Assembly (NCBI RefSeq): GCF_011050365.1
Contig: NZ_DRFV01000001.1
Coordinates: forward strand, 1-64,000
Length of the DNA: 64,000 nt
From: Pseudohongiella sp.
Lineage (GTDB): Bacteria; Pseudomonadota; Gammaproteobacteria; Pseudomonadales; Pseudohongiellaceae
Direction: 5' to 3'
The position numbers and the translations under genes were made by a program. Below are positions 1-64,000 of the stretch, piece by piece; positions within the stretch are counted from its first letter, which is position 1; each line of letters starts with the position of its first letter. Under the pieces are notes generated by a model, which did not search any database, had not been told where the DNA came from, and was given only the letters and a program-made list of their open reading frames with translations.

Positions 1-200
1 TGCAGTGGTGTTTGTGTACCATTGGTCCAGATACCCTGCAAATCGGGTCTGCCATCAGTGGTGCGGGGTAGTTGGGGCGATTGCGACAGTTGCGACGTCT
101 CTTGCGCCTGGGCAGCGAGACTGGCGCCAGCGGCGATCAGGGCGGCACAAACAATGCGGGCTTTGAACATGCCGGGTTTCTTGTTGTTGGTCAGCATCAT
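1..200 (-). CDS. Exported protein with PDLQGIWTN motif, 5' part only
   Basis: The gene runs off the left edge, so only the first 66 codons are visible. Two tandem ATG codons at 200 and 197 can start it. The product opens with a lysine-rich n-region and a hydrophobic core ending in AAQAQE, a standard Sec signal peptide. It then reads RTTDGRPDLQGIWTNGTQTP. That DGxPDLQGIWTN signature recurs at the N-terminus of a large family of exported proteins of unknown function, which I recall only as hypothetical proteins. The 350-residue protein at 31757-32809 carries a related motif (PELGGIWTN), so the two are probably distant paralogues. The body of the protein is not visible, so no function can be assigned. 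Confidence 0.75.
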   Translation of the reverse strand, partial: MMLTNNKKPGMFKARIVCAALIAAGASLAAQAQETSQLSQSPQLPRTTDGRPDLQGIWTNGTQTPL

Positions 201-256
201 GATACCTGCGGGTGTTGATGAGCGGCGTGACTACTATAACCGAAATTGGCGACAGG

Positions 257-278
257 GGCTTTGCCTGCAGGCAAAGCC
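257..278. repeat. Perfect 22-bp palindrome upstream of bfd
   Basis: Bases 257-278 are a perfect inverted repeat with no loop (half-site GGCTTTGCCTG). It lies between the divergent left-edge gene and bfd, about 27 bp before the putative Fur box. There is no T-tract, so an intrinsic terminator is unlikely. A dimeric regulator site or a mobile-repeat remnant are the alternatives. Confidence 0.6.
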
Positions 279-304
279 AATCGGCATAATAATTTTTTGC
301 ATAT

Positions 305-323
305 CGTATTGACAATCATTCCT
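305..323 (+). promoter_or_regulatory. Candidate Fur box upstream of bfd
   Basis: The 19 bases at 305-323 match 12 of 19 positions of the classical Fur consensus, with an intact right core (CAATCATT). It lies 57 bp before the bfd start, where an iron-repressor site is expected because bfd genes are commonly Fur-repressed. Assignment is by eye only. Confidence 0.45.
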
Positions 324-379
324 ATTCGCGTTTATTCTGCAGCCTGTCCTGATCATTTTTCCACAGTGAGGCTGCCCGA

Positions 380-577
380 ATGTACGTTTGCATATGCCGT
401 CAGATTACCGATAAGCAGATCCGCGAGTATTGCGCGGGCGGTGATGTATCCATGGCGGATGTACGTGCTGACCTGGGCCTGGCCAGTGATTGCGGTCGAT
501 GTGGCAAGTATGCCCGTCAGATCGTTGCTGAAACTGTTTCTGCCGCCAACCTCAAGAATATTGCTTACGCGGCGTAG
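380..577 (+). CDS. bfd: Bacterioferritin-associated ferredoxin
   Basis: This is a 65-residue [2Fe-2S] protein of the BFD-like family, which docks on bacterioferritin and delivers electrons to release stored iron. The four cluster cysteines are visible: C4 and C6 (CIC) near the N-terminus, and C38 and C41 (DCGRC), with the normal family spacing and length. The ATG at 380 follows a weak GAGGC. The bacterioferritin gene lies 180 bp downstream on the same strand, which confirms the role. A Fur-like site sits just upstream, so induction under iron starvation is likely. Confidence 0.95.
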   Translation: MYVCICRQITDKQIREYCAGGDVSMADVRADLGLASDCGRCGKYARQIVAETVSAANLKNIAYAA

Positions 578-600
578 CCACGCCCGCCTGACCAGCTTCG

Positions 601-619
601 CAGAACCCGAATCATTCTC
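601..619 (+). promoter_or_regulatory. Second candidate Fur-like site, upstream of bfr
   Basis: Bases 601-619 match 12 of 19 Fur consensus positions, nearly all in the right half (AATCATTCTC). The site lies about 140 bp before the bfr start, within the bfd-bfr gap. The left half is poor, so this is weaker than the site at 305. Confidence 0.25.
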
Positions 620-757
620 GTTTACACTCTCTTTTTCTTTTTAGTCTCAATGGCTTAGCGCTGTTTTGGCTTGACTTGTGCGGCGTTACAGCGCACCCTT
701 GTCAGCTGTTTTCCGGCGTCGTTCGCCAGAAACGCCAAACATGATAAGGAGTCATTC

Positions 758-1222
758 ATGAAAGCCGATAAAACCATGATCAAACACCTGAACAAAGCGC
801 TTGGCAATGAGCTGGTGGCGATCAATCAGTATTTCCTGCATTCGCGTATGTACAAGGACCGTGGTCTGATCAAGCTGGCAGACAAGGAATATGAAGAATC
901 CATCGACGAGATGAAACATGCGGACCAGCTGATCGACCGCATTCTGTTTCTTGACGGTCTGCCCAACCTGCAAAGTCTGGGCAAATTGCTGATCGGTGAG
1001 CACACCAAAGAGATGCTGGAGTGTGACCTGAAACTGGAGCACCAGGCTATTCCTGACCTGCGTGACGGTATCGAATATGCCGAGTCCATCCGTGATTACG
1101 TCAGTCGCGACCTGTTGTCTTCGATTCTGGAAAGCGAAGAAGAGCACGTCGACTGGCTGGAAACCCAGCTCAGCCTGATCGAGTCGGTTGGTCTGGAAAA
1201 TTACCAGCAATCAATGATGTAA
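758..1222 (+). CDS. bfr: Bacterioferritin
   Basis: This 154-residue haem-containing ferritin oxidises Fe(II) at a di-iron centre and stores iron in a 24-subunit cytoplasmic shell. All ferroxidase ligands are in canonical positions: E18, E51, H54, E94, E127 and H130. M52, the residue that binds haem between subunits, is also present, so this is the haem-binding, catalytically competent type. The ATG at 758 is preceded by AAGGA at 746-750. An in-frame extension back to about 671 lacks ferritin similarity and was rejected. It follows bfd on the same strand, its natural partner. Confidence 0.97.
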
Positions 1223-1255
1223 CGATCTGGTATCGACGAAACTACCTGGAGCGGC

Positions 1256-2368
1256 TTATTGCCCCTCCAGGCCTTCCAGAAATTCAAGCACAGCGGTATT
1301 GGTCGCTGCAGGCAACTCCTGCTGGATCCAGTGTCCGGCCTCCGGCAATACCACCACGCCACGCAGATCTTCCACCACCCGGTTCATGGCCCCTTGCAGG
1401 CGTCCCTGTGATGCGCCACCAATCACCACGTCGTTCTCTCCCGCGATAAAAAGCGTCGGTACGGTGATCTTTTCGCCGGTCAAATGCGGGGTAATTTCCC
1501 AGTTGCGGTGGAAGTTGCGGTAGTAATTTACGCCACCGCGAAAGCCGGCCTCTTCAAATTGGCTGACAAAATAGTCCAGGTCTTCCTGATTGAGCCAGTC
1601 CGGCAGGCCCTTGGCGGCGCCCAGCCGTGGGATCCAGCCACCGGCAGAGCGATGGCGATCGGTCACTTCAGGGGCTTCGCGGGGTGAATCCGGTGACAGG
1701 TACAAACGACTGAGCAGTGCCTGCGGATCGGCGTCGTACTCGGCTTCTGCCACCCCCGGCTCCTGGTGGTACAGGATGTAGTAGAAATTATCGCCAAAGG
1801 CGTTGCGCCATCCTACCAGTGGTGACTCTGCCGGCCGGCCGCTGTAGGGTACGCTCATGGCGACCAGCGCGGAGAAGCGTTCCGGGTGCAGCAACACGGT
1901 ATTCCATGCCACGATGGAGCCCCAGTCGTGGCCCATGAGAATGGCTTTGTCTTCGCCGTAGGCGTCAATAATGCCGACGATATCGGCGGCCAGCGTGACA
2001 ATGTCGTAGTCTTCCACATTGGGCGGTGCCTCGGTGGCGCCGTAGCCCCGCATGTCGGGTGCCACCACGCGGTAACCGGCATTGGCCACTGCCTGGATCT
2101 GGTGGCGCCAGGAATACCAGGATTCCGGCCAGCCATGCGCCATGATGACCAGCGGGCCTGTGTCGCCCATGGTTGCCAGGCGCATTCGGATGCCATTGGT
2201 TTCAATAAAACGGAAGCTGATGCCGGGGATAGGAGACTCTTCATTCATAAGTGCGTTCTCGGTCTGGGCGTCGGTTTGTGCGAACAGTTGAGTGGGACCG
2301 GACAGGGCTGCCAGACACAGCACGGCGGCGGCAGTGAAGAATTTAAAATGTGATGGTGACAATTTCAT
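1256..2368 (-). CDS. Exported epoxide-hydrolase-like alpha/beta hydrolase
   Basis: The 370-residue protein has a Sec signal peptide (residues 1 to about 30, ending LFAQ). An alpha/beta-hydrolase fold follows. The oxyanion-hole motif HGWPESWYSWR is at 78-88. The nucleophile elbow GHDWG places aspartate D148 as nucleophile, and the catalytic histidine is H346 in EAGHW. Aspartate at the elbow together with HGWP is the pattern of epoxide hydrolases and haloalkane dehalogenases. The WxWRHQ context favours epoxide hydrolase. The substrate is unknown and activity should be periplasmic. Two other members of this superfamily are encoded at 4920 and 26958, suggesting expansion of secreted epoxide/ester hydrolysis. 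Confidence 0.88.
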   Translation of the reverse strand: MKLSPSHFKFFTAAAVLCLAALSGPTQLFAQTDAQTENALMNEESPIPGISFRFIETNGIRMRLATMGDTGPLVIMAHGWPESWYSWRHQIQAVANAGYRVVAPDMRGYGATEAPPNVEDYDIVTLAADIVGIIDAYGEDKAILMGHDWGSIVAWNTVLLHPERFSALVAMSVPYSGRPAESPLVGWRNAFGDNFYYILYHQEPGVAEAEYDADPQALLSRLYLSPDSPREAPEVTDRHRSAGGWIPRLGAAKGLPDWLNQEDLDYFVSQFEEAGFRGGVNYYRNFHRNWEITPHLTGEKITVPTLFIAGENDVVIGGASQGRLQGAMNRVVEDLRGVVVLPEAGHWIQQELPAATNTAVLEFLEGLEGQ

Positions 2369-2440
2369 GCTCGGGCACTCCCTGGCTTTGCTATGATGCA
2401 GCCGAGCTTACAACATTTACCCGGATAGAAGAACCGCCTT

Positions 2441-2761
2441 ATGCTGAGTTTGATGGACCTGGTCTGGTTGGCGTTATTGGTAGTGCTGGTCAATCATTGG
2501 TGGCGATCGCGCGATGCCAAGGCGTTTGCCCTGCAGTATGCCGCGCGCCGCTGCAAGGAGCTGGATCTGCAGCTGCTGGATCAAAGCATGGTGCTGAAAC
2601 AGAGCCGGCTGCGCCGCGGCGATACCAGTGTGCTGCAGTGGTACCGGCGCTACGACTTTGAATTTTCCTCCACTGGCCATGAACGTTACCCGGGCTCGGT
2701 GGAGCTGGCCGGCAATCGCCTGCTGGGGATCGAAATGTCGGCGTACGTGACTCAGGATTGA
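2441..2761 (+). CDS. DUF3301 family protein
   Basis: A 106-residue protein with an N-terminal hydrophobic helix (residues 6-18) followed by a basic, soluble domain. The stretch from RYDFEFSSTGHERY to the C-terminal GNRLLGIEM matches the pattern I know for DUF3301, a small gammaproteobacterial family of unknown function. It stands alone: its neighbours on both sides are on the opposite strand. The ATG at 2441 is the first in frame; M5 is an alternative start. No catalytic residues can be proposed. Confidence 0.75.
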   Translation: MLSLMDLVWLALLVVLVNHWWRSRDAKAFALQYAARRCKELDLQLLDQSMVLKQSRLRRGDTSVLQWYRRYDFEFSSTGHERYPGSVELAGNRLLGIEMSAYVTQD

Positions 2762-2779
2762 CCCGCACGCCGACGCCAG

Positions 2780-4795
2780 TCAGCGCGTGCCCGGCATAAT
2801 CTCGAACACCGGATCGAACTCCATCAGCACCGATGCCAGTTGCTGCAGCACCGCCGCATTGCCGGTGACCTGCCCGCGACCACTGGTAAGCTGGCTGGCC
2901 AGTGTCGCCTGTCCCATGATGACCTGATCCAGATCACTGCGGTTCATGGTGATACTGGCATCGGCATCACTGGCGCGGTAGCCGGCGATATTGGTTAGCG
3001 TGCCGCCACGCATTTCAATGACAAACTGCTCACCGTTGTCAGGTGTGCTGAAATTGATCTTGAATGCCATGCCGTCGGCGAGCTGACTGTCCACCCGGGT
3101 CGCGATCGCGTCCCACCACTGCGTTGTGGTCATGGCGCGCGCCAGATCCGGGCTGGTGCCGCGCGCCGGGCCGGCCGGCGCCACACCGTTGCGCAGTTCC
3201 TGTGCCGCGGTCAGAAAGGCATTACGCATGCTGGCGCTTTCGTACTGATAACCCAGCTGCTCAAAGGTAGCTGCCAACAGGTCCTTGCCGGCCCGGTTGT
3301 CAGGTTCGGCGTAGACCAGTTTGTTGAGAATCTCCATGGCATGGCGGTACTGGCCCTGGTCAAACAGTGTCTGCGCACGCGGCAAAATCGCATTGGCGCC
3401 GCCCATCATCTCGACATACAGCGGCGCGGCATCTTCCGGTGACAACGGTGCCAGCGTAGCCGGGTTGCCATCCCAGTAGCCCAGGTAACGATTGATGACG
3501 GCGCGCGAGTTGTGGAATTCGGAGCCGTGATACTGGCGCACACTCCAGCTTTGCTGCAGTGATTGTGGCACCTGGTACTCGTTGTGCATCTGGCTGATGG
3601 TGACGCCGCGGTTGGCCAGGTTCAGCACCTGGTTGTTCAGGTTGGCGTAGGCATCACGCTGATCACGCATGACTTCCTGAATGCGGTCGTTACCCCAGCG
3701 CGGCCAGTTGTGCGAGGAGATCATCACCTCGGCGTCCTGGCCGAAGCGATACAGGGCCTCATTGATCTGCCGTGACCAGGACAGGGCATCGCGCACCAGA
3801 GCTCCGCGCAGGGTGTAGATATTATGGATGGTGGCCGTGATATTTTCCGCCGCCCAGAACACGTTGTGATCCGGAAACCAGGCATTCATTTCTGCCGGTG
3901 CCTCGGTGCCCGGTGTATTCTGGAATACCACCCGTACGCCGTCGATGGTGTGTTCCTCGAAGTCCCTGCGGATGACCACAGTCGGCGCGATGAGACCACT
4001 GCTGCCGCGTGCCAGCGCCTTGCCAATGGCCGAGTCCACCTGGCCGAACGGTCCGGCCGCAAGCGGGTTGCCGTACTGATACGATGCCCTGCGGGTCATG
4101 GCGTTACCCGCGTAGACATTTTCCGAAATCGCCTCTTCCATAAAACCGGCGGGCGCATAAATATCGACCCCTCTGGTTTGCACATCGTCATCGCTGATGA
4201 CGCCGCGCACGCCGCCAAAGTGGTCTATATGCGAATGCGAATACACCACGGCCGACACCGGCCGCTCACCCAATTGTTCGTTGGCAAAGGCCAGCGCGGC
4301 AGCCGCCGTTTCCCGGGTCAGCAGCACGTCGAACAGAATCCAGCCCTGTTCACCTTTGATCAGTGTCATATTGGCCAGATCGTAGCCGCGTATCTGATAG
4401 GCGAAATCCGGTACCACCTCGTACAGGCCATAGTTCATGTTCAGCGTGGCCTGGCGTTGCAGCGACGGATGGATACTGTCGTAATCCTGACCGTCCAGTA
4501 AAAAGTCGTATCGACCTATATCCCAGACCACGTTGCCGGCTGCGCCCAGAATCTGTCGGTAGTCAGGTGCGGCGACAAAACCGCGTTGTGACTCATCGAA
4601 ATCGCGCTGGTCGGCAAAGGGTAATGATGCCCTCAGTATGGCCTGCCGTTCTGCTGTGACGGCGCTGGCGGGCTGGCTGGAAGACTGGGCCTGGGCCTGG
4701 GCCTGGGCCTGAGATTGAGGCTGCGCATGGCTGGCCGTGCTGATGGCAAGGAGCAGGGCAAGGGCGGTGAGATGACAATTACCGATGGTTCGCAT
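2780..4795 (-). CDS. Secreted alkylsulfatase, SdsA1 type
   Basis: A 671-residue metallo-beta-lactamase-fold sulfatase that cleaves primary alkyl sulfates such as SDS to alcohol and sulfate. A signal peptide (ending SHAQ) is followed by a Q/A-rich linker at about 25-40. The zinc motif HSHIDH is at 187-192. Then come the central alkylsulfatase dimerisation region (YLGYWDGNPATL, MGGANAIL) and a C-terminal SCP2-like domain (FKINFSTPDNGEQF). Length and domain order match Pseudomonas aeruginosa SdsA1 throughout. It should act in the periplasm or outside the cell and would let the cell use sulfate-ester surfactants. It is divergently transcribed from the epoxide hydrolase at 4920. Oddity: an in-frame hexanucleotide repeat encodes the linker. 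Confidence 0.93.
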   Translation of the reverse strand: MRTIGNCHLTALALLLAISTASHAQPQSQAQAQAQAQSSSQPASAVTAERQAILRASLPFADQRDFDESQRGFVAAPDYRQILGAAGNVVWDIGRYDFLLDGQDYDSIHPSLQRQATLNMNYGLYEVVPDFAYQIRGYDLANMTLIKGEQGWILFDVLLTRETAAAALAFANEQLGERPVSAVVYSHSHIDHFGGVRGVISDDDVQTRGVDIYAPAGFMEEAISENVYAGNAMTRRASYQYGNPLAAGPFGQVDSAIGKALARGSSGLIAPTVVIRRDFEEHTIDGVRVVFQNTPGTEAPAEMNAWFPDHNVFWAAENITATIHNIYTLRGALVRDALSWSRQINEALYRFGQDAEVMISSHNWPRWGNDRIQEVMRDQRDAYANLNNQVLNLANRGVTISQMHNEYQVPQSLQQSWSVRQYHGSEFHNSRAVINRYLGYWDGNPATLAPLSPEDAAPLYVEMMGGANAILPRAQTLFDQGQYRHAMEILNKLVYAEPDNRAGKDLLAATFEQLGYQYESASMRNAFLTAAQELRNGVAPAGPARGTSPDLARAMTTTQWWDAIATRVDSQLADGMAFKINFSTPDNGEQFVIEMRGGTLTNIAGYRASDADASITMNRSDLDQVIMGQATLASQLTSGRGQVTGNAAVLQQLASVLMEFDPVFEIMPGTR
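4685..4714 (-). repeat. Hexanucleotide repeat coding for a Q/A linker in the alkylsulfatase
   Basis: CTGGGC occurs four times at 4685-4708, followed by CTGAGA. Read on the minus strand it encodes alternating Gln-Ala just after the signal peptide. Because the unit is six bases, gain or loss of units changes linker length but not frame. Confidence 0.85.
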
Positions 4796-4919
4796 AACAA
4801 TGGCCTCATTTTTTTTGTATTGGCAGTAAAGCCGAATTTTACAGGTAGTTCAAGCGGCTTGAATCGCACAATCAGGGCAGCTACTATCGATTAAAATCAA
4901 AACCACAGAGGTCTGGCCC

Positions 4920-6236
4920 ATGGGGCGTAATCACCCACAACTGATGCTTCGCTGGCGCTGCTGCCTGTTACGGGTGATGCACTGCAGCCTTGCCCTGATG
5001 TTGTTTTTCTTTTCTATCCAAGCCCAAGCCCAAGCCCAAGCCCAAGTTACCCAAGCCCAAGACGATACCGACATGTCAGAGTCAAACGAATCGATACAAG
5101 CTTTTCAGATCTCGGTTTCCGATGCCGCGCTGACTGATCTGCAGCAGCGCCTGCATCGCACCCGGCTGCCAGACCAGATGCCCGGCACCGGCTGGAATTA
5201 CGGCACCGATACTGCCTGGTTAAAAACGCTGCTCGAATACTGGCGTGATGAGTTTGACTGGCGCGCCCAGGAAGCGCAGCTGAACCGTTTTGATCAGTTT
5301 GTTACCCACATTGATGGTGTCGATCTGCATTTTATCCATCAGCGCTCACCGCACGAGCAGGCCCGGCCGTTGCTGCTGACGCACGGCTGGCCCGGGTCTG
5401 TCGTCGAGTTCCGGCACATCATCGACGCGCTGACCCACCCGGAACAGCATGGCGGCAGTGCTGATGACGCCTTTCATGTCATTGCGCCATCGCTGCCGGG
5501 ATTCGCTTTTTCCGGTAAACCCGATCAGCCCGGGTACAACCCTGAACGCATGGCGCACATGCTGGCCGCGCTGATGCAGCGCCTGGGTTATCAGCGTTAC
5601 GGTGCCCAGGGCGGTGACTGGGGCGGCATCATCAACCGTATTCTGGCGGCGCGTTACCCCGACCGCCTGCTGGGGCTGCATTCCAATTTTGTACTGGCCG
5701 GTGCGCCGCGCGATCCGGATATTCTGGCGGCAACGCCGGCCGCCGACATACAGCGTCGTGAGGCGCGTCAGGCCTACATGGCCAATGAAGTGGGTTATCA
5801 GCAGATTCAGGGTACCAAACCGCAGACGCTGGGCGTGGGACTGAATGATTCGCCCGCAGGTCTGGCGGCCTGGATCGGTGAGAAATTTCACGGTTGGAGC
5901 GATCTGGACGGCAGGGCGCCGGACAGCAAATTCAATCGTGATGACCTGCTCACCAACATCAGCGTGTACTGGTTCACTCAGAGCATCACATCGTCGGCGC
6001 GTATCTATTACGAAAATCGTGCGGTGCCGCTGACTGAGCCGCTGGGTTATGTCAGTGTGCCCACCGCCGGCGCCATCTTCCCGAAAGAAATCTACCTGAC
6101 GCCTCGTCTGTGGGCGGAGCAATCCTACAATATTGTCCGCTGGACGGAGATGCCTCGCGGTGGCCACTTCGCTGCAATGGAGGAGCCGCAACTCCTGATC
6201 GACGATATCCGCGCCTTCTTTGCCGGATTGGAATAA
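4920..6236 (+). CDS. Exported epoxide hydrolase with EHN domain
   Basis: The 438-residue protein resembles microsomal/juvenile-hormone-type epoxide hydrolases. After an N-terminal hydrophobic segment (about 20-34) and a Q/A linker comes the EHN lid domain (residues 60-145: FQISVSDAALTDLQQRL, GTGWNYG). The alpha/beta-hydrolase core has HGWP at 155-158, nucleophile D233 in GGDWGG, and H416 in RGGHFAAMEEP. It would hydrolyse epoxides to diols by a covalent aspartyl-ester mechanism; its natural substrate is unknown. The ATG at 4920 follows AGAGG. An internal methionine near residue 52 could start a cytoplasmic form, but the hydrophobic segment argues for export. Divergent from the alkylsulfatase. 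Confidence 0.9.
   Translation: MGRNHPQLMLRWRCCLLRVMHCSLALMLFFFSIQAQAQAQAQVTQAQDDTDMSESNESIQAFQISVSDAALTDLQQRLHRTRLPDQMPGTGWNYGTDTAWLKTLLEYWRDEFDWRAQEAQLNRFDQFVTHIDGVDLHFIHQRSPHEQARPLLLTHGWPGSVVEFRHIIDALTHPEQHGGSADDAFHVIAPSLPGFAFSGKPDQPGYNPERMAHMLAALMQRLGYQRYGAQGGDWGGIINRILAARYPDRLLGLHSNFVLAGAPRDPDILAATPAADIQRREARQAYMANEVGYQQIQGTKPQTLGVGLNDSPAGLAAWIGEKFHGWSDLDGRAPDSKFNRDDLLTNISVYWFTQSITSSARIYYENRAVPLTEPLGYVSVPTAGAIFPKEIYLTPRLWAEQSYNIVRWTEMPRGGHFAAMEEPQLLIDDIRAFFAGLE
5018..5047 (+). repeat. Hexanucleotide repeat coding for a Q/A linker in the epoxide hydrolase
   Basis: CCAAGC is repeated four times plus one imperfect unit at 5018-5047. It encodes Gln-Ala repeats just after the hydrophobic export segment. 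It mirrors the repeat in the divergent alkylsulfatase gene, at a similar distance from its start. Confidence 0.85.
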
Positions 6237-6243
6237 CACGGGT

Positions 6244-6942
6244 CTACAGCGGCGGATGACCCCAGGGATCCGGGGGTGTCGGCACGGCTGCAGACAAGTC
6301 AAACTCCACCCGGAACAGGCGGTTGGAGTCGCGGCGCCCCAGTTCGTACACAAACACCTCGCCCGGCACAATCTCCATGGCCCAGACGTTGGTCAGTGAC
6401 ACCAGCATGTCGCCGCGGGTGAACATGTCGATGGAGAACTGATCAACGGGAAATTCCTGGCGCCTGGCGGTGCCGTCATCGTCGGTATCACCGCCGTACA
6501 TGGTCACCGCATCGTCGCTGCCGTCTTCATGTCGATGGTCATGTTTCAGGCGTAAGCCGTCATCGGTGCGGGTCACAATCCAGGTACGGCTGTGATCATC
6601 GCCGACATGAAACGGTATGCGGATTTCATTGTTACTGCATTCGCGTACATGCATTACCAGGGTTTGGTTGGCAAACGCATCATCTTCCGGCGGCGGGGTA
6701 TTGGCGACAACCCGTCCGGCGAAGGACTGGCCGCAGTATTGTGCGATATTGGCGATGAACTGGTCGGCAGGCTGGCTGCCGGCGAAACGACCGGTCAGGG
6801 CCTCTGTTTCGGTGGGGGTGTCTGCCGGGTCACTGCAGGCGGCCAGTGTCAGCAGCAGGCAAATCTGGACTGCTGCTGACAAAACCCGGGCTACTACCGG
6901 CCGGTTGGTACTTGCTCTGTTACTTGCGGCATGACTATTCAT
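6244..6942 (-). CDS. Putative lipoprotein of unknown function
   Basis: A 232-residue protein starting at the ATG at 6942, preceded by AGGGACAGG. An in-frame extension to 7059 would place 39 extra, non-signal-like residues before the export signal and was rejected. The N-terminus has a hydrophobic stretch ending LLTLAACS, a good lipobox, so it is probably a lipid-anchored envelope protein. The rest is a globular domain rich in D, R and T, with a PFHVGDDHSRTW segment and a C-terminal FRVEFDLSAAVPTPPDPWG tail. I do not recognise a family. It is convergent with the epoxide hydrolase and divergent from the acylase-family gene at 7113. Confidence 0.75.
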   Translation of the reverse strand: MNSHAASNRASTNRPVVARVLSAAVQICLLLTLAACSDPADTPTETEALTGRFAGSQPADQFIANIAQYCGQSFAGRVVANTPPPEDDAFANQTLVMHVRECSNNEIRIPFHVGDDHSRTWIVTRTDDGLRLKHDHRHEDGSDDAVTMYGGDTDDDGTARRQEFPVDQFSIDMFTRGDMLVSLTNVWAMEIVPGEVFVYELGRRDSNRLFRVEFDLSAAVPTPPDPWGHPPL

Positions 6943-7112
6943 GTCCCTGTCCCTGACTGATTCAGGTTCGAGACTAGCCTGTTTCAGTGTCGCAGGCAAC
7001 GACCAGGCGCCGGGCAGGCACCGGGCAGTGACAGTGGGTGTGCCGCGTTTTTTTGACATGCATGAGCACGGCTTCTATGCTGACATCCGGACACCTTAAT
7101 CGGAGAATAATA

Positions 7113-9431
7113 ATGCGTAAGCCCATGCTCCCCGTCACGTCAGTGTTTGTGTCATCCCTGCTGGTTGTCAGCGCCTGTTCCGAGACAGCGGAAACGCCGC
7201 CGGCGACAACAACTGGCGCGCTGGCCGACTATCAGTACGAAACCGATATCCGCTGGACCAGCTACGGCATCCCTCACGTCAAAGCAGAGGATTGGGGCAG
7301 CCTGGGTTACGGATTTGCCTACGCTACCGCGCGCGATGCGATCTGTACCATCGCCCGCGATGTGTTGATGGTCAATGGCGATCTGTCACTCAACTTTGGT
7401 GAGGGTGGCGGCAACATGGAAAGTGATATCTTCCATCGCGCCGTGCTCGACGAGGCCATGATCGAGTCCTTTCGCGGCGGCCAGAGCGACAAAACCGATG
7501 ACTTTTCTGCCGGCTATGTGGCCGGTTACAACCGTTATCTGTCCGATCATGGTGACGATCTGCCACCGGCCTGTGCCGGCGCCGACTGGGTGCGCAGCAT
7601 CACCGGGCTGGACGTCGACAAGCTGACCATTGGGGTTGGCATTCGTTACGGTCTGGGCCTGTTCCAGCGTGAGATGGCCAACGCGGCGCCGCCGGGCACA
7701 CCGGTGGCCAGTTTCGACACCAACTTTGACATTGAGGCTGGCATCGGCAGCAATGCGGTGGCCATGGGCCGCGCAGTGACCGAATCCGGCCGGGGCCTGT
7801 TACTGGGCAATCCTCACTATCCGTGGCAGGGTTCGTCACGCTTTCACATGATCCATACCACCATTCCCGGTGAAGTCGATGTCATGGGCGTCAGTCTGTA
7901 CACCACCAACCGTATTGCCATCGGTTTCAACCATGACGTGGCGTGGACGCATACGGTATCGACCGGCATGCGTTCCACCGTCTATGCGCTGGAGCTGGAT
8001 CCGGAGGATCCGACGCGGTACCGCTATGGCGACGCTTACCGTGACATGGAACGGGTCAGCATCGAGGTACCGGTGACCAATCAGGAGGGGGGTGTCGATA
8101 CCGTCGCGCGTGAGGTGTACATGAGTCACTACGGACCCCTGGTGGTTTCTGACCAGTTACCATGGACCGACACCACCGCGTTCGCCATTCGTGACGTCAA
8201 TCTCTACAACGACAAGTCCGCCGCCACCTATGATGCGCTGCATACTGCGCGTAATATCGATCAAGTGGAAGCCGCGCTGAGCCTGCAAGGGGTGTCATGG
8301 GTCAATACCATTGCGGCCGATAGCGACGGCACGGCATTTTACGCCGATATCAGCGTGGTGCCCAATGTCGACAGTGAGCTGTTTGAGACCTGCCGGATTG
8401 ACGCCGACAACATACCGTCGCGGATAGTATTGCTCAATGGCAGTAATCCCGGGTGTGAGTGGTACGAATCTCCTGAATCAGAGATACCTGGCGCTATGCC
8501 GGCGGACAACATGCCGCGCATTCGCCGCGATGACTATGTACACAACGCCAATGACAGTTACTGGCTGTCCACGCCGCGCGAGCCGCTGGAAGGTTATTCG
8601 CCCATTATCGGTTCCGAACGCACACAGGTCAGCCTGCGCACTCGCGCCGGGCTGAGTTTTATTGAGGAGGCGTTGGCAAGCGGCGACAAAATGGGGCCGC
8701 AGGATCTGCAGGACATGCTGTTCAGTCACCGCCACTTCGGTGCCGAACTGTTTCTCGATGATGTATTGGCACTGTGCGCGGATGTCAGCGAGCCGGTGAT
8801 GCTGGACGGAAACGCGGTAGATATCACGGCCGCATGCGGCGTGCTCGCCGGGTGGGATCGACGCAGCGATATTGATAGCCGTGGCGCCCATGTCTGGCGC
8901 GAGTTCTGGCGACAGGCCGCTGCCATTGATGATCGCTACGCGGTGCCTTTCGATGTCAATGACCCGGTCAACACGCCCAGAGATCTGGCCACTGACGTGC
9001 CTGCGGTAAGACAGGGCTTGCTGCAGGCCCTGGCATACGCACAAGCGTTTTTCCAGGATAACGGTATTGCGCTGGATGCCACCTGGGGATCACTGCAATA
9101 CGAGCCGCGTAATGACGAGCAGATTCCGATACCCGGCGGTGATGGCGGCGCCGGTATGTGGAGTGTGATCACCTCGCAGTTCAATGCCGAGGCTGGCGCC
9201 TACACGCCGATTCTGCATGGCAACAGCTACATGCAGGTCATCAGTTGGGATGAGGACGGCCGGGTGGATCCGCGCGCCATTCTCAGCTACTCGCAATCCG
9301 AGGATCCGCGCTCGCCGCATTTTGCTGATCAGACCCGGCTGTATTCACAAAGCCTGTGGCTGGACCTGCCCTTCCATGAGGAAGATATCCTGGCAGATCC
9401 GGCTCTGCAGACCCTGTCGCTGAGAGAGTAA
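7113..9431 (+). CDS. Penicillin-acylase-family lipoprotein (Ntn hydrolase)
   Basis: A 772-residue precursor. The ATG at 7113 follows GGAG at 7102-7105 and leads into a signal with lipobox LVVSACS. Penicillin acylases are made as one chain and cut into alpha and beta subunits, the new beta N-terminal serine being the nucleophile. Here the cut is predicted in GIGSNAVAMG, giving Ser213. The alpha-chain motif IRWTSYGIPHVKA and the beta-chain motif LLGNPHYPW are typical of aculeacin-A-acylase/AHL-acylase relatives. It would hydrolyse amide bonds of acylated compounds, possibly acyl-homoserine lactones, at the membrane surface. Substrate cannot be read from sequence. Confidence 0.9.
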   Translation: MRKPMLPVTSVFVSSLLVVSACSETAETPPATTTGALADYQYETDIRWTSYGIPHVKAEDWGSLGYGFAYATARDAICTIARDVLMVNGDLSLNFGEGGGNMESDIFHRAVLDEAMIESFRGGQSDKTDDFSAGYVAGYNRYLSDHGDDLPPACAGADWVRSITGLDVDKLTIGVGIRYGLGLFQREMANAAPPGTPVASFDTNFDIEAGIGSNAVAMGRAVTESGRGLLLGNPHYPWQGSSRFHMIHTTIPGEVDVMGVSLYTTNRIAIGFNHDVAWTHTVSTGMRSTVYALELDPEDPTRYRYGDAYRDMERVSIEVPVTNQEGGVDTVAREVYMSHYGPLVVSDQLPWTDTTAFAIRDVNLYNDKSAATYDALHTARNIDQVEAALSLQGVSWVNTIAADSDGTAFYADISVVPNVDSELFETCRIDADNIPSRIVLLNGSNPGCEWYESPESEIPGAMPADNMPRIRRDDYVHNANDSYWLSTPREPLEGYSPIIGSERTQVSLRTRAGLSFIEEALASGDKMGPQDLQDMLFSHRHFGAELFLDDVLALCADVSEPVMLDGNAVDITAACGVLAGWDRRSDIDSRGAHVWREFWRQAAAIDDRYAVPFDVNDPVNTPRDLATDVPAVRQGLLQALAYAQAFFQDNGIALDATWGSLQYEPRNDEQIPIPGGDGGAGMWSVITSQFNAEAGAYTPILHGNSYMQVISWDEDGRVDPRAILSYSQSEDPRSPHFADQTRLYSQSLWLDLPFHEEDILADPALQTLSLRE

Positions 9432-9460
9432 CCAGCGCGCCGTTGCTGCGTCCTGAGGCC

Positions 9461-10015
9461 TCAGGCCTCGGGTGCGCTGCAGCGCGGGTCGGCCTGCTGA
9501 ATGCCGGTGATCATCTCGCGGCTCAGCGGCAGCGGATCACAGCCATGACCGGTTTCGCAGATCATGTCCCACTGCGGCTCGGCCTTGATGTGGCAGCCAA
9601 GGCAATTGCCGCCAAAGCGGTTCACCACGTCGGTAAATCCACGCACAGCGATTTCCGAGCCTTGCGGGCTGACGTTGAGTTCAAAGAACTCCCAGTCATT
9701 GGTTGCCGGGCTGGTACCTTCGGGTTGTTTGACCATGACTTCGGTAGGCACCAGCTGCACCACCGAACCGGTCGGATAGGGTGCACCTTCAGGTGCATTG
9801 GCCGCCGCGAGAGTCGCGTCCAGATCCCCCAGCAGGTTGTCGACAAAAAAGCCGCGTACCGGGGTCATGTCGGTCAGGCAGTCAAAGGTGCTGGCCTCAA
9901 TGGCAATGGGCTGGCTCGATTGCGCCATCAGTTGATTGATACCCAGGCCGGCAGACAAAGCCACTGCTGTCAGTCCGAGAACGATTCGTGTGCGCTTGGT
10001 GAATGAACGTTTCAT
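9461..10015 (-). CDS. Exported protein with one c-type haem motif
   Basis: A 184-residue protein. The ATG at 10015 is chosen because GAGGA lies 8 bases upstream; another ATG at 10030 overlaps that ribosome site. A Sec signal (residues 5-30, ending LMAQ) is followed by a domain with one CLGCH motif, the attachment site for c-type haem, in a C-terminal cysteine-rich segment (GGNCLGCHIKAEPQWDM, then two further cysteines). It may be a periplasmic monohaem electron carrier or a haem-bearing subunit. No known cytochrome family is clear. A pair of palindromes in its upstream gap, and the MarR-type regulator upstream on the same strand, suggest repression by that regulator. Convergent with the acylase gene. 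Confidence 0.75.
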   Translation of the reverse strand: MKRSFTKRTRIVLGLTAVALSAGLGINQLMAQSSQPIAIEASTFDCLTDMTPVRGFFVDNLLGDLDATLAAANAPEGAPYPTGSVVQLVPTEVMVKQPEGTSPATNDWEFFELNVSPQGSEIAVRGFTDVVNRFGGNCLGCHIKAEPQWDMICETGHGCDPLPLSREMITGIQQADPRCSAPEA

Positions 10016-10070
10016 GCTGGTTTTCCTCATCAGAATGTCAGGTCAATAGAATTAACCGGTTATATTGCAG

Positions 10071-10100
10071 GCGATAATATCGCGCGCGATATAATATCGC
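10071..10100. promoter_or_regulatory. Two adjacent palindromes, putative MarR-type operators
   Basis: Bases 10071-10083 (GCGATAATATCGC) and 10086-10100 (GCGATATAATATCGC) are each perfect inverted repeats around a central A. Their centres are 16 bp apart. They share the half-site GCGATA and enclose a further 16-bp palindrome at 10077-10092. They lie between the MarR/OhrR-type gene and the haem-motif gene, 56 bp before the latter's start. Small dimeric winged-helix regulators bind sites of this form. Binding by the adjacent regulator is inferred. Confidence 0.6.
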
Positions 10101-10161
10101 AACGACTTGCGACCAGGCGTGGCTCCAGCGCGGTCGTCGGAGTTCGCCGGCGAGGGCGGTA

Positions 10162-10701
10162 TTACTGCAAATGCCGGATCAGAGCGTCCAGTTGCTGTTT
10201 CAGCTTGATGCCTTCTTCCAGCGGATAACCGGCACTCGCGAACATCTGCTCCGGAATGCAGGCACATTTCTGTTTCAGGCGTTTGCCCTTGCGGGTCAGG
10301 GTGATGGTGACCACGCGCTCATCGTCAGCGCTGCGTGTGCGTTCAATGATGTCCATCAGTTCCAGCCGCTTCAGCAATGGCGTCACGGTATTGGTCGCCA
10401 GTTGCGCGCGCTCGCCGATGTGCGACACCGTGCAGGGAGAGTCCTCCCACAGGATCAGCAGCACGATGTACTGGGGGTAGGTCAGGCCCAGCGGTTCAAG
10501 CAGCGGCTGATACAGTCGCGTGACCAGGCGTGAGGCGGCGTACAGCGGGAAGCACAGCTGATTGTCCAGGCGCAGGTAGCGATCCGGATCCTGATCGGGC
10601 AGACTGCCGTGTTGCGCCTCAGCGTTATAGGTGCCCGCGCGCTGCTCAGTGGCTTTGGCAGCCGGGGTTTTGGCGGTGGTTCTGGGCATGGCGGCACGCA
10701 C
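10162..10701 (-). CDS. MarR-family regulator, OhrR-like
   Basis: A 179-residue winged-helix transcription factor if the GTG at 10701 is used; the ATG at 10689 is equally possible. The region LDNQLCFPLYAASRLVTRLY followed by GLTYPQYIVLLILWE is characteristic of OhrR. There a cysteine in the NQLCF context (C50 here) is oxidised by organic hydroperoxides and releases the repressor. The wing motif RSADDERVVTITLT is also present. Two more cysteines in KCAC near the C-terminus could form the disulfide of the two-cysteine type. No ohr peroxidase gene is nearby, so its target may be the haem-motif gene downstream. An N-terminal extension of about 35 polar residues is unusual. Confidence 0.85.
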   Translation of the reverse strand: MRAAMPRTTAKTPAAKATEQRAGTYNAEAQHGSLPDQDPDRYLRLDNQLCFPLYAASRLVTRLYQPLLEPLGLTYPQYIVLLILWEDSPCTVSHIGERAQLATNTVTPLLKRLELMDIIERTRSADDERVVTITLTRKGKRLKQKCACIPEQMFASAGYPLEEGIKLKQQLDALIRHLQ

Positions 10702-10800
10702 ATCCTGTCAGGGTTTGAGCGCGGCAACTCGCAAGCGCGCCCGATTTGCTTATAATGGCCATTGTTGTCCATCGAATCAACAGTCTACTGGAGAGTATTT

Positions 10801-11337
10801 GTGTCCCCGCTTTACCGTTTGCCGCTGGTCCTCATCTGTTTACTGACGCTGGCCGCCTGCGCCAGTTCACGGGTACTGACCGAATGGCCGGATACCGTCC
10901 CCGAGCAGGATCTGTTCCTGCAGGCCTATCAACAGGATCTGGAGAACCAGGCCCGTCAGACTGACGTCGAGTACCTGACGTGGATTGTGCGCTTCTACGA
11001 AGGCTGGGAAATGATGGCCACCGGCTGGAATGACATGACGCCGGTGGTGCTCAGTGACCTGAATGCGCGACAGAGTGAGCAGGTAGCCAGCATGCGGGAC
11101 AATCTGGGTGTGCTGATCGCCGCCGAATGGGCCAAGGACAATGAGGTGCGTATCATTGACACCGCCATGCTCAGCCTGTGGGGCGGCGTCATGGTGGCGG
11201 CGCTGGAGCCGCAGGTGCGCATCGACGCCATCGAACTGATCACTGATGATGTCGAGCGGCTGCTGGCCGGGGAGCTGGCACCCGCGCGCATCAATGATGA
11301 CCGATATGCGTCGCGACTGCCCATCGACCTCGATTAA
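10801..11337 (+). CDS. Putative lipoprotein of unknown function
   Basis: A 178-residue protein. I place the start at GTG 10801 because GGAGAG sits at 10790-10795, just upstream; the ATG at 10762 lacks a ribosome site. The N-terminus (LVLICLLTLAACASS) is a lipoprotein signal with lipobox LAAC. The mature part is largely helical and acidic, with no motif I can place. It is divergent from the OhrR-like regulator. Its TAA stop shares the TTAA palindrome at 11334-11337 with the stop of the convergent NosR-like gene, a 4-bp tail-to-tail overlap. Confidence 0.75.
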   Translation: MSPLYRLPLVLICLLTLAACASSRVLTEWPDTVPEQDLFLQAYQQDLENQARQTDVEYLTWIVRFYEGWEMMATGWNDMTPVVLSDLNARQSEQVASMRDNLGVLIAAEWAKDNEVRIIDTAMLSLWGGVMVAALEPQVRIDAIELITDDVERLLAGELAPARINDDRYASRLPIDLD

Positions 11338-13346
11338 CGCCCCGGTGCCAATTCCTTGTGGCGCACAATGATCTTGGACATGTCGTGACGGCAGGAGCCG
11401 GCCTTGTTGATCAGCTTGCGCTCGCAAATGTCACAGCGTACACATTCCTTGAAATCGATACTCTCGCGGCGGATAGCGCCGGTGGGGCAGGCGTGTTCAC
11501 ACACCGTGCACACCTGGCACTGCGGCACGCGCTTGATGCGCCGCGGACTGATAAATGACACGACGCCCAGGGCTGCGCCCAGCGGGCACAGGTACCGGCA
11601 GTAAAACCGTGGCACCACCACACACGCCAGCAGAATCGCGCCCAGAATGGCGAACAATACCGCTGAACCACTGAGGAAAAACAGCGTACCGAAGGGCTCA
11701 AAATACTGGAATACCGCTACGTTGTTGGCGATCAGCGCCGCGCCAATGATAAAAGCAAGAAAGGCGTATTTGGTATAGATGCCGAGATCATGCCATTTTT
11801 GCGGCACTTTCAGTAACCAGCGTTTGGGCGTGAAACGACTGATAATATCCTGCACCGCACCAAACGGGCACAGCGATGAGCAGAACAGGCGGCCCCAGAT
11901 CAGCGTTGTCACCACCGTGAACACCACGATCATCAGCAGTGGCAGGTTGTTGAGCAGGAATCCGGGCCCCTGCACCAGCGCGCCGGTAATATGCGCCACT
12001 GACAGAAAACCAGCCTTCATGAAGCCCAGATAGACCATCACCAGTGTCAGCGCCGCCCAGCGCCAGCGAGTGCTCTTGCGGAAAAAAGCGGTCAGCACCA
12101 GCGTGAAAATCAGCAGCAGCATGGCCACTTCGCCCCAGGGCGTGACACCCCAGGGCGGATCATTAAGGAACTGGCGGATGACACTGTTCTCGGCCCGGAT
12201 AATGCGTTCAATTTCCGCCTCGCTGAGAATGGGATCGCCACTTGCCAGGCGCTGCCCCAGTCCCAGAATCTCGTACTGCAGCTCGTAAGGATCAAGGCTG
12301 CCCAGCGGCTGGTAATAAATATTGATCGGCTGCGACAGATCGTACCTGTCATCCAGAACGATGGCGCCGGCAAACTCGGCTCGACCGGCGATCAGGCCCT
12401 CATCGGCATTGCCGGCGGTGACCAGCAGATTGGCGGTCAGCCGCCGCATGGGCAGGTCGCCCTGCTGCAACTGCAAACGGTCCTGACGAAACTGCTGGTA
12501 ACCATCACCCCCCACGCTCATCAGGATCATCTGGTCGCCACCAAGCCTGGCGCTGGCGTCGCGCTCAGCGCGGGCGTAAGCAGTCCGGCCGATGAAATAC
12601 TCGCCCAGTGCCGGATGCCCCATATAGGTGAAGGTCAGGGTCAGGGTTTCGCCCGCGGGCAGGTTCATGCTGATCTGTTTGATGATGCCCTGCTCGACCA
12701 GTTCATCCCAGCCGGACTGCTGCATTTCCTGCAGAATGCGCTCCGAGCGTGCGCGCTCTAGCGCGCTGCCCGGAGTGAACCCATTGTAGGCGCCGGCGAC
12801 GCGCCGGGCGGCCTCGCGAATGCCGCGGGTAATGGCAAAACTGCTGACCGTGGCGCCGGTGATGCCGTCGATGTCACTGTTGATGCGGAAATCGTCAGCG
12901 ATGGGTTTGCCAACAAATTGTCCCTGGAACACCGGGTCGGCCAGGAAATCACCCAGTGTGCTTGAGTACGACTCGACATAATCCAGAATCTTCATGCCGG
13001 TGAGCTGGTTGTTCAGATCGACACCCACCAGCATCGGAATGGGCGCGCTGAATCCGCGTTCCTGGGGCGGCACATCCGCGGTCAGAAAGACGTAACCGAT
13101 CAGTTCCCGGCCGCCGTTGTTGGTATCGCGAAAAGCCTCATAGACCGGTGGTTCACCCTGTTTGTCGGAGAACGAATCTGCCGCCGGCATCACCTGTTGC
13201 AACCATTCCGGCTGCACATTGGTGGAAAAAGGCGTGCGCACCGGATTGCCTTCAACAGGCTGGCGTGGCGGTTGCGCCTGCACAACCGTGCAGGTCAACA
13301 TCATGGCCAGTGCCATGACAAAAGCGCTCAATCGGTTCGCAAACAT
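11334..13346 (-). CDS. NosR/NirI-like FMN and iron-sulfur membrane protein
   Basis: A 670-residue protein with the architecture of NosR/NirI. It has a signal peptide (ending VVQAQ) and a periplasmic FMN-binding domain with covalent-flavin motif TGAT at 163-166. A middle periplasmic domain follows, then a five- to six-helix membrane part with CSSLCPFG and CRYLCPLG. The C-terminal ferredoxin-type domain (CQVCTVCEHACP, CVRCDICERK) is cytoplasmic. In denitrifiers NosR feeds electrons to N2O reductase maturation. No nos, nir or nor gene is in this window. A related role in passing quinol electrons to a periplasmic acceptor is therefore as likely. The periplasmic middle part appears longer than in simple RnfG-like proteins. 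Confidence 0.85.
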   Translation of the reverse strand: MFANRLSAFVMALAMMLTCTVVQAQPPRQPVEGNPVRTPFSTNVQPEWLQQVMPAADSFSDKQGEPPVYEAFRDTNNGGRELIGYVFLTADVPPQERGFSAPIPMLVGVDLNNQLTGMKILDYVESYSSTLGDFLADPVFQGQFVGKPIADDFRINSDIDGITGATVSSFAITRGIREAARRVAGAYNGFTPGSALERARSERILQEMQQSGWDELVEQGIIKQISMNLPAGETLTLTFTYMGHPALGEYFIGRTAYARAERDASARLGGDQMILMSVGGDGYQQFRQDRLQLQQGDLPMRRLTANLLVTAGNADEGLIAGRAEFAGAIVLDDRYDLSQPINIYYQPLGSLDPYELQYEILGLGQRLASGDPILSEAEIERIIRAENSVIRQFLNDPPWGVTPWGEVAMLLLIFTLVLTAFFRKSTRWRWAALTLVMVYLGFMKAGFLSVAHITGALVQGPGFLLNNLPLLMIVVFTVVTTLIWGRLFCSSLCPFGAVQDIISRFTPKRWLLKVPQKWHDLGIYTKYAFLAFIIGAALIANNVAVFQYFEPFGTLFFLSGSAVLFAILGAILLACVVVPRFYCRYLCPLGAALGVVSFISPRRIKRVPQCQVCTVCEHACPTGAIRRESIDFKECVRCDICERKLINKAGSCRHDMSKIIVRHKELAPGR

Positions 13347-13352
13347 GTGATT

Positions 13353-13409
13353 TGTTTATCCTTTGGTCAACTTTTTATCTTTCGCTCAATTTTTTATCTT
13401 TCGCTCAAC
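13353..13409. repeat. Three 19-bp direct repeats upstream of the NosR-like gene
   Basis: Units at 13353-13371, 13372-13390 and 13391-13409 follow head to tail (core TTTTTATCTTTCGCTCAA). The last two differ only in the final base; the first matches 15 of 19. They lie immediately before the NosR-like start at 13346 and within the gap to the divergent methyltransferase-like gene. A tandem regulator-binding array is possible. Confidence 0.7.
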
Positions 13410-13576
13410 GGGCCACATACAATGACCGCGCATACTATAACCGTCGCCCTCCGTCAGGGGTAGCGGTCAGCTGCGTTGTGCGACAAAATGTCACATTGCC
13501 GGTGCCATCAAAGTCGGCGGAGCCGTCCGGCAGGACCGTCTGCGGGCCCACAATCACCAAACACTCAAGGACAGCC

Positions 13577-14038
13577 ATGAAATCGCTGGAACTTAAAATA
13601 CCGCCGCCCCTGGTGGCACTGCTGTGCATTTTGCTGATGTGGTACGTACAGGGGTTTTATCCTCTGAGCTGGCTGACATCGGTCTGGGTGCTGCCACTGG
13701 CCATTGCGCTGGCACTGGCCGGTATTGCCATTGCGACCATTGGCGCCGCTGCGTTCCGTCGCGCGCATACCACGGTCAATCCCTTACATCCCGAGCAGAC
13801 CTCGCAGCTGGTCACCGGCGGTATCTATCAATATACCCGCAACCCCATGTATCTGGGCATGGCCCTGGTGCTGCTGGCCATAGCACTCTACATGGCTGAT
13901 GTCAGTGCCTTTCTGGGCGTGGCGCTGTTTGTGCGCTTTATCGGCCGTTATCAGATCGAGCCGGAAGAAAGCATGCTACTGGAAAAATTCGGTGATGAGT
14001 TTGCGGCATATCAAGCGCATGTGCGGCGCTGGCTGTAG
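13577..14038 (+). CDS. Isoprenylcysteine carboxyl methyltransferase-family membrane protein
   Basis: A 153-residue integral membrane protein with about four helices. The signature GGIYQYTRNPMYLGMALVLL, followed by EPEESMLLEKFGDEFAAY, is the SAM-binding C-terminal core shared by the ICMT and phospholipid methyltransferase families. Bacterial members of this size are widespread; the substrate (a lipid or small thiol) is generally not known. The ATG at 13577 has AAGGA at 13567-13571; the longer open frame upstream is non-coding in character. It is divergent from the NosR-like gene and separated from it by the direct repeats. Confidence 0.85.
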   Translation: MKSLELKIPPPLVALLCILLMWYVQGFYPLSWLTSVWVLPLAIALALAGIAIATIGAAAFRRAHTTVNPLHPEQTSQLVTGGIYQYTRNPMYLGMALVLLAIALYMADVSAFLGVALFVRFIGRYQIEPEESMLLEKFGDEFAAYQAHVRRWL

Positions 14039-14159
14039 GCGCATCCGGTGGGTGCGAAGGCCGCGAAACTGACCGCCGTGCGGGCGCTTGCGAGACCCCA
14101 AGGTGCTGATATTCAAGCGTATGGTAAAAGTCTGCCACACTTTAGGCGTGCAAAAGTGA

Positions 14160-16451
<2,292 letters not shown>

Positions 16452-16490
16452 TGGCGAGTCTTTAGCAACTTGCCTGACTTATGTCAGCAA

Positions 16491-16523
16491 AAAAAACCGG
16501 AGCCATGAGCTCCGGTTTTTTTT
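16491..16523. terminator. Bidirectional intrinsic terminator after icd
   Basis: The stem CCGGAGC/GCTCCGG closes a CATGA loop, with A6 on the left and T8 on the right. It can stop transcription of icd and of the convergent gene at 16549-17262. Confidence 0.93.
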
Positions 16524-16548
16524 GCTTAACGCCGATCAGGAATCGCTG

Positions 16549-17262
16549 TTAAACGGTGCCGCCGGTTGTCTCGCCATCGGTCGAACCGTCACCGGTCGTG
16601 TCATCATCGGTAGCATCATCATCTGTGTCATCGTCAGTGTCATCACCGGTATCGTCTTCGGCTTCGTCATCGTCAACAAAGCCATCGCCGGAATCATCGC
16701 CATCGACAAACCCGTCGCCGTCGTCGTCGATATCCAAGGCATCTTCACTGACGGTCAGGCCACGGACAGTCAGCATGCCCAGCATGCCGTTGTACCAGTC
16801 AGACAGGTTCAACGGGTCGCCATCGGGCACTGTCAGCACAACGGCCATCTGGTAGACACCTTCGGGCAGGAAAGCCACGTCCACTTCCTCGATTCGGAAC
16901 AGTTTGGTAGTATCTTCGCTGGCATTCTGACTGATGGGCACCGCCTGCAGAGTGGTGTCCGGGTAGAAAATCATCAGGTAGGCATCGGCCTCGCCATTCT
17001 GGATCAATTCTGCTCCGCGCGGGAACTTGACGCCGATATCCAGCAAGTCACCCGTATAAAAAATGTGCCGGTTGGCCTGGATCAGGGCTTTGACGCCATC
17101 AGAAGCATTGCGGTGGCCCAGATTCTTGTTCTGACCCGGCGCCTGTCCTGACTTGCCCGGTGCGTTGGCAGAGTTGCCCTGCGCGAAAGCCGTCTGCATG
17201 CCGCCCACAGCCAGCGCGCACAGCACAACTGCCAAACGGGTTTTCTGAAAAAAGGTTCTCAT
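16549..17262 (-). CDS. Exported protein with aspartate-rich, calcium-binding-like tail
   Basis: A 237-residue protein with a signal peptide (residues 1-27, ending TAFAQ), a basic G/N/Q-rich spacer, a beta-rich domain of about 110 residues (HIFYTGDLLDIGVKFPRG to MLTVRGLTV), and an extremely acidic tail. The tail begins DIDDDGDGFVDGDDSGDGFV, which resembles DxDxDG calcium loops of EF-hand or thrombospondin type 3 repeats. It then becomes a low-complexity D/T/G run. I do not recognise the central domain. Location is periplasmic or extracellular; binding of calcium or other cations is inferred from the tail only. Convergent with icd across a shared terminator. Confidence 0.8.
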   Translation of the reverse strand: MRTFFQKTRLAVVLCALAVGGMQTAFAQGNSANAPGKSGQAPGQNKNLGHRNASDGVKALIQANRHIFYTGDLLDIGVKFPRGAELIQNGEADAYLMIFYPDTTLQAVPISQNASEDTTKLFRIEEVDVAFLPEGVYQMAVVLTVPDGDPLNLSDWYNGMLGMLTVRGLTVSEDALDIDDDGDGFVDGDDSGDGFVDDDEAEDDTGDDTDDDTDDDATDDDTTGDGSTDGETTGGTV

Positions 17263-17445
17263 AATGCTATTCCTCTGGATTGAAAATGAATGCCAGAGTC
17301 ACCTCAGACCTGCTTATAGGTTCCCCAGCACTAGGTTAACGGTTGATAGTCGGGTTTATTCCCATGGATTTGTCATTATTCGGTAAATGGGGTGACGCCT
17401 GTGCGCGAAGGCTCTAGAATCGAAAACGTTGCCAGAGGAAAAACT

Positions 17446-18123
17446 ATGGGCCAGATCATCCAAATGTTCAGTCATCCGGTCATTACGCTGGATGACTATC
17501 CCGACAGCGAGGCGATTGCTGACAGGTTTTATGACCAGGCCATGGCCCTGGTGCAGGAATACCCGGACGCGGGTTTGATCAGTGACGCCTGGCACAGTGG
17601 CCGTCGCGCGCAAAGCCCGGACGACATCAAGCAGCATGGCTTTACCTCGTTCTACAATGTGAACCTGGCCAAGCGTGATGATTTTGCGTTCATCAACAAA
17701 GCCGCTATGGAAGTGTTTGATCAGTACCTGCGAGTGGTTGGCAAAACCGGTCTCGGCATGCGGCTGGACAGTGCCTGGTCATCGGTCTACGGTCGGGGCC
17801 ACTATGTGCCACAGCATACCCATCCCATGTCCCACCTGAGCATGGTCTACTACGCGGCCGCCACCGAAGGTACCGGTCAACTGGTGTTTGAGAACCCGGC
17901 CCGTGCCCACTTTCAGCACTTTTACCCGCCGGAAATAAGCTGGATGCCGTACCGCTATTCCGTGCAACCCAAAAAAGGTCTGTTTGTGGTTTTCCCCAGT
18001 TACCTGGTGCACAACACCGAACCGCATGACAGTGATGATCTCAGGGTGATTTATTCCGCCAATGTGCAGCTTCAGTTCAATAAGCTCACGGATGACGACA
18101 AGGCGCGGTTGGGACAGCCCTGA
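17446..18123 (+). CDS. Putative 2OG-Fe(II) oxygenase
   Basis: A 225-residue cytoplasmic protein of the putative 2OG-Fe(II) oxygenase type. Conserved pieces include SSVYGRGHYVPQHTHPMSH (metal-binding histidines) and, 70 residues later, FPSYLVHNTEPHDSDDLRVI with the distal histidine and the arginine that would hold 2-oxoglutarate. The fold is a double-stranded beta-helix. Substrate is unknown; relatives hydroxylate small molecules or protein residues. The ATG at 17446 follows AGAGGA at 17434-17439. Its last codons and stop lie within the first unit of a 19-21-bp tandem repeat. The next two genes on the strand encode a TPP enzyme and an ATP-grasp ligase, possibly one pathway. Confidence 0.85.
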   Translation: MGQIIQMFSHPVITLDDYPDSEAIADRFYDQAMALVQEYPDAGLISDAWHSGRRAQSPDDIKQHGFTSFYNVNLAKRDDFAFINKAAMEVFDQYLRVVGKTGLGMRLDSAWSSVYGRGHYVPQHTHPMSHLSMVYYAAATEGTGQLVFENPARAHFQHFYPPEISWMPYRYSVQPKKGLFVVFPSYLVHNTEPHDSDDLRVIYSANVQLQFNKLTDDDKARLGQP

Positions 18124-18230
18124 GCGTGGGTGAGACAGCCCTGAGCGCGACCGAACAGCCCTGAGCGAACGAAACAGCCCTGAGCGAACGAAACAGCCCT
18201 GCGCGAACGAAACAGCCCTGAGCGTGGTTT
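18114..18230 (+). repeat. Tandem repeat, six units of 19-21 bp
   Basis: Units start at 18114, 18135, 18155, 18174, 18193 and 18212 and all begin ACAGCCCTG. Units 3 and 4 are identical (ACAGCCCTGAGCGAACGAA), unit 5 differs by one base. Unit 1 contains the stop codon of the 2OG oxygenase gene. The array fills most of the gap to the TPP-enzyme gene. It is contiguous, without spacers, so it is a minisatellite, not a CRISPR. Confidence 0.92.
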
Positions 18231-18265
18231 AAAAGCCCATCAAACAAGCGAGGCAACGTAATCCA

Positions 18266-19906
18266 ATGAAAGCATCCGACCTGTTTGTCAGGGCGCTGGA
18301 AAATGAAGGCGTCAAAACAATCTTTGCCGTGCCGGGTGAGGAAAACGTTGATCTGTTGAATTCGCTGAAGGATTCAGATATCCGCGTGATAGTGACGCGT
18401 CACGAACAGGGCGCCGGGTTCATGGCCGCCACCTACGGCCGTCTGACCGGGCAGCCGGGTGTGTGCATGGCCACCCTCGGGCCGGGCGCCACCAACCTCA
18501 TTACGCCAGCAGCTTATGCCCAGCTGGGGGCCATGCCATTGGTGATGATCACAGGCCAGAAGCCCATCAAGACCAGCAAGCAGGCACGCTTCCAGATACT
18601 TGATGTGGTGGAGCTGATGCGGCCGGTCACCAAATTTACCCGACAGATAGTCAACGGCAACACCATTGCGCCGCTGGTGCGTGAAGCGTTTCGTCTGGCC
18701 ATTGAAGAGCGACCGGGGGCCGTACACCTGGAGCTGCCGGAGGATATTGCCAGAGAGGACTGCGAGCACAGGATTTTTCCGGTGGTGGGCCATCGTCGGC
18801 CCCACGCGACGCAGGTGGTTCTTGATGAAGCTGCCGCGATGATCGAGTCGGCACAGCGGCCCTTGCTGTTAATCGGTGCCGGCGCCAACCGCAAGCGCAT
18901 CTGCGCCGCGCTGACGGAGTTTGTGGAAGAGACAGGTATCCCTTTTTTCACCACGCAGATGGGAAAGGGCGTGGTGGATGAGCGCCACCCGCTGTATCTG
19001 GGCACCGCGGCACTGTCGGAAAATGATTTTCTGCACTGTGCGATTGAGCGCGCTGATCTGATTATCAACGTTGGCCATGATGTGGTGGAAAAGCCACCGT
19101 TCTTTATGCATGACGGCGACAAGACGGTCATCCATGTCAACTTTTCTCCAGCCGAAGTGGATGCCGTGTATTTCCCGCAGTTGAATGTGGTCGGCGACAT
19201 TGCCCACTCAGTCCGGCAACTGGCACAGAAAATAAGCGAAAAGTCGCACTGGGATCTGCAGTACTTCATGACTGTGAAAACAGAGATAGAGACGCAACTG
19301 TCCAGGTACTTTATGGATACCGGTTTCCCGACATTGCCGCAGCGGCTGGTGCAGATACTGCGAGACACCCTGGCGGACGATGCCATTGTCAGCCTGGATA
19401 ACGGCATGTACAAAATCTGGTTTGCCCGCAATTACAAGTGTTACGGCTCCAATACCCTGCTGCTGGACAATGCGCTGGCGAGCATGGGCGCCGGACTGCC
19501 TGGCGCCATGATGGCAAAGATGCTCTACCCCGATGCACAGGTGGTCGCGGTGTGTGGTGATGGTGGCTTCATGATGAATTCACAGGAGCTGGAAACAGCG
19601 GTCAGGCTGAACCTGGACCTGCTGGTCATTGTGCTGAACGATCACGCCTATGGCATGATCAAATGGAAGCAGCAAGGCATGGGCTTTGACGATTTTAGTC
19701 TGGACTTTGGCAACCCTGATTTTGTAACGTACGCCCGCAGTTATGGTGCCAATGGTTATCTCGTCAACAGCGACCAGCATCTGCAGGAGACGCTGGATCA
19801 TTGTCTTGGCAGCCCCGGGGTACACCTGATCGAGCTGCCCGTGGACTATTCACTGAACCACGACATTCTGAATGTGCAGTTGAAAAACAAGGCATGTGCG
19901 TTATGA
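18266..19906 (+). CDS. Acetolactate-synthase-like TPP enzyme
   Basis: A 546-residue thiamine-diphosphate enzyme of the acetolactate synthase large-subunit family. Catalytic glutamate E47 is in TRHEQGAGF. The central domain (LLIGAGANRK) resembles the FAD/nucleotide-binding region, and the C-terminal domain carries VCGDGGFMMNSQELETAV, the TPP-Mg motif. Acetolactate synthase condenses two pyruvates. No regulatory small subunit (ilvH/ilvN) follows, so this is either a catabolic AlsS-type enzyme or a related 2-oxoacid carboligase/decarboxylase. The neighbouring oxygenase and ATP-grasp genes, rather than ilv genes, argue for a specialised pathway. The ATG at 18266 follows GAGGCAACG. Confidence 0.85.
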   Translation: MKASDLFVRALENEGVKTIFAVPGEENVDLLNSLKDSDIRVIVTRHEQGAGFMAATYGRLTGQPGVCMATLGPGATNLITPAAYAQLGAMPLVMITGQKPIKTSKQARFQILDVVELMRPVTKFTRQIVNGNTIAPLVREAFRLAIEERPGAVHLELPEDIAREDCEHRIFPVVGHRRPHATQVVLDEAAAMIESAQRPLLLIGAGANRKRICAALTEFVEETGIPFFTTQMGKGVVDERHPLYLGTAALSENDFLHCAIERADLIINVGHDVVEKPPFFMHDGDKTVIHVNFSPAEVDAVYFPQLNVVGDIAHSVRQLAQKISEKSHWDLQYFMTVKTEIETQLSRYFMDTGFPTLPQRLVQILRDTLADDAIVSLDNGMYKIWFARNYKCYGSNTLLLDNALASMGAGLPGAMMAKMLYPDAQVVAVCGDGGFMMNSQELETAVRLNLDLLVIVLNDHAYGMIKWKQQGMGFDDFSLDFGNPDFVTYARSYGANGYLVNSDQHLQETLDHCLGSPGVHLIELPVDYSLNHDILNVQLKNKACAL

Positions 19907-20247
19907 GGTGTCGGTAGGCCTGATGTGCGCAGTATCGCGGTCCGGAGTTGAATTGTGCCGGTAAAGTCCGGGGCAGTGAGGCTTGACACGTGCGATGTTT
20001 TAGGTAGTAGGATGAGGCTTTTGGCGGCATTTCGTGAATTTAGGTGCTATTTTTGCTGTCTTTTAATGCATTTCGCCGCCATTGGCTCATTTGACATCCG
20101 GCGACGTATCGGCCACCGTAGTACCAGTAATCCAGATGGCAATGAGTCCTTCTCAGGCATCAGCGGCACCTAAGGCAATCCGTTGATGCAGCTCTATACC
20201 GCTATCAAATGACTTGCCTCCTTCACATATGCAAAGGAGAAAACTAT
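19907..20247 (+). promoter_or_regulatory. Gap with candidate promoter before the ATP-grasp gene
   Basis: This 341-base gap holds no convincing gene. A perfect -35 box TTGACA at 19983-19988 lies 16 bp before TAGTAG at 20005-20010, a weak -10. The remainder is a long untranslated leader with T-rich stretches around 20040-20070, ending in the strong ribosome site AAAGGAGA at 20233-20240. Confidence 0.4.
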
Positions 20248-21555
20248 ATGTCGAAAACAGCAGAAATTCCCACCGCGGACGATGTCTCAGGTTGGCTGGA
20301 TCCGACCATGGACTCGGTCAAAGGTACTGAAACGCCCAAAGATCCGAACAAGGGCTATATTGCGTTGCTGGGGTGGAGCGTCAACGCCATCAAGGCCGCG
20401 CAAAAGTTTGACCGTCGTTATGTGGTGGTGGCGCCCGATTGGGCTGAAGACTTCTGCAAGGCCAACAAGATTCCCTACATCGCCTGGAATTTTTTACGCC
20501 TGAACGACCGTTCCATGGAGATTGCCGAAACGCTGAAAGCGGAAGGCGTTGATGTCGCAGTTCCGCTGTTCGAGGAAACCGTGGAATGGTCCGGCGCGAT
20601 CAACTCCGTGCTTATGGACAATCCGCGGATGTACGGTCAGTCCATTCTGTTCCGCGACAAAGCGTTGATGAAACGTCGCGCTCAGCTCGGCGGTATTCGC
20701 GTGGGCATCTTCGAGGAAGCGCATGAGAAGGATGACGTCATCCGTTTTATGAAGCGTGTTAACCAGACGCTGCTCAAGCTCGACGGTGACCCGGATGACC
20801 CGATTCATGTCAAAGCATTCGACAAGGCCGGTTGTCTGGGCCACCGGATGATCCGCAAGATCGAAGAAATCGACAGTATCCCGGACGAAGAGTATCCGCT
20901 GCTGATGGAAAGTCATCTGGATGGCTGGGAGTTTGCTGTTGAGGCCTGGATTCATGACGGTGAGATCAAGTTCCTCAACATATCCGAGTACGTCACACTG
21001 GGTTATTCGGTGTTCGTGCCCGCGACCAAGGAGCTCGAAAGCTGGCGCAATGCCATCACCCAGCAGATCAAGAAACTGATCAAGACCTTCGACATTCAGT
21101 TCGGCCTGATCCATCCCGAGTATTTTGTGGCGGCTGATGGCGAGATGTACTTTGGCGAGATCGCCTATCGCCCGCCGGGTTTCAAGGCTTTTGAGCTGAT
21201 TGAGCGCGCTTACGGCTTCAGTGCCTATCAGGCCTCAATGCTGGTGTTTGACCCCAAGAGCACCAAAGAAGAGGTCGAGGCATTCTTTCCACGCGAGGTG
21301 GAAGATGCCAAAGGTTATGCCGGTTGCTTTGGTGTGTATCCCCGCCGACGTGTGGTCAGCAAGCTGGAGATGCCCAAAGAAACCACCGGGCACCCGTACT
21401 TCGAGTCTCATGAATTGCTGGAACCGACCGAAGAGATGGTGCCCGAGCGCGACGCGTTCGGCACGCACTGGGGACTGGTGTTCTTCTTTGGTGAAGACCC
21501 TATCACCATGCGGGATCTGCTCAAGTCGCAGGAGGAGCTGGACTTTTACGTCTAG
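20248..21555 (+). CDS. ATP-grasp domain protein
   Basis: A 435-residue cytoplasmic protein. The layout matches ATP-grasp ligases: an N-terminal pre-ATP-grasp domain (YIALLGWSVNAIKAAQKFDR), the lid and lysine region (LFRDKALMKRRAQLGGIRV), and the metal-binding acidic segment (FGLIHPEYFVAADGEMYFGE, then AYRPPGF). Such enzymes use ATP to activate a carboxylate and join it to an amine or thiol. No specific family (PurK, carbamoyl-phosphate synthase, D-Ala ligase) fits clearly. The start at ATG 20248 is fixed by AAAGGAGA. Its 3' end overlaps the convergent DUF2256 gene by 35 bases. Upstream neighbours are a TPP enzyme and a 2OG oxygenase. Confidence 0.82.
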   Translation: MSKTAEIPTADDVSGWLDPTMDSVKGTETPKDPNKGYIALLGWSVNAIKAAQKFDRRYVVVAPDWAEDFCKANKIPYIAWNFLRLNDRSMEIAETLKAEGVDVAVPLFEETVEWSGAINSVLMDNPRMYGQSILFRDKALMKRRAQLGGIRVGIFEEAHEKDDVIRFMKRVNQTLLKLDGDPDDPIHVKAFDKAGCLGHRMIRKIEEIDSIPDEEYPLLMESHLDGWEFAVEAWIHDGEIKFLNISEYVTLGYSVFVPATKELESWRNAITQQIKKLIKTFDIQFGLIHPEYFVAADGEMYFGEIAYRPPGFKAFELIERAYGFSAYQASMLVFDPKSTKEEVEAFFPREVEDAKGYAGCFGVYPRRRVVSKLEMPKETTGHPYFESHELLEPTEEMVPERDAFGTHWGLVFFFGEDPITMRDLLKSQEELDFYV

Positions 21556-21703
21556 CGCTCTTGTCAGAGCCTCTGCACTTGTCAGAGCAATACAAAACCT
21601 GATCCCAGCTCCTGGCCCAGGCTTTACGCCAGGTCATTTCCCGCCCACAAGCCTTACACGGCTTGCTGGGCAGGTTTTGTTTGTTGCCCTTGAAACCTGT
21701 CAC
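21521..21703 (-). CDS. DUF2256 zinc-ribbon protein
   Basis: A 60-residue basic protein. The core KGNKQNLPSKPCKACGREM, then TWRKAWARSWDQVLYCSDKC, is the DUF2256 signature. CxxC and CxxxC pairs probably bind one zinc ion. Function is unknown; in many bacteria the gene lies near photolyase-related genes, which are absent here. I place the start at GTG 21703, because GTGA overlaps the stop of the upstream gene (TGA 21702-21700), a typical translational-coupling arrangement. An ATG at 21736 would add 11 residues inside the upstream gene. Confidence 0.85.
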   Translation of the reverse strand: MTGFKGNKQNLPSKPCKACGREMTWRKAWARSWDQVLYCSDKCRGSDKSARRKSPAPPAT

Positions 21704-22182
21704 GGCGCCAGACTGGACCGTGCCTGCGTACCCCACTTGCCCTGATCATCACGCGTCACGATATACAGCGATTCGTAAGTGCCGATCGGCTCATTGCGGC
21801 TGTTGAAGCGCTGAAACACCGTGTTGATATGCACTTTGCCCGCCGACACCAGCACCGCCTCACGACTCAGCCAGTGTGAATGGTCCCATCCGATGGCGGC
21901 CAGATTGGCAAAGCTGGGCTGCAGGGCAAACTCTTCCGCGCTCTGCCACACAGTCACCGTACCACTGGCAAAACGCACATGCGGGTAGTTCAGCGTCGCC
22001 GCCCAGGCTGGCATGTCTTTGCTGTTGAAGGTGCGCATGAAGTCATCCAGTGCCGCCATGGCACCGGCCACCGCACGGGCATTGTTATCGGCATTGGCAT
22101 TGCCGGGCTGGGCCAGCACAGTGGCCGGCAAGAACAAAAGGCAGCAGAGCAGGGTGAGCGTGTGCAGTTTCAGTGTGTGCAT
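21700..22182 (-). CDS. Exported NTF2-like (SnoaL/DUF4440-like) protein
   Basis: A 160-residue protein with a signal peptide (residues 1-24, ending TVLAQ) and one cone-shaped NTF2-like domain. The pattern ALDDFMRTFNSKDMPAWAAT at the start and YIVTRDDQGKWGTQARSS at the end is typical of SnoaL/DUF4440-type proteins. These bind small ligands or act as simple isomerases/hydrolases; no catalytic residue can be named. Overlaps the DUF2256 gene by 4 bp, so the two are likely co-translated, though no functional link is evident. Confidence 0.75.
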   Translation of the reverse strand: MHTLKLHTLTLLCCLLFLPATVLAQPGNANADNNARAVAGAMAALDDFMRTFNSKDMPAWAATLNYPHVRFASGTVTVWQSAEEFALQPSFANLAAIGWDHSHWLSREAVLVSAGKVHINTVFQRFNSRNEPIGTYESLYIVTRDDQGKWGTQARSSLAP

Positions 22183-22339
22183 TGTGTGATGTACTCCGGT
22201 GTTCCCTGTGGTATTCCCGTCTATCCTAGCAGAACATTAACAGGGCGGGGATTGCTGCATGCCATTGCCGCCACGTAAATACCAAATCAGGCGCAGGGTT
22301 GATAGAATCATCCGCCAGACACCTTGCGAGGAGCAAACC

Positions 22340-23698
22340 ATGTCATTCGAAAATTTCACTCGCGCGGGTGAGTACAATGAGTTCCGTCAGCACGAACTGC
22401 GCAAACGACGGCTGGTGATGATTGATGGCAACCTGATGGCCAACGACAGTACCCACCTCGTCGGACAGTCAGCCCGGGTTTATCAAAAGGGGTACTGGGG
22501 CTTTGCATCAGCCAGTGAACCAGCCGGCGCCGACAAACTGGGAAACACCGCGCTCGCCAATGCCAGAGCCATGCAGCTGTTTGGCGGGTCCAGCCTGTCA
22601 CTGCCCACTGTTGGTCATCAGGGCGAACACGGCACTGCCTGCCAGCCGAACTGGTCCTCCAAAGAGTTGATTGACTGGTTGAAAACCGTGAATGAGCTGG
22701 CGCGCTCGCGCTATGACAAACTGGCCTCGGTCAAGCTTGTGGCCATGGATGAGTACCACGACAAGCATATTCAGAACAGCGCCGGGGCCCGGGTGTACAA
22801 CAATATTTCCCGCGCCCTGACCTATATGATGCTCACCGTCAAAGACAGGGACGATAAACCGGTTGAGCTGATGCAGATCATCAGTGGCAAAGGCAGCTTC
22901 GGGGATCTGGATCTGTCACTGAGCGCGGTGGAAAAGCAGCTCGACGAATTGCACCGGCACTTAATGGACAAGCGCGAGGCCGTGCATGCGCAGGGTGGTC
23001 TGCAGACCGTTGTGCTGGCCCCGGATCTGGCCGGCATTCTGGCGCACGAGGCAATGGGTCACCCCTGTGAGGCGGATCTGGTGCTGGGCGGCGCCGTCAC
23101 CGGAGACATGCGTGGCCAACGCATCGCCAGTGACCTGGTCACCATGGTTGACTTCGCCCATAGCTACAACGGCGAAGAATTACTGATGCCGGTCTATGCC
23201 GACGACGAAGGTACCCCGGCCCGCGACGTCACGCTGATAAAAGACGGCATTCTGACCGACTTCATGCACAACCGGGAAACCTCGTCCCGCTTCGGTGATC
23301 AGGTTACCGGCAATGCCCGCGCCTATGCGCCGGACGATGAGCCCCTGATCCGCATGCGCAACACGGCCATTCTGCCCGGCACCAGCAAACTCGAAGAGAT
23401 GATCGCCGGGGTTGAGGATGGCTACTACCTGATGAAAACCGGCAACGGACAGGCGGATACCACTACCGAGTTCATGTTTGGGGTAAATCTGGGCTACGAG
23501 ATCAAAAACGGCAAACTGGGACGTGCTATCAAAGACACCACATTGTCCGGGTCCGCCATCAAGATGCTGCAATCTGTTGATGCTGTCTCCTCCGACATGT
23601 GCTGGGAAAGTGCGGGTTATTGCGGCAAAAAGCAGCCGATGGTGGTATCCATGGGTGGACCGGCGCTGCGGGCCAAAGCACAACTGGGAGGTGAATGA
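22340..23698 (+). CDS. TldD-family metalloprotease subunit
   Basis: A 452-residue protein of the TldD/PmbA family, which in E. coli forms a TldD-TldE heterodimer that degrades unfolded peptides and matures peptide antibiotics. The zinc motif HEAMGH (H236, E237, H241) in LAGILAHEAMGHPCEAD identifies it as the catalytic TldD-like partner. It appears to be a divergent paralogue rather than the housekeeping TldD (about 480 residues). The ATG at 22340 has GAGGAG at 22328-22333. The stop overlaps the next gene's ATG (ATGA), so the two subunits are translationally coupled. Confidence 0.93.
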   Translation: MSFENFTRAGEYNEFRQHELRKRRLVMIDGNLMANDSTHLVGQSARVYQKGYWGFASASEPAGADKLGNTALANARAMQLFGGSSLSLPTVGHQGEHGTACQPNWSSKELIDWLKTVNELARSRYDKLASVKLVAMDEYHDKHIQNSAGARVYNNISRALTYMMLTVKDRDDKPVELMQIISGKGSFGDLDLSLSAVEKQLDELHRHLMDKREAVHAQGGLQTVVLAPDLAGILAHEAMGHPCEADLVLGGAVTGDMRGQRIASDLVTMVDFAHSYNGEELLMPVYADDEGTPARDVTLIKDGILTDFMHNRETSSRFGDQVTGNARAYAPDDEPLIRMRNTAILPGTSKLEEMIAGVEDGYYLMKTGNGQADTTTEFMFGVNLGYEIKNGKLGRAIKDTTLSGSAIKMLQSVDAVSSDMCWESAGYCGKKQPMVVSMGGPALRAKAQLGGE

Positions 23699-24963
23699 TG
23701 CAGGCACAGGCCAACAAAATTCTCGATGCGCTGCTTGCAGCCGGCTTTGACGAAGGACGTGTCACCATCAAGGAGACCGATGTCAATGAGCTGAACATCG
23801 CCCACAATCATGTCAGTCTGATGCGCACCACCCAAAGTCAGTCGCTGTCGCTGATGGCAATTCAGCAGGGACGACGGGTGACCGCATCCGTGTCCAGTCT
23901 GGATGAGGCCACCGTACAACAGGTGATAACCGATCTGCAGCGAGATGTCACGGCGTCGCCGCAGGATGAAGCTTACGCCGTGGCGCCGGACCAGCAGGGT
24001 GAGTTTGTACGTGGGCCGCAGTCAGTTGACCGTGAGACTATTGCCGCCAGTGCCAAGGGGCTGCTGGACGCCCGCAGTAAAAAGTATCCCACGTTTGGCA
24101 TTGAAGAATGTGCGGTTAAACACACGCTGGAAACAACCACGCTGGTCACCAGCCGCGATACCGGCCTGACATCATCACTTGGCAGCTATGGCGTCATGAT
24201 CATGGGGTCGAGCAAAGATCATCATGGCAGCAGCTCGTTTACCTACACCGGCGGCGAGCTGGAAGCGCTGCCGGCACAGCTGGCTGATGTGCTGGATATC
24301 GACGCCATGATGGCCAACAGTGTGCAGGAGACGCACACGGAAATGATAGCCAGTAAATTCACCGGAGATGTGATTCTGACCCCCATGGCGGTGATGGATC
24401 TGATTGGCTGGCTGACCGGTCAGGTTAGTGATCTGGCATTGCTGAGTCAGGCGTCTGTCTATCAGAACGCAGTGGGCGATATGATTGCTGCGCCGGCGCT
24501 GACCCTGAGCAACAATCCGCAGGGCGCCGGACAGGCACCGTTCGATGGCGAAGGCTTTTTGGTCCGGCCGGTGACTCTGATTGATGCCGGTCGGCTGAGC
24601 TGTCAGCTGCCCAGTTATTATGGCAGTCGCAAACTGCAGATACCTCACGTGCCTGCCGGCGATGCCTGGCGCATTGCGGCCGGGGACGTCAGTCGGGCAG
24701 ACATGCAGGCCAGCGTTAAACACGGAGCCCTGGTGGGCCGGCTGTCGATGGGGAGCCCGGCGCCCAATGGTGATTTTTCCGGCGTGATTAAAAACAGCTT
24801 TTTACTGGAGAACGGTCAACGCACCAAGGCGTTGACGGAAACCATGATTACCGGCAATGTTGCGCAGATGCTGAAGGATATTCTGGCTATCAGCCAGGAG
24901 GTTTCCGACTTTGGCGGCTATCAGCTGCCATGGCTGCAAGTCAGCGGGCTGCGTTTCAGTTGA
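23695..24963 (+). CDS. TldE/PmbA-family subunit
   Basis: A 422-residue protein of the same fold as TldD but without the HExxxH zinc motif, as in TldE/PmbA, the non-catalytic partner. Segments such as ITDLQRDVT, EECAVKHTLETTTLVTSRDT and NGDFSGVIKNSFLLENGQRT fit the family. The start ATG at 23695 overlaps the TldD-like stop by 4 bp; a second ATG follows at 23698. The pair probably forms an intracellular protease that opens or trims small peptides. No precursor-peptide gene was found in the flanks. Confidence 0.9.
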   Translation: MMQAQANKILDALLAAGFDEGRVTIKETDVNELNIAHNHVSLMRTTQSQSLSLMAIQQGRRVTASVSSLDEATVQQVITDLQRDVTASPQDEAYAVAPDQQGEFVRGPQSVDRETIAASAKGLLDARSKKYPTFGIEECAVKHTLETTTLVTSRDTGLTSSLGSYGVMIMGSSKDHHGSSSFTYTGGELEALPAQLADVLDIDAMMANSVQETHTEMIASKFTGDVILTPMAVMDLIGWLTGQVSDLALLSQASVYQNAVGDMIAAPALTLSNNPQGAGQAPFDGEGFLVRPVTLIDAGRLSCQLPSYYGSRKLQIPHVPAGDAWRIAAGDVSRADMQASVKHGALVGRLSMGSPAPNGDFSGVIKNSFLLENGQRTKALTETMITGNVAQMLKDILAISQEVSDFGGYQLPWLQVSGLRFS

Positions 24964-25066
24964 TTGTGTTTGGCAGTGCTCAGACGTTTCCCGGAGGTTG
25001 ACAGCCCGGTGTGGCTTGTCGCAGGCATTGGTATATACTTTAAAGATCTAATGTCGGGAGCTAATC

Positions 25067-25861
25067 ATGCCAAATCGTCTTGCTGTCATCACCGGCGCCA
25101 CCAGCGGCATTGGCGCCGCCTACGCTGAAGCGTTTGCGCAGCGTGGTTACGATTTACTGCTGACCGGGCGGCGGGAAAAAGAGTTGAGCGAACTGGCTCA
25201 GCGCTTGGCAGCGCAGTATTCGGTAGCAGCCGAACTGCAACTCGGCGACTTGTCCGATCCGAAGGATTTGCAAGCCCTGGTCGATACCGTTACGCAGTTG
25301 CCGGCATTGGATGCCCTGGTCAATAACGCCGGTTATGCTGTTGATGGTCGGCTTGCTGAGGTTGAATGGTCAAAACAGAAAGCGCTGCTGGACGTACATG
25401 TCACTGCCACCACGCAACTGACGCATGCAGCACTGCCAAACCTGCTCAGCGCCAAAGGTATTCTGATCAATGTCGCCTCCGTCGCCAGTTGGATACCCAC
25501 CGCGCAAAGTGTACTGTACGGGCCGACCAAAGCCTATGTGCGCAGCTTTACCGAAAGCGTCGGGCTGGGTTACCGGAAGGATGGCCTGAAAGCGCTGGCG
25601 CTGTGTCCGGGCTTCACCATCACTGATTTTCATTCCCGCATGGGCATCGACCCGGACACGTTCTACAAGGACAAAGGTTTTACCAGAGCGTGGACCGCCG
25701 GGCAGGTGGTCAGCCAGTCCTTCAAAGACCTTGAGAAGGGTCGCCTGGTGTCCGTGCAGGGCTGGAACTACAAATTGCTGGTGTTCTTCATGCGGCATTT
25801 GCCCATGACCTGGATGGCCGCCGCGCTGGGGCGCTCGGGCTCGGCACGATTTAGCAAGTAG
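25067..25861 (+). CDS. Short-chain dehydrogenase/reductase
   Basis: A 264-residue classical SDR. The cofactor motif TGATSGIG is at 9-16, NNAG at 86-89, and the catalytic set S138, Y151 and K155 (YGPTK) is complete. It therefore interconverts a hydroxyl and a ketone with NAD(P)H. The basic TGRREKE after beta-strand 2 favours NADP(H). The C-terminal stretch with LLVFFMRHLPMTWMAAALG is hydrophobic and may touch the membrane, as in relatives acting on long-chain or lipid substrates. ATG at 25067 follows GGGAG. Single gene, convergent with the paraoxonase-like gene. Confidence 0.92.
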   Translation: MPNRLAVITGATSGIGAAYAEAFAQRGYDLLLTGRREKELSELAQRLAAQYSVAAELQLGDLSDPKDLQALVDTVTQLPALDALVNNAGYAVDGRLAEVEWSKQKALLDVHVTATTQLTHAALPNLLSAKGILINVASVASWIPTAQSVLYGPTKAYVRSFTESVGLGYRKDGLKALALCPGFTITDFHSRMGIDPDTFYKDKGFTRAWTAGQVVSQSFKDLEKGRLVSVQGWNYKLLVFFMRHLPMTWMAAALGRSGSARFSK

Positions 25862-25872
25862 CCTATTTCCGC

Positions 25873-26958
25873 TCAGCGTGAACAATCCACAATGTGGTCT
25901 TCAAACACTGACCCGATAAGTAGTCGGTCGCTGTGCCAGGCACCGACGCTGGATCCCGAGATCAGCTCCCCGGTATCCATGAACACGGTGCTGACCGTGT
26001 AGCCTGAAGTACCTGGTCGCACACGTACCACCTGTGAGGGTGAATTGACGTTTGCATCCGTCGAGTGGCGCACAAAGGTGAGCAGACGAGGGTGCCCGCC
26101 AAGCCAAAGATCCCCTGTGGCCGGGTCAACCTCGATATTGTCAGCGCCAAAACCCACGTCTATACCTTGCTGGTGTGTCAGTGTACCGCTGGCCGGATCA
26201 CGCTGGTACACCCGGATGCGATTGCGACTGACTTCAGCAACGTACAGTTGCGCTCCGTCAGTGGAGACGTTGATGCCATTTGCAAAACTGAGGCCGTCGA
26301 GCGCTTCCTGAAATGAGTCGCCATCGTAATAAACAACATTTGCCAGGGGCAGGCGCAGATAGTCCTCCAGTTGGCGCATCGCGCCCGGACCGGAACCATG
26401 GTCGTTGGTAAAGTAGAACCGCTCATGGTCCACACCCACCACATCATTGGGGCTGATCATCCGTTCATCAGCATGGGTTTGCCGGTGAATCAACGAACTC
26501 CCCACCACATCAAACACCTCGATGGTATGCAGCGGACCAGACTCTTCGCCTTCGGGTGCGCCAAACAGCGACTCACCGGGGTGGTTGACCACGAACAGTG
26601 TTTCACGCCCATCGGCGCCGACGTACAGCGAGATTCCGTGCGGTCGAAAGTTCAGATCTGCATCCGGTGTCAAATTGACTGGCACGGCTGACGCTGCCTC
26701 CAGGTCGTAGCGAAAGATGGCACCGGGCGCGGGGTTGCCGCTGATCATCGCGCGTCGGTCATCACTGGAAATATAGGCGAAGCGCCCATCAGGATGAATG
26801 GTGATATCTTCGCTGCCGGGCATGCCCGGGACCTGACGGCATTGCCCGTATTGCTGGTCGACGAGCGTGCGGAATTCACCGGCGTCGTTGACCAGATACA
26901 ACACGTAGACACCAGCCACAGCACAAACGGCGCCGAACACCAGCAGGAGCTTGCGCAT
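25873..26958 (-). CDS. Paraoxonase/arylesterase-like six-bladed beta-propeller protein
   Basis: A 361-residue protein with an N-terminal signal anchor (LLLVFGAVCAVAGVYVLYLV) and a beta-propeller of the serum paraoxonase type. GSEDITIHPDGRFAYISSD, FRPHGISLYV, SPNDVVGV, FANGINVS and ADNIEVDP line up with the calcium-binding and catalytic segments of PON enzymes (Glu, Asn, Asn, Asp-Asn ligands and the PHG histidine). It would hydrolyse lactones or aryl esters outside the cytoplasm. The start at ATG 26958 shares its first base with the upstream stop (TGATG), so it is translationally coupled to the alpha/beta hydrolase at 26958-27908. Lactone and epoxide hydrolysis may thus be linked. Confidence 0.85.
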   Translation of the reverse strand: MRKLLLVFGAVCAVAGVYVLYLVNDAGEFRTLVDQQYGQCRQVPGMPGSEDITIHPDGRFAYISSDDRRAMISGNPAPGAIFRYDLEAASAVPVNLTPDADLNFRPHGISLYVGADGRETLFVVNHPGESLFGAPEGEESGPLHTIEVFDVVGSSLIHRQTHADERMISPNDVVGVDHERFYFTNDHGSGPGAMRQLEDYLRLPLANVVYYDGDSFQEALDGLSFANGINVSTDGAQLYVAEVSRNRIRVYQRDPASGTLTHQQGIDVGFGADNIEVDPATGDLWLGGHPRLLTFVRHSTDANVNSPSQVVRVRPGTSGYTVSTVFMDTGELISGSSVGAWHSDRLLIGSVFEDHIVDCSR

Positions 26959-27908
26959 CAGCGCTGCGCACCCAGCCACCAGCGCAGCGTGTCGGTCACT
27001 TTATCCGCGGCATCCTGCTGCACAAAATGCCCTGCGTCCGGCACCGCAACAATCGTGGTGCCGGCGTCGTTCCAGTCCCAGGTGTTATTCAGCCCATCCG
27101 AATGCAGCGCGGTATCATCCAGGCCGTGAATCACCAACAGCGGCACGTCCAGCTGTGGTACCTCGGGCGAGAGCGGTGGTGGTGTGTCTGACAGCGCCGG
27201 CAAACGCGGGAAGTTACGCTTGTAATAGGCAAGCATTGCATCAAAATCCGATTGGCTGAAAGCCTCGACATAGCGCTGCCGTGCCACCGGATCCTGTACC
27301 CAGCCGGCCATGGTTTGTGGCATCATCGGCCCGCCAAAAAAGATGTCCGAATCAGACGGTGAGCCTTGCTGAAAGCGTCGTGCGTAAGCACTGTTGGCGC
27401 GCTGCTCCTCATTGATGGTCAGTTCCCGAATCATGCCATTGGGGTGGGGCAGGTTCATCACCACCAACCGGTCGACCATCTGCGGGTAAGCAAACGCAAA
27501 GTTCCACGCCACCATACCGCCCCAGTCATGCCCGACCACGATTGCACTGTCCTGACCAAAGGCGCGGATGACTGCAGCGACATCTGCCGTTAACAGGCGC
27601 ATGTCGTAGTTCTCATCACCTTCCGGCTGGCCGCTCAGGTTGTAACCACGCTGATCAATCGCCACCACCTGGTATTGATCCTGCAGCCCTTCCATCTGAT
27701 GCCGCCAGCTGTACCAGAAATCCGGAAAGCCATGGATCATCACCATCAGCGGGCCTTCACCCACTGTAGCGTAATGAATGCGCACCCCGTCATTGTCGAC
27801 GTAGCCGTGCCTTGCGCTGTCCCAGACATCGGCCTGCAGCGTCGATGCTGCGACCAGCAGGCATCCTGCCAGGCCGACCTGCATAGCCATGCGTTTGACT
27901 GTATTCAT
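26958..27908 (-). CDS. Exported epoxide-hydrolase-like alpha/beta hydrolase
   Basis: A 316-residue protein with a signal peptide (ending TLQAD) and the motif set of soluble epoxide hydrolase/haloalkane dehalogenase relatives: HGFPDFWYSWRHQ at 59-71, nucleophile D128 in GHDWGG, and H294 in DAGHF. The lid region GGPMMPQTMAGWVQDP is typical. The first gene of a two-gene operon, it overlaps the paraoxonase-like gene by one base. It is similar in architecture to the 1256-2368 protein but clearly not a recent duplicate. Substrate unknown. Confidence 0.9.
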   Translation of the reverse strand: MNTVKRMAMQVGLAGCLLVAASTLQADVWDSARHGYVDNDGVRIHYATVGEGPLMVMIHGFPDFWYSWRHQMEGLQDQYQVVAIDQRGYNLSGQPEGDENYDMRLLTADVAAVIRAFGQDSAIVVGHDWGGMVAWNFAFAYPQMVDRLVVMNLPHPNGMIRELTINEEQRANSAYARRFQQGSPSDSDIFFGGPMMPQTMAGWVQDPVARQRYVEAFSQSDFDAMLAYYKRNFPRLPALSDTPPPLSPEVPQLDVPLLVIHGLDDTALHSDGLNNTWDWNDAGTTIVAVPDAGHFVQQDAADKVTDTLRWWLGAQR

Positions 27909-28232
27909 GTGCGCACCTCCATTAAGCTGGCCAAAACACGATCATTATGGGTCAGTGAAGCCGATTATGGCGCCGGAGTAAAGTGCCATTGGTCCGGGTC
28001 TGTGCGGTTTGGCAAGCGCTAAGCAACCCCGGGCGCCGTCAGAAGGGCTGCGCAGGGTTGGCCTGCACGATGGTACTTTGACCGGAATGTTTATAAACTA
28101 CCGCACCACAATTCGCTGCTTGCTCAGCAAGCACCGTCCCCGAGGAAGTGCGTCTGTGATGAATACCAAACCCTGCTATGAATCTCGTCGACCATTGTTG
28201 TCGTTGGGGCCTTGCGTTTCCGGGAGCCACTA
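27909..28232 (+). other. Divergent gap with possible 24-codon leader reading frame
   Basis: This 324-base gap separates two divergent operons. A short frame at 28159-28233 could encode a 24-residue basic peptide with two cysteines (MNTKPCYESRRP...). Its TAA overlaps the ATG of the sulfurtransferase gene (TAATG), and GAGGA lies 12 bases upstream. It may be a leader peptide that couples translation to the sulfurtransferase, or chance. Nothing else is recognisable in the gap. Confidence 0.3.
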
Positions 28233-29183
28233 ATGCCCAGACCCGCCTGTTACCTGCTAGGCCTGTGGATATGGCTGGCCGCCAGTGCCGCGTTGGCACA
28301 ACCTGCCCAGTGGTCGCCACTGCTGCAGGTGAATACGCTGGCCGGCATTCTGGACGGACCGGTACCGGTGCGTGTGATCCATGTCACGGGTGATGCCGGC
28401 GCCGGGGTGATTCCCGGAGCGGTGCGTGCGCCATATTCAGACTTTCGTGGCCCCGGCAGCAATGCCGGTCAGTTGCCGCCTATGCAGGCACTGCAAGCAT
28501 TGCTGCAACAGCTGGGCATAGACGCAGAGACACCCGTTGTTGTGGTACATCAGGGCAGCAGTGCCTCCGATTTTGGCGCCGCCACCCGCGTGTACTGGAC
28601 GCTGAAGTCACTGGGCGTGCAGCACCTGGCGGTGCTCAATGGCGGCTTTCAACAGTGGCAGGCGGCCGGCTTGCCGGTGAGCATGGAGCCTGCAGTTGTC
28701 CCTGTCTCCCGCTATCAGCCGCTCTGGCAAGACACCTGGCGTCTGACCAGCGAACAGGTTGCCGACGCCCTGGCCGATGACCGCATCACCCTGCTTGACT
28801 CAAGACCAGCTGCGTTCTATCTGGGGCAACAGAGCATTGCCGCGCAACCGGGCACCATTCGCGGTGCTGAAAATCTGAGCTTCGCCACCTGGTTTGATGG
28901 CAACCAGCTCAAGCCCCTGAGTGAACTGCAACAACTGCTGAGCACGAACCGGCCTGTCCAGACGCCGACAACAGTCGCCTTTTGCAACACCGGGCACTGG
29001 GCTTCGATTAACTGGTTTGTACTCAGCGAGTTGCTGGGGGTGTCCGATACCCGCCTGTATGCCGAAAGCGTTGTCGAGTGGGCGCAACAGGCCCGACCCA
29101 TGGACAATCAGCCCGGGCGTCTGGCCTGGTACTGGGACATGACGCGCGACTGGTGGCGGCAAATAACGGACAACCAGCCATGA
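28233..29183 (+). CDS. Exported tandem-rhodanese sulfurtransferase
   Basis: A 316-residue protein with a signal peptide (ending ALAQ) and two rhodanese domains. The second (about 170-310) carries the active cysteine C251 in VAFCNTGHWAS, which would hold a persulfide. The first has HQGSSASDF where the cysteine would be and is therefore non-catalytic, as in most two-domain rhodaneses. The start at ATG 28233 is supported by CGGGAG and by the signal peptide beginning there. The stop overlaps the next gene by ATGA, coupling it to a YeeE/YedE transporter. A periplasmic role in presenting sulfane sulfur or thiosulfate to the transporter is inferred. Confidence 0.9.
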   Translation: MPRPACYLLGLWIWLAASAALAQPAQWSPLLQVNTLAGILDGPVPVRVIHVTGDAGAGVIPGAVRAPYSDFRGPGSNAGQLPPMQALQALLQQLGIDAETPVVVVHQGSSASDFGAATRVYWTLKSLGVQHLAVLNGGFQQWQAAGLPVSMEPAVVPVSRYQPLWQDTWRLTSEQVADALADDRITLLDSRPAAFYLGQQSIAAQPGTIRGAENLSFATWFDGNQLKPLSELQQLLSTNRPVQTPTTVAFCNTGHWASINWFVLSELLGVSDTRLYAESVVEWAQQARPMDNQPGRLAWYWDMTRDWWRQITDNQP

Positions 29184-30529
29184 TGCTTGCGAACGCCCGG
29201 ACCGGAACGCTGACCGAACCGCTGATTGTGCGTGCCGGACTCGCACTGCTCATGCTCGCCATTGTGTTTATCACCTTTGCCATTGCCGGGCCGCGTTCTG
29301 CCTTGCTGATGCTGACCGGGCTTGGCTTCGGGCTGGTGCTGGAAGGCCTGCGCTTTGGTTTCGCCGGTCCCTGGCGCCAGATGCTGACCGAACGTGATTG
29401 CAGGGGTCTGGTGACACAGTTTATGGCCATTGGTCTGTTCGCACTGGTGGCATTCCCGCTGCTGGCGAACGCACCGGAGGAGCTCGCCGGCGCGCATGCA
29501 CCGGTCGGGCTTGCCATGATTGCCGGGGCTTTTGTGTTTGGCGCCGCCATGCAGGTGGTGCTCGGCTGCGGTTCGGGCGTACTGGTGAACGCCGGCAGCG
29601 GCAACCTGGTAGCCGTGCTGGCTTTGCCAGGGTTCATCGCGGGCAGCTTTGTGGGTTCACTGCATCTGGAGTGGTGGACAGCCCTGGGCAGCCTGCCGGT
29701 GCTGTCACTGCAGGGGCTGTTTGGCGCCGGTCCGGGTTTATGGTTGACCCTGTTTGGTCTGCTGTTACTGGCCAGTGTTGCCATAGCCCGCGCTGTGCCG
29801 GGCAAACGCCTGCCCGGCGCCAGACTGCGGTGGGCCGCGGTATTGGTTGCTGCGCTGGCGGTGCTCAACCTGGTCATTGCCGGACAATCCTGGGGCGTGG
29901 TTTACGGGCTGGGTCTGTGGGGCGCCAAAACCGCGCAGGCTGCCGGTATGGAGGTCGCCGCCACGGGCTTCTGGGCCGCTGCAGGCAATGCCCAGCGTCT
30001 TGAACAAAGTCTGCTGACCGATGTCACCTCGCTGACCAACATCGGCATCCTTGCTGGGGCGTTTATCGTCATGCAGTGGCGCCGGGCTGCCGGCACCGGT
30101 CAGGCGAATGCGCAGGTACGGTTACCCAGGCATTTTCTGTGGCTGGTGATGCTGGTGGCGGGCCTGGTGCTCGGTTACAGCGCCCGCATCGCTTTCGGCT
30201 GCAATGTCGGCGCTTATTTTAGCGGTATCGCCACCGGCAGTGTGCATGGCTGGGTCTGGTTCCTGGCAGCATTTGTTGGCGCTGCGCTCGGCATCCGGCT
30301 GCGAAACCGTCTGTTCTCGGTCGGTGCTGAGCCGGGAGCACACAACACCCCTGCATCCGTGCTGGCGCCCGGAAGACCTGCTGCTGCGATGGCGGCCATC
30401 GCATTGGTGCTGGCATTACTGCTAATAGACTACCGCGTGTCCGTCGCAATCAACCCGTTTGCAGCGCCACCCCCGACCGCCTATGGGTCGGGTCTGGCGC
30501 CGACAGGGGGCCACTGCACACAGCTGTGA
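29180..30529 (+). CDS. YeeE/YedE-family sulfur transporter (TsuA-like)
   Basis: A 449-residue polytopic membrane protein of the YeeE/YedE family, whose characterised member TsuA imports thiosulfate by relay along conserved cysteines. Two conserved motifs are visible in the two half-repeats: VLGCGSGVLVNAGSG and FGCNVGAYFSGIATGS, the second being the hallmark of the family. About 11-12 hydrophobic segments are present, and the C-terminus ends in a cysteine-containing tail (GGHCTQL). Coupled by ATGA to the exported rhodanese, which fits a thiosulfate or persulfide uptake unit. Confidence 0.92.
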   Translation: MMLANARTGTLTEPLIVRAGLALLMLAIVFITFAIAGPRSALLMLTGLGFGLVLEGLRFGFAGPWRQMLTERDCRGLVTQFMAIGLFALVAFPLLANAPEELAGAHAPVGLAMIAGAFVFGAAMQVVLGCGSGVLVNAGSGNLVAVLALPGFIAGSFVGSLHLEWWTALGSLPVLSLQGLFGAGPGLWLTLFGLLLLASVAIARAVPGKRLPGARLRWAAVLVAALAVLNLVIAGQSWGVVYGLGLWGAKTAQAAGMEVAATGFWAAAGNAQRLEQSLLTDVTSLTNIGILAGAFIVMQWRRAAGTGQANAQVRLPRHFLWLVMLVAGLVLGYSARIAFGCNVGAYFSGIATGSVHGWVWFLAAFVGAALGIRLRNRLFSVGAEPGAHNTPASVLAPGRPAAAMAAIALVLALLLIDYRVSVAINPFAAPPPTAYGSGLAPTGGHCTQL

Positions 30530-30547
30530 TAAGAGCTGTGCGTGCAG
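30514..30547 (+). terminator. Hairpin at the end of the sulfur transport operon
   Basis: CTGCACACAGCT pairs imperfectly with AGCTGTGCGTGCAG across an 8-base loop. It overlaps the transporter stop. No U-tract follows, so it may stabilise the mRNA end or assist Rho-dependent stopping. Confidence 0.4.
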
Positions 30548-30672
30548 CCAACGGCGTCGTCCCGTTCCCGTTATTGAACCGTTGGTCTTCCGTCGACGTA
30601 TTGACAACAGCCAGTGCTGATTAGCAGTTACTGGCATTCAATCGGGCACAATAACGGGCGGAGAACACGATC

Positions 30673-31035
30673 ATGATAAGAAAAATATTGTTGGCCATGG
30701 CCCTGGTGGTCTGTTCGGGTTCATTGCAGGCGCAATCCGCTGTCGCCGGAAACTGGCTGTTTGCCATGACCAGCCCGTTTGGTGTTGTTAACGCCGATGT
30801 TATGCTGATCACTGACGGTGACAAGCTCAGCGGCCAGTTCGACCTTGGCAACGGCCGCATCTGGCCGATAGAGAACGGCGCTGTTGTCGGCACCAGCATC
30901 AGTTTCTCGGTGACCCGCGACGGCGCCAATATGACCTACCTGATGAGCGCAGACATCAATGGCGACAACGCTATCGGTTCCGCCAGTGCCATGGGTAGCA
31001 CGTCGGACTGGACGATGACACGGATTCAGGAGTAG
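30673..31035 (+). CDS. Small exported beta-rich protein, unknown function
   Basis: A 120-residue protein with a clear signal peptide (ending SLQAQ). The mature part reads GNWLFAMTSPFGVVNADVML, then GQFDLGNGRIWPIENGAVVG and SFSVTRDGANMTYLMS, a pattern of alternating strands reminiscent of small lipocalin-like domains seen in many exported proteins. No catalytic motif is visible. GGAG lies 10 bases before the ATG. It is followed after 41 bases by the SOUL protein gene, so the two may be co-transcribed. Confidence 0.75.
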   Translation: MIRKILLAMALVVCSGSLQAQSAVAGNWLFAMTSPFGVVNADVMLITDGDKLSGQFDLGNGRIWPIENGAVVGTSISFSVTRDGANMTYLMSADINGDNAIGSASAMGSTSDWTMTRIQE

Positions 31036-31076
31036 CGTGTGTTTAACGCAGTCCACCCACAGGTTGGCGATTCCTG

Positions 31077-31709
31077 ATGCAGACAATAACCTGGCGTGGC
31101 CTGCTGGCTCTGTTACTGATCGTTAACTGGACAAGTGTCATGGCTATTGAAGAGCCGGAATACTCGGTGATAACTCATCTGGATGAGGTTGAATTCCGCC
31201 TGTACAAACCGTATCTGCTGGCGGAGACGCTGGTGGCCGGTGAGCGCAGTCAGAAACGTGCCGCCAATATGGGTTTCAGGCGGCTGTTTGATTACATCTC
31301 TGGCGCCAATTCGGTGCAGAGCAAGATGGCAATGACCGCGCCTGTGCAGCAGCAACCGGCCTCACAGAAGATCGCTATGACGGCGCCGGTGCAGCAGACA
31401 CCGGCCGGGGAAGGTTGGCTGATAGCCTTTGTGGTACCGGGCAAGTTCACTGAGGAGAGCGTGCCGCAACCCGATAACCCTGACGTCAGCATCCGTGCCG
31501 TGCCGGAACAGGTGATGGCCGTGCTGAGCTACACCGGGCGCTGGACCGAGGAAAATCACCAGCGGCATCGGCAGGCGTTGCTGGCTGCGCTGTCAGCCGC
31601 TGATGTTGAGGTGCTGGGGCAACCGGTAACAGCGGCCTACAATTCACCGTTCTCGCTGCCGTTTATGCGGCGCAATGAGGTGATGGTGGCGGTGGCCGCG
31701 GCGCCCTGA
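31077..31709 (+). CDS. SOUL-family haem-binding protein, exported
   Basis: A 210-residue protein of the SOUL/HEBP family with an N-terminal signal peptide (ending VMAIEEPEY). The family hallmark MTAPV appears twice (KMAMTAPVQQ and KIAMTAPVQQ, 15 residues apart), and the segment YTGRWTEENHQRHRQALLAAL closes the domain, as in bacterial members. SOUL proteins bind haem or tetrapyrroles weakly; the bacterial role is unknown. Export suggests envelope haem handling or buffering. It probably forms a transcription unit with the small exported protein upstream. Confidence 0.9.
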   Translation: MQTITWRGLLALLLIVNWTSVMAIEEPEYSVITHLDEVEFRLYKPYLLAETLVAGERSQKRAANMGFRRLFDYISGANSVQSKMAMTAPVQQQPASQKIAMTAPVQQTPAGEGWLIAFVVPGKFTEESVPQPDNPDVSIRAVPEQVMAVLSYTGRWTEENHQRHRQALLAALSAADVEVLGQPVTAAYNSPFSLPFMRRNEVMVAVAAAP

Positions 31710-31756
31710 GCGGGCATCCGCTCTTCTGGGCCTGCTGTGCACCCCTCTGATCGCCT

Positions 31757-32809
31757 CTACTGAGCTGCTGCTTCGGCCTCCTGACGTCGCGCACCGGCCA
31801 GTATGCCCGGCATCGCGTAGTTGCCCTCATGGCAGGCGTATTCGTACATCGGCCCCTCTGATGCGTGGAAACTCAGCTCCGCGGTCCATGGTTGGGCGTA
31901 AAGATTGTCATCCTCGACGGTAAACTGATAAACGATTTCGGTATCCGAATAGCGACTGAAGCGTTCGGTGATTTTACCGTCAGCTGTGATCGGCACCGCG
32001 CTCTGTTCCATCTGTTGTGGATTGATGTTGACGGTTTCCACGATCAACTCGCCGTTCTCATACCAGCCGCGCGAATCGCCGAACCATTGTTGCCAGGCCA
32101 CCGGCCGCTGATTTAAGCGGGCGGTGGCAGCATCCGGGTACAGCGGAATGATGCGCGCGTCATGCACCATCTCGACCTCAATCACCACATATTCATCGGT
32201 CTGCACAAACCGGTAGGTGCTGTTGTACAGCGTGCCCATCATGCCGGGACCGGCCGTGTTGCCGAAACCGATCAGGCAGCGCTCGGACAGAGGCAGGGCT
32301 TCCGGGCCGGACATGTCGCCCACGCCGGTGGCATAACGCACGCCGAAATTGCGTCGCTGCAACTGGGCAGCGGGTGTCTCCAGCCGCGGAATCTGGCCAT
32401 TCTCGGGATCAATGATGTAGGAGCTGCGGAATTCGCCCTTGACCCGCGCCAGTGACGAGCCCGGGTCAATCCAGAAGTCGTTGTAGGCGCGCAGCCCAAA
32501 GTCATCGCCGCCGGCAGCCGGCGCCGCCGGGGTATCGGCACTGCCAGCCGGGTCACTGTCAGTCGCCTCAAACTCCCCCGCCGGCAAGCCCGCCACGCTG
32601 GTATTGGTGGCGATCTGGTAGGCCTGGGCTGCAGTGACGACCAGAGGTTCAACGTTCTCCGGTCGTGTCAGTCGGGTCAGCGCGGCATTGGTCCAGATGC
32701 CGCCCAGCTCGGGGCGCGCATCCTCCTGCGCCCAACCCATCGTGCTGCCGATGGTTAAGGTTGCCCCAACGAGCTTGCAGATGGCGACAGAATGTCTGGT
32801 GTTAAGCAT
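31757..32809 (-). CDS. Exported protein with PELGGIWTN motif, unknown function
   Basis: A 350-residue protein. The start at ATG 32809 is supported by GGGAGA just upstream and by a signal peptide ending GWAQED. The mature chain begins RPELGGIWTNAALTRLTRP, related to the motif in the truncated gene at the left edge. A short D/A/P-rich linker follows, then a beta-rich C-terminal domain with conserved-looking aromatic segments (VRYATGVGDMSGPEALPLSE, WQQWFGDSRGWYENGELIVE, YEYACHEGNYAMPGILAGAR). The last resembles the ending common in this hypothetical family. No known function. Confidence 0.75.
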   Translation of the reverse strand: MLNTRHSVAICKLVGATLTIGSTMGWAQEDARPELGGIWTNAALTRLTRPENVEPLVVTAAQAYQIATNTSVAGLPAGEFEATDSDPAGSADTPAAPAAGGDDFGLRAYNDFWIDPGSSLARVKGEFRSSYIIDPENGQIPRLETPAAQLQRRNFGVRYATGVGDMSGPEALPLSERCLIGFGNTAGPGMMGTLYNSTYRFVQTDEYVVIEVEMVHDARIIPLYPDAATARLNQRPVAWQQWFGDSRGWYENGELIVETVNINPQQMEQSAVPITADGKITERFSRYSDTEIVYQFTVEDDNLYAQPWTAELSFHASEGPMYEYACHEGNYAMPGILAGARRQEAEAAAQ

Positions 32810-33177
32810 GGCGAATCTCCCAGTTTTTATTATGAGCCTGAGGCTTTTCGATACGGGCAGTACAAAATGTAGTCCTGCCAAGGGGGAATGTAAAGTGGGA
32901 ATGGTCGGGTACCTTTCCTTGCCAAAATTACGCCGCGCACGGTGAGGTTTTGTGGCGCCCCGCGCTCACCCTAAGCGGGCCACATATCGCTAAATCACGG
33001 ATCACTCAAACATCTCCAGCAATGACATTTACCCCGATGATAATCTGGAAGATAGCCTCACACGGCTGGGAGTCGGTTTCCGGCGCGTTCAAGTGCCGGC
33101 TCGCTTGACCCTACCTCTGCGCTTTGTGATGATCTATCACCATACCGCGTGTCGATCACGCTTAGCGGAGTCCCCTC
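32810..33177. other. Divergent intergenic region, no gene seen
   Basis: 368 bases between two divergent exported-protein genes. No open frame with coding character and no hairpin with T-tract was found. It must contain both promoters; none is strong enough to name. GGAG at 33168-33171 is the ribosome site of the downstream gene. Confidence 0.5.
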
Positions 33178-34440
33178 ATGCCCCGATTTACCCTTGCCTG
33201 TCTGTTATCTGCCATTTTCCTGCCCCTGCCCCTGTCCCTGGCCTTGCCACTGCATGCCCAGCAAGGCTCGCTGCTGGACGACGCCCTGAGCGATGACACA
33301 GTTCAGCAGGGCCTGACGCTTATCGAGGAGTCGGCCGCGCTGTCGGCTAACAACCTGGTGAATATTGGCGGCATCATTTCTCCTTCTGGCCAAGAGCATG
33401 AGCGCGCCGCGGCGGTGGCTGAACTGATGCGGGAAATCGGGCTCACTGCTGTGACGGTGTCAGGCGCACCGAATGTGGTCGGCCGCATTCCGGGGCGCTC
33501 GGGCAGGGCGCTGGTGTTTGTTTCGACGCTGGACGACCTGGCTACCGTGGCCGAGCACCAACGTGCCGCTGACAGCCCGCCTGTCATCGAGGGCGATCGC
33601 GTGGTGGGACCGGGCACCAATACCTCGCTCACCACCGTGGCCATGTTATCGGCGGCGCGCGCCCTGATAGCAACGGGCGTGATGCCGGAGCATGACCTGG
33701 TGTTTGCCGCTGTCGCCCAGGAGGAGACCGGGCTGCGTGGTATGCAGGAGCTCTATGCCGACTATCGCGACCGCGCCGTGGCGTTTGTCGACATTCTGGG
33801 CGAGGGCAGCGGTATCAGCTACGGTGCGTTGGGCATCCACTGGTGGCGTGTACATGCTGAGGGTCCTGCCGGCCACACGCTTAATGGCGGCCTGCCGAAC
33901 GTCAATCAGGGCATTGGCCGCGCCGTCGATCGCATCCTGCAGATCACTGACCCGCAGGTCTACAGTGATCGCCGCACCCGCCTCAACGTGGCCATGCTCA
34001 ACAGCGGCGCCGTGTTCAATCATAAACCGGAGACGGGCTGGTTCTCACTGGACGTGCGCTCACTGGACCCTGAGCACATTGAGTCGATGGAGCAGCAGGT
34101 GCGGCAGATTCTGGCTGAGGTCACCGACGAGCTGGGCATCACCTTTCGCATGGAGCCCTTTTCCATGATGCCGCCCGGACAGATTGAGGGCGCACGGGAG
34201 AGTGCGCTGGTACAAACCTCACTGGCAATTTCCGACTACCTGGGCAGCAGCCCGTCGTTGTCTGATGCCGGCTCTGCCAACCTCAACGTCGCCATTGCCG
34301 GTGGCACGCTGGCCATCGGTATCTCCAGTGAGCGTGGCGGGCAACGCGGTTTTGCCGATGAGTGGGCGAGTATCGAGGTCATGCAGCGCACCGCGAAAAA
34401 TGTGTTTCTGACCGCGGTGACGATAGGAGGTGCACGTTGA
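33178..34440 (+). CDS. M20-family peptidase-like protein with altered metal ligands
   Basis: A 420-residue protein with a signal peptide (ending LHAQQ), an M20-like catalytic domain and an inserted dimerisation domain (about 210-320: IHWWRVHAEGPAGHTLNGGL). The glutamate pair in AQEETGLRGM is retained. The first metal motif, normally HxD, reads STLDDLATV (His to Thr). The bridging aspartate segment, normally GRGxxDMKGG, reads GPGTNTSLTT. The C-terminal histidine region, normally HTxxEW, reads RGFADEWAS. Most zinc ligands are therefore missing, so hydrolysis is doubtful and a binding or scaffold role is possible. Followed at 37 bases by two small membrane-protein genes. Confidence 0.8.
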   Translation: MPRFTLACLLSAIFLPLPLSLALPLHAQQGSLLDDALSDDTVQQGLTLIEESAALSANNLVNIGGIISPSGQEHERAAAVAELMREIGLTAVTVSGAPNVVGRIPGRSGRALVFVSTLDDLATVAEHQRAADSPPVIEGDRVVGPGTNTSLTTVAMLSAARALIATGVMPEHDLVFAAVAQEETGLRGMQELYADYRDRAVAFVDILGEGSGISYGALGIHWWRVHAEGPAGHTLNGGLPNVNQGIGRAVDRILQITDPQVYSDRRTRLNVAMLNSGAVFNHKPETGWFSLDVRSLDPEHIESMEQQVRQILAEVTDELGITFRMEPFSMMPPGQIEGARESALVQTSLAISDYLGSSPSLSDAGSANLNVAIAGGTLAIGISSERGGQRGFADEWASIEVMQRTAKNVFLTAVTIGGAR

Positions 34441-34477
34441 GCAGTCCCAATAAACCCAATGAACAAGGAGGCAGGTC

Positions 34478-34855
34478 ATGATGCTTGGCAAAACGGTTTT
34501 GGGTGTTTCCGCCCTGGTGTTCATTGCTTACGGGTTGGTCAGTCTGGTCTCTCCGGCCATTCCTGCCGGATTCGCCGGGCTGGAGATGGGCAACGGTGAT
34601 GCGTTTGCCGAAGTGGGCGCCATGTATGGTGGGCTGCAAACCGGGATTGGCGGATTCTGCCTGCTGGCTTTGATAAAACCTGACTTCTATCGCGGCGGTC
34701 TTGCGCTGCTTACAATTGGCATCGGTGCGATGACAATGGCTCGACTGGTCTCTCTATTGATGGCCACGGACGCGGTCAGCGCCTATTCTTATGGTGCCCT
34801 GGGTTATGAGTGTGCGACGGCGGTACTGGCAGCCGTAGCCTGGGCGAAGAAATGA
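34478..34855 (+). CDS. DUF4345-like membrane protein
   Basis: A 125-residue membrane protein with four hydrophobic helices. The pattern of a glycine-rich FAEVGAMYGGLQTGIGGFCL loop followed by MTMARLVSLL fits DUF4345-type proteins, which have no known function. AAGGAGG at 34465-34471 is a near-perfect ribosome site. Its stop overlaps the next gene's ATG (ATGA at 34852-34855), so the two membrane proteins are translationally coupled. Confidence 0.75.
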   Translation: MMLGKTVLGVSALVFIAYGLVSLVSPAIPAGFAGLEMGNGDAFAEVGAMYGGLQTGIGGFCLLALIKPDFYRGGLALLTIGIGAMTMARLVSLLMATDAVSAYSYGALGYECATAVLAAVAWAKK

Positions 34856-35391
34856 CCCAGCACGAATATATCTTCATTGCCGTGTCAATAATCCTGGGTC
34901 TGGCCATAACGCGGCTGTTGCATACCATGGCGATGCTGACACGCGCCCATACCCGGGTGCTGTTCCACTGGTCCTCGGCGCTGTGGGCGTTCAGCATCAT
35001 GCTCTATATTCTGCACCTGTGGTGGGTGGGATGGGAGCTGCGTGAAATTGAGGCATGGACCTTCTTCGACTTTATGGTGCTGGTGTTTGGCTCATCGTGC
35101 ATTTACGGCGCAGCCGAAATGGCGCTATCGGCCCCTGACACCGGCGACCTTGATATGCTTCACGAGAATCAACACATTGGCCGCCTGTCTGCGCTGTCAA
35201 TGTTGCTGTATTTCCTGGTGGGGCCATACGTCAATGTATTCATGTATGACAATGCCATTATGCCGTCTATCGCCGTACCGTCAGTGGGCATTTTGCTGAT
35301 GGTGTTGGTGATCACCCTGCCGCAGCGCTTCAGCCTGTGGTCGGTATTATTCGCTCTCTATTCCCTGATGGTGATAGTGCTGACGGTATAA
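34852..35391 (+). CDS. Membrane protein of unknown function
   Basis: A 179-residue protein with about five to six hydrophobic helices and charged loops (RAHTRVLFHWSS, APDTGDLDMLHENQHIGRL). The N-terminal segment YIFIAVSIILGLAITRLLHT is common in small hypothetical membrane proteins, but I cannot name a family. Coupled by ATGA to the DUF4345-like gene. A perfect hairpin follows the stop. Confidence 0.7.
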   Translation: MTQHEYIFIAVSIILGLAITRLLHTMAMLTRAHTRVLFHWSSALWAFSIMLYILHLWWVGWELREIEAWTFFDFMVLVFGSSCIYGAAEMALSAPDTGDLDMLHENQHIGRLSALSMLLYFLVGPYVNVFMYDNAIMPSIAVPSVGILLMVLVITLPQRFSLWSVLFALYSLMVIVLTV

Positions 35392-35441
35392 AAGCCCGAT
35401 GATCGAGGCGGAGCCTGAACCTGAGCCTTGGGGTGGCGGGG

Positions 35442-35474
35442 CTGCTGACGGCGCCAAACATGCGCCGTCAGCAG
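35442..35474. terminator. Perfect 13-bp hairpin between convergent genes
   Basis: CTGCTGACGGCGC and GCGCCGTCAGCAG enclose a 7-base loop. It sits midway between convergent stops at 35391 and 35490. There is no T-tract on either side, but position and symmetry suggest a bidirectional terminator or mRNA-end stabiliser. Confidence 0.7.
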
Positions 35475-35489
35475 TGATAGGCCTGGCGA

Positions 35490-37325
35490 TCAGTCGGTCT
35501 GACTGACCAGTTTCCACTCATAGAAACCCATAAACATTTCTTCCCAGCTTTGCTCACCCCAGTTCACTTCGGTAGCGGGGTCGGGATTGAACCGATTCTG
35601 GGCTGAATTATCAAAGGCGCCAACGGCCAGTATCTTGGTGCCAGCCGGCACGCGCAAGGGCTCGGCCAGTTCATGCGACAGCTGCCAGTTGAACGAATAC
35701 GCCGGCACCGACAGCAGCAGCTCTTCTGAACCATCGGGATACTGGGCAATGAACTTCATTCGCTTGCCCCGGAAATGCATATGCGGCATCAGGCTGCGAA
35801 TTTCCGCTTCTTCCGGCACAAAGGTGACCAGCTGCATTTCATGATCCTTGGCCTGCGGCGGGATAGAAATGGTAAAGGCATTGCCCACGCCGCCCGACAT
35901 ACGCTCGGCAGGCACTTCGCCCTCCGGGTAGAAGTAGATGCCGATTTCGGTGGCATCGGTCATCTCTTTGCCGGTGGTGGTGTAGTGCATCTGCAGACTT
36001 AGACCTGAACCGGCGCGCAGCAGTCCACCCACCCCGTCCGGATTCCATGACACCGCGTTACCCGGCGCATAACCGGCGACTGAGGCCTGGTCGGCATCAC
36101 CGCCGCCCAGCAGCACGCCTACATCAATGTCAGGGTTTTCGCGGAAGATGCGGTCAATGTCAGGTTGCTCGCCTGCTGCCATGGCAGCAAACATCTGTGC
36201 ACGAATGGCCGCGGCACGCTCTTCGGGCAGGCTGTTGATGGCCTGTATGAAGGCCGTCTGCGGATCTGCGCGGCCCTCAGGTGGCACCACGGTGGTGATG
36301 ATGTGGTGCAGCACTTCCGGGCTGCCCGGCGCCACTTCACTGCCCTTCACCCAGCGATCCTGGGTCAGGCCCAGGTCAATGGGAATGTCCATGTAGTCCA
36401 CCACACCCGTTGCCGGAATGGTTTGTGGCGGCACTTTGATAATCAGGTCCGGCGTACCCATTGTCCACTTGGTGTCCGACCACACCAGTTCGGTCAGCGG
36501 ATCCTGGTCCGAGCCCTCAACAGATGCACCGGCGTCAATCCAGCGCACCAGCGTCTGCATTTCCTCATCGCTGAGGTTCATTTCATTTTTGATCTGGTGG
36601 CCGACCTTGTTGTCGATTTGCCCTGGCGGCATACGTTTGGTCATCACCACTTCACGAATCATTGGCGACCAACCCTGCACGGCAAGATTGCTGTCCATGG
36701 CAAAGGGGGCAATGCCGCCGGCGCGGTGACACTCGGCGCAGTTTTCGGCAATGATCGGCGCAATCTCATCCTGGTAAGAAACTGCCGCGCCATCGACGCC
36801 GCCGTACTGAATCATCTGGCCCTGGCTGGCAACCTGCATCAGCTCAGGCGACTCACCTGCTTTCAGGCTGCGAACCGCCTGTTCCAGTTGTGCCTGCACC
36901 GGGCCGCGATACACCACCTCAAAGGTGGCCGGGTCATAAACAACCGCCTGGTCCATATGCGTCAGCCCGAGTGCTTCGGACACCAGCTGGGCATCATCCA
37001 TCAATACGGGTATTGGCACATTGGGGATGGCCTGCGCCACCGCCTGACGGTCGGTTTGTTGGCCGGGATTGATCAGGAAAAAAGCGACATCCTGATCCGC
37101 ATACTGGTTGTAAAGCGCCTGCAGCGCGCTCAGCGACGCCTGGTCGGTGCCACCGACGGCCTGCGGCAGAATCACCACGGCATCGTGATCATCGTACCAG
37201 GACATGTGGTGCTGGTAGCCGGTGTGGTCGATCAGGGCGAAATCGCCCACGCGCTCTCCGGCATGGAGGGCAGACGACGCAGCCGCCGTCAGGGTCAATA
37301 ACACGAGCCGAACAACAGTTCTCAT
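35490..37325 (-). CDS. Redoxin-cytochrome c-copper monooxygenase fusion protein
   Basis: A 611-residue exported protein with three parts. After the signal peptide (ending ALHAGE) a thioredoxin-like domain (25-155) has no CxxC: the position reads VILPQAVGGTDQ. A short cytochrome c-like segment carries CAECH at 196-200 with a possible axial Met (M232, KRMPP). The C-terminal part (about 280-611) resembles the peptidylglycine/dopamine-beta monooxygenase fold, with H340-H341, H447, H515-x-H517 and M599 as candidate ligands for two copper ions. Such enzymes hydroxylate C-H bonds using O2 and an electron donor; here the attached haem could supply the electrons. Substrate is unknown. Confidence 0.85.
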   Translation of the reverse strand: MRTVVRLVLLTLTAAASSALHAGERVGDFALIDHTGYQHHMSWYDDHDAVVILPQAVGGTDQASLSALQALYNQYADQDVAFFLINPGQQTDRQAVAQAIPNVPIPVLMDDAQLVSEALGLTHMDQAVVYDPATFEVVYRGPVQAQLEQAVRSLKAGESPELMQVASQGQMIQYGGVDGAAVSYQDEIAPIIAENCAECHRAGGIAPFAMDSNLAVQGWSPMIREVVMTKRMPPGQIDNKVGHQIKNEMNLSDEEMQTLVRWIDAGASVEGSDQDPLTELVWSDTKWTMGTPDLIIKVPPQTIPATGVVDYMDIPIDLGLTQDRWVKGSEVAPGSPEVLHHIITTVVPPEGRADPQTAFIQAINSLPEERAAAIRAQMFAAMAAGEQPDIDRIFRENPDIDVGVLLGGGDADQASVAGYAPGNAVSWNPDGVGGLLRAGSGLSLQMHYTTTGKEMTDATEIGIYFYPEGEVPAERMSGGVGNAFTISIPPQAKDHEMQLVTFVPEEAEIRSLMPHMHFRGKRMKFIAQYPDGSEELLLSVPAYSFNWQLSHELAEPLRVPAGTKILAVGAFDNSAQNRFNPDPATEVNWGEQSWEEMFMGFYEWKLVSQTD

Positions 37326-37467
37326 AACATCGTCCTTTTCAACTATCTGTTACAGAAGTACACAGGCTAGACCCAAAAGCGAGCGAGTTCAAGGCATTGT
37401 TTACACAAACAAGGGCTGCTGTCGTTCACCGGGCAGGTCATGTCTGGCTGGACGAGGGATCAGGGCA

Positions 37468-37641
37468 TCAGGGCGACTCGTTCAGTGCCTCCAGTCTGGC
37501 ATAGAGAGTCTCGGCCTCCTCCTGCAAGGCGGAGTAGCCGCGGATATCGCCGTTGCGCTGTGCCTGCATGGCCTGGGCAAGTTTGTCTTCATAGTCTTTT
37601 TGCAGTTTTTTCCGGGGGTCGGCTTTAAACAGATTAAACAT
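37468..37641 (-). CDS. Small DUF6435-like protein
   Basis: A 57-residue protein that is easy to overlook. It begins MFNLFKADPRKKLQKDYEDK and continues with MQAQRNGDIRGYSALQEEAE, matching the pattern of the DUF6435 family of short, charged, helical proteins in gammaproteobacteria. AAGGA lies 6 bases before the ATG at 37641. Function unknown. It stands alone, upstream of the copper monooxygenase gene on the same strand (143-base gap). Confidence 0.85.
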   Translation of the reverse strand: MFNLFKADPRKKLQKDYEDKLAQAMQAQRNGDIRGYSALQEEAETLYARLEALNESP

Positions 37642-37821
37642 GGCAGGTCCTTGGCAAAGGCAGGTCAGGGTGGGGTTGCGAGTGTGTTATCACTGATAGA
37701 TTACGGGAGAAAGGCCAGGACAGATGACATCTGTGCATTGCGGTTGGTTTTCTCTGTCCGGTGACATCGGCAGCCAGGGCATTCGCACTGGACAAGTCCC
37801 TGTTGTGGCGATACCTTTTGG

Positions 37822-37860
37822 TGCCAATGCTATCAAGTCTAATGCCAATGCCATCAAGTC
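37822..37860 (+). repeat. 18-bp direct repeat upstream of the M24 peptidase gene
   Basis: Copies at 37822-37839 and 37843-37860 (TGCCAATGCYATCAAGTC) differ by one base and are spaced 21 bp apart, two helical turns. They end 38 bases before the start codon, in a position suited to a regulator site. Confidence 0.65.
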
Positions 37861-37898
37861 ACCCGTTATTCAACTACATACGTACACCGGACCCTCAG

Positions 37899-39284
37899 AT
37901 GAAGTCAGTTTCCCCGTTATCAGCGTTCCTGTTCACCCTCGCATTCTTTGCCCTGCCTCATGGGCCGGCACAGGCCCAGCCGCCAATATCAGTGCCGGCG
38001 TCCATCCCGGCCCACGTACACCCGCTGCCAAGCCTGCGGGACCAGGCCGTCGAGCAGCAGGCCTGGCTGGAGGCGCGTCTGGATCGCGTGCTGCCGGCGC
38101 TGATGAGCGAGTATGGCGTCGACATGTGGATCCTCTCCATGCGCGAGTACGCCGAAGACCCAGTGTTCTGGTCGATCACCTCGCCCACCAGCTTTGCGGC
38201 CCGGCGGCGCTCGATCTATGTTTTCACACGGCAGCCGGATGGCAGCGTCGAGCGGCTGGCGCTGGGTGGTGGCAGTCAGGGTGATGTGTTTGAGGCCTAC
38301 CGCTCAACCCGGCCGGCGCCGACCCAGGACACCGGCGAGCTGGTGGGGGATGAGCAGTGGCAGCTGTTACGCGAACTGATTGAGGACCGCGACCCGGCCA
38401 ATATCGCACTCAATATTGATCCCGACTGGGCGTTTTCCGACGGGCTGCACGCCGGTGAGCGCGACGTGCTGGAGGAGGCGCTGGGCCCCTATCTCGATCG
38501 CGTGGTACGCGAACCGCGCCTGGCGCTGAACTACATCGCACTGCGCCTTCCCGAGATGATGCCGCGCTACCGCCAGATCATGGAGACGGTGCATGCGGTG
38601 ATCTCCGAAGCGTTCTCCAGCGCGGTGATCACACCCGGCGAAACCACCACCGAAGATGTGATCTGGTGGCTGCGCCAACGCGTGCAGGGCCTGGGTTACC
38701 AGGTGTGGTTCCAGCCCTCGGTGGATGTTACTCGTCAGGGCGGCGGCCGCATCAGTGGTGCAACCGTCATCCAGCCCGGAGACCTGCTGTGGACAGACTT
38801 CGGCGTGGTGGCGATGAACCTGCACACCGACACCCAGCACCTGGGTTATGTACTTAAACCCGGTGAAACCGAAGCACCAGCGGGTCTACAGGCGTGTCTG
38901 GCTGACTCCAACCGCATGCAGGAGCTGCTGCTGGAAGAGATGGAACCTGGCCGCACGGGTAACGAGATTCTTGCCTCAACACTGGCGCGCATCAGCGCTG
39001 AAGGCATCACGGGCACCGTCTATACGCATCCCATCGGTGACCACGGCCATGGCGCCGGGCCGTTGATTGGCCGCTGGGACGGGCAGGAAGGGGTGCCCGT
39101 CAGGGGCGATGCCGTGCTGCTGCCATCAACCTGGCACTCCATTGAGCTGCAGGCTACGCGGGCGATTCCCGAGTGGGGCGGTGAGCTGGCAAACTGCCGG
39201 CAGGAAGAAGAGGCCTATCTTGACGCTGACGGCCAGCGCCACTGGGTGTTCCGTCGGCAGGAGGCGTTTCATTTAGTGCGGTGA
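37899..39284 (+). CDS. Exported M24-family metallopeptidase
   Basis: A 461-residue protein with a signal peptide from the ATG at 37899 (ending AQAQPP); the open frame extends further upstream but without a signal. The C-terminal pita-bread domain has the M24 landmarks: LWTDFG and a second aspartate (NLHTDTQHLG), the histidine in HPIGDHGHGAGP, and a glutamate in STWHSIELQATRAIPEWGGE. These residues bind two metal ions in Xaa-Pro aminopeptidases and prolidases. The N-terminal domain (about 40-220) corresponds to the creatinase-like N-domain. Periplasmic peptide turnover is the likely role. One member of a group of exported peptidases in the window. Confidence 0.88.
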   Translation: MKSVSPLSAFLFTLAFFALPHGPAQAQPPISVPASIPAHVHPLPSLRDQAVEQQAWLEARLDRVLPALMSEYGVDMWILSMREYAEDPVFWSITSPTSFAARRRSIYVFTRQPDGSVERLALGGGSQGDVFEAYRSTRPAPTQDTGELVGDEQWQLLRELIEDRDPANIALNIDPDWAFSDGLHAGERDVLEEALGPYLDRVVREPRLALNYIALRLPEMMPRYRQIMETVHAVISEAFSSAVITPGETTTEDVIWWLRQRVQGLGYQVWFQPSVDVTRQGGGRISGATVIQPGDLLWTDFGVVAMNLHTDTQHLGYVLKPGETEAPAGLQACLADSNRMQELLLEEMEPGRTGNEILASTLARISAEGITGTVYTHPIGDHGHGAGPLIGRWDGQEGVPVRGDAVLLPSTWHSIELQATRAIPEWGGELANCRQEEEAYLDADGQRHWVFRRQEAFHLVR

Positions 39285-39358
39285 CATGCGCTGTTTCTGC
39301 TATACACCCTAGGAGAGAACGGTAATAAAGCGATTCAGCAACAAGGAACGGTGCTGAT

Positions 39359-39595
39359 ATGAAAACGACCGCATACTTTGATAGGTTGCATGCCAGTGAA
39401 GACAGATCTTATATACGGCTACAATGGATTCAGGCAGTTATCGAGTCACCAATACGGGAGGTGACTCAGAACGATGGAAGAATTAGACTTTGGGGTAGCG
39501 TGCCAGAGATGGAGAACAGGTTTCTGCGTGTTGTTCTGCTGTCAGATAGAGAGACGGTGCATAACGCTTTTTTCGACCGGAGATTTCGACCATGA
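39359..39595 (+). CDS. DUF4258-like protein (possible toxin)
   Basis: A 78-residue basic protein. The ending LRVVLLSDRETVHNAFFDRR resembles DUF4258-type proteins, which commonly precede DUF2283 genes and are thought to be RelE-like toxins. AAGGAA lies before the ATG at 39359. ATGA overlap with the next gene gives a compact two-gene unit, the usual toxin-antitoxin layout. Toxicity is inferred from gene pairing only. Confidence 0.7.
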   Translation: MKTTAYFDRLHASEDRSYIRLQWIQAVIESPIREVTQNDGRIRLWGSVPEMENRFLRVVLLSDRETVHNAFFDRRFRP

Positions 39596-39789
39596 AAATG
39601 AGTTACTTTGCGGATACGGATACCCTTTACATTGAGTTCAGGTCGATGGGCGCCGCGGATACAAAAGATCTGGATGAAAACACTGTCGTTGATTACGACG
39701 GGGAGGGCAACATCGTTGCGATCACGTTGGAGCATGCCAGTGCCAGAACGGATTTGCAAAACGTGACGCTATCCGGGATCGCAGCCTAA
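39592..39789 (+). CDS. DUF2283 protein (possible antitoxin)
   Basis: A 65-residue acidic protein. The sequence MSYFADTDTLYIEFRS, then ENTVVDYDGEGNIVAITLEH, is the DUF2283 signature (D-x-D-x-L-Y-I ... D-x-D-G-x-I-V-G-I-E). It overlaps the preceding basic gene by 4 bp, and the acidic/basic pairing suggests it neutralises that protein. Confidence 0.85.
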   Translation: MKMSYFADTDTLYIEFRSMGAADTKDLDENTVVDYDGEGNIVAITLEHASARTDLQNVTLSGIAA

Positions 39790-39798
39790 CGGCAGACT

Positions 39799-40395
39799 TC
39801 ATCTGGCAGGCATGCGCCAGGAATACACCAGCAACCACAGGGTGTTCACAAGTATCTGGCTTTTCTGCGCCATGGCCGTGGTGCCCAGGTTGTAGTCGGT
39901 CTCGCCGTTCCATGCCAGCAACAGAAAAAAGGCCACGCTCAATAGTCCACACACCAGCGTAAACCGGCGCAGCGGATCATCGCGGCGCCATGCCCAATGC
40001 AGCAGCAGAAATACCGGGAATAGCCCCAGCTGCAGCGCCGCGCCCGTGTTGTGCGGCAGCCGGATCGGGTAGGGGAATATCGCCACCAGCAGGATGCCAA
40101 TCGCCGCCAATACCAGCACTGCAACAGCCAGCTGATCGCCAGCGGAGCGCCGCAATTGGTAAAGGCGAAAGGCAATCATAAACTGCGTGATGGCAATGGC
40201 GAAGAAACCCAGCGTCAGCACCCAGCCGGCCGGGCCCACGGCATAAATGCTCAGCGTCCGGTGCCACAGCGATAAATCATCGCGCACGATATGCACGACA
40301 ATGACAGATACGCAGAACCACAACGCGCAGGCAAACGCCAGGTTGCGGTAACGGCGGTCGGAAATCGCGTTTAGTGTTGGCATGGATGATGTCAT
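39799..40395 (-). CDS. DUF998-family membrane protein
   Basis: A 198-residue protein with six hydrophobic helices. LSIYAVGPAGWVLTLGFFAI and the loop FPYPIRLPHNTGAALQLGL followed by histidine are typical of DUF998 proteins. Function unknown. ATG codons at 40395 and 40383 are both possible; neither has a clear ribosome site. It converges with the DUF2283 gene and diverges from the dehydrogenase-like gene at 40460. Confidence 0.78.
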   Translation of the reverse strand: MTSSMPTLNAISDRRYRNLAFACALWFCVSVIVVHIVRDDLSLWHRTLSIYAVGPAGWVLTLGFFAIAITQFMIAFRLYQLRRSAGDQLAVAVLVLAAIGILLVAIFPYPIRLPHNTGAALQLGLFPVFLLLHWAWRRDDPLRRFTLVCGLLSVAFFLLLAWNGETDYNLGTTAMAQKSQILVNTLWLLVYSWRMPAR

Positions 40396-40459
40396 ACTGG
40401 CATCAGATCTGGATAAAGGAACGTCGAGTCCATTCGCTTATCTTCGCACGGAGTACCAT

Positions 40460-41710
40460 ATGAATAAACCGCTGATTGTGTTTGGCGCCACCAGTTTTGT
40501 CGGGCAGATCCTGTGCCGTTATCTGCATGAATTAAACCTGGAGGCACAGGCTGAGGGCGGTTCCGTCAACTGGCTGATGGCCGCGCGCTCTGAGGAAAAA
40601 CTCAAGCGTCTGCAGCAGGAGCTGGGCGGCCCCCATGTCCCCGAATATCGATTGGCCGATGCCGGCAACGAGACGCAGCTGCGTGCCTTGTGTGATGAGG
40701 CCGGTGTCATCATCTCCACCGTCGGCCCTTACGCACTGTATGGCGAACCACTGATCAAAGTCTGTGTGGAAACCGGCACCGATTATTGTGACCTGACCGG
40801 GGAGACCCAGTGGATCCGGCGCATGATCGAACGCTACGAGGCGCAGGCGCGTGTCAGCGGCGCCCGTATCGTGCATTGCTGCGGTTTTGACTCCATCCCC
40901 TCAGACCTGGGCGTATGGTTCCTGCAGCAGCAGGCGCAGCAGCAGCTGGGCACGCACTGCCAGCATGTGAAAATGCGCGTACGCAAATTCAAGGGTGGTT
41001 TCTCCGGCGGCACCGTGGCCAGCATGATGAATGTCGCCAAAGAAGCGGCCAGCGATCCGGCCCTGCGCCGCGAAATGGCCGATCCCTATTCGCTGTGTCC
41101 GCCGGACAGCAAACCGCAGATCAAACAGCACAAGATTACCGCCACGCTGGATGAAGATGTCGACAGCTGGATTGCGCCGTTTGTCATGGAAGCGATCAAC
41201 ACTCGCGTGGTGCACCGCTCCAATGCCTTGTTGGGCCAGCCCTGGGGTGCGGACTTTCAGTACGACGAGGCCGTGATGACGCGTTCTTCCGGCGCTAAAG
41301 GCTCTGGCGAAAACAAAGGCCGAAGCCGCGCCAAGCTCACCGCGCTGGGCCAACCACTGATGATGCTGGGGATGGCGGTGCCACCCACACGTTGGTTGAT
41401 GAGTCGCTTTCTGCCCAAGCCCGGCGAAGGCCCGAGTCCGGAGATGCAACAAAAAGGGTTCTTTGACCTGGTGTTTGTCGGCCACACCCATGACAAGCGC
41501 ACGATCCGAACCACGCTGTACGGCGAGCGCGATCCGGGTTACGGGGCGACCGGACGTATGCTGGGACAGGCGGCACTGTGTCTGCGCGATGATGTCAGCC
41601 GGGAAGACAAACCGGGCGGGTTCTGGACGCCGGCCTCGGCGCTGGCGGAGCCACTGATTGCGCGGTTGGAAGCCAATGCTGGCTTGTCGTTTAAGGTGAA
41701 GTCGGCGTAG
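40460..41710 (+). CDS. Saccharopine-dehydrogenase-like / trans-acting enoyl reductase family protein
   Basis: A 416-residue protein with an N-terminal Rossmann fold (IVFGATSFVGQIL) and the segment VISTVGPYALYGEPLIKVC followed by GTDYCDLTGE and CGFDSIPSDLG. This is the signature of the saccharopine-reductase-like family, which includes mycobacterial trans-acting enoyl reductases of lipid synthesis. It likely reduces a lipid-like or acyl substrate using NADPH. CGGAG at 40449-40453 supports the ATG at 40460. The 3' end overlaps the convergent CPBP protease gene by 20 bases. Confidence 0.87.
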   Translation: MNKPLIVFGATSFVGQILCRYLHELNLEAQAEGGSVNWLMAARSEEKLKRLQQELGGPHVPEYRLADAGNETQLRALCDEAGVIISTVGPYALYGEPLIKVCVETGTDYCDLTGETQWIRRMIERYEAQARVSGARIVHCCGFDSIPSDLGVWFLQQQAQQQLGTHCQHVKMRVRKFKGGFSGGTVASMMNVAKEAASDPALRREMADPYSLCPPDSKPQIKQHKITATLDEDVDSWIAPFVMEAINTRVVHRSNALLGQPWGADFQYDEAVMTRSSGAKGSGENKGRSRAKLTALGQPLMMLGMAVPPTRWLMSRFLPKPGEGPSPEMQQKGFFDLVFVGHTHDKRTIRTTLYGERDPGYGATGRMLGQAALCLRDDVSREDKPGGFWTPASALAEPLIARLEANAGLSFKVKSA

Positions 41711-42563
41711 TGCGTTGTTGGTCTGACCGGCGCAGGCGAATAAACGCGAATACACTGAGGGCTATCAGGCACAGCAAAGAGATAAGTTCGTAATTACCAC
41801 CTTGCAGGGCCGGGAACAGAATTTCAAAGGTTTCCTCATTGTTCTGCAAGGTGTGAAAAATCATCACCGGCAGCAGTGAGCCGGCGCTGTTATTGAACAA
41901 CCAGGTGAATACAAAACTCAGGCCAAAGGCCAACAGCAGAAAGGCGATGATCGATAGCAGGTCACGGTCAATCAGCACGGGCAGATGCCACAGCGCCCAG
42001 AACAGGCCAATGATGGTGCTGGCGCGAATGGCGGTCATGGACTTTTGCAGGTGCACGAGTGCAAAACCGCGCAAACCCAGCTCCTCGCCCATGGGGCCGC
42101 GGAGCAAGAAGGTCACCAGCAAGCCGGTTTCCAGGCTGAACAGCAGCGGGAACAGGTCGTTGATGCTGAAGGTGAATGAGCCGACCGCACCGACCGCAAC
42201 TGTCGCCAGAAAATAGAAAACAAACGGCAGGCAGGCCAGCAGCCAGATGCGCTTGCCCGCTGCGCCCAGGCGAATTTTGATTAAACCGGCAAACAGGTTG
42301 CGAACCCCAGCGCCGCCATACAGCCAGGCCACCACAATCACCCCGCTGATCGAAAAAGCAAAATCCTGCACGCGGGTGATGAAGTACAGCAGGCCGTAAG
42401 GCACCCCGACGTCACGCCCATCCCAGGTCCAGGTCTCCGCCATGGTGGCCAGCACCAGCCAGCTGTCCAGGCCGGCGCGCTGGGCCAGCCAGGACAGCAG
42501 CAGTATCGGCAGCCAGCCCAGGGCATAGGCGAGTGCAAAGAAAATCAGGATGGGTTTGGTCAT
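41691..42563 (-). CDS. CPBP-family intramembrane metalloprotease
   Basis: A 290-residue membrane protein with about eight helices. The CPBP (Abi/CAAX protease) motifs are present: EELGLRGF at 160-167 with E160, E161 and R165, and FWALWHLP with H193. A third conserved asparagine/histidine region follows (VFTWLFNNSAGSLLPVMIFH). Members cleave membrane proteins or peptides, and some protect against bacteriocins. The substrate here is unknown. Confidence 0.9.
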   Translation of the reverse strand: MTKPILIFFALAYALGWLPILLLSWLAQRAGLDSWLVLATMAETWTWDGRDVGVPYGLLYFITRVQDFAFSISGVIVVAWLYGGAGVRNLFAGLIKIRLGAAGKRIWLLACLPFVFYFLATVAVGAVGSFTFSINDLFPLLFSLETGLLVTFLLRGPMGEELGLRGFALVHLQKSMTAIRASTIIGLFWALWHLPVLIDRDLLSIIAFLLLAFGLSFVFTWLFNNSAGSLLPVMIFHTLQNNEETFEILFPALQGGNYELISLLCLIALSVFAFIRLRRSDQQRTTPTSP

Positions 42564-42689
42564 GGCTGCTTGGTCATGGCAATTGGGTCAGGCCCTGTTC
42601 TTGTTTGAGTTATTAGTAACCCAAAGTGCAGAGCATGGCTATCTTTTTGTAATGCCTTGGGGAATGGTTCTGCAGCCTGGCGCAAGCTG

Positions 42690-43178
42690 TTACTGCGGCA
42701 GCAGTACGGTGTCAATCACGTGAATGACACCATTATCGGCTGCGATATCAGCCGCGACGATGCCCGATTCGTTGATGATAAACCCATCTGTTGATCGCAC
42801 CAGCAACAAGCCGCCCTGAAGTGTCACAACACTCATGATGGCCCCGGAGATATTCGTCGTACTTATCCTGCCTGATGCCACATGATAGGTCAGCAAGTCA
42901 GTAAGCTGCTCGCGGTTCTCCGGCAACAGCAGGTTCTCCAGGGTGCCATCTGGCAGTTTGGCAAAGGCCGCATCATTGGGGGCAAACACCGTGAATGGGC
43001 CCTCGCCTCGAAGCGTGTCCTCCAGACCGGCAGCCTGTATCGCCGCGATCAGGGTATTGAATTCACCGGCCTCAGCGGCTGTATCAACGATATCAGCGGC
43101 ATTAGCCGTCATCGCGGTGATACTCAAAGCGCTGACAAGCAACAGGCTGGAAACGACTTTTCGACTTGATGTAAACAC
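42690..43178 (-). CDS. Exported fasciclin-domain protein
   Basis: A 162-residue protein with a signal peptide (ending TANAAD) and one FAS1 domain. The H1 motif FTVFAPNDAAFAKLP and the H2 region VIHVIDTVLLPQ are textbook, and the YHVASGRIS segment lies between them. FAS1 domains mediate adhesion or bind small ligands; the single-domain exported form is common in marine bacteria. Monocistronic. Confidence 0.95.
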   Translation of the reverse strand: MFTSSRKVVSSLLLVSALSITAMTANAADIVDTAAEAGEFNTLIAAIQAAGLEDTLRGEGPFTVFAPNDAAFAKLPDGTLENLLLPENREQLTDLLTYHVASGRISTTNISGAIMSVVTLQGGLLLVRSTDGFIINESGIVAADIAADNGVIHVIDTVLLPQ

Positions 43179-43325
43179 GACAGTACACCTCGGTTAAAAT
43201 TGAATACTCCGAGGATACGAGTCAGGTGACGATGACGGATCACGGAGAGCCTGGTTCAGACACTGCAGATGTGCAGCGGTGCCACGATCGAGCGCCTCAC
43301 GGTGTTGATTTCTTATAAGGTATAT

Positions 43326-43613
43326 TCATGTGCGAACTAACTTGATCTGCAGCTCATACCCAACCGCATGCGCATATTTTTGCAGCGTAGCCAGCGAAGG
43401 GGAGTGTTTGCCATTGCCCAGGGAAGACTCCAACCGTGTTACTGCCGGCGGTTTTGTGCCCATCAGTGCCGCAACGTCGGCCTGGCTAAGCCCTGCCGTT
43501 TGCCTTGCCTTGAGCATCTGGCGCAGAAGCGCAAATTCTGGCGCCATGTCATCGTAAGCAGCTTTCACCTTCGGATTGGAAAGTGCTTTTGCTTTTAATT
43601 CACCATGGTTCAT
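43326..43613 (-). CDS. HigA-like XRE antitoxin
   Basis: A 95-residue protein with a C-terminal-half XRE helix-turn-helix (TAGLSQADVAALMGTKPPAV). It overlaps the upstream RelE/HigB-like gene by 14 bases. The order toxin-then-antitoxin and the sizes fit the HigBA type, in which HigA binds both toxin and operator. Confidence 0.88.
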   Translation of the reverse strand: MNHGELKAKALSNPKVKAAYDDMAPEFALLRQMLKARQTAGLSQADVAALMGTKPPAVTRLESSLGNGKHSPSLATLQKYAHAVGYELQIKLVRT

Positions 43614-43932
43614 TTTTTACCTCACTCAAGCGTTGTTGAGCTTTGCGCAATTCTTTGGCTGGTGTCTTTGGTGTTTTCTTTACAAACCCGTGAAGCATAA
43701 TGACGCGCTTGCCCACCCTGGTGCAGAAAAAGACTCTGGCAATACCTTCCTTGCTTTTCACCCTCAGCTCACACAGACCATCGGACATGACCTTTGTATG
43801 GGGCATCCCCAGATCTGCTCCAAACTCGAGCATCAAATCTGTCAGGCGGAAATACTTTGCCGACATGCCAGCAGGCAGTTTCAACACAAACTGCTCCACA
43901 TCCTTGTATTTATATTCAATCGTCCATGACAT
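43600..43932 (-). CDS. HigB/RelE-like toxin (phage Gp49-like family)
   Basis: A 110-residue protein from the ATG at 43932; the frame is open to 43962 and the exact start is uncertain. The chain SWTIEYKYKDVEQFVLKLP, ELRVKSKEGIARVFFC and LHGFVKKTPKTPAKELRKAQ is typical of the Gp49-like HigB toxins, ribosome-dependent mRNA nucleases. It is followed by and overlaps its antitoxin gene. Confidence 0.88.
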   Translation of the reverse strand: MSWTIEYKYKDVEQFVLKLPAGMSAKYFRLTDLMLEFGADLGMPHTKVMSDGLCELRVKSKEGIARVFFCTRVGKRVIMLHGFVKKTPKTPAKELRKAQQRLSEVKNEPW

Positions 43933-44134
43933 GAATAGTAACATATTTGTTATGTTGCGCAAGAGGCTTGGCTGAATCGTTAATCGGGCCAGTCGCTACT
44001 TCATATAAGGTTATAGGCGGCAACTGCCCGAATTGCCAATGCAGAGGGTGTTCGGTAGGAAAACAACTAAATCAGATGGGACAAGGGAAAGCGGCGTTCA
44101 ATTGATAGTAACACTGGGGGATCGCTTCAGCGCC

Positions 44135-44680
44135 TCATCGCAGCTTCGCGTGAGCCTCAATCAGCGGCAGCGCCTCCTCCATATGCGAAAAGCGATGCGA
44201 GCCACCAGCAAAGGTATGCACCGTCATTTGCGGTCCCAGCGCATCAAGGGTCGCCTGGGAGTCAAGCAGCTCGTCAGCCATGTCCAGCAGCACGATGCCG
44301 CGCGCTGAGGGCAGGAAGTCCGGATAACCCCTGGCCGTGTCGGCGGTCAGGGTAAACGGCCGGCCATAGTGGTCGAGATGCGAGCCGATGTATTTGCCCA
44401 GTATGGCCGAAGGCGCCATGACCGGATTGATCGCCACGAAGGATTTGCCGGTGGCTTCGGATAGTTTGGAGACCAGAAAGCCGCCCATGGAGGTGCCGAT
44501 CAGTAGGTCCGCTTGCTGCAGTAAGTGTTCCACGTCGGCCAGAACTTTGTCATAGCCCTGCGAATAGTCGGGCGCGAAGGCGACGACATTGGCGATTTTT
44601 CTGAGTGTGACCTGCTTGTCGCCATTGGGGTCGACCTTGGCGCCGAAGCCGTGGATGTAGAGGATGTTTAACTTGGACAT
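44135..44680 (-). CDS. YqiA/YcfP-like alpha/beta hydrolase
   Basis: A 181-residue cytoplasmic hydrolase. The N-terminal LYIHGFG, nucleophile S64 in IGTSMGGF and the C-terminal GGSHRFSHME histidine form a serine-hydrolase triad with an aspartate in LLDMADELLDS. Size and motifs match the small YqiA/UPF0227 esterases. Substrate unknown; monocistronic. Confidence 0.85.
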   Translation of the reverse strand: MSKLNILYIHGFGAKVDPNGDKQVTLRKIANVVAFAPDYSQGYDKVLADVEHLLQQADLLIGTSMGGFLVSKLSEATGKSFVAINPVMAPSAILGKYIGSHLDHYGRPFTLTADTARGYPDFLPSARGIVLLDMADELLDSQATLDALGPQMTVHTFAGGSHRFSHMEEALPLIEAHAKLR

Positions 44681-44849
44681 GATTTTTCCGTCTATTGGGG
44701 GAGCTGGCGCTTTAAGTCTAAATTTGCCAATATCGAATCCTATATCGAAACCGTCGATTGGTAAAATGAGTGATCCGTAACATGGGCCAGAGTGACAATT
44801 TCAAGGCTACTGTTGCCCTTCTCTAACACACTGATACACAGGGGTTTTC

Positions 44850-47153
44850 ATGCGTGGCGCGTTGATTGTTGTCTTGCCCTTCATTCTTGTCGCCTGCGAG
44901 CGGGCAGCAACACAGATGACGGACGGGTCCGGTGAACAACTGACCATCGAGCGCCTCTACGGCTCGCCGGATCTGACCGGCCCAACGGCCCGCAATGTGC
45001 AGTTCTCACCCGATGGCAGTCGCATCAGCTTCCTGCGCGCAAAAGACGATGACCGCACCGTGCAGGATTTGTGGGCAATGGATGTTGCCACCGGTGAGGC
45101 CTATTTGTTGGTCGATGCGCGCCAGCTGGTACCAGAAGAGCGCGAGCTGACGGAGGCTGAAATCCAGTTCCGCGAGCGATCGCGCATCACCTCTTCCGGG
45201 GTGGTGACCTATCAATGGGACGAAACAGGCGCTGCGGTTCTGGTGCCTCTGGACGGCGATGTGTTCTACGTCGATGTGGAAAGCACACAAACCCGCCGCC
45301 TGACCGAAACAGAGGCGTTTGAGACCGACGCCAAGGTCAGTCCGAACGGCGGCTTCGTCTCCTTTATCCGCGACCAGAATCTATGGATACATGATCTTTC
45401 TACCGGGGAAGAGCGTGCCCTGACGACCGAAGGCGGCGGTGACATCAGCTGGGGCATGGCCGAGTTTGTTGCCCAGGAAGAGATGAGCCGCTATACCGGT
45501 TACTGGTGGTCGCCCGATGACAGCCGCATCGCGGTTGCACGCGTTGATGAAAGCCCGGTAATGGTGGTGGAGCGCTTCGGCATTTCTGCCGACGCCGTTT
45601 CGGTGTCAGAACAGCGGTATCCGCGGGCCGGCACGCCAAATGCCCTGGTGACACTGCACGTCATCGACCTTGGCTCTGGCGACATGGTTGAGGCCTCTGG
45701 CGACATGGGCGAGAAAGCCGAGATAGCCGAGATAGCCGAGATGGATCTGGGCAGCGATACCGACATCTACCTCAGCCGCGTCAACTGGAGCGAGTCTGGC
45801 GAGACCTTATGGGTGCAGCGACAGAATCGGGCGCAGACGCAGTGGGACCTGCTTGCACTTGATCCGCGCACGGGTGCTGAAGACACAACACGACGTATCA
45901 CAGAGCAGGCAGATACCTGGATCAATCTGGCGCACGATCTGCAAACACTTGCCGGTGGCGGTCTGCTCTATCTCAGCGAACAATCCGGCTTTCGCCATAT
46001 TCGTCATGTCGGCGCAGATGGCGTAGCCCGCGATATCACATCGGGAGATTGGGTGGTCGATAGCCTGGAAGCCGTCGACGAGGACGCGGGTATTGTCTGG
46101 TTCTCTGGCTGGAGGGATACACCACTGGAACGCCACCTGTACTCAGTGAGCCTTGATGGCGGCGAACCGCAGCGTATTACGTCTGGCGAAGGACGCTGGA
46201 ACGTATCGGTCGGTTCTGGCGGATCAGGCTTTATCGGCACTTACTCCGACATCGACACCCCGCCCAACACCGGGCTGTATTCCATTGCAGGTGAACGCAT
46301 TGCCTGGGTGGAGGAAAACCCGCTGGACCAGGCTCATCCTTACGCGCCTTATCTGGCGCGTCATGTCCGGCCCGAGTATGGCACACTGACGGCCGCAGAC
46401 GGGCAGACCGAACTGCACTGGCAGATGTATCGGTCGGACCACTGCACGGCAGCGACGCCCTGCCCAGCCATCGTTCAGGTGTATGGCGGGCCCGGCGTAC
46501 AGACTGTCACCAGGGGATGGCAGTCACTGCGCGATCAGATTCTTGCCCAGTCCGGCTACGTGCTTTTTAAGGTCGATAACCGAGGCAGTTCAAACCGGGG
46601 CCATGCCTTTGAAGCGCCGCTGCATCTGCGCATGGGTATTCTTGAAGTTGAGGACCAACTGGCCGGGCTGGACTGGCTGCAGGCGCGTGATTTTGTGGAC
46701 GCCAACAGAGTGGGTCTGTGGGGCTGGTCCTATGGCGGCTACATGACATTGATGACCACGCTGCAGGCGCCGGGCAGGTTTGCCGCAGGCATTGCCGGGG
46801 CGCCGGTTACGGACTGGGCGCTATACGACACACACTACACCGAACGCTTCATGTCGACCCCGCAGGACAATGCCGACGGGTATGACGCCGGCTCGGTCTT
46901 TGCCCACCTTGATGGTTACCAGACCCCTCTGCTGATTATTCACGGCATGGCGGATGACAACGTGACGTTTGATCACTCCACCCGATTGTTCGCAGAGCTG
47001 CAAGAGCGCGGCCAGGTGTTCGAGATAATGACCTACCCAGGCCAACGCCACGGCATCCGCCCGCCCGCTCTGCAGACTCACTTGCTCAGAACGCAAATGG
47101 CGTTTTTCAACCGGTACTTGAGGGGCGAAAACAACGAAGGCAAGTCAATCTAA
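44850..47153 (+). CDS. S9 dipeptidyl-peptidase-IV-like lipoprotein
   Basis: A 767-residue protein with a lipoprotein signal (lipobox LVAC). An N-terminal eight-bladed propeller (DPP-IV type: RNVQFSPDGSRISFLRAKDD, EFVAQEEMSRYTGYWWSPDD) precedes the alpha/beta-hydrolase domain with S627 in GWSYGGYMTL, an aspartate at 702-703 in ADDNV, and H734 in GQRHGI. The EE pair in the propeller (VAQEEMSRYTGYWW) is the dipeptide-recognition element, so it should remove N-terminal X-Pro dipeptides outside the cytoplasm. The gene is monocistronic. Confidence 0.94.
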   Translation: MRGALIVVLPFILVACERAATQMTDGSGEQLTIERLYGSPDLTGPTARNVQFSPDGSRISFLRAKDDDRTVQDLWAMDVATGEAYLLVDARQLVPEERELTEAEIQFRERSRITSSGVVTYQWDETGAAVLVPLDGDVFYVDVESTQTRRLTETEAFETDAKVSPNGGFVSFIRDQNLWIHDLSTGEERALTTEGGGDISWGMAEFVAQEEMSRYTGYWWSPDDSRIAVARVDESPVMVVERFGISADAVSVSEQRYPRAGTPNALVTLHVIDLGSGDMVEASGDMGEKAEIAEIAEMDLGSDTDIYLSRVNWSESGETLWVQRQNRAQTQWDLLALDPRTGAEDTTRRITEQADTWINLAHDLQTLAGGGLLYLSEQSGFRHIRHVGADGVARDITSGDWVVDSLEAVDEDAGIVWFSGWRDTPLERHLYSVSLDGGEPQRITSGEGRWNVSVGSGGSGFIGTYSDIDTPPNTGLYSIAGERIAWVEENPLDQAHPYAPYLARHVRPEYGTLTAADGQTELHWQMYRSDHCTAATPCPAIVQVYGGPGVQTVTRGWQSLRDQILAQSGYVLFKVDNRGSSNRGHAFEAPLHLRMGILEVEDQLAGLDWLQARDFVDANRVGLWGWSYGGYMTLMTTLQAPGRFAAGIAGAPVTDWALYDTHYTERFMSTPQDNADGYDAGSVFAHLDGYQTPLLIIHGMADDNVTFDHSTRLFAELQERGQVFEIMTYPGQRHGIRPPALQTHLLRTQMAFFNRYLRGENNEGKSI

Positions 47154-47249
47154 GAGGAGGGTAACCGAAGGGCTCAACCGAGGAGGCTGCTCGCACTGCT
47201 CTGACGGCTAACATGAACCAGCCACTTACACAGTTATTTTTACACTCTC

Positions 47250-47411
47250 TCAGCGCTGTCCAGTGCTCGTGCTTTCATTCACATACAACCAGCGTCCGTT
47301 CTTTCGCACGAACCGCGATTCCTCATGATGTAGTTGAATCCGCCCATCGGGTTCGCGCCAGTATGCCTTGAACTTAATCAGGGATGCCAACGGTGACGGG
47401 TAAATTGATAT
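47250..47411 (-). pseudogene. YchJ-like C-terminal remnant (copy 1)
   Basis: A 54-codon open stretch without a start codon encodes KAYWREPDGRIQLHHEESRF, then VRKNGRWLYVN. This matches the C-terminus of YchJ/UPF0225 SEC-C proteins (LHE-SRFVR-GRWYYVDG pattern). No N-terminal SEC-C motif is present. A close second copy lies at 49290-49493 in the same orientation, bracketing the FG-GAP gene. Confidence 0.75.
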
Positions 47412-47477
47412 CTATTTTGAAATGAAGCCGGATGTGCAATTCCAGACCTCTGCTATAGGGGGCAGTGAACAGGCGAA

Positions 47478-47502
47478 CGGCGGCTAGTGAAAAAAGCCGC
47501 CG
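47478..47502. other. 8-bp stem hairpin upstream of the FG-GAP gene
   Basis: CGGCGGCT and AGCCGCCG flank a 9-base A-rich loop. There is no T-tract. It lies in the 175 bases between the YchJ-like remnant and the FG-GAP gene; the rest of that gap shows nothing else recognisable. Confidence 0.5.
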
Positions 47503-47586
47503 CCAAGCGCATATTTATTTTGATGGACAATTCCGTAAGACTGGTGTAACAAAGGCAATCTTTTATTCATATCCGGTGGTTTATTC

Positions 47587-49293
47587 ATGCTTCTGATGTT
47601 CACGCGCCCGTCTCTCTGCCAGATAACCTGCCTGTCAAATGCTCACCAGAAATTGTTGCCACTGCTGGTTGGCATCGCTGTTTCCGGAGTTGCCTCCGAT
47701 GTTATGGCGCAACCGGCAACACGATCCATTTACCAGGCCGGCTCGATTGAATATGGACGCATCCTCTTGCCCACTGATTTGCCCAGTACAATTTTCACTT
47801 ATTTTGAAGACGTCAACCGCGATGGTCATACCGACCTAGTCATCACCGGCTTCACACCGGTCGATCAGCCGCGGCAAGGCGCCCGTCCGGGCAGCATTAT
47901 GTTGAACAATGGCGACAATACCTTCCGTTCTGCTACCGGCGACCGGCCGCAATCAGAATGGGTCCGAGAAGTGCTGGTTGAGGACTTCGACAGTGATGGC
48001 ATTGACGATCTGTTTCTGGCCGATCACGGCTGGGACACGCATCCATTTCCTGGCTTCCAGAACCAGCTCATGCTGGGCACAGGCACCGGATTTGTGGATG
48101 CCAGTTCACGCCTGCCGGTGCTTGAGGACTTCACTCACAACGCCGCTGCCGGCGACATCAATGGCGATGGTCATATTGATATCCTGGTTACCAACAATCC
48201 ACTTGGTAGTGCCAGCGAGCGCAATTATTTTTTAATGAACCAGGGCGATGCCACCTTTGTGCTTGACCGGACTCGTATGCCGGCGTCCTTGTTGGCAAGT
48301 AACGTGCCGGGCACCTGGGCGGTGGAGCTGGCTGATCTGGACATGGATGGCCATGTCGACCTGATCGTCGGGCGCGTCGAAAACGAGGGCAGCGCTCCCA
48401 GCCGGGTCTACTGGAACGCGGGTGATGGTAATTTTGCCAGCGCGCAGGAGACTCTGCTGCCTGCCATGAGCCGTTTCGTGCCCAGCGGTCTGTACGCCGT
48501 AATTGAAGCCATGGCGTTTGATCTCAATGCAGATGGCGTGCGGGACATTCAGCTCAGTGCCTACAACAGCAGCTACAAGGGCCTGGGTACTCAGTTTCTC
48601 TACAATATGGGCAACCGACAGTTTGTTGATCGCACCAGCGTCTGTATTGGCGGTGATACCCAGGACCCATCGCCGGAACGGGAAACCCCTTATTTTCTGC
48701 GGCTGCACGACATCAATGGCGATGGTTTCCCCGAACTGTCATTCGACAATAGCCGCGACAGCTTGACCCAAAGCACGGTGTTTCTGGAAAACTCGGCCGG
48801 AGGCAAATGGCGTGCTATAACGCGTGGCGCGCTCAGCGCCGACAGTGAAGCGTTGAAGCTGATTCAAGGCTCGCATGCGATTAAAGGACTCAATCAAACC
48901 GGCTATGCCGACGTTTTTGTCTTTGACAACAATGGCACCAAAACACTAGGTATGAATTACCTGCCCATCACCCACCAGCCGCAAGTGACTGTGGCCAATC
49001 GCTTTGATGAATGCAGCAATCAAGTGCGCTCACTGGTGGCAGCCAATGAGTTCGGTGATCTGGATGTAAGGTTCAAGCTGATTCAATCCGAGCCCACGAT
49101 TCGCATTCAGATAATACCCGAAACCCTGAGCGATGTGACGCAACTGCCCGCCAAATCGGCCTCATTCAACAGTGCCACTGGCATATTGACGATGCCTGAG
49201 TTGCATGTGGACGACGCAGTCGCCTACCGCAATCTGCAGTTCAGACTGATAGATGGCGACCTGCTGATTTTTGAACTGGTGGCGCTGGACTAG
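47587..49293 (+). CDS. Exported FG-GAP/VCBS repeat protein
   Basis: A 568-residue protein with a long n-region and signal (ending DVMAQPAT). At least six calcium-binding FG-GAP/VCBS repeats follow, each with a D-x-[DN]-x-DG-x-x-D core: DVNRDGHTDL, DFDSDGIDDL, DINGDGHIDI, DLDMDGHVDL, DLNADGVRDI and DINGDGFPEL. They should form an integrin-like beta-propeller in the outer surface or periplasm. A C-terminal beta domain of unknown type follows (about 440-568). The gene is bracketed by two YchJ-like remnants, so it may have been inserted or duplicated in that locus. Confidence 0.88.
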   Translation: MLLMFTRPSLCQITCLSNAHQKLLPLLVGIAVSGVASDVMAQPATRSIYQAGSIEYGRILLPTDLPSTIFTYFEDVNRDGHTDLVITGFTPVDQPRQGARPGSIMLNNGDNTFRSATGDRPQSEWVREVLVEDFDSDGIDDLFLADHGWDTHPFPGFQNQLMLGTGTGFVDASSRLPVLEDFTHNAAAGDINGDGHIDILVTNNPLGSASERNYFLMNQGDATFVLDRTRMPASLLASNVPGTWAVELADLDMDGHVDLIVGRVENEGSAPSRVYWNAGDGNFASAQETLLPAMSRFVPSGLYAVIEAMAFDLNADGVRDIQLSAYNSSYKGLGTQFLYNMGNRQFVDRTSVCIGGDTQDPSPERETPYFLRLHDINGDGFPELSFDNSRDSLTQSTVFLENSAGGKWRAITRGALSADSEALKLIQGSHAIKGLNQTGYADVFVFDNNGTKTLGMNYLPITHQPQVTVANRFDECSNQVRSLVAANEFGDLDVRFKLIQSEPTIRIQIIPETLSDVTQLPAKSASFNSATGILTMPELHVDDAVAYRNLQFRLIDGDLLIFELVALD

Positions 49294-49493
49294 GTCGGTA
49301 GCGCGTCCACGTACAGCCAGCGCCCGGCCTGCCGAATAAACCGCGATGTTTCATGGTGCAACTGAAGTTGTCCGTCGGCATCGCGCCAGAATGCTTTGGA
49401 CTCGGCCGTGGCGATATTGCCCTGCTGTTGGCTGTGTATGACTTCCAGCCTGGTAGAAGCGGAAAAGCTCGCTGGCGTGTTCTGAGTAGTAGC
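49290..49493 (-). pseudogene. YchJ-like C-terminal remnant (copy 2)
   Basis: A 68-codon open stretch, without a good start, encodes KAFWRDADGQLQLHHETSRF, then IRQAGRWLYVDALPT. It is the same YchJ/UPF0225 C-terminal segment as at 47250-47411, with clear amino-acid similarity but different bases, so the duplication is not recent. Its stop overlaps the stop of the FG-GAP gene. A separate frame with ATG at 49497 lies over it but does not match YchJ. Confidence 0.75.
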
Positions 49494-49509
49494 TCATTTT
49501 GAGGCGTCT

Positions 49510-51702
49510 CTAGTCCAGCACTCTCAGAAACTCACCCACCACCCGGTATCGGCTGGTATCGTCTTCAGTCAGCACAAGCGTCTCAAATGCTGGATCGGAA
49601 GTGCGTGGTTTCAGCAGGATTCTCTGATGTGCCCAGCCATCGCCATCTTCCGATTTGATGCTCTCGTATTCCTTGACGGTGTAGTGCGAACCACTGTCGT
49701 CATCAATGATGTCTGAATGCTCAACCAGGACGATCTTTCCGTTTCGGCTGCCGCCCTGATCGGTCCGGAACAGACACACAGCGCCATTCGGGATTATCCG
49801 GTTCATGGACTCGCCCTGGACTTTGCACGCGAACAGGCTTTTGTCAGCGCGCTCGCCGTCAGGAAGAACAATCCAGTCGTCTATTTCGGCCTGTTGCTGT
49901 TCGCTGAAGCTGCCAGCAGCCGGGAGCAGGCAATACAGTGGCACGGCATTGACGTAAGGCTGGACTTTAACTGGCGGCAATTCGACAACATTGTCTGGCG
50001 GCGCGATGTCGCGCGGTATGTGCTTGGCCAGGTACTCGCGGAAATCGGGATCGCAGGCGTAAACAAAGGTACCTCTGATACCGCGCAGCATGATGGTTTT
50101 GTAGATGTTGAGAATATAACGCTTCAGTTGCTCCGGATCTGTTATTGACTGTTTACCGTTGCGGTCGAAATACAACTCAGGTCGGATGATGATTTCGCCC
50201 TTGGTCTTGTCGTAGCCGATCTCGCGGCCGAATATGATGCCGGCATAGTTCAGGTCATATCCCTGTGTGGTGTGGATACAGCCCACCTCAGTTGCCGATC
50301 CTTCCGCGTTGATCCAGTCCGAGCTGGTGCTGTTCCATCGCAGCTTTATGTTCTCGATTTCAATGTCGAATTTGTCGCGCTCTTTGTTGGAGACCCAGGG
50401 CCACGAGTAACCGGCAATCATTCGGGATAAACCAACATCACTCTCCTTTTCCTGAATCTTTTTCTGGAACTCCCGGAAACTGTCAAACAGTTTGAACTCG
50501 TAGGACCTGGACGTATGTTTTGCCGACTCAGCCAGGCGGGCATTGAGCAGCTCATCCACAAACTTCACATAGGGGTTGCCGCCCAGCACTCGGAACTGGG
50601 AAACCAGTTCCTGTACTTCGGTGTCTGGTGATGCTTTCAGGGCCGTGAAAACGTCTGCGGCGGCATCCGATGGTTTTATGGTCTGATCGGTGTCGTAAAA
50701 GAATACGGCCCGGCTGGATTGTTTGCGGACCCAGTCAACTTCGCTGCACCGCTTTGGATCGAAGCCCAGAGCGATGGATGTCTTGTCGAACGCACCGTAA
50801 TAGGCACCGAGGTTTATCCGTTGGCGTAAGCGATGGGCTTCATCCACCAGCACGATGTCGTAGTCTTGCTTAGCGAGTTCTGCCGGGCCAATAACCATGT
50901 TGGATTTCAGGCCCGCAATGTTCGAGAAAGCCTTTTGTAAGGTTTTCCGGAAAGACGACATGGGCACAACCAGCGCCATGCGAGGCTTTCGGCCGTACTT
51001 TTCGCGCAACCGAAACAGCAGTTCCTTGATTTCGGCCTCTTCGCTGGAGAATTCCTGAAAGTTGAAGTCATCGTTGTCTGACTGCAAAAGTTTGAACAGG
51101 AATATCGCCAGCACGGATTTACCCGTCCCCGCACCACCCTGAACTACCAGCGTGCGTGTGGTGTCGCTCACCAATGAGTGCATGATGCCCAGCAGCCCCT
51201 GGCGCTGGTCGGCCGACAGCGCCTTGTAGGGTGAGTATTTAAACAGGTCAGAGTTGTCCAGATGATCCAGTGAGTGCTGGGTCACGCCCTTTGCCCGAAG
51301 CTGATCCCAGAGCTGCTGGAAGATGTCGGCGTAGAGGATGTCCTTCTGGTAGTAGTTGTGATCCGCCAGTCCCAGGTTGCCGTTCAGCAGTTTGAACCGG
51401 CCATCGGCGGACATGTATTTGATCAGATTGGACTCAATGTCCAGCGTGGCGGATTTGTTGAACTTCAGGCTGGTGATCAGGTGAACCACTGACAGGTGGC
51501 GTTTGGCGTCATGTTTCAGATGGGTTGTCATGCGGGCGACCGCATCAGCGGTTTCACCAACGTAAGCCAAGCGCTTGTTGTCATCGCTCAGCACATAGAC
51601 CAGCGGCCAGTAGTTCTGTGCAAATGAGTTGGCGCGAATATCGCTCAGCTGCTTGTCGCTGAAGGCATAGCGGCTGACTTCAATGACGGGAGGCCTGCTC
51701 AT
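49510..51702 (-). CDS. GIY-YIG nuclease - DUF2075 helicase - LexA-like autoprotease fusion
   Basis: A 730-residue protein with three modules. Residues 33-100 form a GIY-YIG nuclease (YVL 36-38, YVG 47-49, likely catalytic E91). Residues 180-560 form a DUF2075 P-loop helicase (Walker A GGAGTGKS 189-196, Walker B DEAHRL). Residues 580-730 match the S24 peptidase domain of LexA/UmuD: a putative self-cleavage bond A596-G597 in PLYCLLPAAGSF, catalytic S632 in GESMN, and K677 in YTVKEY. Spacings are close to UmuD (cleavage site to Ser about 36). The start ATG overlaps the stop of the MazG-like gene by 4 bp. A DNA-damage or phage-triggered nuclease-helicase is inferred. Confidence 0.88.
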   Translation of the reverse strand: MSRPPVIEVSRYAFSDKQLSDIRANSFAQNYWPLVYVLSDDNKRLAYVGETADAVARMTTHLKHDAKRHLSVVHLITSLKFNKSATLDIESNLIKYMSADGRFKLLNGNLGLADHNYYQKDILYADIFQQLWDQLRAKGVTQHSLDHLDNSDLFKYSPYKALSADQRQGLLGIMHSLVSDTTRTLVVQGGAGTGKSVLAIFLFKLLQSDNDDFNFQEFSSEEAEIKELLFRLREKYGRKPRMALVVPMSSFRKTLQKAFSNIAGLKSNMVIGPAELAKQDYDIVLVDEAHRLRQRINLGAYYGAFDKTSIALGFDPKRCSEVDWVRKQSSRAVFFYDTDQTIKPSDAAADVFTALKASPDTEVQELVSQFRVLGGNPYVKFVDELLNARLAESAKHTSRSYEFKLFDSFREFQKKIQEKESDVGLSRMIAGYSWPWVSNKERDKFDIEIENIKLRWNSTSSDWINAEGSATEVGCIHTTQGYDLNYAGIIFGREIGYDKTKGEIIIRPELYFDRNGKQSITDPEQLKRYILNIYKTIMLRGIRGTFVYACDPDFREYLAKHIPRDIAPPDNVVELPPVKVQPYVNAVPLYCLLPAAGSFSEQQQAEIDDWIVLPDGERADKSLFACKVQGESMNRIIPNGAVCLFRTDQGGSRNGKIVLVEHSDIIDDDSGSHYTVKEYESIKSEDGDGWAHQRILLKPRTSDPAFETLVLTEDDTSRYRVVGEFLRVLD

Positions 51703-52019
51703 AACTCATTGTATTTCCTGGCAGTCCCCTTGGCCTTGCTGACCGGGTACTTTTCCTCGTTCTGCCTGATTTTGGCCAGCACGATGTCTTTGACATCCAG
51801 ATCACAGGCATCGGCCAGCAGAAAGGCGAATGCAAAAACGTCAGCCAGCTCTTCCTTGATCTTCTGCTTATCGGCGTCTTCAGGTTGCTTCCACAGGAAG
51901 GCTTCAAGCAGTTCACCGGCTTCGATGCTCAGCGCCAACGACAGATCCTTGGGATTGTGGAACTGCTGCCAGTCACGTTCGTCGCGGAACTTCTTCAGGG
52001 CGTCTATGATTTCATTCAT
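51699..52019 (-). CDS. MazG-like nucleotide pyrophosphohydrolase
   Basis: A 106-residue all-alpha NTP pyrophosphatase. SIEAGELLEAFLW and KEELADVFAFAFLLAD contain the paired ExxE and E-x(3)-D motifs that bind Mg2+ in MazG-type enzymes. It would cleave (d)NTPs to (d)NMP and pyrophosphate. First gene of a two-gene unit, overlapping the GIY-YIG/helicase gene by ATGA, so their products are expected in a fixed ratio. Confidence 0.9.
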   Translation of the reverse strand: MNEIIDALKKFRDERDWQQFHNPKDLSLALSIEAGELLEAFLWKQPEDADKQKIKEELADVFAFAFLLADACDLDVKDIVLAKIRQNEEKYPVSKAKGTARKYNEL

Positions 52020-52502
52020 ATTTTTGGATTTTTGATGAACGGATGGGTGGTCGGTATGATTTCACGTATAAAAAACCGTGACAACTATACATGTCGTAGA
52101 TTACGCGACTCTGGAGTGGGTCGACAGGTTTAACAATTGTCCGCTTCTAGAGCCTATTGGCAATATCCCCTTGGCGGAGATGGAGGCAATATGCTGTCGC
52201 CAGCGGGAAGAGTCGGTTATGGTAGCCTGACCCAAACTAACGAGTCTCCGGAATACCCGGGGCGATTCAGATCACTATCGGATTTCGGCGACTGTGGTGG
52301 TTAGTGGAGTGCTGGATCGATGGTTGAAGGGGGTTGGAGGGGGTGCGGGGACAATCACAATGCCTCGATAAGTGGCATCGTTACATTCCTGTTGAACCAT
52401 AAAGAGATTCGGGTCGAGGTTTTGAGAATAGATGAGTAACATTAGTCCAGAACAGTCACTCAAAATCAGCTCGGCTTTGCTGAATTGTTATTAGGCTTAC
52501 AG
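52020..52502. other. Divergent gap inside the island, no intact gene
   Basis: 483 bases between the MazG-like gene and the Nudix gene, which point away from each other. It must contain both promoters. Base composition is mixed, with a G-rich stretch around 52320-52350. No open frame has a recognisable product; no tRNA or integrase gene is seen. Confidence 0.5.
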
Positions 52503-52916
52503 ATGATAAATGTCACCGCCGCCATCATCCTCCACAATAACCGCGTACTCGCCACTCGGCGTGCACCCCAAAAACACATGGGTGGCTATTGGGAGTTCCC
52601 TGGCGGCAAAATAGAACTCGGCGAGACACCTGAGCAATCACTTGCTCGCGAGCTCCAAGAGGAACTCGGCATAACAGTTCGGGTAGGCGAGCACTTTTTC
52701 TCAAACAAACACAACTATGGCGATAAGCAAATCATGTTGATGTCGTACCTTTGTACTTGGGGCACAGGCGAGTTGATCTTAAACGACCACGACGCCATTC
52801 AGTGGTGCTCTGCCCAAGAGCTCGCTAGCCTGAGGTGGGCCCCCGCAGATATCCCGATAGTACATGCCCTGCAAAACGCCATGGCTAACATTGACACGAG
52901 CCCCCAAACACCGTGA
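52503..52916 (+). CDS. Nudix hydrolase, MutT-like
   Basis: A 137-residue enzyme with a complete Nudix box: G35, E41, R49, E50, E53, E54, G56 (GGKIELGETPEQSLARELQE). It most resembles MutT-type (8-oxo-dGTP) hydrolases, but its location suggests a specialised nucleotide substrate. The ATG at 52503 has no clear ribosome site; a TTG at 52485 is an alternative. GTGA overlap with the next gene makes it the first half of a coupled pair. It differs from the chromosomal background in its more A/T-tolerant codon use. Confidence 0.93.
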   Translation: MINVTAAIILHNNRVLATRRAPQKHMGGYWEFPGGKIELGETPEQSLARELQEELGITVRVGEHFFSNKHNYGDKQIMLMSYLCTWGTGELILNDHDAIQWCSAQELASLRWAPADIPIVHALQNAMANIDTSPQTP

Positions 52917-55900
52917 GCACGCCTAAACAGCCAATCGGCCTTTACGAACAGGTGATAAGCGTGGCACTCCAAGCCGAGTTGGAGGCGCTTTCAAACGAGG
53001 CCATCACCGATCAAGAAAAGCTGAATACGGCAGAGGCGCCCGACCGGCTCGCCATGTACGTGGGCAAATTGGTTGAACGGGTGGTGGCAGGCCTGAACGA
53101 GAAAGACCGACTCAATGTCAGTCGTAAACTAGTTAACAGCTTGATTGAAGTCGCGCAAGAATATGCGCCCAGGGCGGACCTTGAGATCGATAAACTGCCT
53201 GAAGATCTCGCTGTCCTAAGGGGTATCTTTGGCATCGGTCAAGATGGTCGTGCAACGAAGTTAGCGAGGCCCCTTACGCCATTGCTCGATACAACACTGA
53301 TTACCAATGATCGTAACGAACCCAAAATTGCCGCACAGATTAAAGGCGAAATTCACTCGGCCGATCGTATCGATGTCGTGATGGCCTTCGTGCGTTACAG
53401 CGGGATCAGAAAGTTTATAGAGGAATTCAAGCGCTTTTTAGCCAAGCCCGAGCAACCGCGCTTGAGGGTGTTGACTACCACCTACACCAATAGCACAGAG
53501 CTAAAAGCCTTGCAGGCGCTTGCCGATCTGGGCGCTGAAATTCGGGTCTCTTACGATGTGGGCATGACCCGCCTGCACGCCAAAGCTTGGTACTTTTACC
53601 GACGATCGGGGGCTTCTACCGCCTACATCGGATCTTCTAACCTAACGCACTCGGCGCAAGACACGGGCAAGGAATGGAACGTGCGCGCCAGTGCGCTGCG
53701 CAACGCTGATGTCACGCGCAAAGTGGCTTCTATGTTTGAGGCCTACTGGGAAAGTGGCGATTTTGAACCCTTTGATGCCCAAACCTTTCAACGAAATACC
53801 GCCATAGAGGAGCAAGAACAAAGCCACAAAATGCGCGTTTTCTTAGAGGTGACACTCAAACCTTTTCAAGAGCGCCTGCTCGAAGAAATTGAGGTCTCGC
53901 GCGGCAATGACCGGCATTGGAACCTGCTTGTTTCAGCCACCGGCACAGGCAAAACCGTGATGGCGGGGGTGGATTACAGCAGGCTGAAAACGCGTATGTC
54001 CCGCGCCCGGCTTCTCTTTGTGGCTCACCGCAAAGAGATCCTAGAGCAAAGCCGCGACACCTTTCGGCAAATTCTGCAGGATTGGCAGTTTGGGGAGCTC
54101 TGGGTAGATGGCGAACGCCCCACCCACTTTGAACACGTGTTTGCCTCTATTCAAACGCTTTCGAATGCAGATCTTAGCCGTATTCCTACCGATCACTACG
54201 ATGTGGTGATTATTGATGAGTTTCACCATGCGGCGGCACCCACCTACCGGCATCTACTTGCCCATTTGCAGCCAAAGCAACTGCTGGCACTTACCGCAAC
54301 GCCGGAACGGGCCGATGGCGAATCACTGTTACATTTGTTTAATGACGAAATTACCGCCGAGCTGCGCTTGTGGGATGCAATAGACCAACACAGCCTAGTG
54401 CCTTTTGAATATTACGGTGTGCACGATGGCACACACCTTAGCGATATCCCGTGGACGCGCGGGCGAGGCTACGACACTGAGGCGCTTTTCAACGTCTACA
54501 CTGCCGATGACTTGTGGGTTAAGCGGGTGATCGGAGAGCTGGCCAATAGAGTTGAATGCATCGATACGGTAGTTGGGCTCGGCTTTTGTGTGAGCATCGC
54601 ACATGCCGATTTTATGGCGCTGAAGTTTAATCAAGCGGGCATTGCGGCGGCGAGTGTGTCGGGTAAAACGGGTTCGAATGAGCGTGAAAGCACGCTGCGT
54701 AAATTGAACGACGGCAGCTTAAAGTTTGTGTTCTCGGTAGACGTATTTAACGAAGGGGTCGACATCCCAAAGGTAAACACCTTATTGCTGTTGCGCCCCA
54801 CAGAAAGTGCCACCATCTTCATTCAGCAGTTGGGGCGAGGTTTACGTCGAGCGCCGCACAAAGAGGTTTGCACGATCTTGGATTTTGTAGGCCAGCACAA
54901 TAAAGAGTTCCGGTTCGATAAGCGTTTAGGCGCGCTTTTAGGCGGCACACGCAAAGATCTAGAGCGACAGGTACAGCAGGGCTTTCCCTATTTACCAGCC
55001 GGATGCTATATGGAGCTCGACCCCATAGCGCAGCTAACCATACTCACTAGCCTAAAGAACGCCATACCCTCATCGCGCAATGCTCTAGCTGCTGAGCTTC
55101 GCACATTAAAAGAGCGAGGTGCCAATACCTCGTTAAATGCCTTTTTGGAACATACCGGCTTGGCGTTAGAGGATATCTATAAAGGCGGTGGCGATAATTC
55201 GTGGAGCGCCCTGTGTGAATCGGCGGGCATTGAAGTACAACCCCAAGGCCCGAATGAAACAATGTTGCGCAAGGCGTTAGGCCGCCTGCTACACATAGAC
55301 GACAGTGAACGTTTAAGCCAATACGCGCAGTGGGCCGCGCAAGCCGATGCGCCAAAACTTCGCGATTTGGCTGCCCGAAAAACGCGATTGTTGCGCATGT
55401 TGGTAGCTTCTTTATGTAATCAGCTCAGTGATCAACATGTATCTTTAGAGCATGCGGTAGATTTAGTATGGAAACACCCGCAGGTGCTCGACGAGCTGCA
55501 AGGGCTCGTGGTCGCTTTGCAAACCCGAGTCAGCCACAAGCATAGCTCTTACGAGCCTGTTGGCGACAACCCATTGCAAATTCACGCACGCTACACGCGC
55601 ATCGAGATATTGGCTGCCTATGGAGAAGGTGATAATGCGCTAACCCCAACCTGGCGCGAGGGGGTGAAGTGGTCGCAGCAAAACAAGACCGATGTAATGG
55701 CTTTTACCTTAAGTAAAACTCCTGGGCGTTTTAGCCCCACCACCATGTACCGCGATTACGCCATAAACCAAAACCTCATTCATTGGGAAAGCCAATCCCA
55801 AACCAGCGAGGCAAGCGCCACTGGTCAGCGCTACATTCACCACCAAGAACAGGGCAGCGATATTGCCCTATTTGCACGGGAAACCTCAGATGATAGAGCG

Positions 55901-56026
55901 TTCTGGTGTTTGGGTAAGGCTCAATATGTTGAGCACGAGGGAGAAAGACCCATGGCGATCAAGTGGCGTTTGGCGAAGAGTCTGCCCGGCGATTTATATG
56001 GGGCGTTTGTAGCTGCAGTGGCTTGA
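52913..56026 (+). CDS. Phospholipase D nuclease - DEAD/DEAH helicase - DUF3427 protein
   Basis: A 1037-residue protein starting at GTG 52913. Residues 110-290 form a PLD-like domain with one HxK motif (H222-x-K224 in LHAKAWYF, then YIGSSNLT). From about 310 a superfamily 2 helicase follows, with Walker A GTGKT (K347), DEFHH at 435-439, ALTATP, and motif VI QQLGRGLRR at 638-646. The C-terminal quarter (about 890-1037) is DUF3427. One HxK motif suggests a dimeric PLD nuclease. It overlaps the Nudix gene by 4 bp. A role in recognising and cutting foreign DNA is inferred from its neighbours and domain type. Confidence 0.93.
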   Translation: MSTPKQPIGLYEQVISVALQAELEALSNEAITDQEKLNTAEAPDRLAMYVGKLVERVVAGLNEKDRLNVSRKLVNSLIEVAQEYAPRADLEIDKLPEDLAVLRGIFGIGQDGRATKLARPLTPLLDTTLITNDRNEPKIAAQIKGEIHSADRIDVVMAFVRYSGIRKFIEEFKRFLAKPEQPRLRVLTTTYTNSTELKALQALADLGAEIRVSYDVGMTRLHAKAWYFYRRSGASTAYIGSSNLTHSAQDTGKEWNVRASALRNADVTRKVASMFEAYWESGDFEPFDAQTFQRNTAIEEQEQSHKMRVFLEVTLKPFQERLLEEIEVSRGNDRHWNLLVSATGTGKTVMAGVDYSRLKTRMSRARLLFVAHRKEILEQSRDTFRQILQDWQFGELWVDGERPTHFEHVFASIQTLSNADLSRIPTDHYDVVIIDEFHHAAAPTYRHLLAHLQPKQLLALTATPERADGESLLHLFNDEITAELRLWDAIDQHSLVPFEYYGVHDGTHLSDIPWTRGRGYDTEALFNVYTADDLWVKRVIGELANRVECIDTVVGLGFCVSIAHADFMALKFNQAGIAAASVSGKTGSNERESTLRKLNDGSLKFVFSVDVFNEGVDIPKVNTLLLLRPTESATIFIQQLGRGLRRAPHKEVCTILDFVGQHNKEFRFDKRLGALLGGTRKDLERQVQQGFPYLPAGCYMELDPIAQLTILTSLKNAIPSSRNALAAELRTLKERGANTSLNAFLEHTGLALEDIYKGGGDNSWSALCESAGIEVQPQGPNETMLRKALGRLLHIDDSERLSQYAQWAAQADAPKLRDLAARKTRLLRMLVASLCNQLSDQHVSLEHAVDLVWKHPQVLDELQGLVVALQTRVSHKHSSYEPVGDNPLQIHARYTRIEILAAYGEGDNALTPTWREGVKWSQQNKTDVMAFTLSKTPGRFSPTTMYRDYAINQNLIHWESQSQTSEASATGQRYIHHQEQGSDIALFARETSDDRAFWCLGKAQYVEHEGERPMAIKWRLAKSLPGDLYGAFVAAVA

Positions 56027-56203
56027 GTCCGCATCACTCTCATCGCTCACGATTGGAATGTCTCCGATTGTTGTGCAGCATTAAACCGACGCATTGACGA
56101 GCACAACAATGGTTTTGGCGCTTCCCGTATCGCAGTTCTTGAAACGTTCGGCTTAAGCAGTGGAATCGTCAAGTTCATGAAGAGCTGGATATCAGAACGG
56201 TAA
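56027..56203 (+). pseudogene. Open, protein-like segment directly after the helicase stop
   Basis: The 58 codons that follow the helicase TGA in the same frame stay open to TAA 56201-56203 and read as a plausible protein (HDWNVSDCCAALNRRIDE, FGASRIAVLETFGLSSGI). No ATG, GTG or TTG can start it in frame near its beginning. It may be the tail of a degraded gene, or a read-through extension. I do not recognise its family. Confidence 0.4.
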
Positions 56204-56249
56204 AGGTAGTTAAATTGTATCTGTATTGTCGTCGTCTCAACTTGACGCC

Positions 56250-56678
56250 ATGCCAGATACTAACCAATATCCACCCATGACAACAAATAGCTACCATAAG
56301 CCCTGCCCCTTTTGCGATTCGACATTTCGAGAATCACTTGCCAACAATGCCAGCTGTTTCGCAACCCTCGACAACTATCCTATCTCCCCAGGCCACACGC
56401 TGATTATTCCCCTCCGTCATGTCGGTTCCTACTTCGATCTTTCTCGCATCGAGCGTGATGATCTCTGGGACCTGGTCGAGCAGGCCAAAACAAAACTGGA
56501 CAGCCAATTTTCACCCGATAGCTACAATATCGGTATGAATGACGGACCGGCGGCAGGTCAGACTATTGGACACTGCCACATCCACCTGATTCCACGTTAT
56601 GTCGGGGACGTGTCTGACCCTCGAGGTGGCTTACGCTGGATTATGCCAGACAAGGCTGACTATTGGTCCGATCGATGA
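56250..56678 (+). CDS. HIT-family nucleotide-binding protein
   Basis: A 142-residue protein with the histidine-triad motif H108-x-H110-x-H112 (GHCHIHLIPRY), and a preceding NDGPAAGQTIG loop as in HIT hydrolases. A CPFC motif near the N-terminus may bind zinc. HIT enzymes split nucleoside phosphoramidates, dinucleotides or adenylylated intermediates. The start is uncertain: ATG 56250 or 56277 (no ribosome site is visible for either). It overlaps the HNH gene by ATGA. Confidence 0.92.
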   Translation: MPDTNQYPPMTTNSYHKPCPFCDSTFRESLANNASCFATLDNYPISPGHTLIIPLRHVGSYFDLSRIERDDLWDLVEQAKTKLDSQFSPDSYNIGMNDGPAAGQTIGHCHIHLIPRYVGDVSDPRGGLRWIMPDKADYWSDR

Positions 56679-57742
56679 GTGAGCCTTCCGCTAGGGCACA
56701 GCTTGCGTTTCTGGAGAAAATTCAACGCTTGTTTGATGAAGGCGAATTTTCTGCCACTTACAAGTTTGCCCTGATGCTGACATTGACCGAGCTAGCGATT
56801 GAGCGTGGCACGGATGATGACGCAGAGCTGGTATTGCCGCTCGATGCAGTGGCCGAGCGTTTTGCGTTGTTGTACTGGCGACAGGCGAGCAGCTTCGGTC
56901 CGGCATCTGAGAATTCGGAAAACGGGGTTCTACTGCAGAACCTGGGTAAACAGGCCGCTGTGATCAATCGGATTCGCAACATTTACAATGAAGTAGAGGG
57001 CAACCCGGCTAGGGCGCCTGGGCACCCTCAGTGGAAACGCACGATTTCCGATATCCGGGCTGTTGTTCACAATATGCCGCTTCGCCATCTGCAGGTCATA
57101 GGCGGGCAAACCGACCGATTCATGTATGACTATCCTTGTACCAACAAAATGCTGATCTTGAAGCAGGGCGTCAGCCGCAATCTGCGCCGCTTTAGTCCAT
57201 TGATTCAGCAGTTGGCCAAGGCAGGCTGGGTTCAGCACATTCGCAGCAATCGCCGAAATGCGCCACTGCTGGGCAAAAAAGACGATCTGGAGTCATTCAT
57301 GTTCGGCACGCCACGGGCGCTTCTGGCCCGTATTTCACCCATTCTGTCCCAGATGCAGGACAGGCGCTGCTTCTACTGCCAGGGGAAACTGCACAGCCAG
57401 ACCGAGGTTGACCATTTCATACCGTGGTCGCGCTACCCACGAGATACGGCGCACAATTTTGTGGTGGCGCACCGTGGCTGCAACAATGACAAGCGGGATA
57501 TGCTGGCTGCTAAGACGCATCTTGAGCGGTGGCTGGCGCGCAATGACCAATTAGGGCAGGAGCTGGGTGGGCAGATGCAGGAGCAGGGCTTTGTCTCTAA
57601 TATTGGCAGCACAACTGAAGTGGCAAAATGGGCTTACGGAGAGGCATACAGAATGCAGGGATTTGCTTGGATTGAAACGCGTCGGCAAACTGAGATGGTG
57701 GATCGAGAGTACGTTGAGTTGTTTGGGACGGATAGAATTTAG
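56675..57742 (+). CDS. HNH endonuclease of unknown specificity
   Basis: A 355-residue protein. The C-terminal HNH domain is clear: CFYC at 232-235, VDHFIPW with H247, HNFV, then RGCNNDKRD with C269 (zinc and catalytic elements). The N-terminal 200 residues are helical and lack a known DNA-recognition motif. No methyltransferase gene is in the window, so it is not an obvious restriction-modification enzyme. Start at ATG 56675 overlaps the HIT stop. It probably cuts DNA under control of the HIT partner or the helicase module just upstream. Confidence 0.9.
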   Translation: MSEPSARAQLAFLEKIQRLFDEGEFSATYKFALMLTLTELAIERGTDDDAELVLPLDAVAERFALLYWRQASSFGPASENSENGVLLQNLGKQAAVINRIRNIYNEVEGNPARAPGHPQWKRTISDIRAVVHNMPLRHLQVIGGQTDRFMYDYPCTNKMLILKQGVSRNLRRFSPLIQQLAKAGWVQHIRSNRRNAPLLGKKDDLESFMFGTPRALLARISPILSQMQDRRCFYCQGKLHSQTEVDHFIPWSRYPRDTAHNFVVAHRGCNNDKRDMLAAKTHLERWLARNDQLGQELGGQMQEQGFVSNIGSTTEVAKWAYGEAYRMQGFAWIETRRQTEMVDREYVELFGTDRI

Positions 57743-58217
57743 CTGACTAACTTATTTGCAACGGAGCGCCCAGCTGTGCGCTGTCTTATCTTTTGGGGCA
57801 GGAGAGGACTATCAAATGGTGCCAGGAGAGGACTTGGTATATATTTATAATAATATGAAATATAAATATAATTTCTGATTAAAATATAATTGTTGTTGCT
57901 TCTGTTGTTGCTATAAAACCCGGCTGACAAAAGATGTATGACGCTCATATTCTCTTCGATGTTGAATTATCCCTCCAATTCCTCATCGCCAATCGCCAAT
58001 CATTAATCTTATACTTGGCTGCAGCTAGAGACCCGCTTTGCCGCAAATTCGAAGCGCTGCGGGAAATATGTCCGACAAAAGCGCTCTGTTACACGGTACC
58101 TCGCCAGATTCAAACTGTAGCCGTTAGACAAGGAGCGCAAGGAAGACGAAAACTCTCATCCCTCTGCGTTTTCTGATAGCGGGGGTAAGGTCATCAGATG
58201 AAGAACATACTTCTCGC
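57743..58217. other. AT-rich gap with short direct repeat
   Basis: 475 bases between the HNH gene and the convergent STAND gene. A 12-bp direct repeat (CAGGAGAGGACT) lies at 57799-57810 and 57823-57834, followed by a strongly AT-rich block at about 57838-57905. A frame at 57934-58176 has no recognisable product. The composition shift suggests a junction between two acquired segments. Confidence 0.5.
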
Positions 58218-61200
58218 CTAGTACGTTGTTTCAGATGCCTTTTTTGCAAACCAGAAACGCGCGCTCTCATTATTCCGCTTCAGGCCCACATACAGTTCCC
58301 TCACCCCTGAAGATTCATCGTAACTTCTGCTGGATTTGTACTTTGAAAGACCGAGCTTGAATATCACGCTTCTTTTGCAGGACTTTAGAACCTCGCCGAG
58401 CCATCCAATCTCTACCCAAAGGATAGCGCCCTCATCCTGATACCTGCTGCCGCGTGCATCGGCGTCGGGTCGCCACTCGCCCCAGACGTCGCTCTTCAAT
58501 ACCAGCTTCCCGTTGTTATCGCGCCAATGCCGCTCATCCCAGTCTGGTGTCAGCCCAAGCAGCTTGTTGAGCCCACGCCCTAGCTTTGGACGAGCTATCG
58601 CACCCCGTGTGGCCCACTCGTCATGTTCATCAATGCCAATGGGATACTTCTCCGGCACCCATATCAAAGGATTAAACGGCCTTTTATCGGCGTAGCGATC
58701 AACGCGCCCGTCGGACTCAAATCTAGGTAGCCAAAGATCTTGATCGGGTGCTTTCGCGAAGTTCCCACATTGCCCAACCGCGCCGCGCTCCATGATGAGT
58801 GCGGAGTCTAGGCTAACGTGTACGCCGTCTGGCGATGTCCAGTATCCGTGAAGCGGCAGGTAATGATCTTCCGGACCCTCGGGGAATCCGACCTTCGCAA
58901 ACAGTGCCTCCTTGTCTAGAAGCGTCTCCTGGTTTCCTTTGCGCTCACCGAGTAGGTACTCGTGAGCCACTGCGGGAACCCGATCTTTGTGATCTGATAA
59001 CCATGAGCCATCCTCGAATGAAACATCCTCGCCTTCTAAGAATTCTTGCCATGGATTTAGGCCCGTCGAATCATAGCTGTGCCGTGCCACAGGCAAAGTC
59101 TTCAGGAGCGTGGTTGCCGCGAAAAGGCGAGCATGCCGTAGTATGTGCTCGGCATAGGTTTCGAATCGTTTATCGCCTCGGTAACGGACACCACCAGGAA
59201 AGTCGGAAATGCCACTAGCACCTGGCCAACGTTTTATTACTTCACCGGCAATGAGGTCCCAGGCTTCATTATTCGATATCCAGAAAAGCTGTGCGAGGTT
59301 CGAAACCTTGTGGTTGTCGAAATCGTGGTCGAAACCGAATTCCAACTGGCGATCCTTGTTATTTGGCCTGCCATCACGTTTAACGATGCCATGCGGGGGC
59401 GTTTGAACCTCCGCCCACAATTTCGCAAGTCCAGCGCTCATGGATTTACCGCCCTCGATATACTTTAGACATCGGGCAAGGTGAAGTTTGTTGAGCACAT
59501 GCAAATCGGGTCGATTTGCTAGCGCTTCAATTCGTGCCTTCAGGCACTTGAGCTTCTCGCCATGATGCAGGGCAGCGCGTGCCAATCCCATCAACAGCCA
59601 TTGCTGCGCATTTAAAAAGGAAAAACGATGCTCGTCGGAAGCGAGTGATTGGTTCTCATCTGTATCAAACCGATCAAGCAGGTGCCCGACGTCTTCGGTC
59701 AATCCTACATCAAGCATTCCCTTCAGACTTCTTGCGGCACTCCATCTGACAAAGGCATCACTATCACCGAGCAAATGCCAGATGATATCGGCGATAACAC
59801 AGCCCTCGTCGCTCTTGCCATCGAAGGCGGCGCAATACACGCCTTCACCGATCTCATCACCAAGCTTTGCAGCGGAACTGGATAGCAAGTCCTCAAATGC
59901 CTTCAACGCATTCGAAGGATCAGTTTGACACGACAGGCTCGTCGCTAATTGGAGCCACTCGTCACCCCCAAGTTCAAGGCGCTCCTTCGCTACTGTTTCC
60001 AAAACAGTTTGCAACACAAATTTTGGATCACCGCATAGCTCGGATAAACGATGGATTTGCCTGGAGATGCCCGAATAGCGCTGTTCGAACAGCTCGGAGC
60101 CCCTGAGCGCAAAAAACCTCTTAATCAGGTTAGCTACGCTGTTCGCTATATGCGCCGAACTATTGCGCCAAGCTTTTACGCATTCGATGATCAGGTCGAG
60201 TGCGCGATCAAACTCGAGCTCGGTAGACTCACAAAGTGCCTCAAGGAAGTTGACTCGCTCGTTATACCGGCAAGCTTTCCGTAGCTCCTCTAACAGACGA
60301 CCCGTGTTGTCGAACGGCAGCCCGGCGCTGGCCTGAATTTCTTGAATTGCCTCATCCAGCGAGGATGCAGATATGGGAACGCATTTGGCTACAATAGCCG
60401 CGAGGGCTTCGTAGCGAGCCTGTTCATCTTGCTTGTTGCTATTTGCCTGGATGCTGTATACAGCACTAGACACATTATAATTGTTTTTAGCGTTTTCGAT
60501 TTCGCGCCGAAGTCGCGCTGCTTCGTGCTGCGTTTGGAGATGACCGAGCAACCCCGCTTCGTTGACCTCTTCAAATTCAACCACACAGCCCATTAGGCTC
60601 TCCCATAGTCCTTCCCATCCGCCAAAACTATGTTCTTGATCCAGCTTCCCTGTCACAAGAGAGAAGATTGCTGCCCTATCTTTGGAATCGGCAGTCGAAA
60701 GCAGATCGTGCAAACCCTTGCCAACCTGCCATTCATGCCAGCCATGATCTTCGCAGATTGTGAGAAGCACCGCCGCGCGGCGCACATCAAGATGACCTGC
60801 TTTTGCGAGGTAACAGGCAAGCTGCGGAAGGCCGTAGGAATAATCCACAACATCCTGATCGTCCCATCGTATCAGCTTGTATATTGCCGGAAAGCCAACG
60901 GAGGCAGCAGCGGCACGCCCGAATAGTGTCCATCCGAATTTTGATGGCTCATGCTTGAAGATTGTCTCACACAGGTTCATAAGCCGGTGCGAGAGCTCCG
61001 GCTTCACAAACCCTCCTGGCTGCTCTGCGGCATAGTGCAACACCGAGTAAATCAGGTCCGGGTCATTTCCACCCATCTTATCAAGTTGAGCCAAACCTCG
61101 GGCATAGTACGCTTGCGCCTCACCAATACTCATCGTGATCAGCGATTCAGACAAATCCCGGTAGGCTTCGCCGCGTTGTTCGATGTAGTCATCCTTGAGT

Positions 61201-64000
61201 ATGTCGTCGGAAATCTTGGATGCGTACATCCCTGCGACACCGGCCAGTTTGGGACGCCTTGCGATAAGATCAAAGACACTTAGCTTGTCACCCAGCGAAA
61301 ACCGGTTAGCTTCTATGATTTCTATAAGCTCTTCCGCTTGATTTGTTTCGACGGATTCACAGTGGCGGAGCAAGATTTTGGCAAGCCCAATGCCAACATG
61401 TCGCGCAACATTGCCTATTCCGGTTTCGGCCCTCCAATGGACATTGAGCCTCAATGCTGATTTCCAGACATCTAAAAAGGCGGCCAGAACATCACTTGAA
61501 AGTGCAGCTGTGGACAGAAGGGGAGTCTCAAGAGGTTTGACCAACTGAAGGACGCAGGATGCGCCCTTCACAATGTCTTCCTGCTCATGCCTGGAAAACT
61601 GCTTGTGTTTCTTGGGCTTCTGCCCCTTTGGCACCGTGTTCAGGTTTCTCGTCACGATGAGGCTATCAAGGAATGCGCCGAGGTCAGCTTCGGAGGCTAT
61701 TGATTTCGTCTTTCGCCCTGTCTTCACGTTCTCCGGCATAAGATGTTGGAAAGACAAATTTTCGCCGGATGACCAGGCCGTGATGCAAGCCGATAGAACA
61801 GGTATCCACACCCTGTCCATGCCATGACGCTCGCCATAGCCGTAGCTCGATGGCCTGCGATGGCGATATAATCCGAGTAGTCTCTTCGCTGACTGCCTTG
61901 AATTCACGAGGAGAGAGCCCATCGCGGCCTCTGCGATAGTACTCTGCAGTTCCATCTCGTAGTCGGGGGAGTTTTTTTCCGGCATCCTCTTTTTATATCG
62001 CTGCGAGAGCGAGCTTGTTGCTCGCGAAACAGTCCTGAGTTGGTTTCTTGAGAGGCCATACCCCTTGGACAGCAGGCCAATTTGCAGGGTAAGAGACAGG
62101 CACCTTTTCGACGCTGCGAACTTGGTTAAGGTCTGCAGAGCTTCACTTCCGTTCGCGGCTTCGTGATGTGCGCAAAGAGTAATCAGCTCTTCCACGACTG
62201 AGAGCGCAAACTTGAAACGCCACAGCTGGATATTGCGATTAAATGACGAAAACGTATTCTTCAAAACGCCCAAGAACATTACGGCAGCGATATCGGCTGC
62301 CTCTGGCCCGGAGCGCTCGATCCGTTTGGACTTGTCATCCGTGTGGAGATACCAATTGATCCAGCCAATCGCCCTGTTTTGATGAATGCGCGCTTCGTCC
62401 AGTTCATCAGAAAAACAATAGGCGACGGTGAGCCGCGCATCACGTGCCCCACGCCAACCGGATCGATCATTGAATAAGCGGCGGGAAGCATCCGTGCCTC
62501 CAAGGATCGTCGCCAGCGCCGGAGATCGACGAATGAACTGGTCGCCCCTCGCATTAGCCGACGCCACCTGCGAGAGTTTCATCGACAGACTTAGAGTCCG
62601 GTTTAGATCTTGTTCGCGTGTTGCAAGAGAGAATGCTGCATAGAGCCGTGCGAGCTTCAGCTTGCGACGTTCATAGTCGGATTCGATTTCAGTTGGAAAA
62701 TCATCTGAACCAGCAAGCTGATAAGCCCTGTTGCTGTCTCCGGTGACTACAAGTAAATGGGGCAATGCTTCGGCGGCGTAGATAGAGTCTTTCTGATGCG
62801 CTTGGAGCCTCTGCGCAATGGATTGCTGCGAAGAAACCTCGCTTGCGTAGCGATCCTTGATGTAGGTCTCGGTGGGTTCGTCGCGAAAAATCGCACCATG
62901 CTTGACCAGTTCAAGCATTGGCGCAAGATCGGATGCGGCACTATTGACCTGCGAGTCTGACCAGCCTAACGTCTTGGCTAGTTCGGGCAACGGAATGGGC
63001 GGCGGAAGAAGAGATAGAGCGGCAAAAAATTCAAGAATTTCAGTCTCACTCCAACCGACCGTATGTAGGTACCGGAATATTCTTTCGCATTTTCCAGCGA
63101 TCAGGTCTTCAACAGAAATTTCGGTCTGCGGCGCATTCCCGGACACATTCGTGTCCCAGCTTTCCACGAGGTACTCGAGGACACGGGCATTGCCCTGCGA
63201 ACGAGCAAGTGCCGTTGAGAATTCGACATCCGTGATATCATTGCGCCGTGTCTCAAGAAACTTCCGCGTTTCTTCCTCAGTGAACGGTTCAAGCTTAATG
63301 CGCTTTGTATAGCTGTTTCCTATTACGCTATCGATCCTATGGGGGCGCGCAGTGAGCAAGAGCCTTACACCGTCGATAGGCTCCGCACTGAGCGATGCAA
63401 GCAAGAGCCTTGGAAAGGCATCTTCATTGCGCGCATCGGCTTCCAATTGCGCATTGTCTGCCGCGTCCAAAACAATCAGTATGCCTTGCATGACGGACTG
63501 ATTTTGGACGGTCCCGCTAGCCTGCTTGAGACGCTTGCGGGCAACGCTGATCAAGCCATATTGATCGCTGTCAGTCGGAAGAAGTGGGTCGCAGAGTCCG
63601 CGTGTCGCCAGTTCATTGATGATCTGCAGTAGCCCAATTTTCGGCATGTGACGTGCCTGGGCCTCGGAGCGATATGCACCGCCACCGAAGCAATCGAAGA
63701 CGACGACCTCGAATGAATCGGTCAGATGTTTGGCTAGGCTTTGGATGAACACGGTCTTCCCGACGCCGCCGTCGGCATAAAGAAAAACAGGTAGATTGCT
63801 CGCTTCGATTTCGTTTCGGACTTCGTGCAGGGCCGAACGCTCAACGACTTCACCAACATCTACGAAACGCGTATCCGCTGGAAATAACTGATCCTCATCA
63901 CACTCTAGTGCATCCAGAACATCTTCACGCCTGATAGAATTATTGCTCTGACCCTCAATTTGCGCCTTCTCGCGGACAAGCTCCACCAACGCGTATAGTC
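58218..64000 (-). CDS. Giant STAND-type NTPase, N-terminus beyond window
   Basis: At least 1,926 codons are visible and the frame is still open at the right edge; a TTG at 63989 is not a convincing start, so N-terminal effector sequence is probably missing. Numbering from 63989, a P-loop NTPase of the NACHT/STAND type occupies about 65-330, with Walker A ADGGVGKT at 72-79, Walker B ILIVLDAADN at 170-179, and a sensor TARPHR at 213-218. The remaining 1,500 residues are largely helical, repeat-like, followed by a distinct C-terminal domain. This design matches antiviral STAND (Avs-like) proteins, in which the long C-terminal part senses a phage protein and an N-terminal effector acts. Confidence 0.8.
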   Translation of the reverse strand, partial: LYALVELVREKAQIEGQSNNSIRREDVLDALECDEDQLFPADTRFVDVGEVVERSALHEVRNEIEASNLPVFLYADGGVGKTVFIQSLAKHLTDSFEVVVFDCFGGGAYRSEAQARHMPKIGLLQIINELATRGLCDPLLPTDSDQYGLISVARKRLKQASGTVQNQSVMQGILIVLDAADNAQLEADARNEDAFPRLLLASLSAEPIDGVRLLLTARPHRIDSVIGNSYTKRIKLEPFTEEETRKFLETRRNDITDVEFSTALARSQGNARVLEYLVESWDTNVSGNAPQTEISVEDLIAGKCERIFRYLHTVGWSETEILEFFAALSLLPPPIPLPELAKTLGWSDSQVNSAASDLAPMLELVKHGAIFRDEPTETYIKDRYASEVSSQQSIAQRLQAHQKDSIYAAEALPHLLVVTGDSNRAYQLAGSDDFPTEIESDYERRKLKLARLYAAFSLATREQDLNRTLSLSMKLSQVASANARGDQFIRRSPALATILGGTDASRRLFNDRSGWRGARDARLTVAYCFSDELDEARIHQNRAIGWINWYLHTDDKSKRIERSGPEAADIAAVMFLGVLKNTFSSFNRNIQLWRFKFALSVVEELITLCAHHEAANGSEALQTLTKFAASKRCLSLTLQIGLLSKGYGLSRNQLRTVSRATSSLSQRYKKRMPEKNSPDYEMELQSTIAEAAMGSLLVNSRQSAKRLLGLYRHRRPSSYGYGERHGMDRVWIPVLSACITAWSSGENLSFQHLMPENVKTGRKTKSIASEADLGAFLDSLIVTRNLNTVPKGQKPKKHKQFSRHEQEDIVKGASCVLQLVKPLETPLLSTAALSSDVLAAFLDVWKSALRLNVHWRAETGIGNVARHVGIGLAKILLRHCESVETNQAEELIEIIEANRFSLGDKLSVFDLIARRPKLAGVAGMYASKISDDILKDDYIEQRGEAYRDLSESLITMSIGEAQAYYARGLAQLDKMGGNDPDLIYSVLHYAAEQPGGFVKPELSHRLMNLCETIFKHEPSKFGWTLFGRAAAASVGFPAIYKLIRWDDQDVVDYSYGLPQLACYLAKAGHLDVRRAAVLLTICEDHGWHEWQVGKGLHDLLSTADSKDRAAIFSLVTGKLDQEHSFGGWEGLWESLMGCVVEFEEVNEAGLLGHLQTQHEAARLRREIENAKNNYNVSSAVYSIQANSNKQDEQARYEALAAIVAKCVPISASSLDEAIQEIQASAGLPFDNTGRLLEELRKACRYNERVNFLEALCESTELEFDRALDLIIECVKAWRNSSAHIANSVANLIKRFFALRGSELFEQRYSGISRQIHRLSELCGDPKFVLQTVLETVAKERLELGGDEWLQLATSLSCQTDPSNALKAFEDLLSSSAAKLGDEIGEGVYCAAFDGKSDEGCVIADIIWHLLGDSDAFVRWSAARSLKGMLDVGLTEDVGHLLDRFDTDENQSLASDEHRFSFLNAQQWLLMGLARAALHHGEKLKCLKARIEALANRPDLHVLNKLHLARCLKYIEGGKSMSAGLAKLWAEVQTPPHGIVKRDGRPNNKDRQLEFGFDHDFDNHKVSNLAQLFWISNNEAWDLIAGEVIKRWPGASGISDFPGGVRYRGDKRFETYAEHILRHARLFAATTLLKTLPVARHSYDSTGLNPWQEFLEGEDVSFEDGSWLSDHKDRVPAVAHEYLLGERKGNQETLLDKEALFAKVGFPEGPEDHYLPLHGYWTSPDGVHVSLDSALIMERGAVGQCGNFAKAPDQDLWLPRFESDGRVDRYADKRPFNPLIWVPEKYPIGIDEHDEWATRGAIARPKLGRGLNKLLGLTPDWDERHWRDNNGKLVLKSDVWGEWRPDADARGSRYQDEGAILWVEIGWLGEVLKSCKRSVIFKLGLSKYKSSRSYDESSGVRELYVGLKRNNESARFWFAKKASETTY

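Follow-up and report, generated by a model that had tools for sequence, protein, structure and literature searches.

Does a run of three small nucleotide-acting enzymes, each followed by a large nuclease whose gene overlaps its own, encode one composite defence system or several? The question is raised by positions 49510–57742 of the window, the 64,000-nucleotide stretch of a Pseudohongiella sp. contig (NZ_DRFV01000001.1) that was analysed. All six genes can be read from the sequence there, and each small gene shares 4 bp with its large partner: ATGA at 51699–51702 joins a MazG stop to a helicase start on the minus strand, GTGA at 52913–52916 is the overlap of a Nudix and a PLD-helicase gene, and ATGA at 56675–56678 that of a HIT and an HNH gene. 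Together with the Pfam domains of all six genes, these overlaps confirm the three pairs named in the preliminary description, with the correction that pair 1 lies on the minus strand and diverges from pairs 2 and 3. That a small nucleotide enzyme and a large nuclease form a recurrent pairing also holds, as the order recurs in relatives of all three pairs (MazG/helicase, HIT/HNH and Nudix/SauUSI-type), which makes the pairing more than chance; gene starts in the relatives' loci were assigned by a heuristic. The neighbourhood of pair 1 in the window includes SauUSI-type, Avs3-like and type I restriction genes. The Avs3-like protein, outside the pairs (58218–64000, minus strand, continuing to G000:C1:64652; 2144 aa), matches PADLOC Avs3a over residues 10–982 (1.7e-168). 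We tentatively read the locus as a defence island with three separable two-gene modules, of which pairs 1 and 2 would be one kind that works by sanitation of the nucleotide pool and autocleavage.

The small member of pair 1 (51699–52019, minus strand, 106 aa) is a MazG-like nucleotide pyrophosphatase of the DCTPP1 type (Pfam PF12643, 5.2e-19), which by sequence retrieved 4qgp (2.7e-19) and dCTP pyrophosphatase 1 (5.2e-19) from the PDB and gave no match in PADLOC. Its residues E33, E36, E57 and D60, belonging to the ExxE and ExxD motifs that bind metal in MazG-type enzymes, are invariant in 78 of 78 sequences. The partner (49510–51702, minus strand, 730 aa) had been described as a GIY-YIG/helicase protein, and Pfam sees both domains, the Schlafen group 3 helicase at 2.8e-62 and GIY-YIG at 6.1e-4 (20.5 bits, below the cut-off of 22.6); a C-terminal Peptidase_S24 domain had been overlooked. 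Using the AF2 model (pLDDT 85.3), Foldseek placed SLFN11 (7zel) at rank 6, and a PDB sequence search with the helicase gave nothing. Across 52 aligned sequences, the catalytic residues of the protein show no variation. Its helicase core is shared with Schlafen group 3 helicases and with PADLOC's AbiO and Nhi, but the PADLOC Nhi and AbiO matches are partial (residues 255–420 and 162–422, 40.8 bits at best), and the GIY-YIG domain, the S24 domain and the MazG partner are extra here.

Relatives of pair 1 were found by two search patterns, one of which, GESMN, contains Ser632 of the tail, and the best 80 of at least 557 were analysed with flanks of up to 6 kb a side, often shorter. Within this set, MazG adjoins the nuclease in 78 of 80 loci, lies upstream on the same strand in all 75 measurable loci and overlaps the helicase gene by 4 bp in 51 of 80. 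Apart from these two genes, no gene cluster, counted irrespective of domain content, occurs in more than 7 of the 80 loci. In L023 and L024, whose helicases have a different nuclease at the N-terminus, MazG is still present. The correlation between pairwise MazG and helicase identities is weak (r = 0.16 over 50 sequences), and co-divergence was dropped as support. Among the listings and passages covered, our literature search showed no paper naming the pair of MazG with a GIY-YIG-Schlafen-helicase or the S24 tail; Burroughs 2015, reference 59 of PMC13092281, may treat such genes.

The overlooked tail spans residues 583–730 of the pair-1 nuclease (49513–49956, minus strand). Pfam places Peptidase_S24 at residues 594–678 (2.1e-7) and Foldseek finds a resemblance to LexA (3k2z, 1.6e-6, rank 45), and a PDB sequence search with the tail alone gave no match. 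As in the S24 autoproteases LexA and UmuD, the fold is accompanied by a Ser/Lys dyad (Ser632, 49809–49807; Lys677, 49674–49672) and an Ala-Gly or Cys-Gly site (Ala596-Gly597, 49917–49912), but here the domain forms the tail of a nuclease-helicase. All 23 tails scanned carry Pfam S24. The dyad is kept in 52 of 52 aligned sequences, a count biased for Ser632 because the relatives were found partly by the GESMN pattern; Lys677 lies outside it. The putative cleavage site, also outside the search patterns, has Ala in 50 and Cys in 2 of the 52 sequences at position 596 and Gly in 51 and Ser in 1 at position 597. Residues 594–604 are of low confidence in the AF2 model. A profile of the tail alone (A6), which favours GIY-helicases since it was built from 23 of their tails, found 20 genes in 247 genomes, namely 15 Schlafen-helicases with MazG and 5 SauUSI-type proteins with Nudix; all 20 are helicases with MazG or Nudix encoded upstream, at a distance of about 0.6 kb at most. 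In one class sample, 10 of 16 close SauUSI-type relatives bear the tail, Pfam S24 is present in the SauUSI-type protein of L172, and the same tail occurs on an HsdR whose type I operon also encodes HsdM and HsdS, and beside which our queries found no MazG or Nudix. What the sequences show is a tail whose dyad and Ala/Cys-Gly site are intact, and unrelated nucleases that share this tail. Because MazG is kept in L126 on a GIY-helicase without S24, and because the tailed HsdR has neither small enzyme by those queries, tail and pyrophosphatase are separable.

Pair 2, on the plus strand, begins with a Nudix hydrolase of the NudG/MutT type (52503–52916 from the ATG; an upstream TTG lies at 52485; Pfam NUDIX, 9.8e-23), which fits PDC-S07, a PADLOC candidate model that carries no description on the match (1.3e-51). 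Its identity is 40.7% to E. coli NudG and 37.9% to MutT, and 8 of 8 partner Nudix proteins have the Asp of NudG, where MutT has Asn, at a position involved in base recognition. The window protein falls below the NCBIfam NudG cut-off (112.5 bits versus 156) and passes the MutT model TIGR00586 (109.6 versus 97.9), the MutT-named 5x1x ranks above 2rrk in the PDB, and the Nudix proteins of L091 and L135 are closer to E. coli MutT than to NudG by BLAST. The start codons of the Nudix and HIT genes are both ambiguous, with an upstream TTG or an internal ATG as alternatives.

The large member of pair 2 (52913–56026, plus strand, 1037 aa) combines PLDc_2 (5.8e-7), ResIII (4.2e-34), Helicase_C and DUF3427 (1.6e-21) in one chain, all above the Pfam cut-off. 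This PLD nuclease, SF2 helicase and DUF3427 architecture is that of SauUSI, and the protein matches PADLOC mREase_IV (PDLC03659, 2.5e-218, residues 115–1031) and PDB 7clg (3.8e-79). H222 and K224 are invariant in 8 aligned sequences including the window's. In the window protein itself Pfam detects no S24 domain. An S. aureus record likewise has a Nudix gene directly upstream of SauUSI (identical to 7clg over the portion compared); the window protein differs by about 100 extra N-terminal residues, and SauUSI, at 953 residues, is too short for the tail borne by 10 of the 16 close SauUSI-type relatives. The Nudix gene lies directly upstream in all 16 of those relatives in the one class sample. 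Beside long, window-like relatives, a type labelled by similarity and frame length, it is often missing, being present at 1 of 7 loci in the sample of the window's class, at 0 of 7 plasmid loci and at 10 of 20 loci, plus one weak, in a second class sample; L137, a plasmid locus of the short type, has none either. Viral contigs yielded no PLD-helicase relatives, and a word search of a SauUSI structure paper (PMC7913695) found none of the terms Nudix, MutT and pyrophosphatase.

Pair 3, on the plus strand, keeps the pairing theme but swaps partners and bears no tail. A HIT protein of the FHIT/Ap4A-phosphorylase-like kind (56226–56678 from the listed TTG, internal ATGs being possible; Pfam 3.8e-21; PDB 9uch, 1.5e-17) precedes a 355-residue HNH nuclease (56675–57742; Pfam HNH_4, 5.2e-7), whose N-terminal ~220 residues have no Pfam match and whose AF2 model is poor (pLDDT 58.9). 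HIT again directly precedes HNH in L005, L006 and L020, and across loci the HNH partner is a HIT protein, a methyltransferase or a pyrophosphohydrolase. Three HNH relatives occur in viral contigs.

How might pairs 1 and 2 work? In the reading that we favour with reserve, both join an ATP-dependent nuclease-helicase to a nucleotide pyrophosphatase, with an S24 tail in many relatives. The nuclease would attack foreign DNA, which for SauUSI-type enzymes means DNA carrying 5-methyl- or 5-hydroxymethylcytosine; passages of PMC3874153 report that SauUSI cuts m5C and hm5C DNA. The co-translated MazG or Nudix would hydrolyse 5-modified dCTP or related dNTPs, a substrate we infer from DCTPP1/RS21-C6 and NudG/Orf135, which are among their closest characterised PDB relatives and, in passages of PMC10742078, specific 5-methyl-dCTP hydrolases; unlike those enzymes, MazG and Nudix here each overlap a nuclease gene. 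Cleaning the pool would keep host DNA from being built with the marks that make it a target and may deny phage its modified precursors. The tail would be a switch that cleaves itself on contact with RecA-ssDNA, and the activity of the nuclease would thereby depend on DNA damage or on replicating phage. Against this stand the MutT-named entries, whose matches to the window Nudix equal or exceed those of NudG, the frequent absence of Nudix beside window-like relatives, the tail-less window PLD-helicase, the separability of tail and pyrophosphatase, and the weak correlation between MazG and helicase identities; any reading of modified DNA by the pair-1 nuclease is hypothetical.

Such a switch could also serve to turn the nuclease off. 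Cleavage inactivates LexA and CI, and it activates UmuD. If the former applies, DNA damage would lead to self-cleavage and the nuclease would be inactivated or degraded to protect the chromosome, the pyrophosphatase being a second self-protection. This form of restriction alleviation is possible but doubtful; it gains from the presence of the tail on ATP-dependent nucleases of three kinds, a type I HsdR among them, and from the alleviation of EcoKI by ClpXP proteolysis (PMC11109961), and the UmuD precedent speaks against it. A DNA-repair or housekeeping role for pair 1 would suit a LexA-like tail, a MazG without PADLOC match and six Marinobacter loci in which the unit is among the neighbours common to those genomes; the restriction and Avs3-like neighbours in the window and the patchy distribution (at the threshold used, 4 of the 369 genomes sampled from the class of the window have the unit, its own genome included) make it unlikely. 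We also consider it improbable that the pyrophosphatase is the effector, depleting dNTPs upon infection (abortive infection) as the nuclease degrades DNA. The invariant MazG catalytic residues, a similar MazG beside an unrelated TPR protein in L139 and the listing of MazG among DefensePredictor's predicted, unvalidated defence domains (passages of PMC13092281) are consistent with it, but the small enzyme has no evident sensor part, and in the passages covered NudG and DCTPP1, both characterised, have a sanitising role.

The preliminary description had instead proposed that the small enzymes control the nuclease through a nucleotide signal which they produce or take away. None of our results points there, and we regard the proposal as very unlikely: the PDB relatives of the HIT protein do include Ap3A and Ap4A dinucleotide enzymes, but the closest MazG and Nudix relatives act on NTPs, the characterised ones being pool-sanitising, and no third gene, as a candidate maker of a signal, recurs beside pair 1 in the best 80 of at least 557 relatives. 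The description had further suggested that the pairs form one composite system or three related ones. Relatedness stands for pairs 1 and 2, where the same tail is found on both helicase types, each beside a pyrophosphatase gene, and where the two kinds lie near each other in L126, L091, L176, L183 and the window. A single six-gene system was rejected as highly improbable. The strands diverge in the window; in the short flanks of those 80 best pair-1 relatives, PLD-helicase occurs in 2, HIT in 1 and HNH in 0; and among 369 genomes of the window's class, at the thresholds used, only its own has two or more of the three nucleases, so that the proposed search for co-occurrence returned no recurrence. 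On the other side, L126 and L091 have pairs 1 and 2 in co-linear order, and a Hymenobacter plasmid holds relatives of all gene types in about 25 kb, with a distant HNH and with MazG beside a TPR gene rather than the Schlafen-type helicases. In G258, a Schlafen-type helicase lies beside a PLD-helicase, the helicase match being weaker than the threshold.

Returning to sanitation with autocleavage, a wider class may exist, though we put this forward with considerable doubt: ATP-dependent nucleases, comprising Schlafen-helicases with GIY-YIG or PD-(D/E)XK-like heads, SauUSI-type proteins and even HsdR, with a RecA-wired LexA-like tail, the first two co-made with a modified-dCTP pyrophosphatase that would keep host DNA free of the hunted marks. 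SauUSI has been studied as a barrier to gene transfer, and if the small partners do clear modified dCTP, this would be a new kind of self-protection, by a clean nucleotide pool instead of DNA methylation. Through a LexA-like tail present on ATP-dependent nucleases of three sorts, attack on DNA would, if this holds, be coupled directly to the SOS signal. A search of plasmids for the tail returned 1 record, and in L245 the tail lies in a short frame near the contig end.

All six genes of the preliminary description, and its three 4-bp overlaps, are present as claimed, with pair 1 (a MazG-like gene and a gene for a GIY-YIG nuclease with a Schlafen group 3 helicase, 49510–52019) on the minus strand, and pair 2 (Nudix and PLD-helicase-DUF3427, 52503–56026) and pair 3 (HIT and HNH nuclease, 56226–57742) on the plus strand. 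An S24 (LexA-like) peptidase domain at the C-terminus of the pair-1 nuclease (residues 583–730 of 730) had been overlooked. The pair-2 helicase is SauUSI-like; PADLOC reports it as type IV and its Nudix partner as candidate PDC-S07. GC content is 55–58% at 44–50 kb versus 51–54% at 50–64 kb. Past the HNH gene, the minus strand encodes an Avs3-like protein of 2144 aa (58218–64000, reaching 64652 on contig C1 of the source genome, G000), whose best Avs3a match comprises residues 10–982 and leaves the remainder outside, and type I restriction-modification genes lie beyond the window (L018:10371–16790, equal to G000:C1:68371–74790). Given this Avs3-like gene and the type I genes, the site is therefore a defence island.

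The suggestion that the three pairs form a single composite system did not hold, as they share no distribution beyond the source genome among 369 genomes of the window's class at the cut-offs used (E ≤ 1e-100 for the PLD-helicase, 1e-20 for HNH and 1e-40 for the GIY-helicase). Carriers, the source genome included, numbered eight, two and four, respectively, and the source genome alone held more than one of the three nucleases; in G258, a Schlafen-type helicase adjoins the PLD-helicase, its weaker match falling under the threshold. A pattern scan of 84,980 species genomes, built on four aligned pair-1 nucleases, yielded at least 557 relatives, of which the best 80 were analyzed with flanks of up to 6 kb a side; within these flanks pair 1 occurs mostly without the other pairs. 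Within this set, a MazG match is present in 78 (the exceptions are L068, without a match, and L103, where the gene starts at the contig edge), a PLD-helicase lies nearby in two (L091 and L103, leaving out a weak PLD fragment in L101), HIT in one (L042) and HNH in none. When 831 selected frames from these loci were clustered, MazG was the sole gene besides the nuclease found in most loci (75 by clustering), the next cluster occurring in seven. The two genes overlap by 4 bp in 51 loci, by 1 bp in three and otherwise in four, and are separated by 0–30 bp in 17; the start is unclear in three, and MazG is missing from two. These results make pair 1 a two-gene unit standing by itself.

Going by record titles, the hosts are Gammaproteobacteria, Betaproteobacteria, Bacteroidota and two genomes from candidate phyla. 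Twelve of 22 plasmid records with a MazG match also matched the Schlafen-type helicase, at most 4 kb away in nine, and these nine include Bacillota, Actinomycetota and one archaeon. In an alignment of 52 nucleases (the window's and 51 of the best 80), there is no variation at the GIY-YIG residues Y36, Y47, G49, R57, H61, E90 and N107, the Walker residues K195, D287 and E288, or Ser632 and Lys677 of S24; at position 596, 50 proteins have Ala and two have Cys, and at 597, 51 have Gly and one has Ser. LexA and UmuD are cleaved at Ala-Gly and Cys-Gly. The AlphaFold2 model (pLDDT 85.3), which Foldseek matched to SLFN11 and LexA, falls below 50 at residues 594–604, including the putative cleavage site. 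All 78 MazG sequences compared (window and 77 loci, excluding a fragment in L052) share the same motif residues. L023, L024 and L025, the last a split copy from Halomonas, retain helicase, S24 and MazG but differ at the N-terminus, which carries D...ExK-like motifs and has no Pfam match; we read this end as a probable PD-(D/E)XK domain. One neighbour gene, which appears RhuM-like from its sequence, is common to seven of the 80 loci (L031, L035, L054, L059, L061, L093 and L095). At L139:6473–8834, a MazG-like gene overlaps a TPR protein gene, and similar TPR genes lie near pair 1 in L048, L075 and L107.

SauUSI-type genes take two forms, a short, SauUSI-like one (about 955–960 aa) and a long, window-like one. 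Seven plasmid records were covered to at least 80% by one short-type query; Nudix is directly upstream in five of the six looked at (L126, L132, L134, L135 and L136), and none was found in L137. In the S. aureus record L132, Nudix ends at 3900 and SauUSI, here a split gene, starts at 3902. A second sample, 395 genomes from the class to which L091's genome belongs, gave 37 matches: that genome itself, 16 further close (short-type) loci and 20 more distant, mostly long-type ones. Nudix adjoins the gene in all 16 close loci and in 10 of the 20 distant ones, with one further weak match; three of the nine distant loci without it have less than 1 kb of upstream sequence. Among long-type loci, Nudix occurs in one of seven from the window's class sample, window excluded, and in none of seven plasmids examined from 10 records with 80% cover. 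The partner Nudix carries Asp at the position of NudG-Asp and MutT-Asn in eight of eight; overall scores did not separate NudG from MutT.

The S24 tail extends to these SauUSI-type proteins: in 10 of the 16 close loci the last part of the protein, in frame, matches the C-terminal end of the pair-1 enzyme (7e-31 to 8e-42). One tail is truncated at a contig end (L186), the other nine are complete and all contain Ala-Gly, GESM and Thr-Val/Ile-Lys, and that of L172 matches Pfam S24 slightly above cut-off. Run on 247 genomes of the same class, a tail-only profile matched once in each of 20, always at E ≤ 7.9e-53, with no others at 1e-15. In 15 (14 fetched loci and L091) the tail belongs to a Schlafen-helicase preceded by a MazG match, and in five to a SauUSI-type protein preceded by Nudix, so that all 20 have one or the other. 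A GIY-YIG head is present in 14 of the 15, the exception being the frame in L238; for L231 and L238, about 0.6 kb separates the end of the MazG match from the listed frame. The dyad check by motif expression leaves out the MazG loci L239 and L240.

Since the closest PDB relatives of the MazG and Nudix partners include DCTPP1/RS21-C6 and NudG/Orf135, listed as 5-methyl-dCTP hydrolases in PMC10742078, we propose that the small partner may sanitize the nucleotide pool; NudG is quoted as about 100-fold better than MutT on 5-methyl-dCTP in PMC3744803. SauUSI uses ATP to cleave m5C and hm5C DNA (PMC3874153), its recognition domain is called SRA-type in PMC7913695, and DUF3427 is predicted to bind modified DNA in PMC7159879. 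By analogy with the SauUSI type, pair 1 may also target modified DNA, and the S24 tail may act as a switch read by RecA. A tail that serves as an off switch (restriction alleviation) is a serious rival, because it is also found on an HsdR protein. Searched against 226 genomes from the class of the window, the tail profile had three matches: the window, a short frame in L245, and the C-terminus of this HsdR (L244:218–3784, minus strand), whose operon partners by frame reading are HsdM, HsdS and an ATPase; pair queries found neither MazG nor Nudix in L244. Portions of the literature searched name neither pair 1 nor its S24 tail. MazG appears among predicted, unvalidated defence domains in PMC13092281, and passages of PMC12839542 deal with Schlafen RNases rather than with the pair-1 Schlafen-type helicase.

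Nudix, SauUSI-type, MazG and GIY-helicase genes are co-linear in a Lactiplantibacillus plasmid (L126) and a Cytophagaceae genome (L091). MazG and a Schlafen-type helicase lie near Nudix-SauUSI in two of 36 loci of the 395-genome sample (L176 and L183), L135 has Nudix, a SauUSI-type gene in split form and then an annotated pyrophosphohydrolase, and L103 and L114 each have a PLD-helicase adjoining a Schlafen-type helicase. Such co-residence supports a tie between pairs 1 and 2 but is no proof of it, because defence genes tend to cluster.

The HNH nuclease of pair 3 was followed in 11 of 17 plasmid records containing it. HIT immediately precedes it on plasmids L005 and L006, as it does in one genome locus, L020; L003, L004, L007, L128 and L129 have a class I methyltransferase as the next upstream gene; and at L130:5058–6320 an HNH relative has an annotated nucleoside triphosphate pyrophosphohydrolase downstream, another nuclease/pyrophosphatase pair. 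None of the three adjoins HNH in L002, L127 and L131. As the partner is HIT, methyltransferase or pyrophosphohydrolase from locus to locus, HNH changes partners. In L136, HIT (49% identical) lies behind a distant HNH (27% over 138 residues). Of the SAM-methyltransferase and HNH pairs in L007, L128 and L129, that of L007 stands beside BREX-1 genes and that of L129 precedes type I-Fv cas genes.
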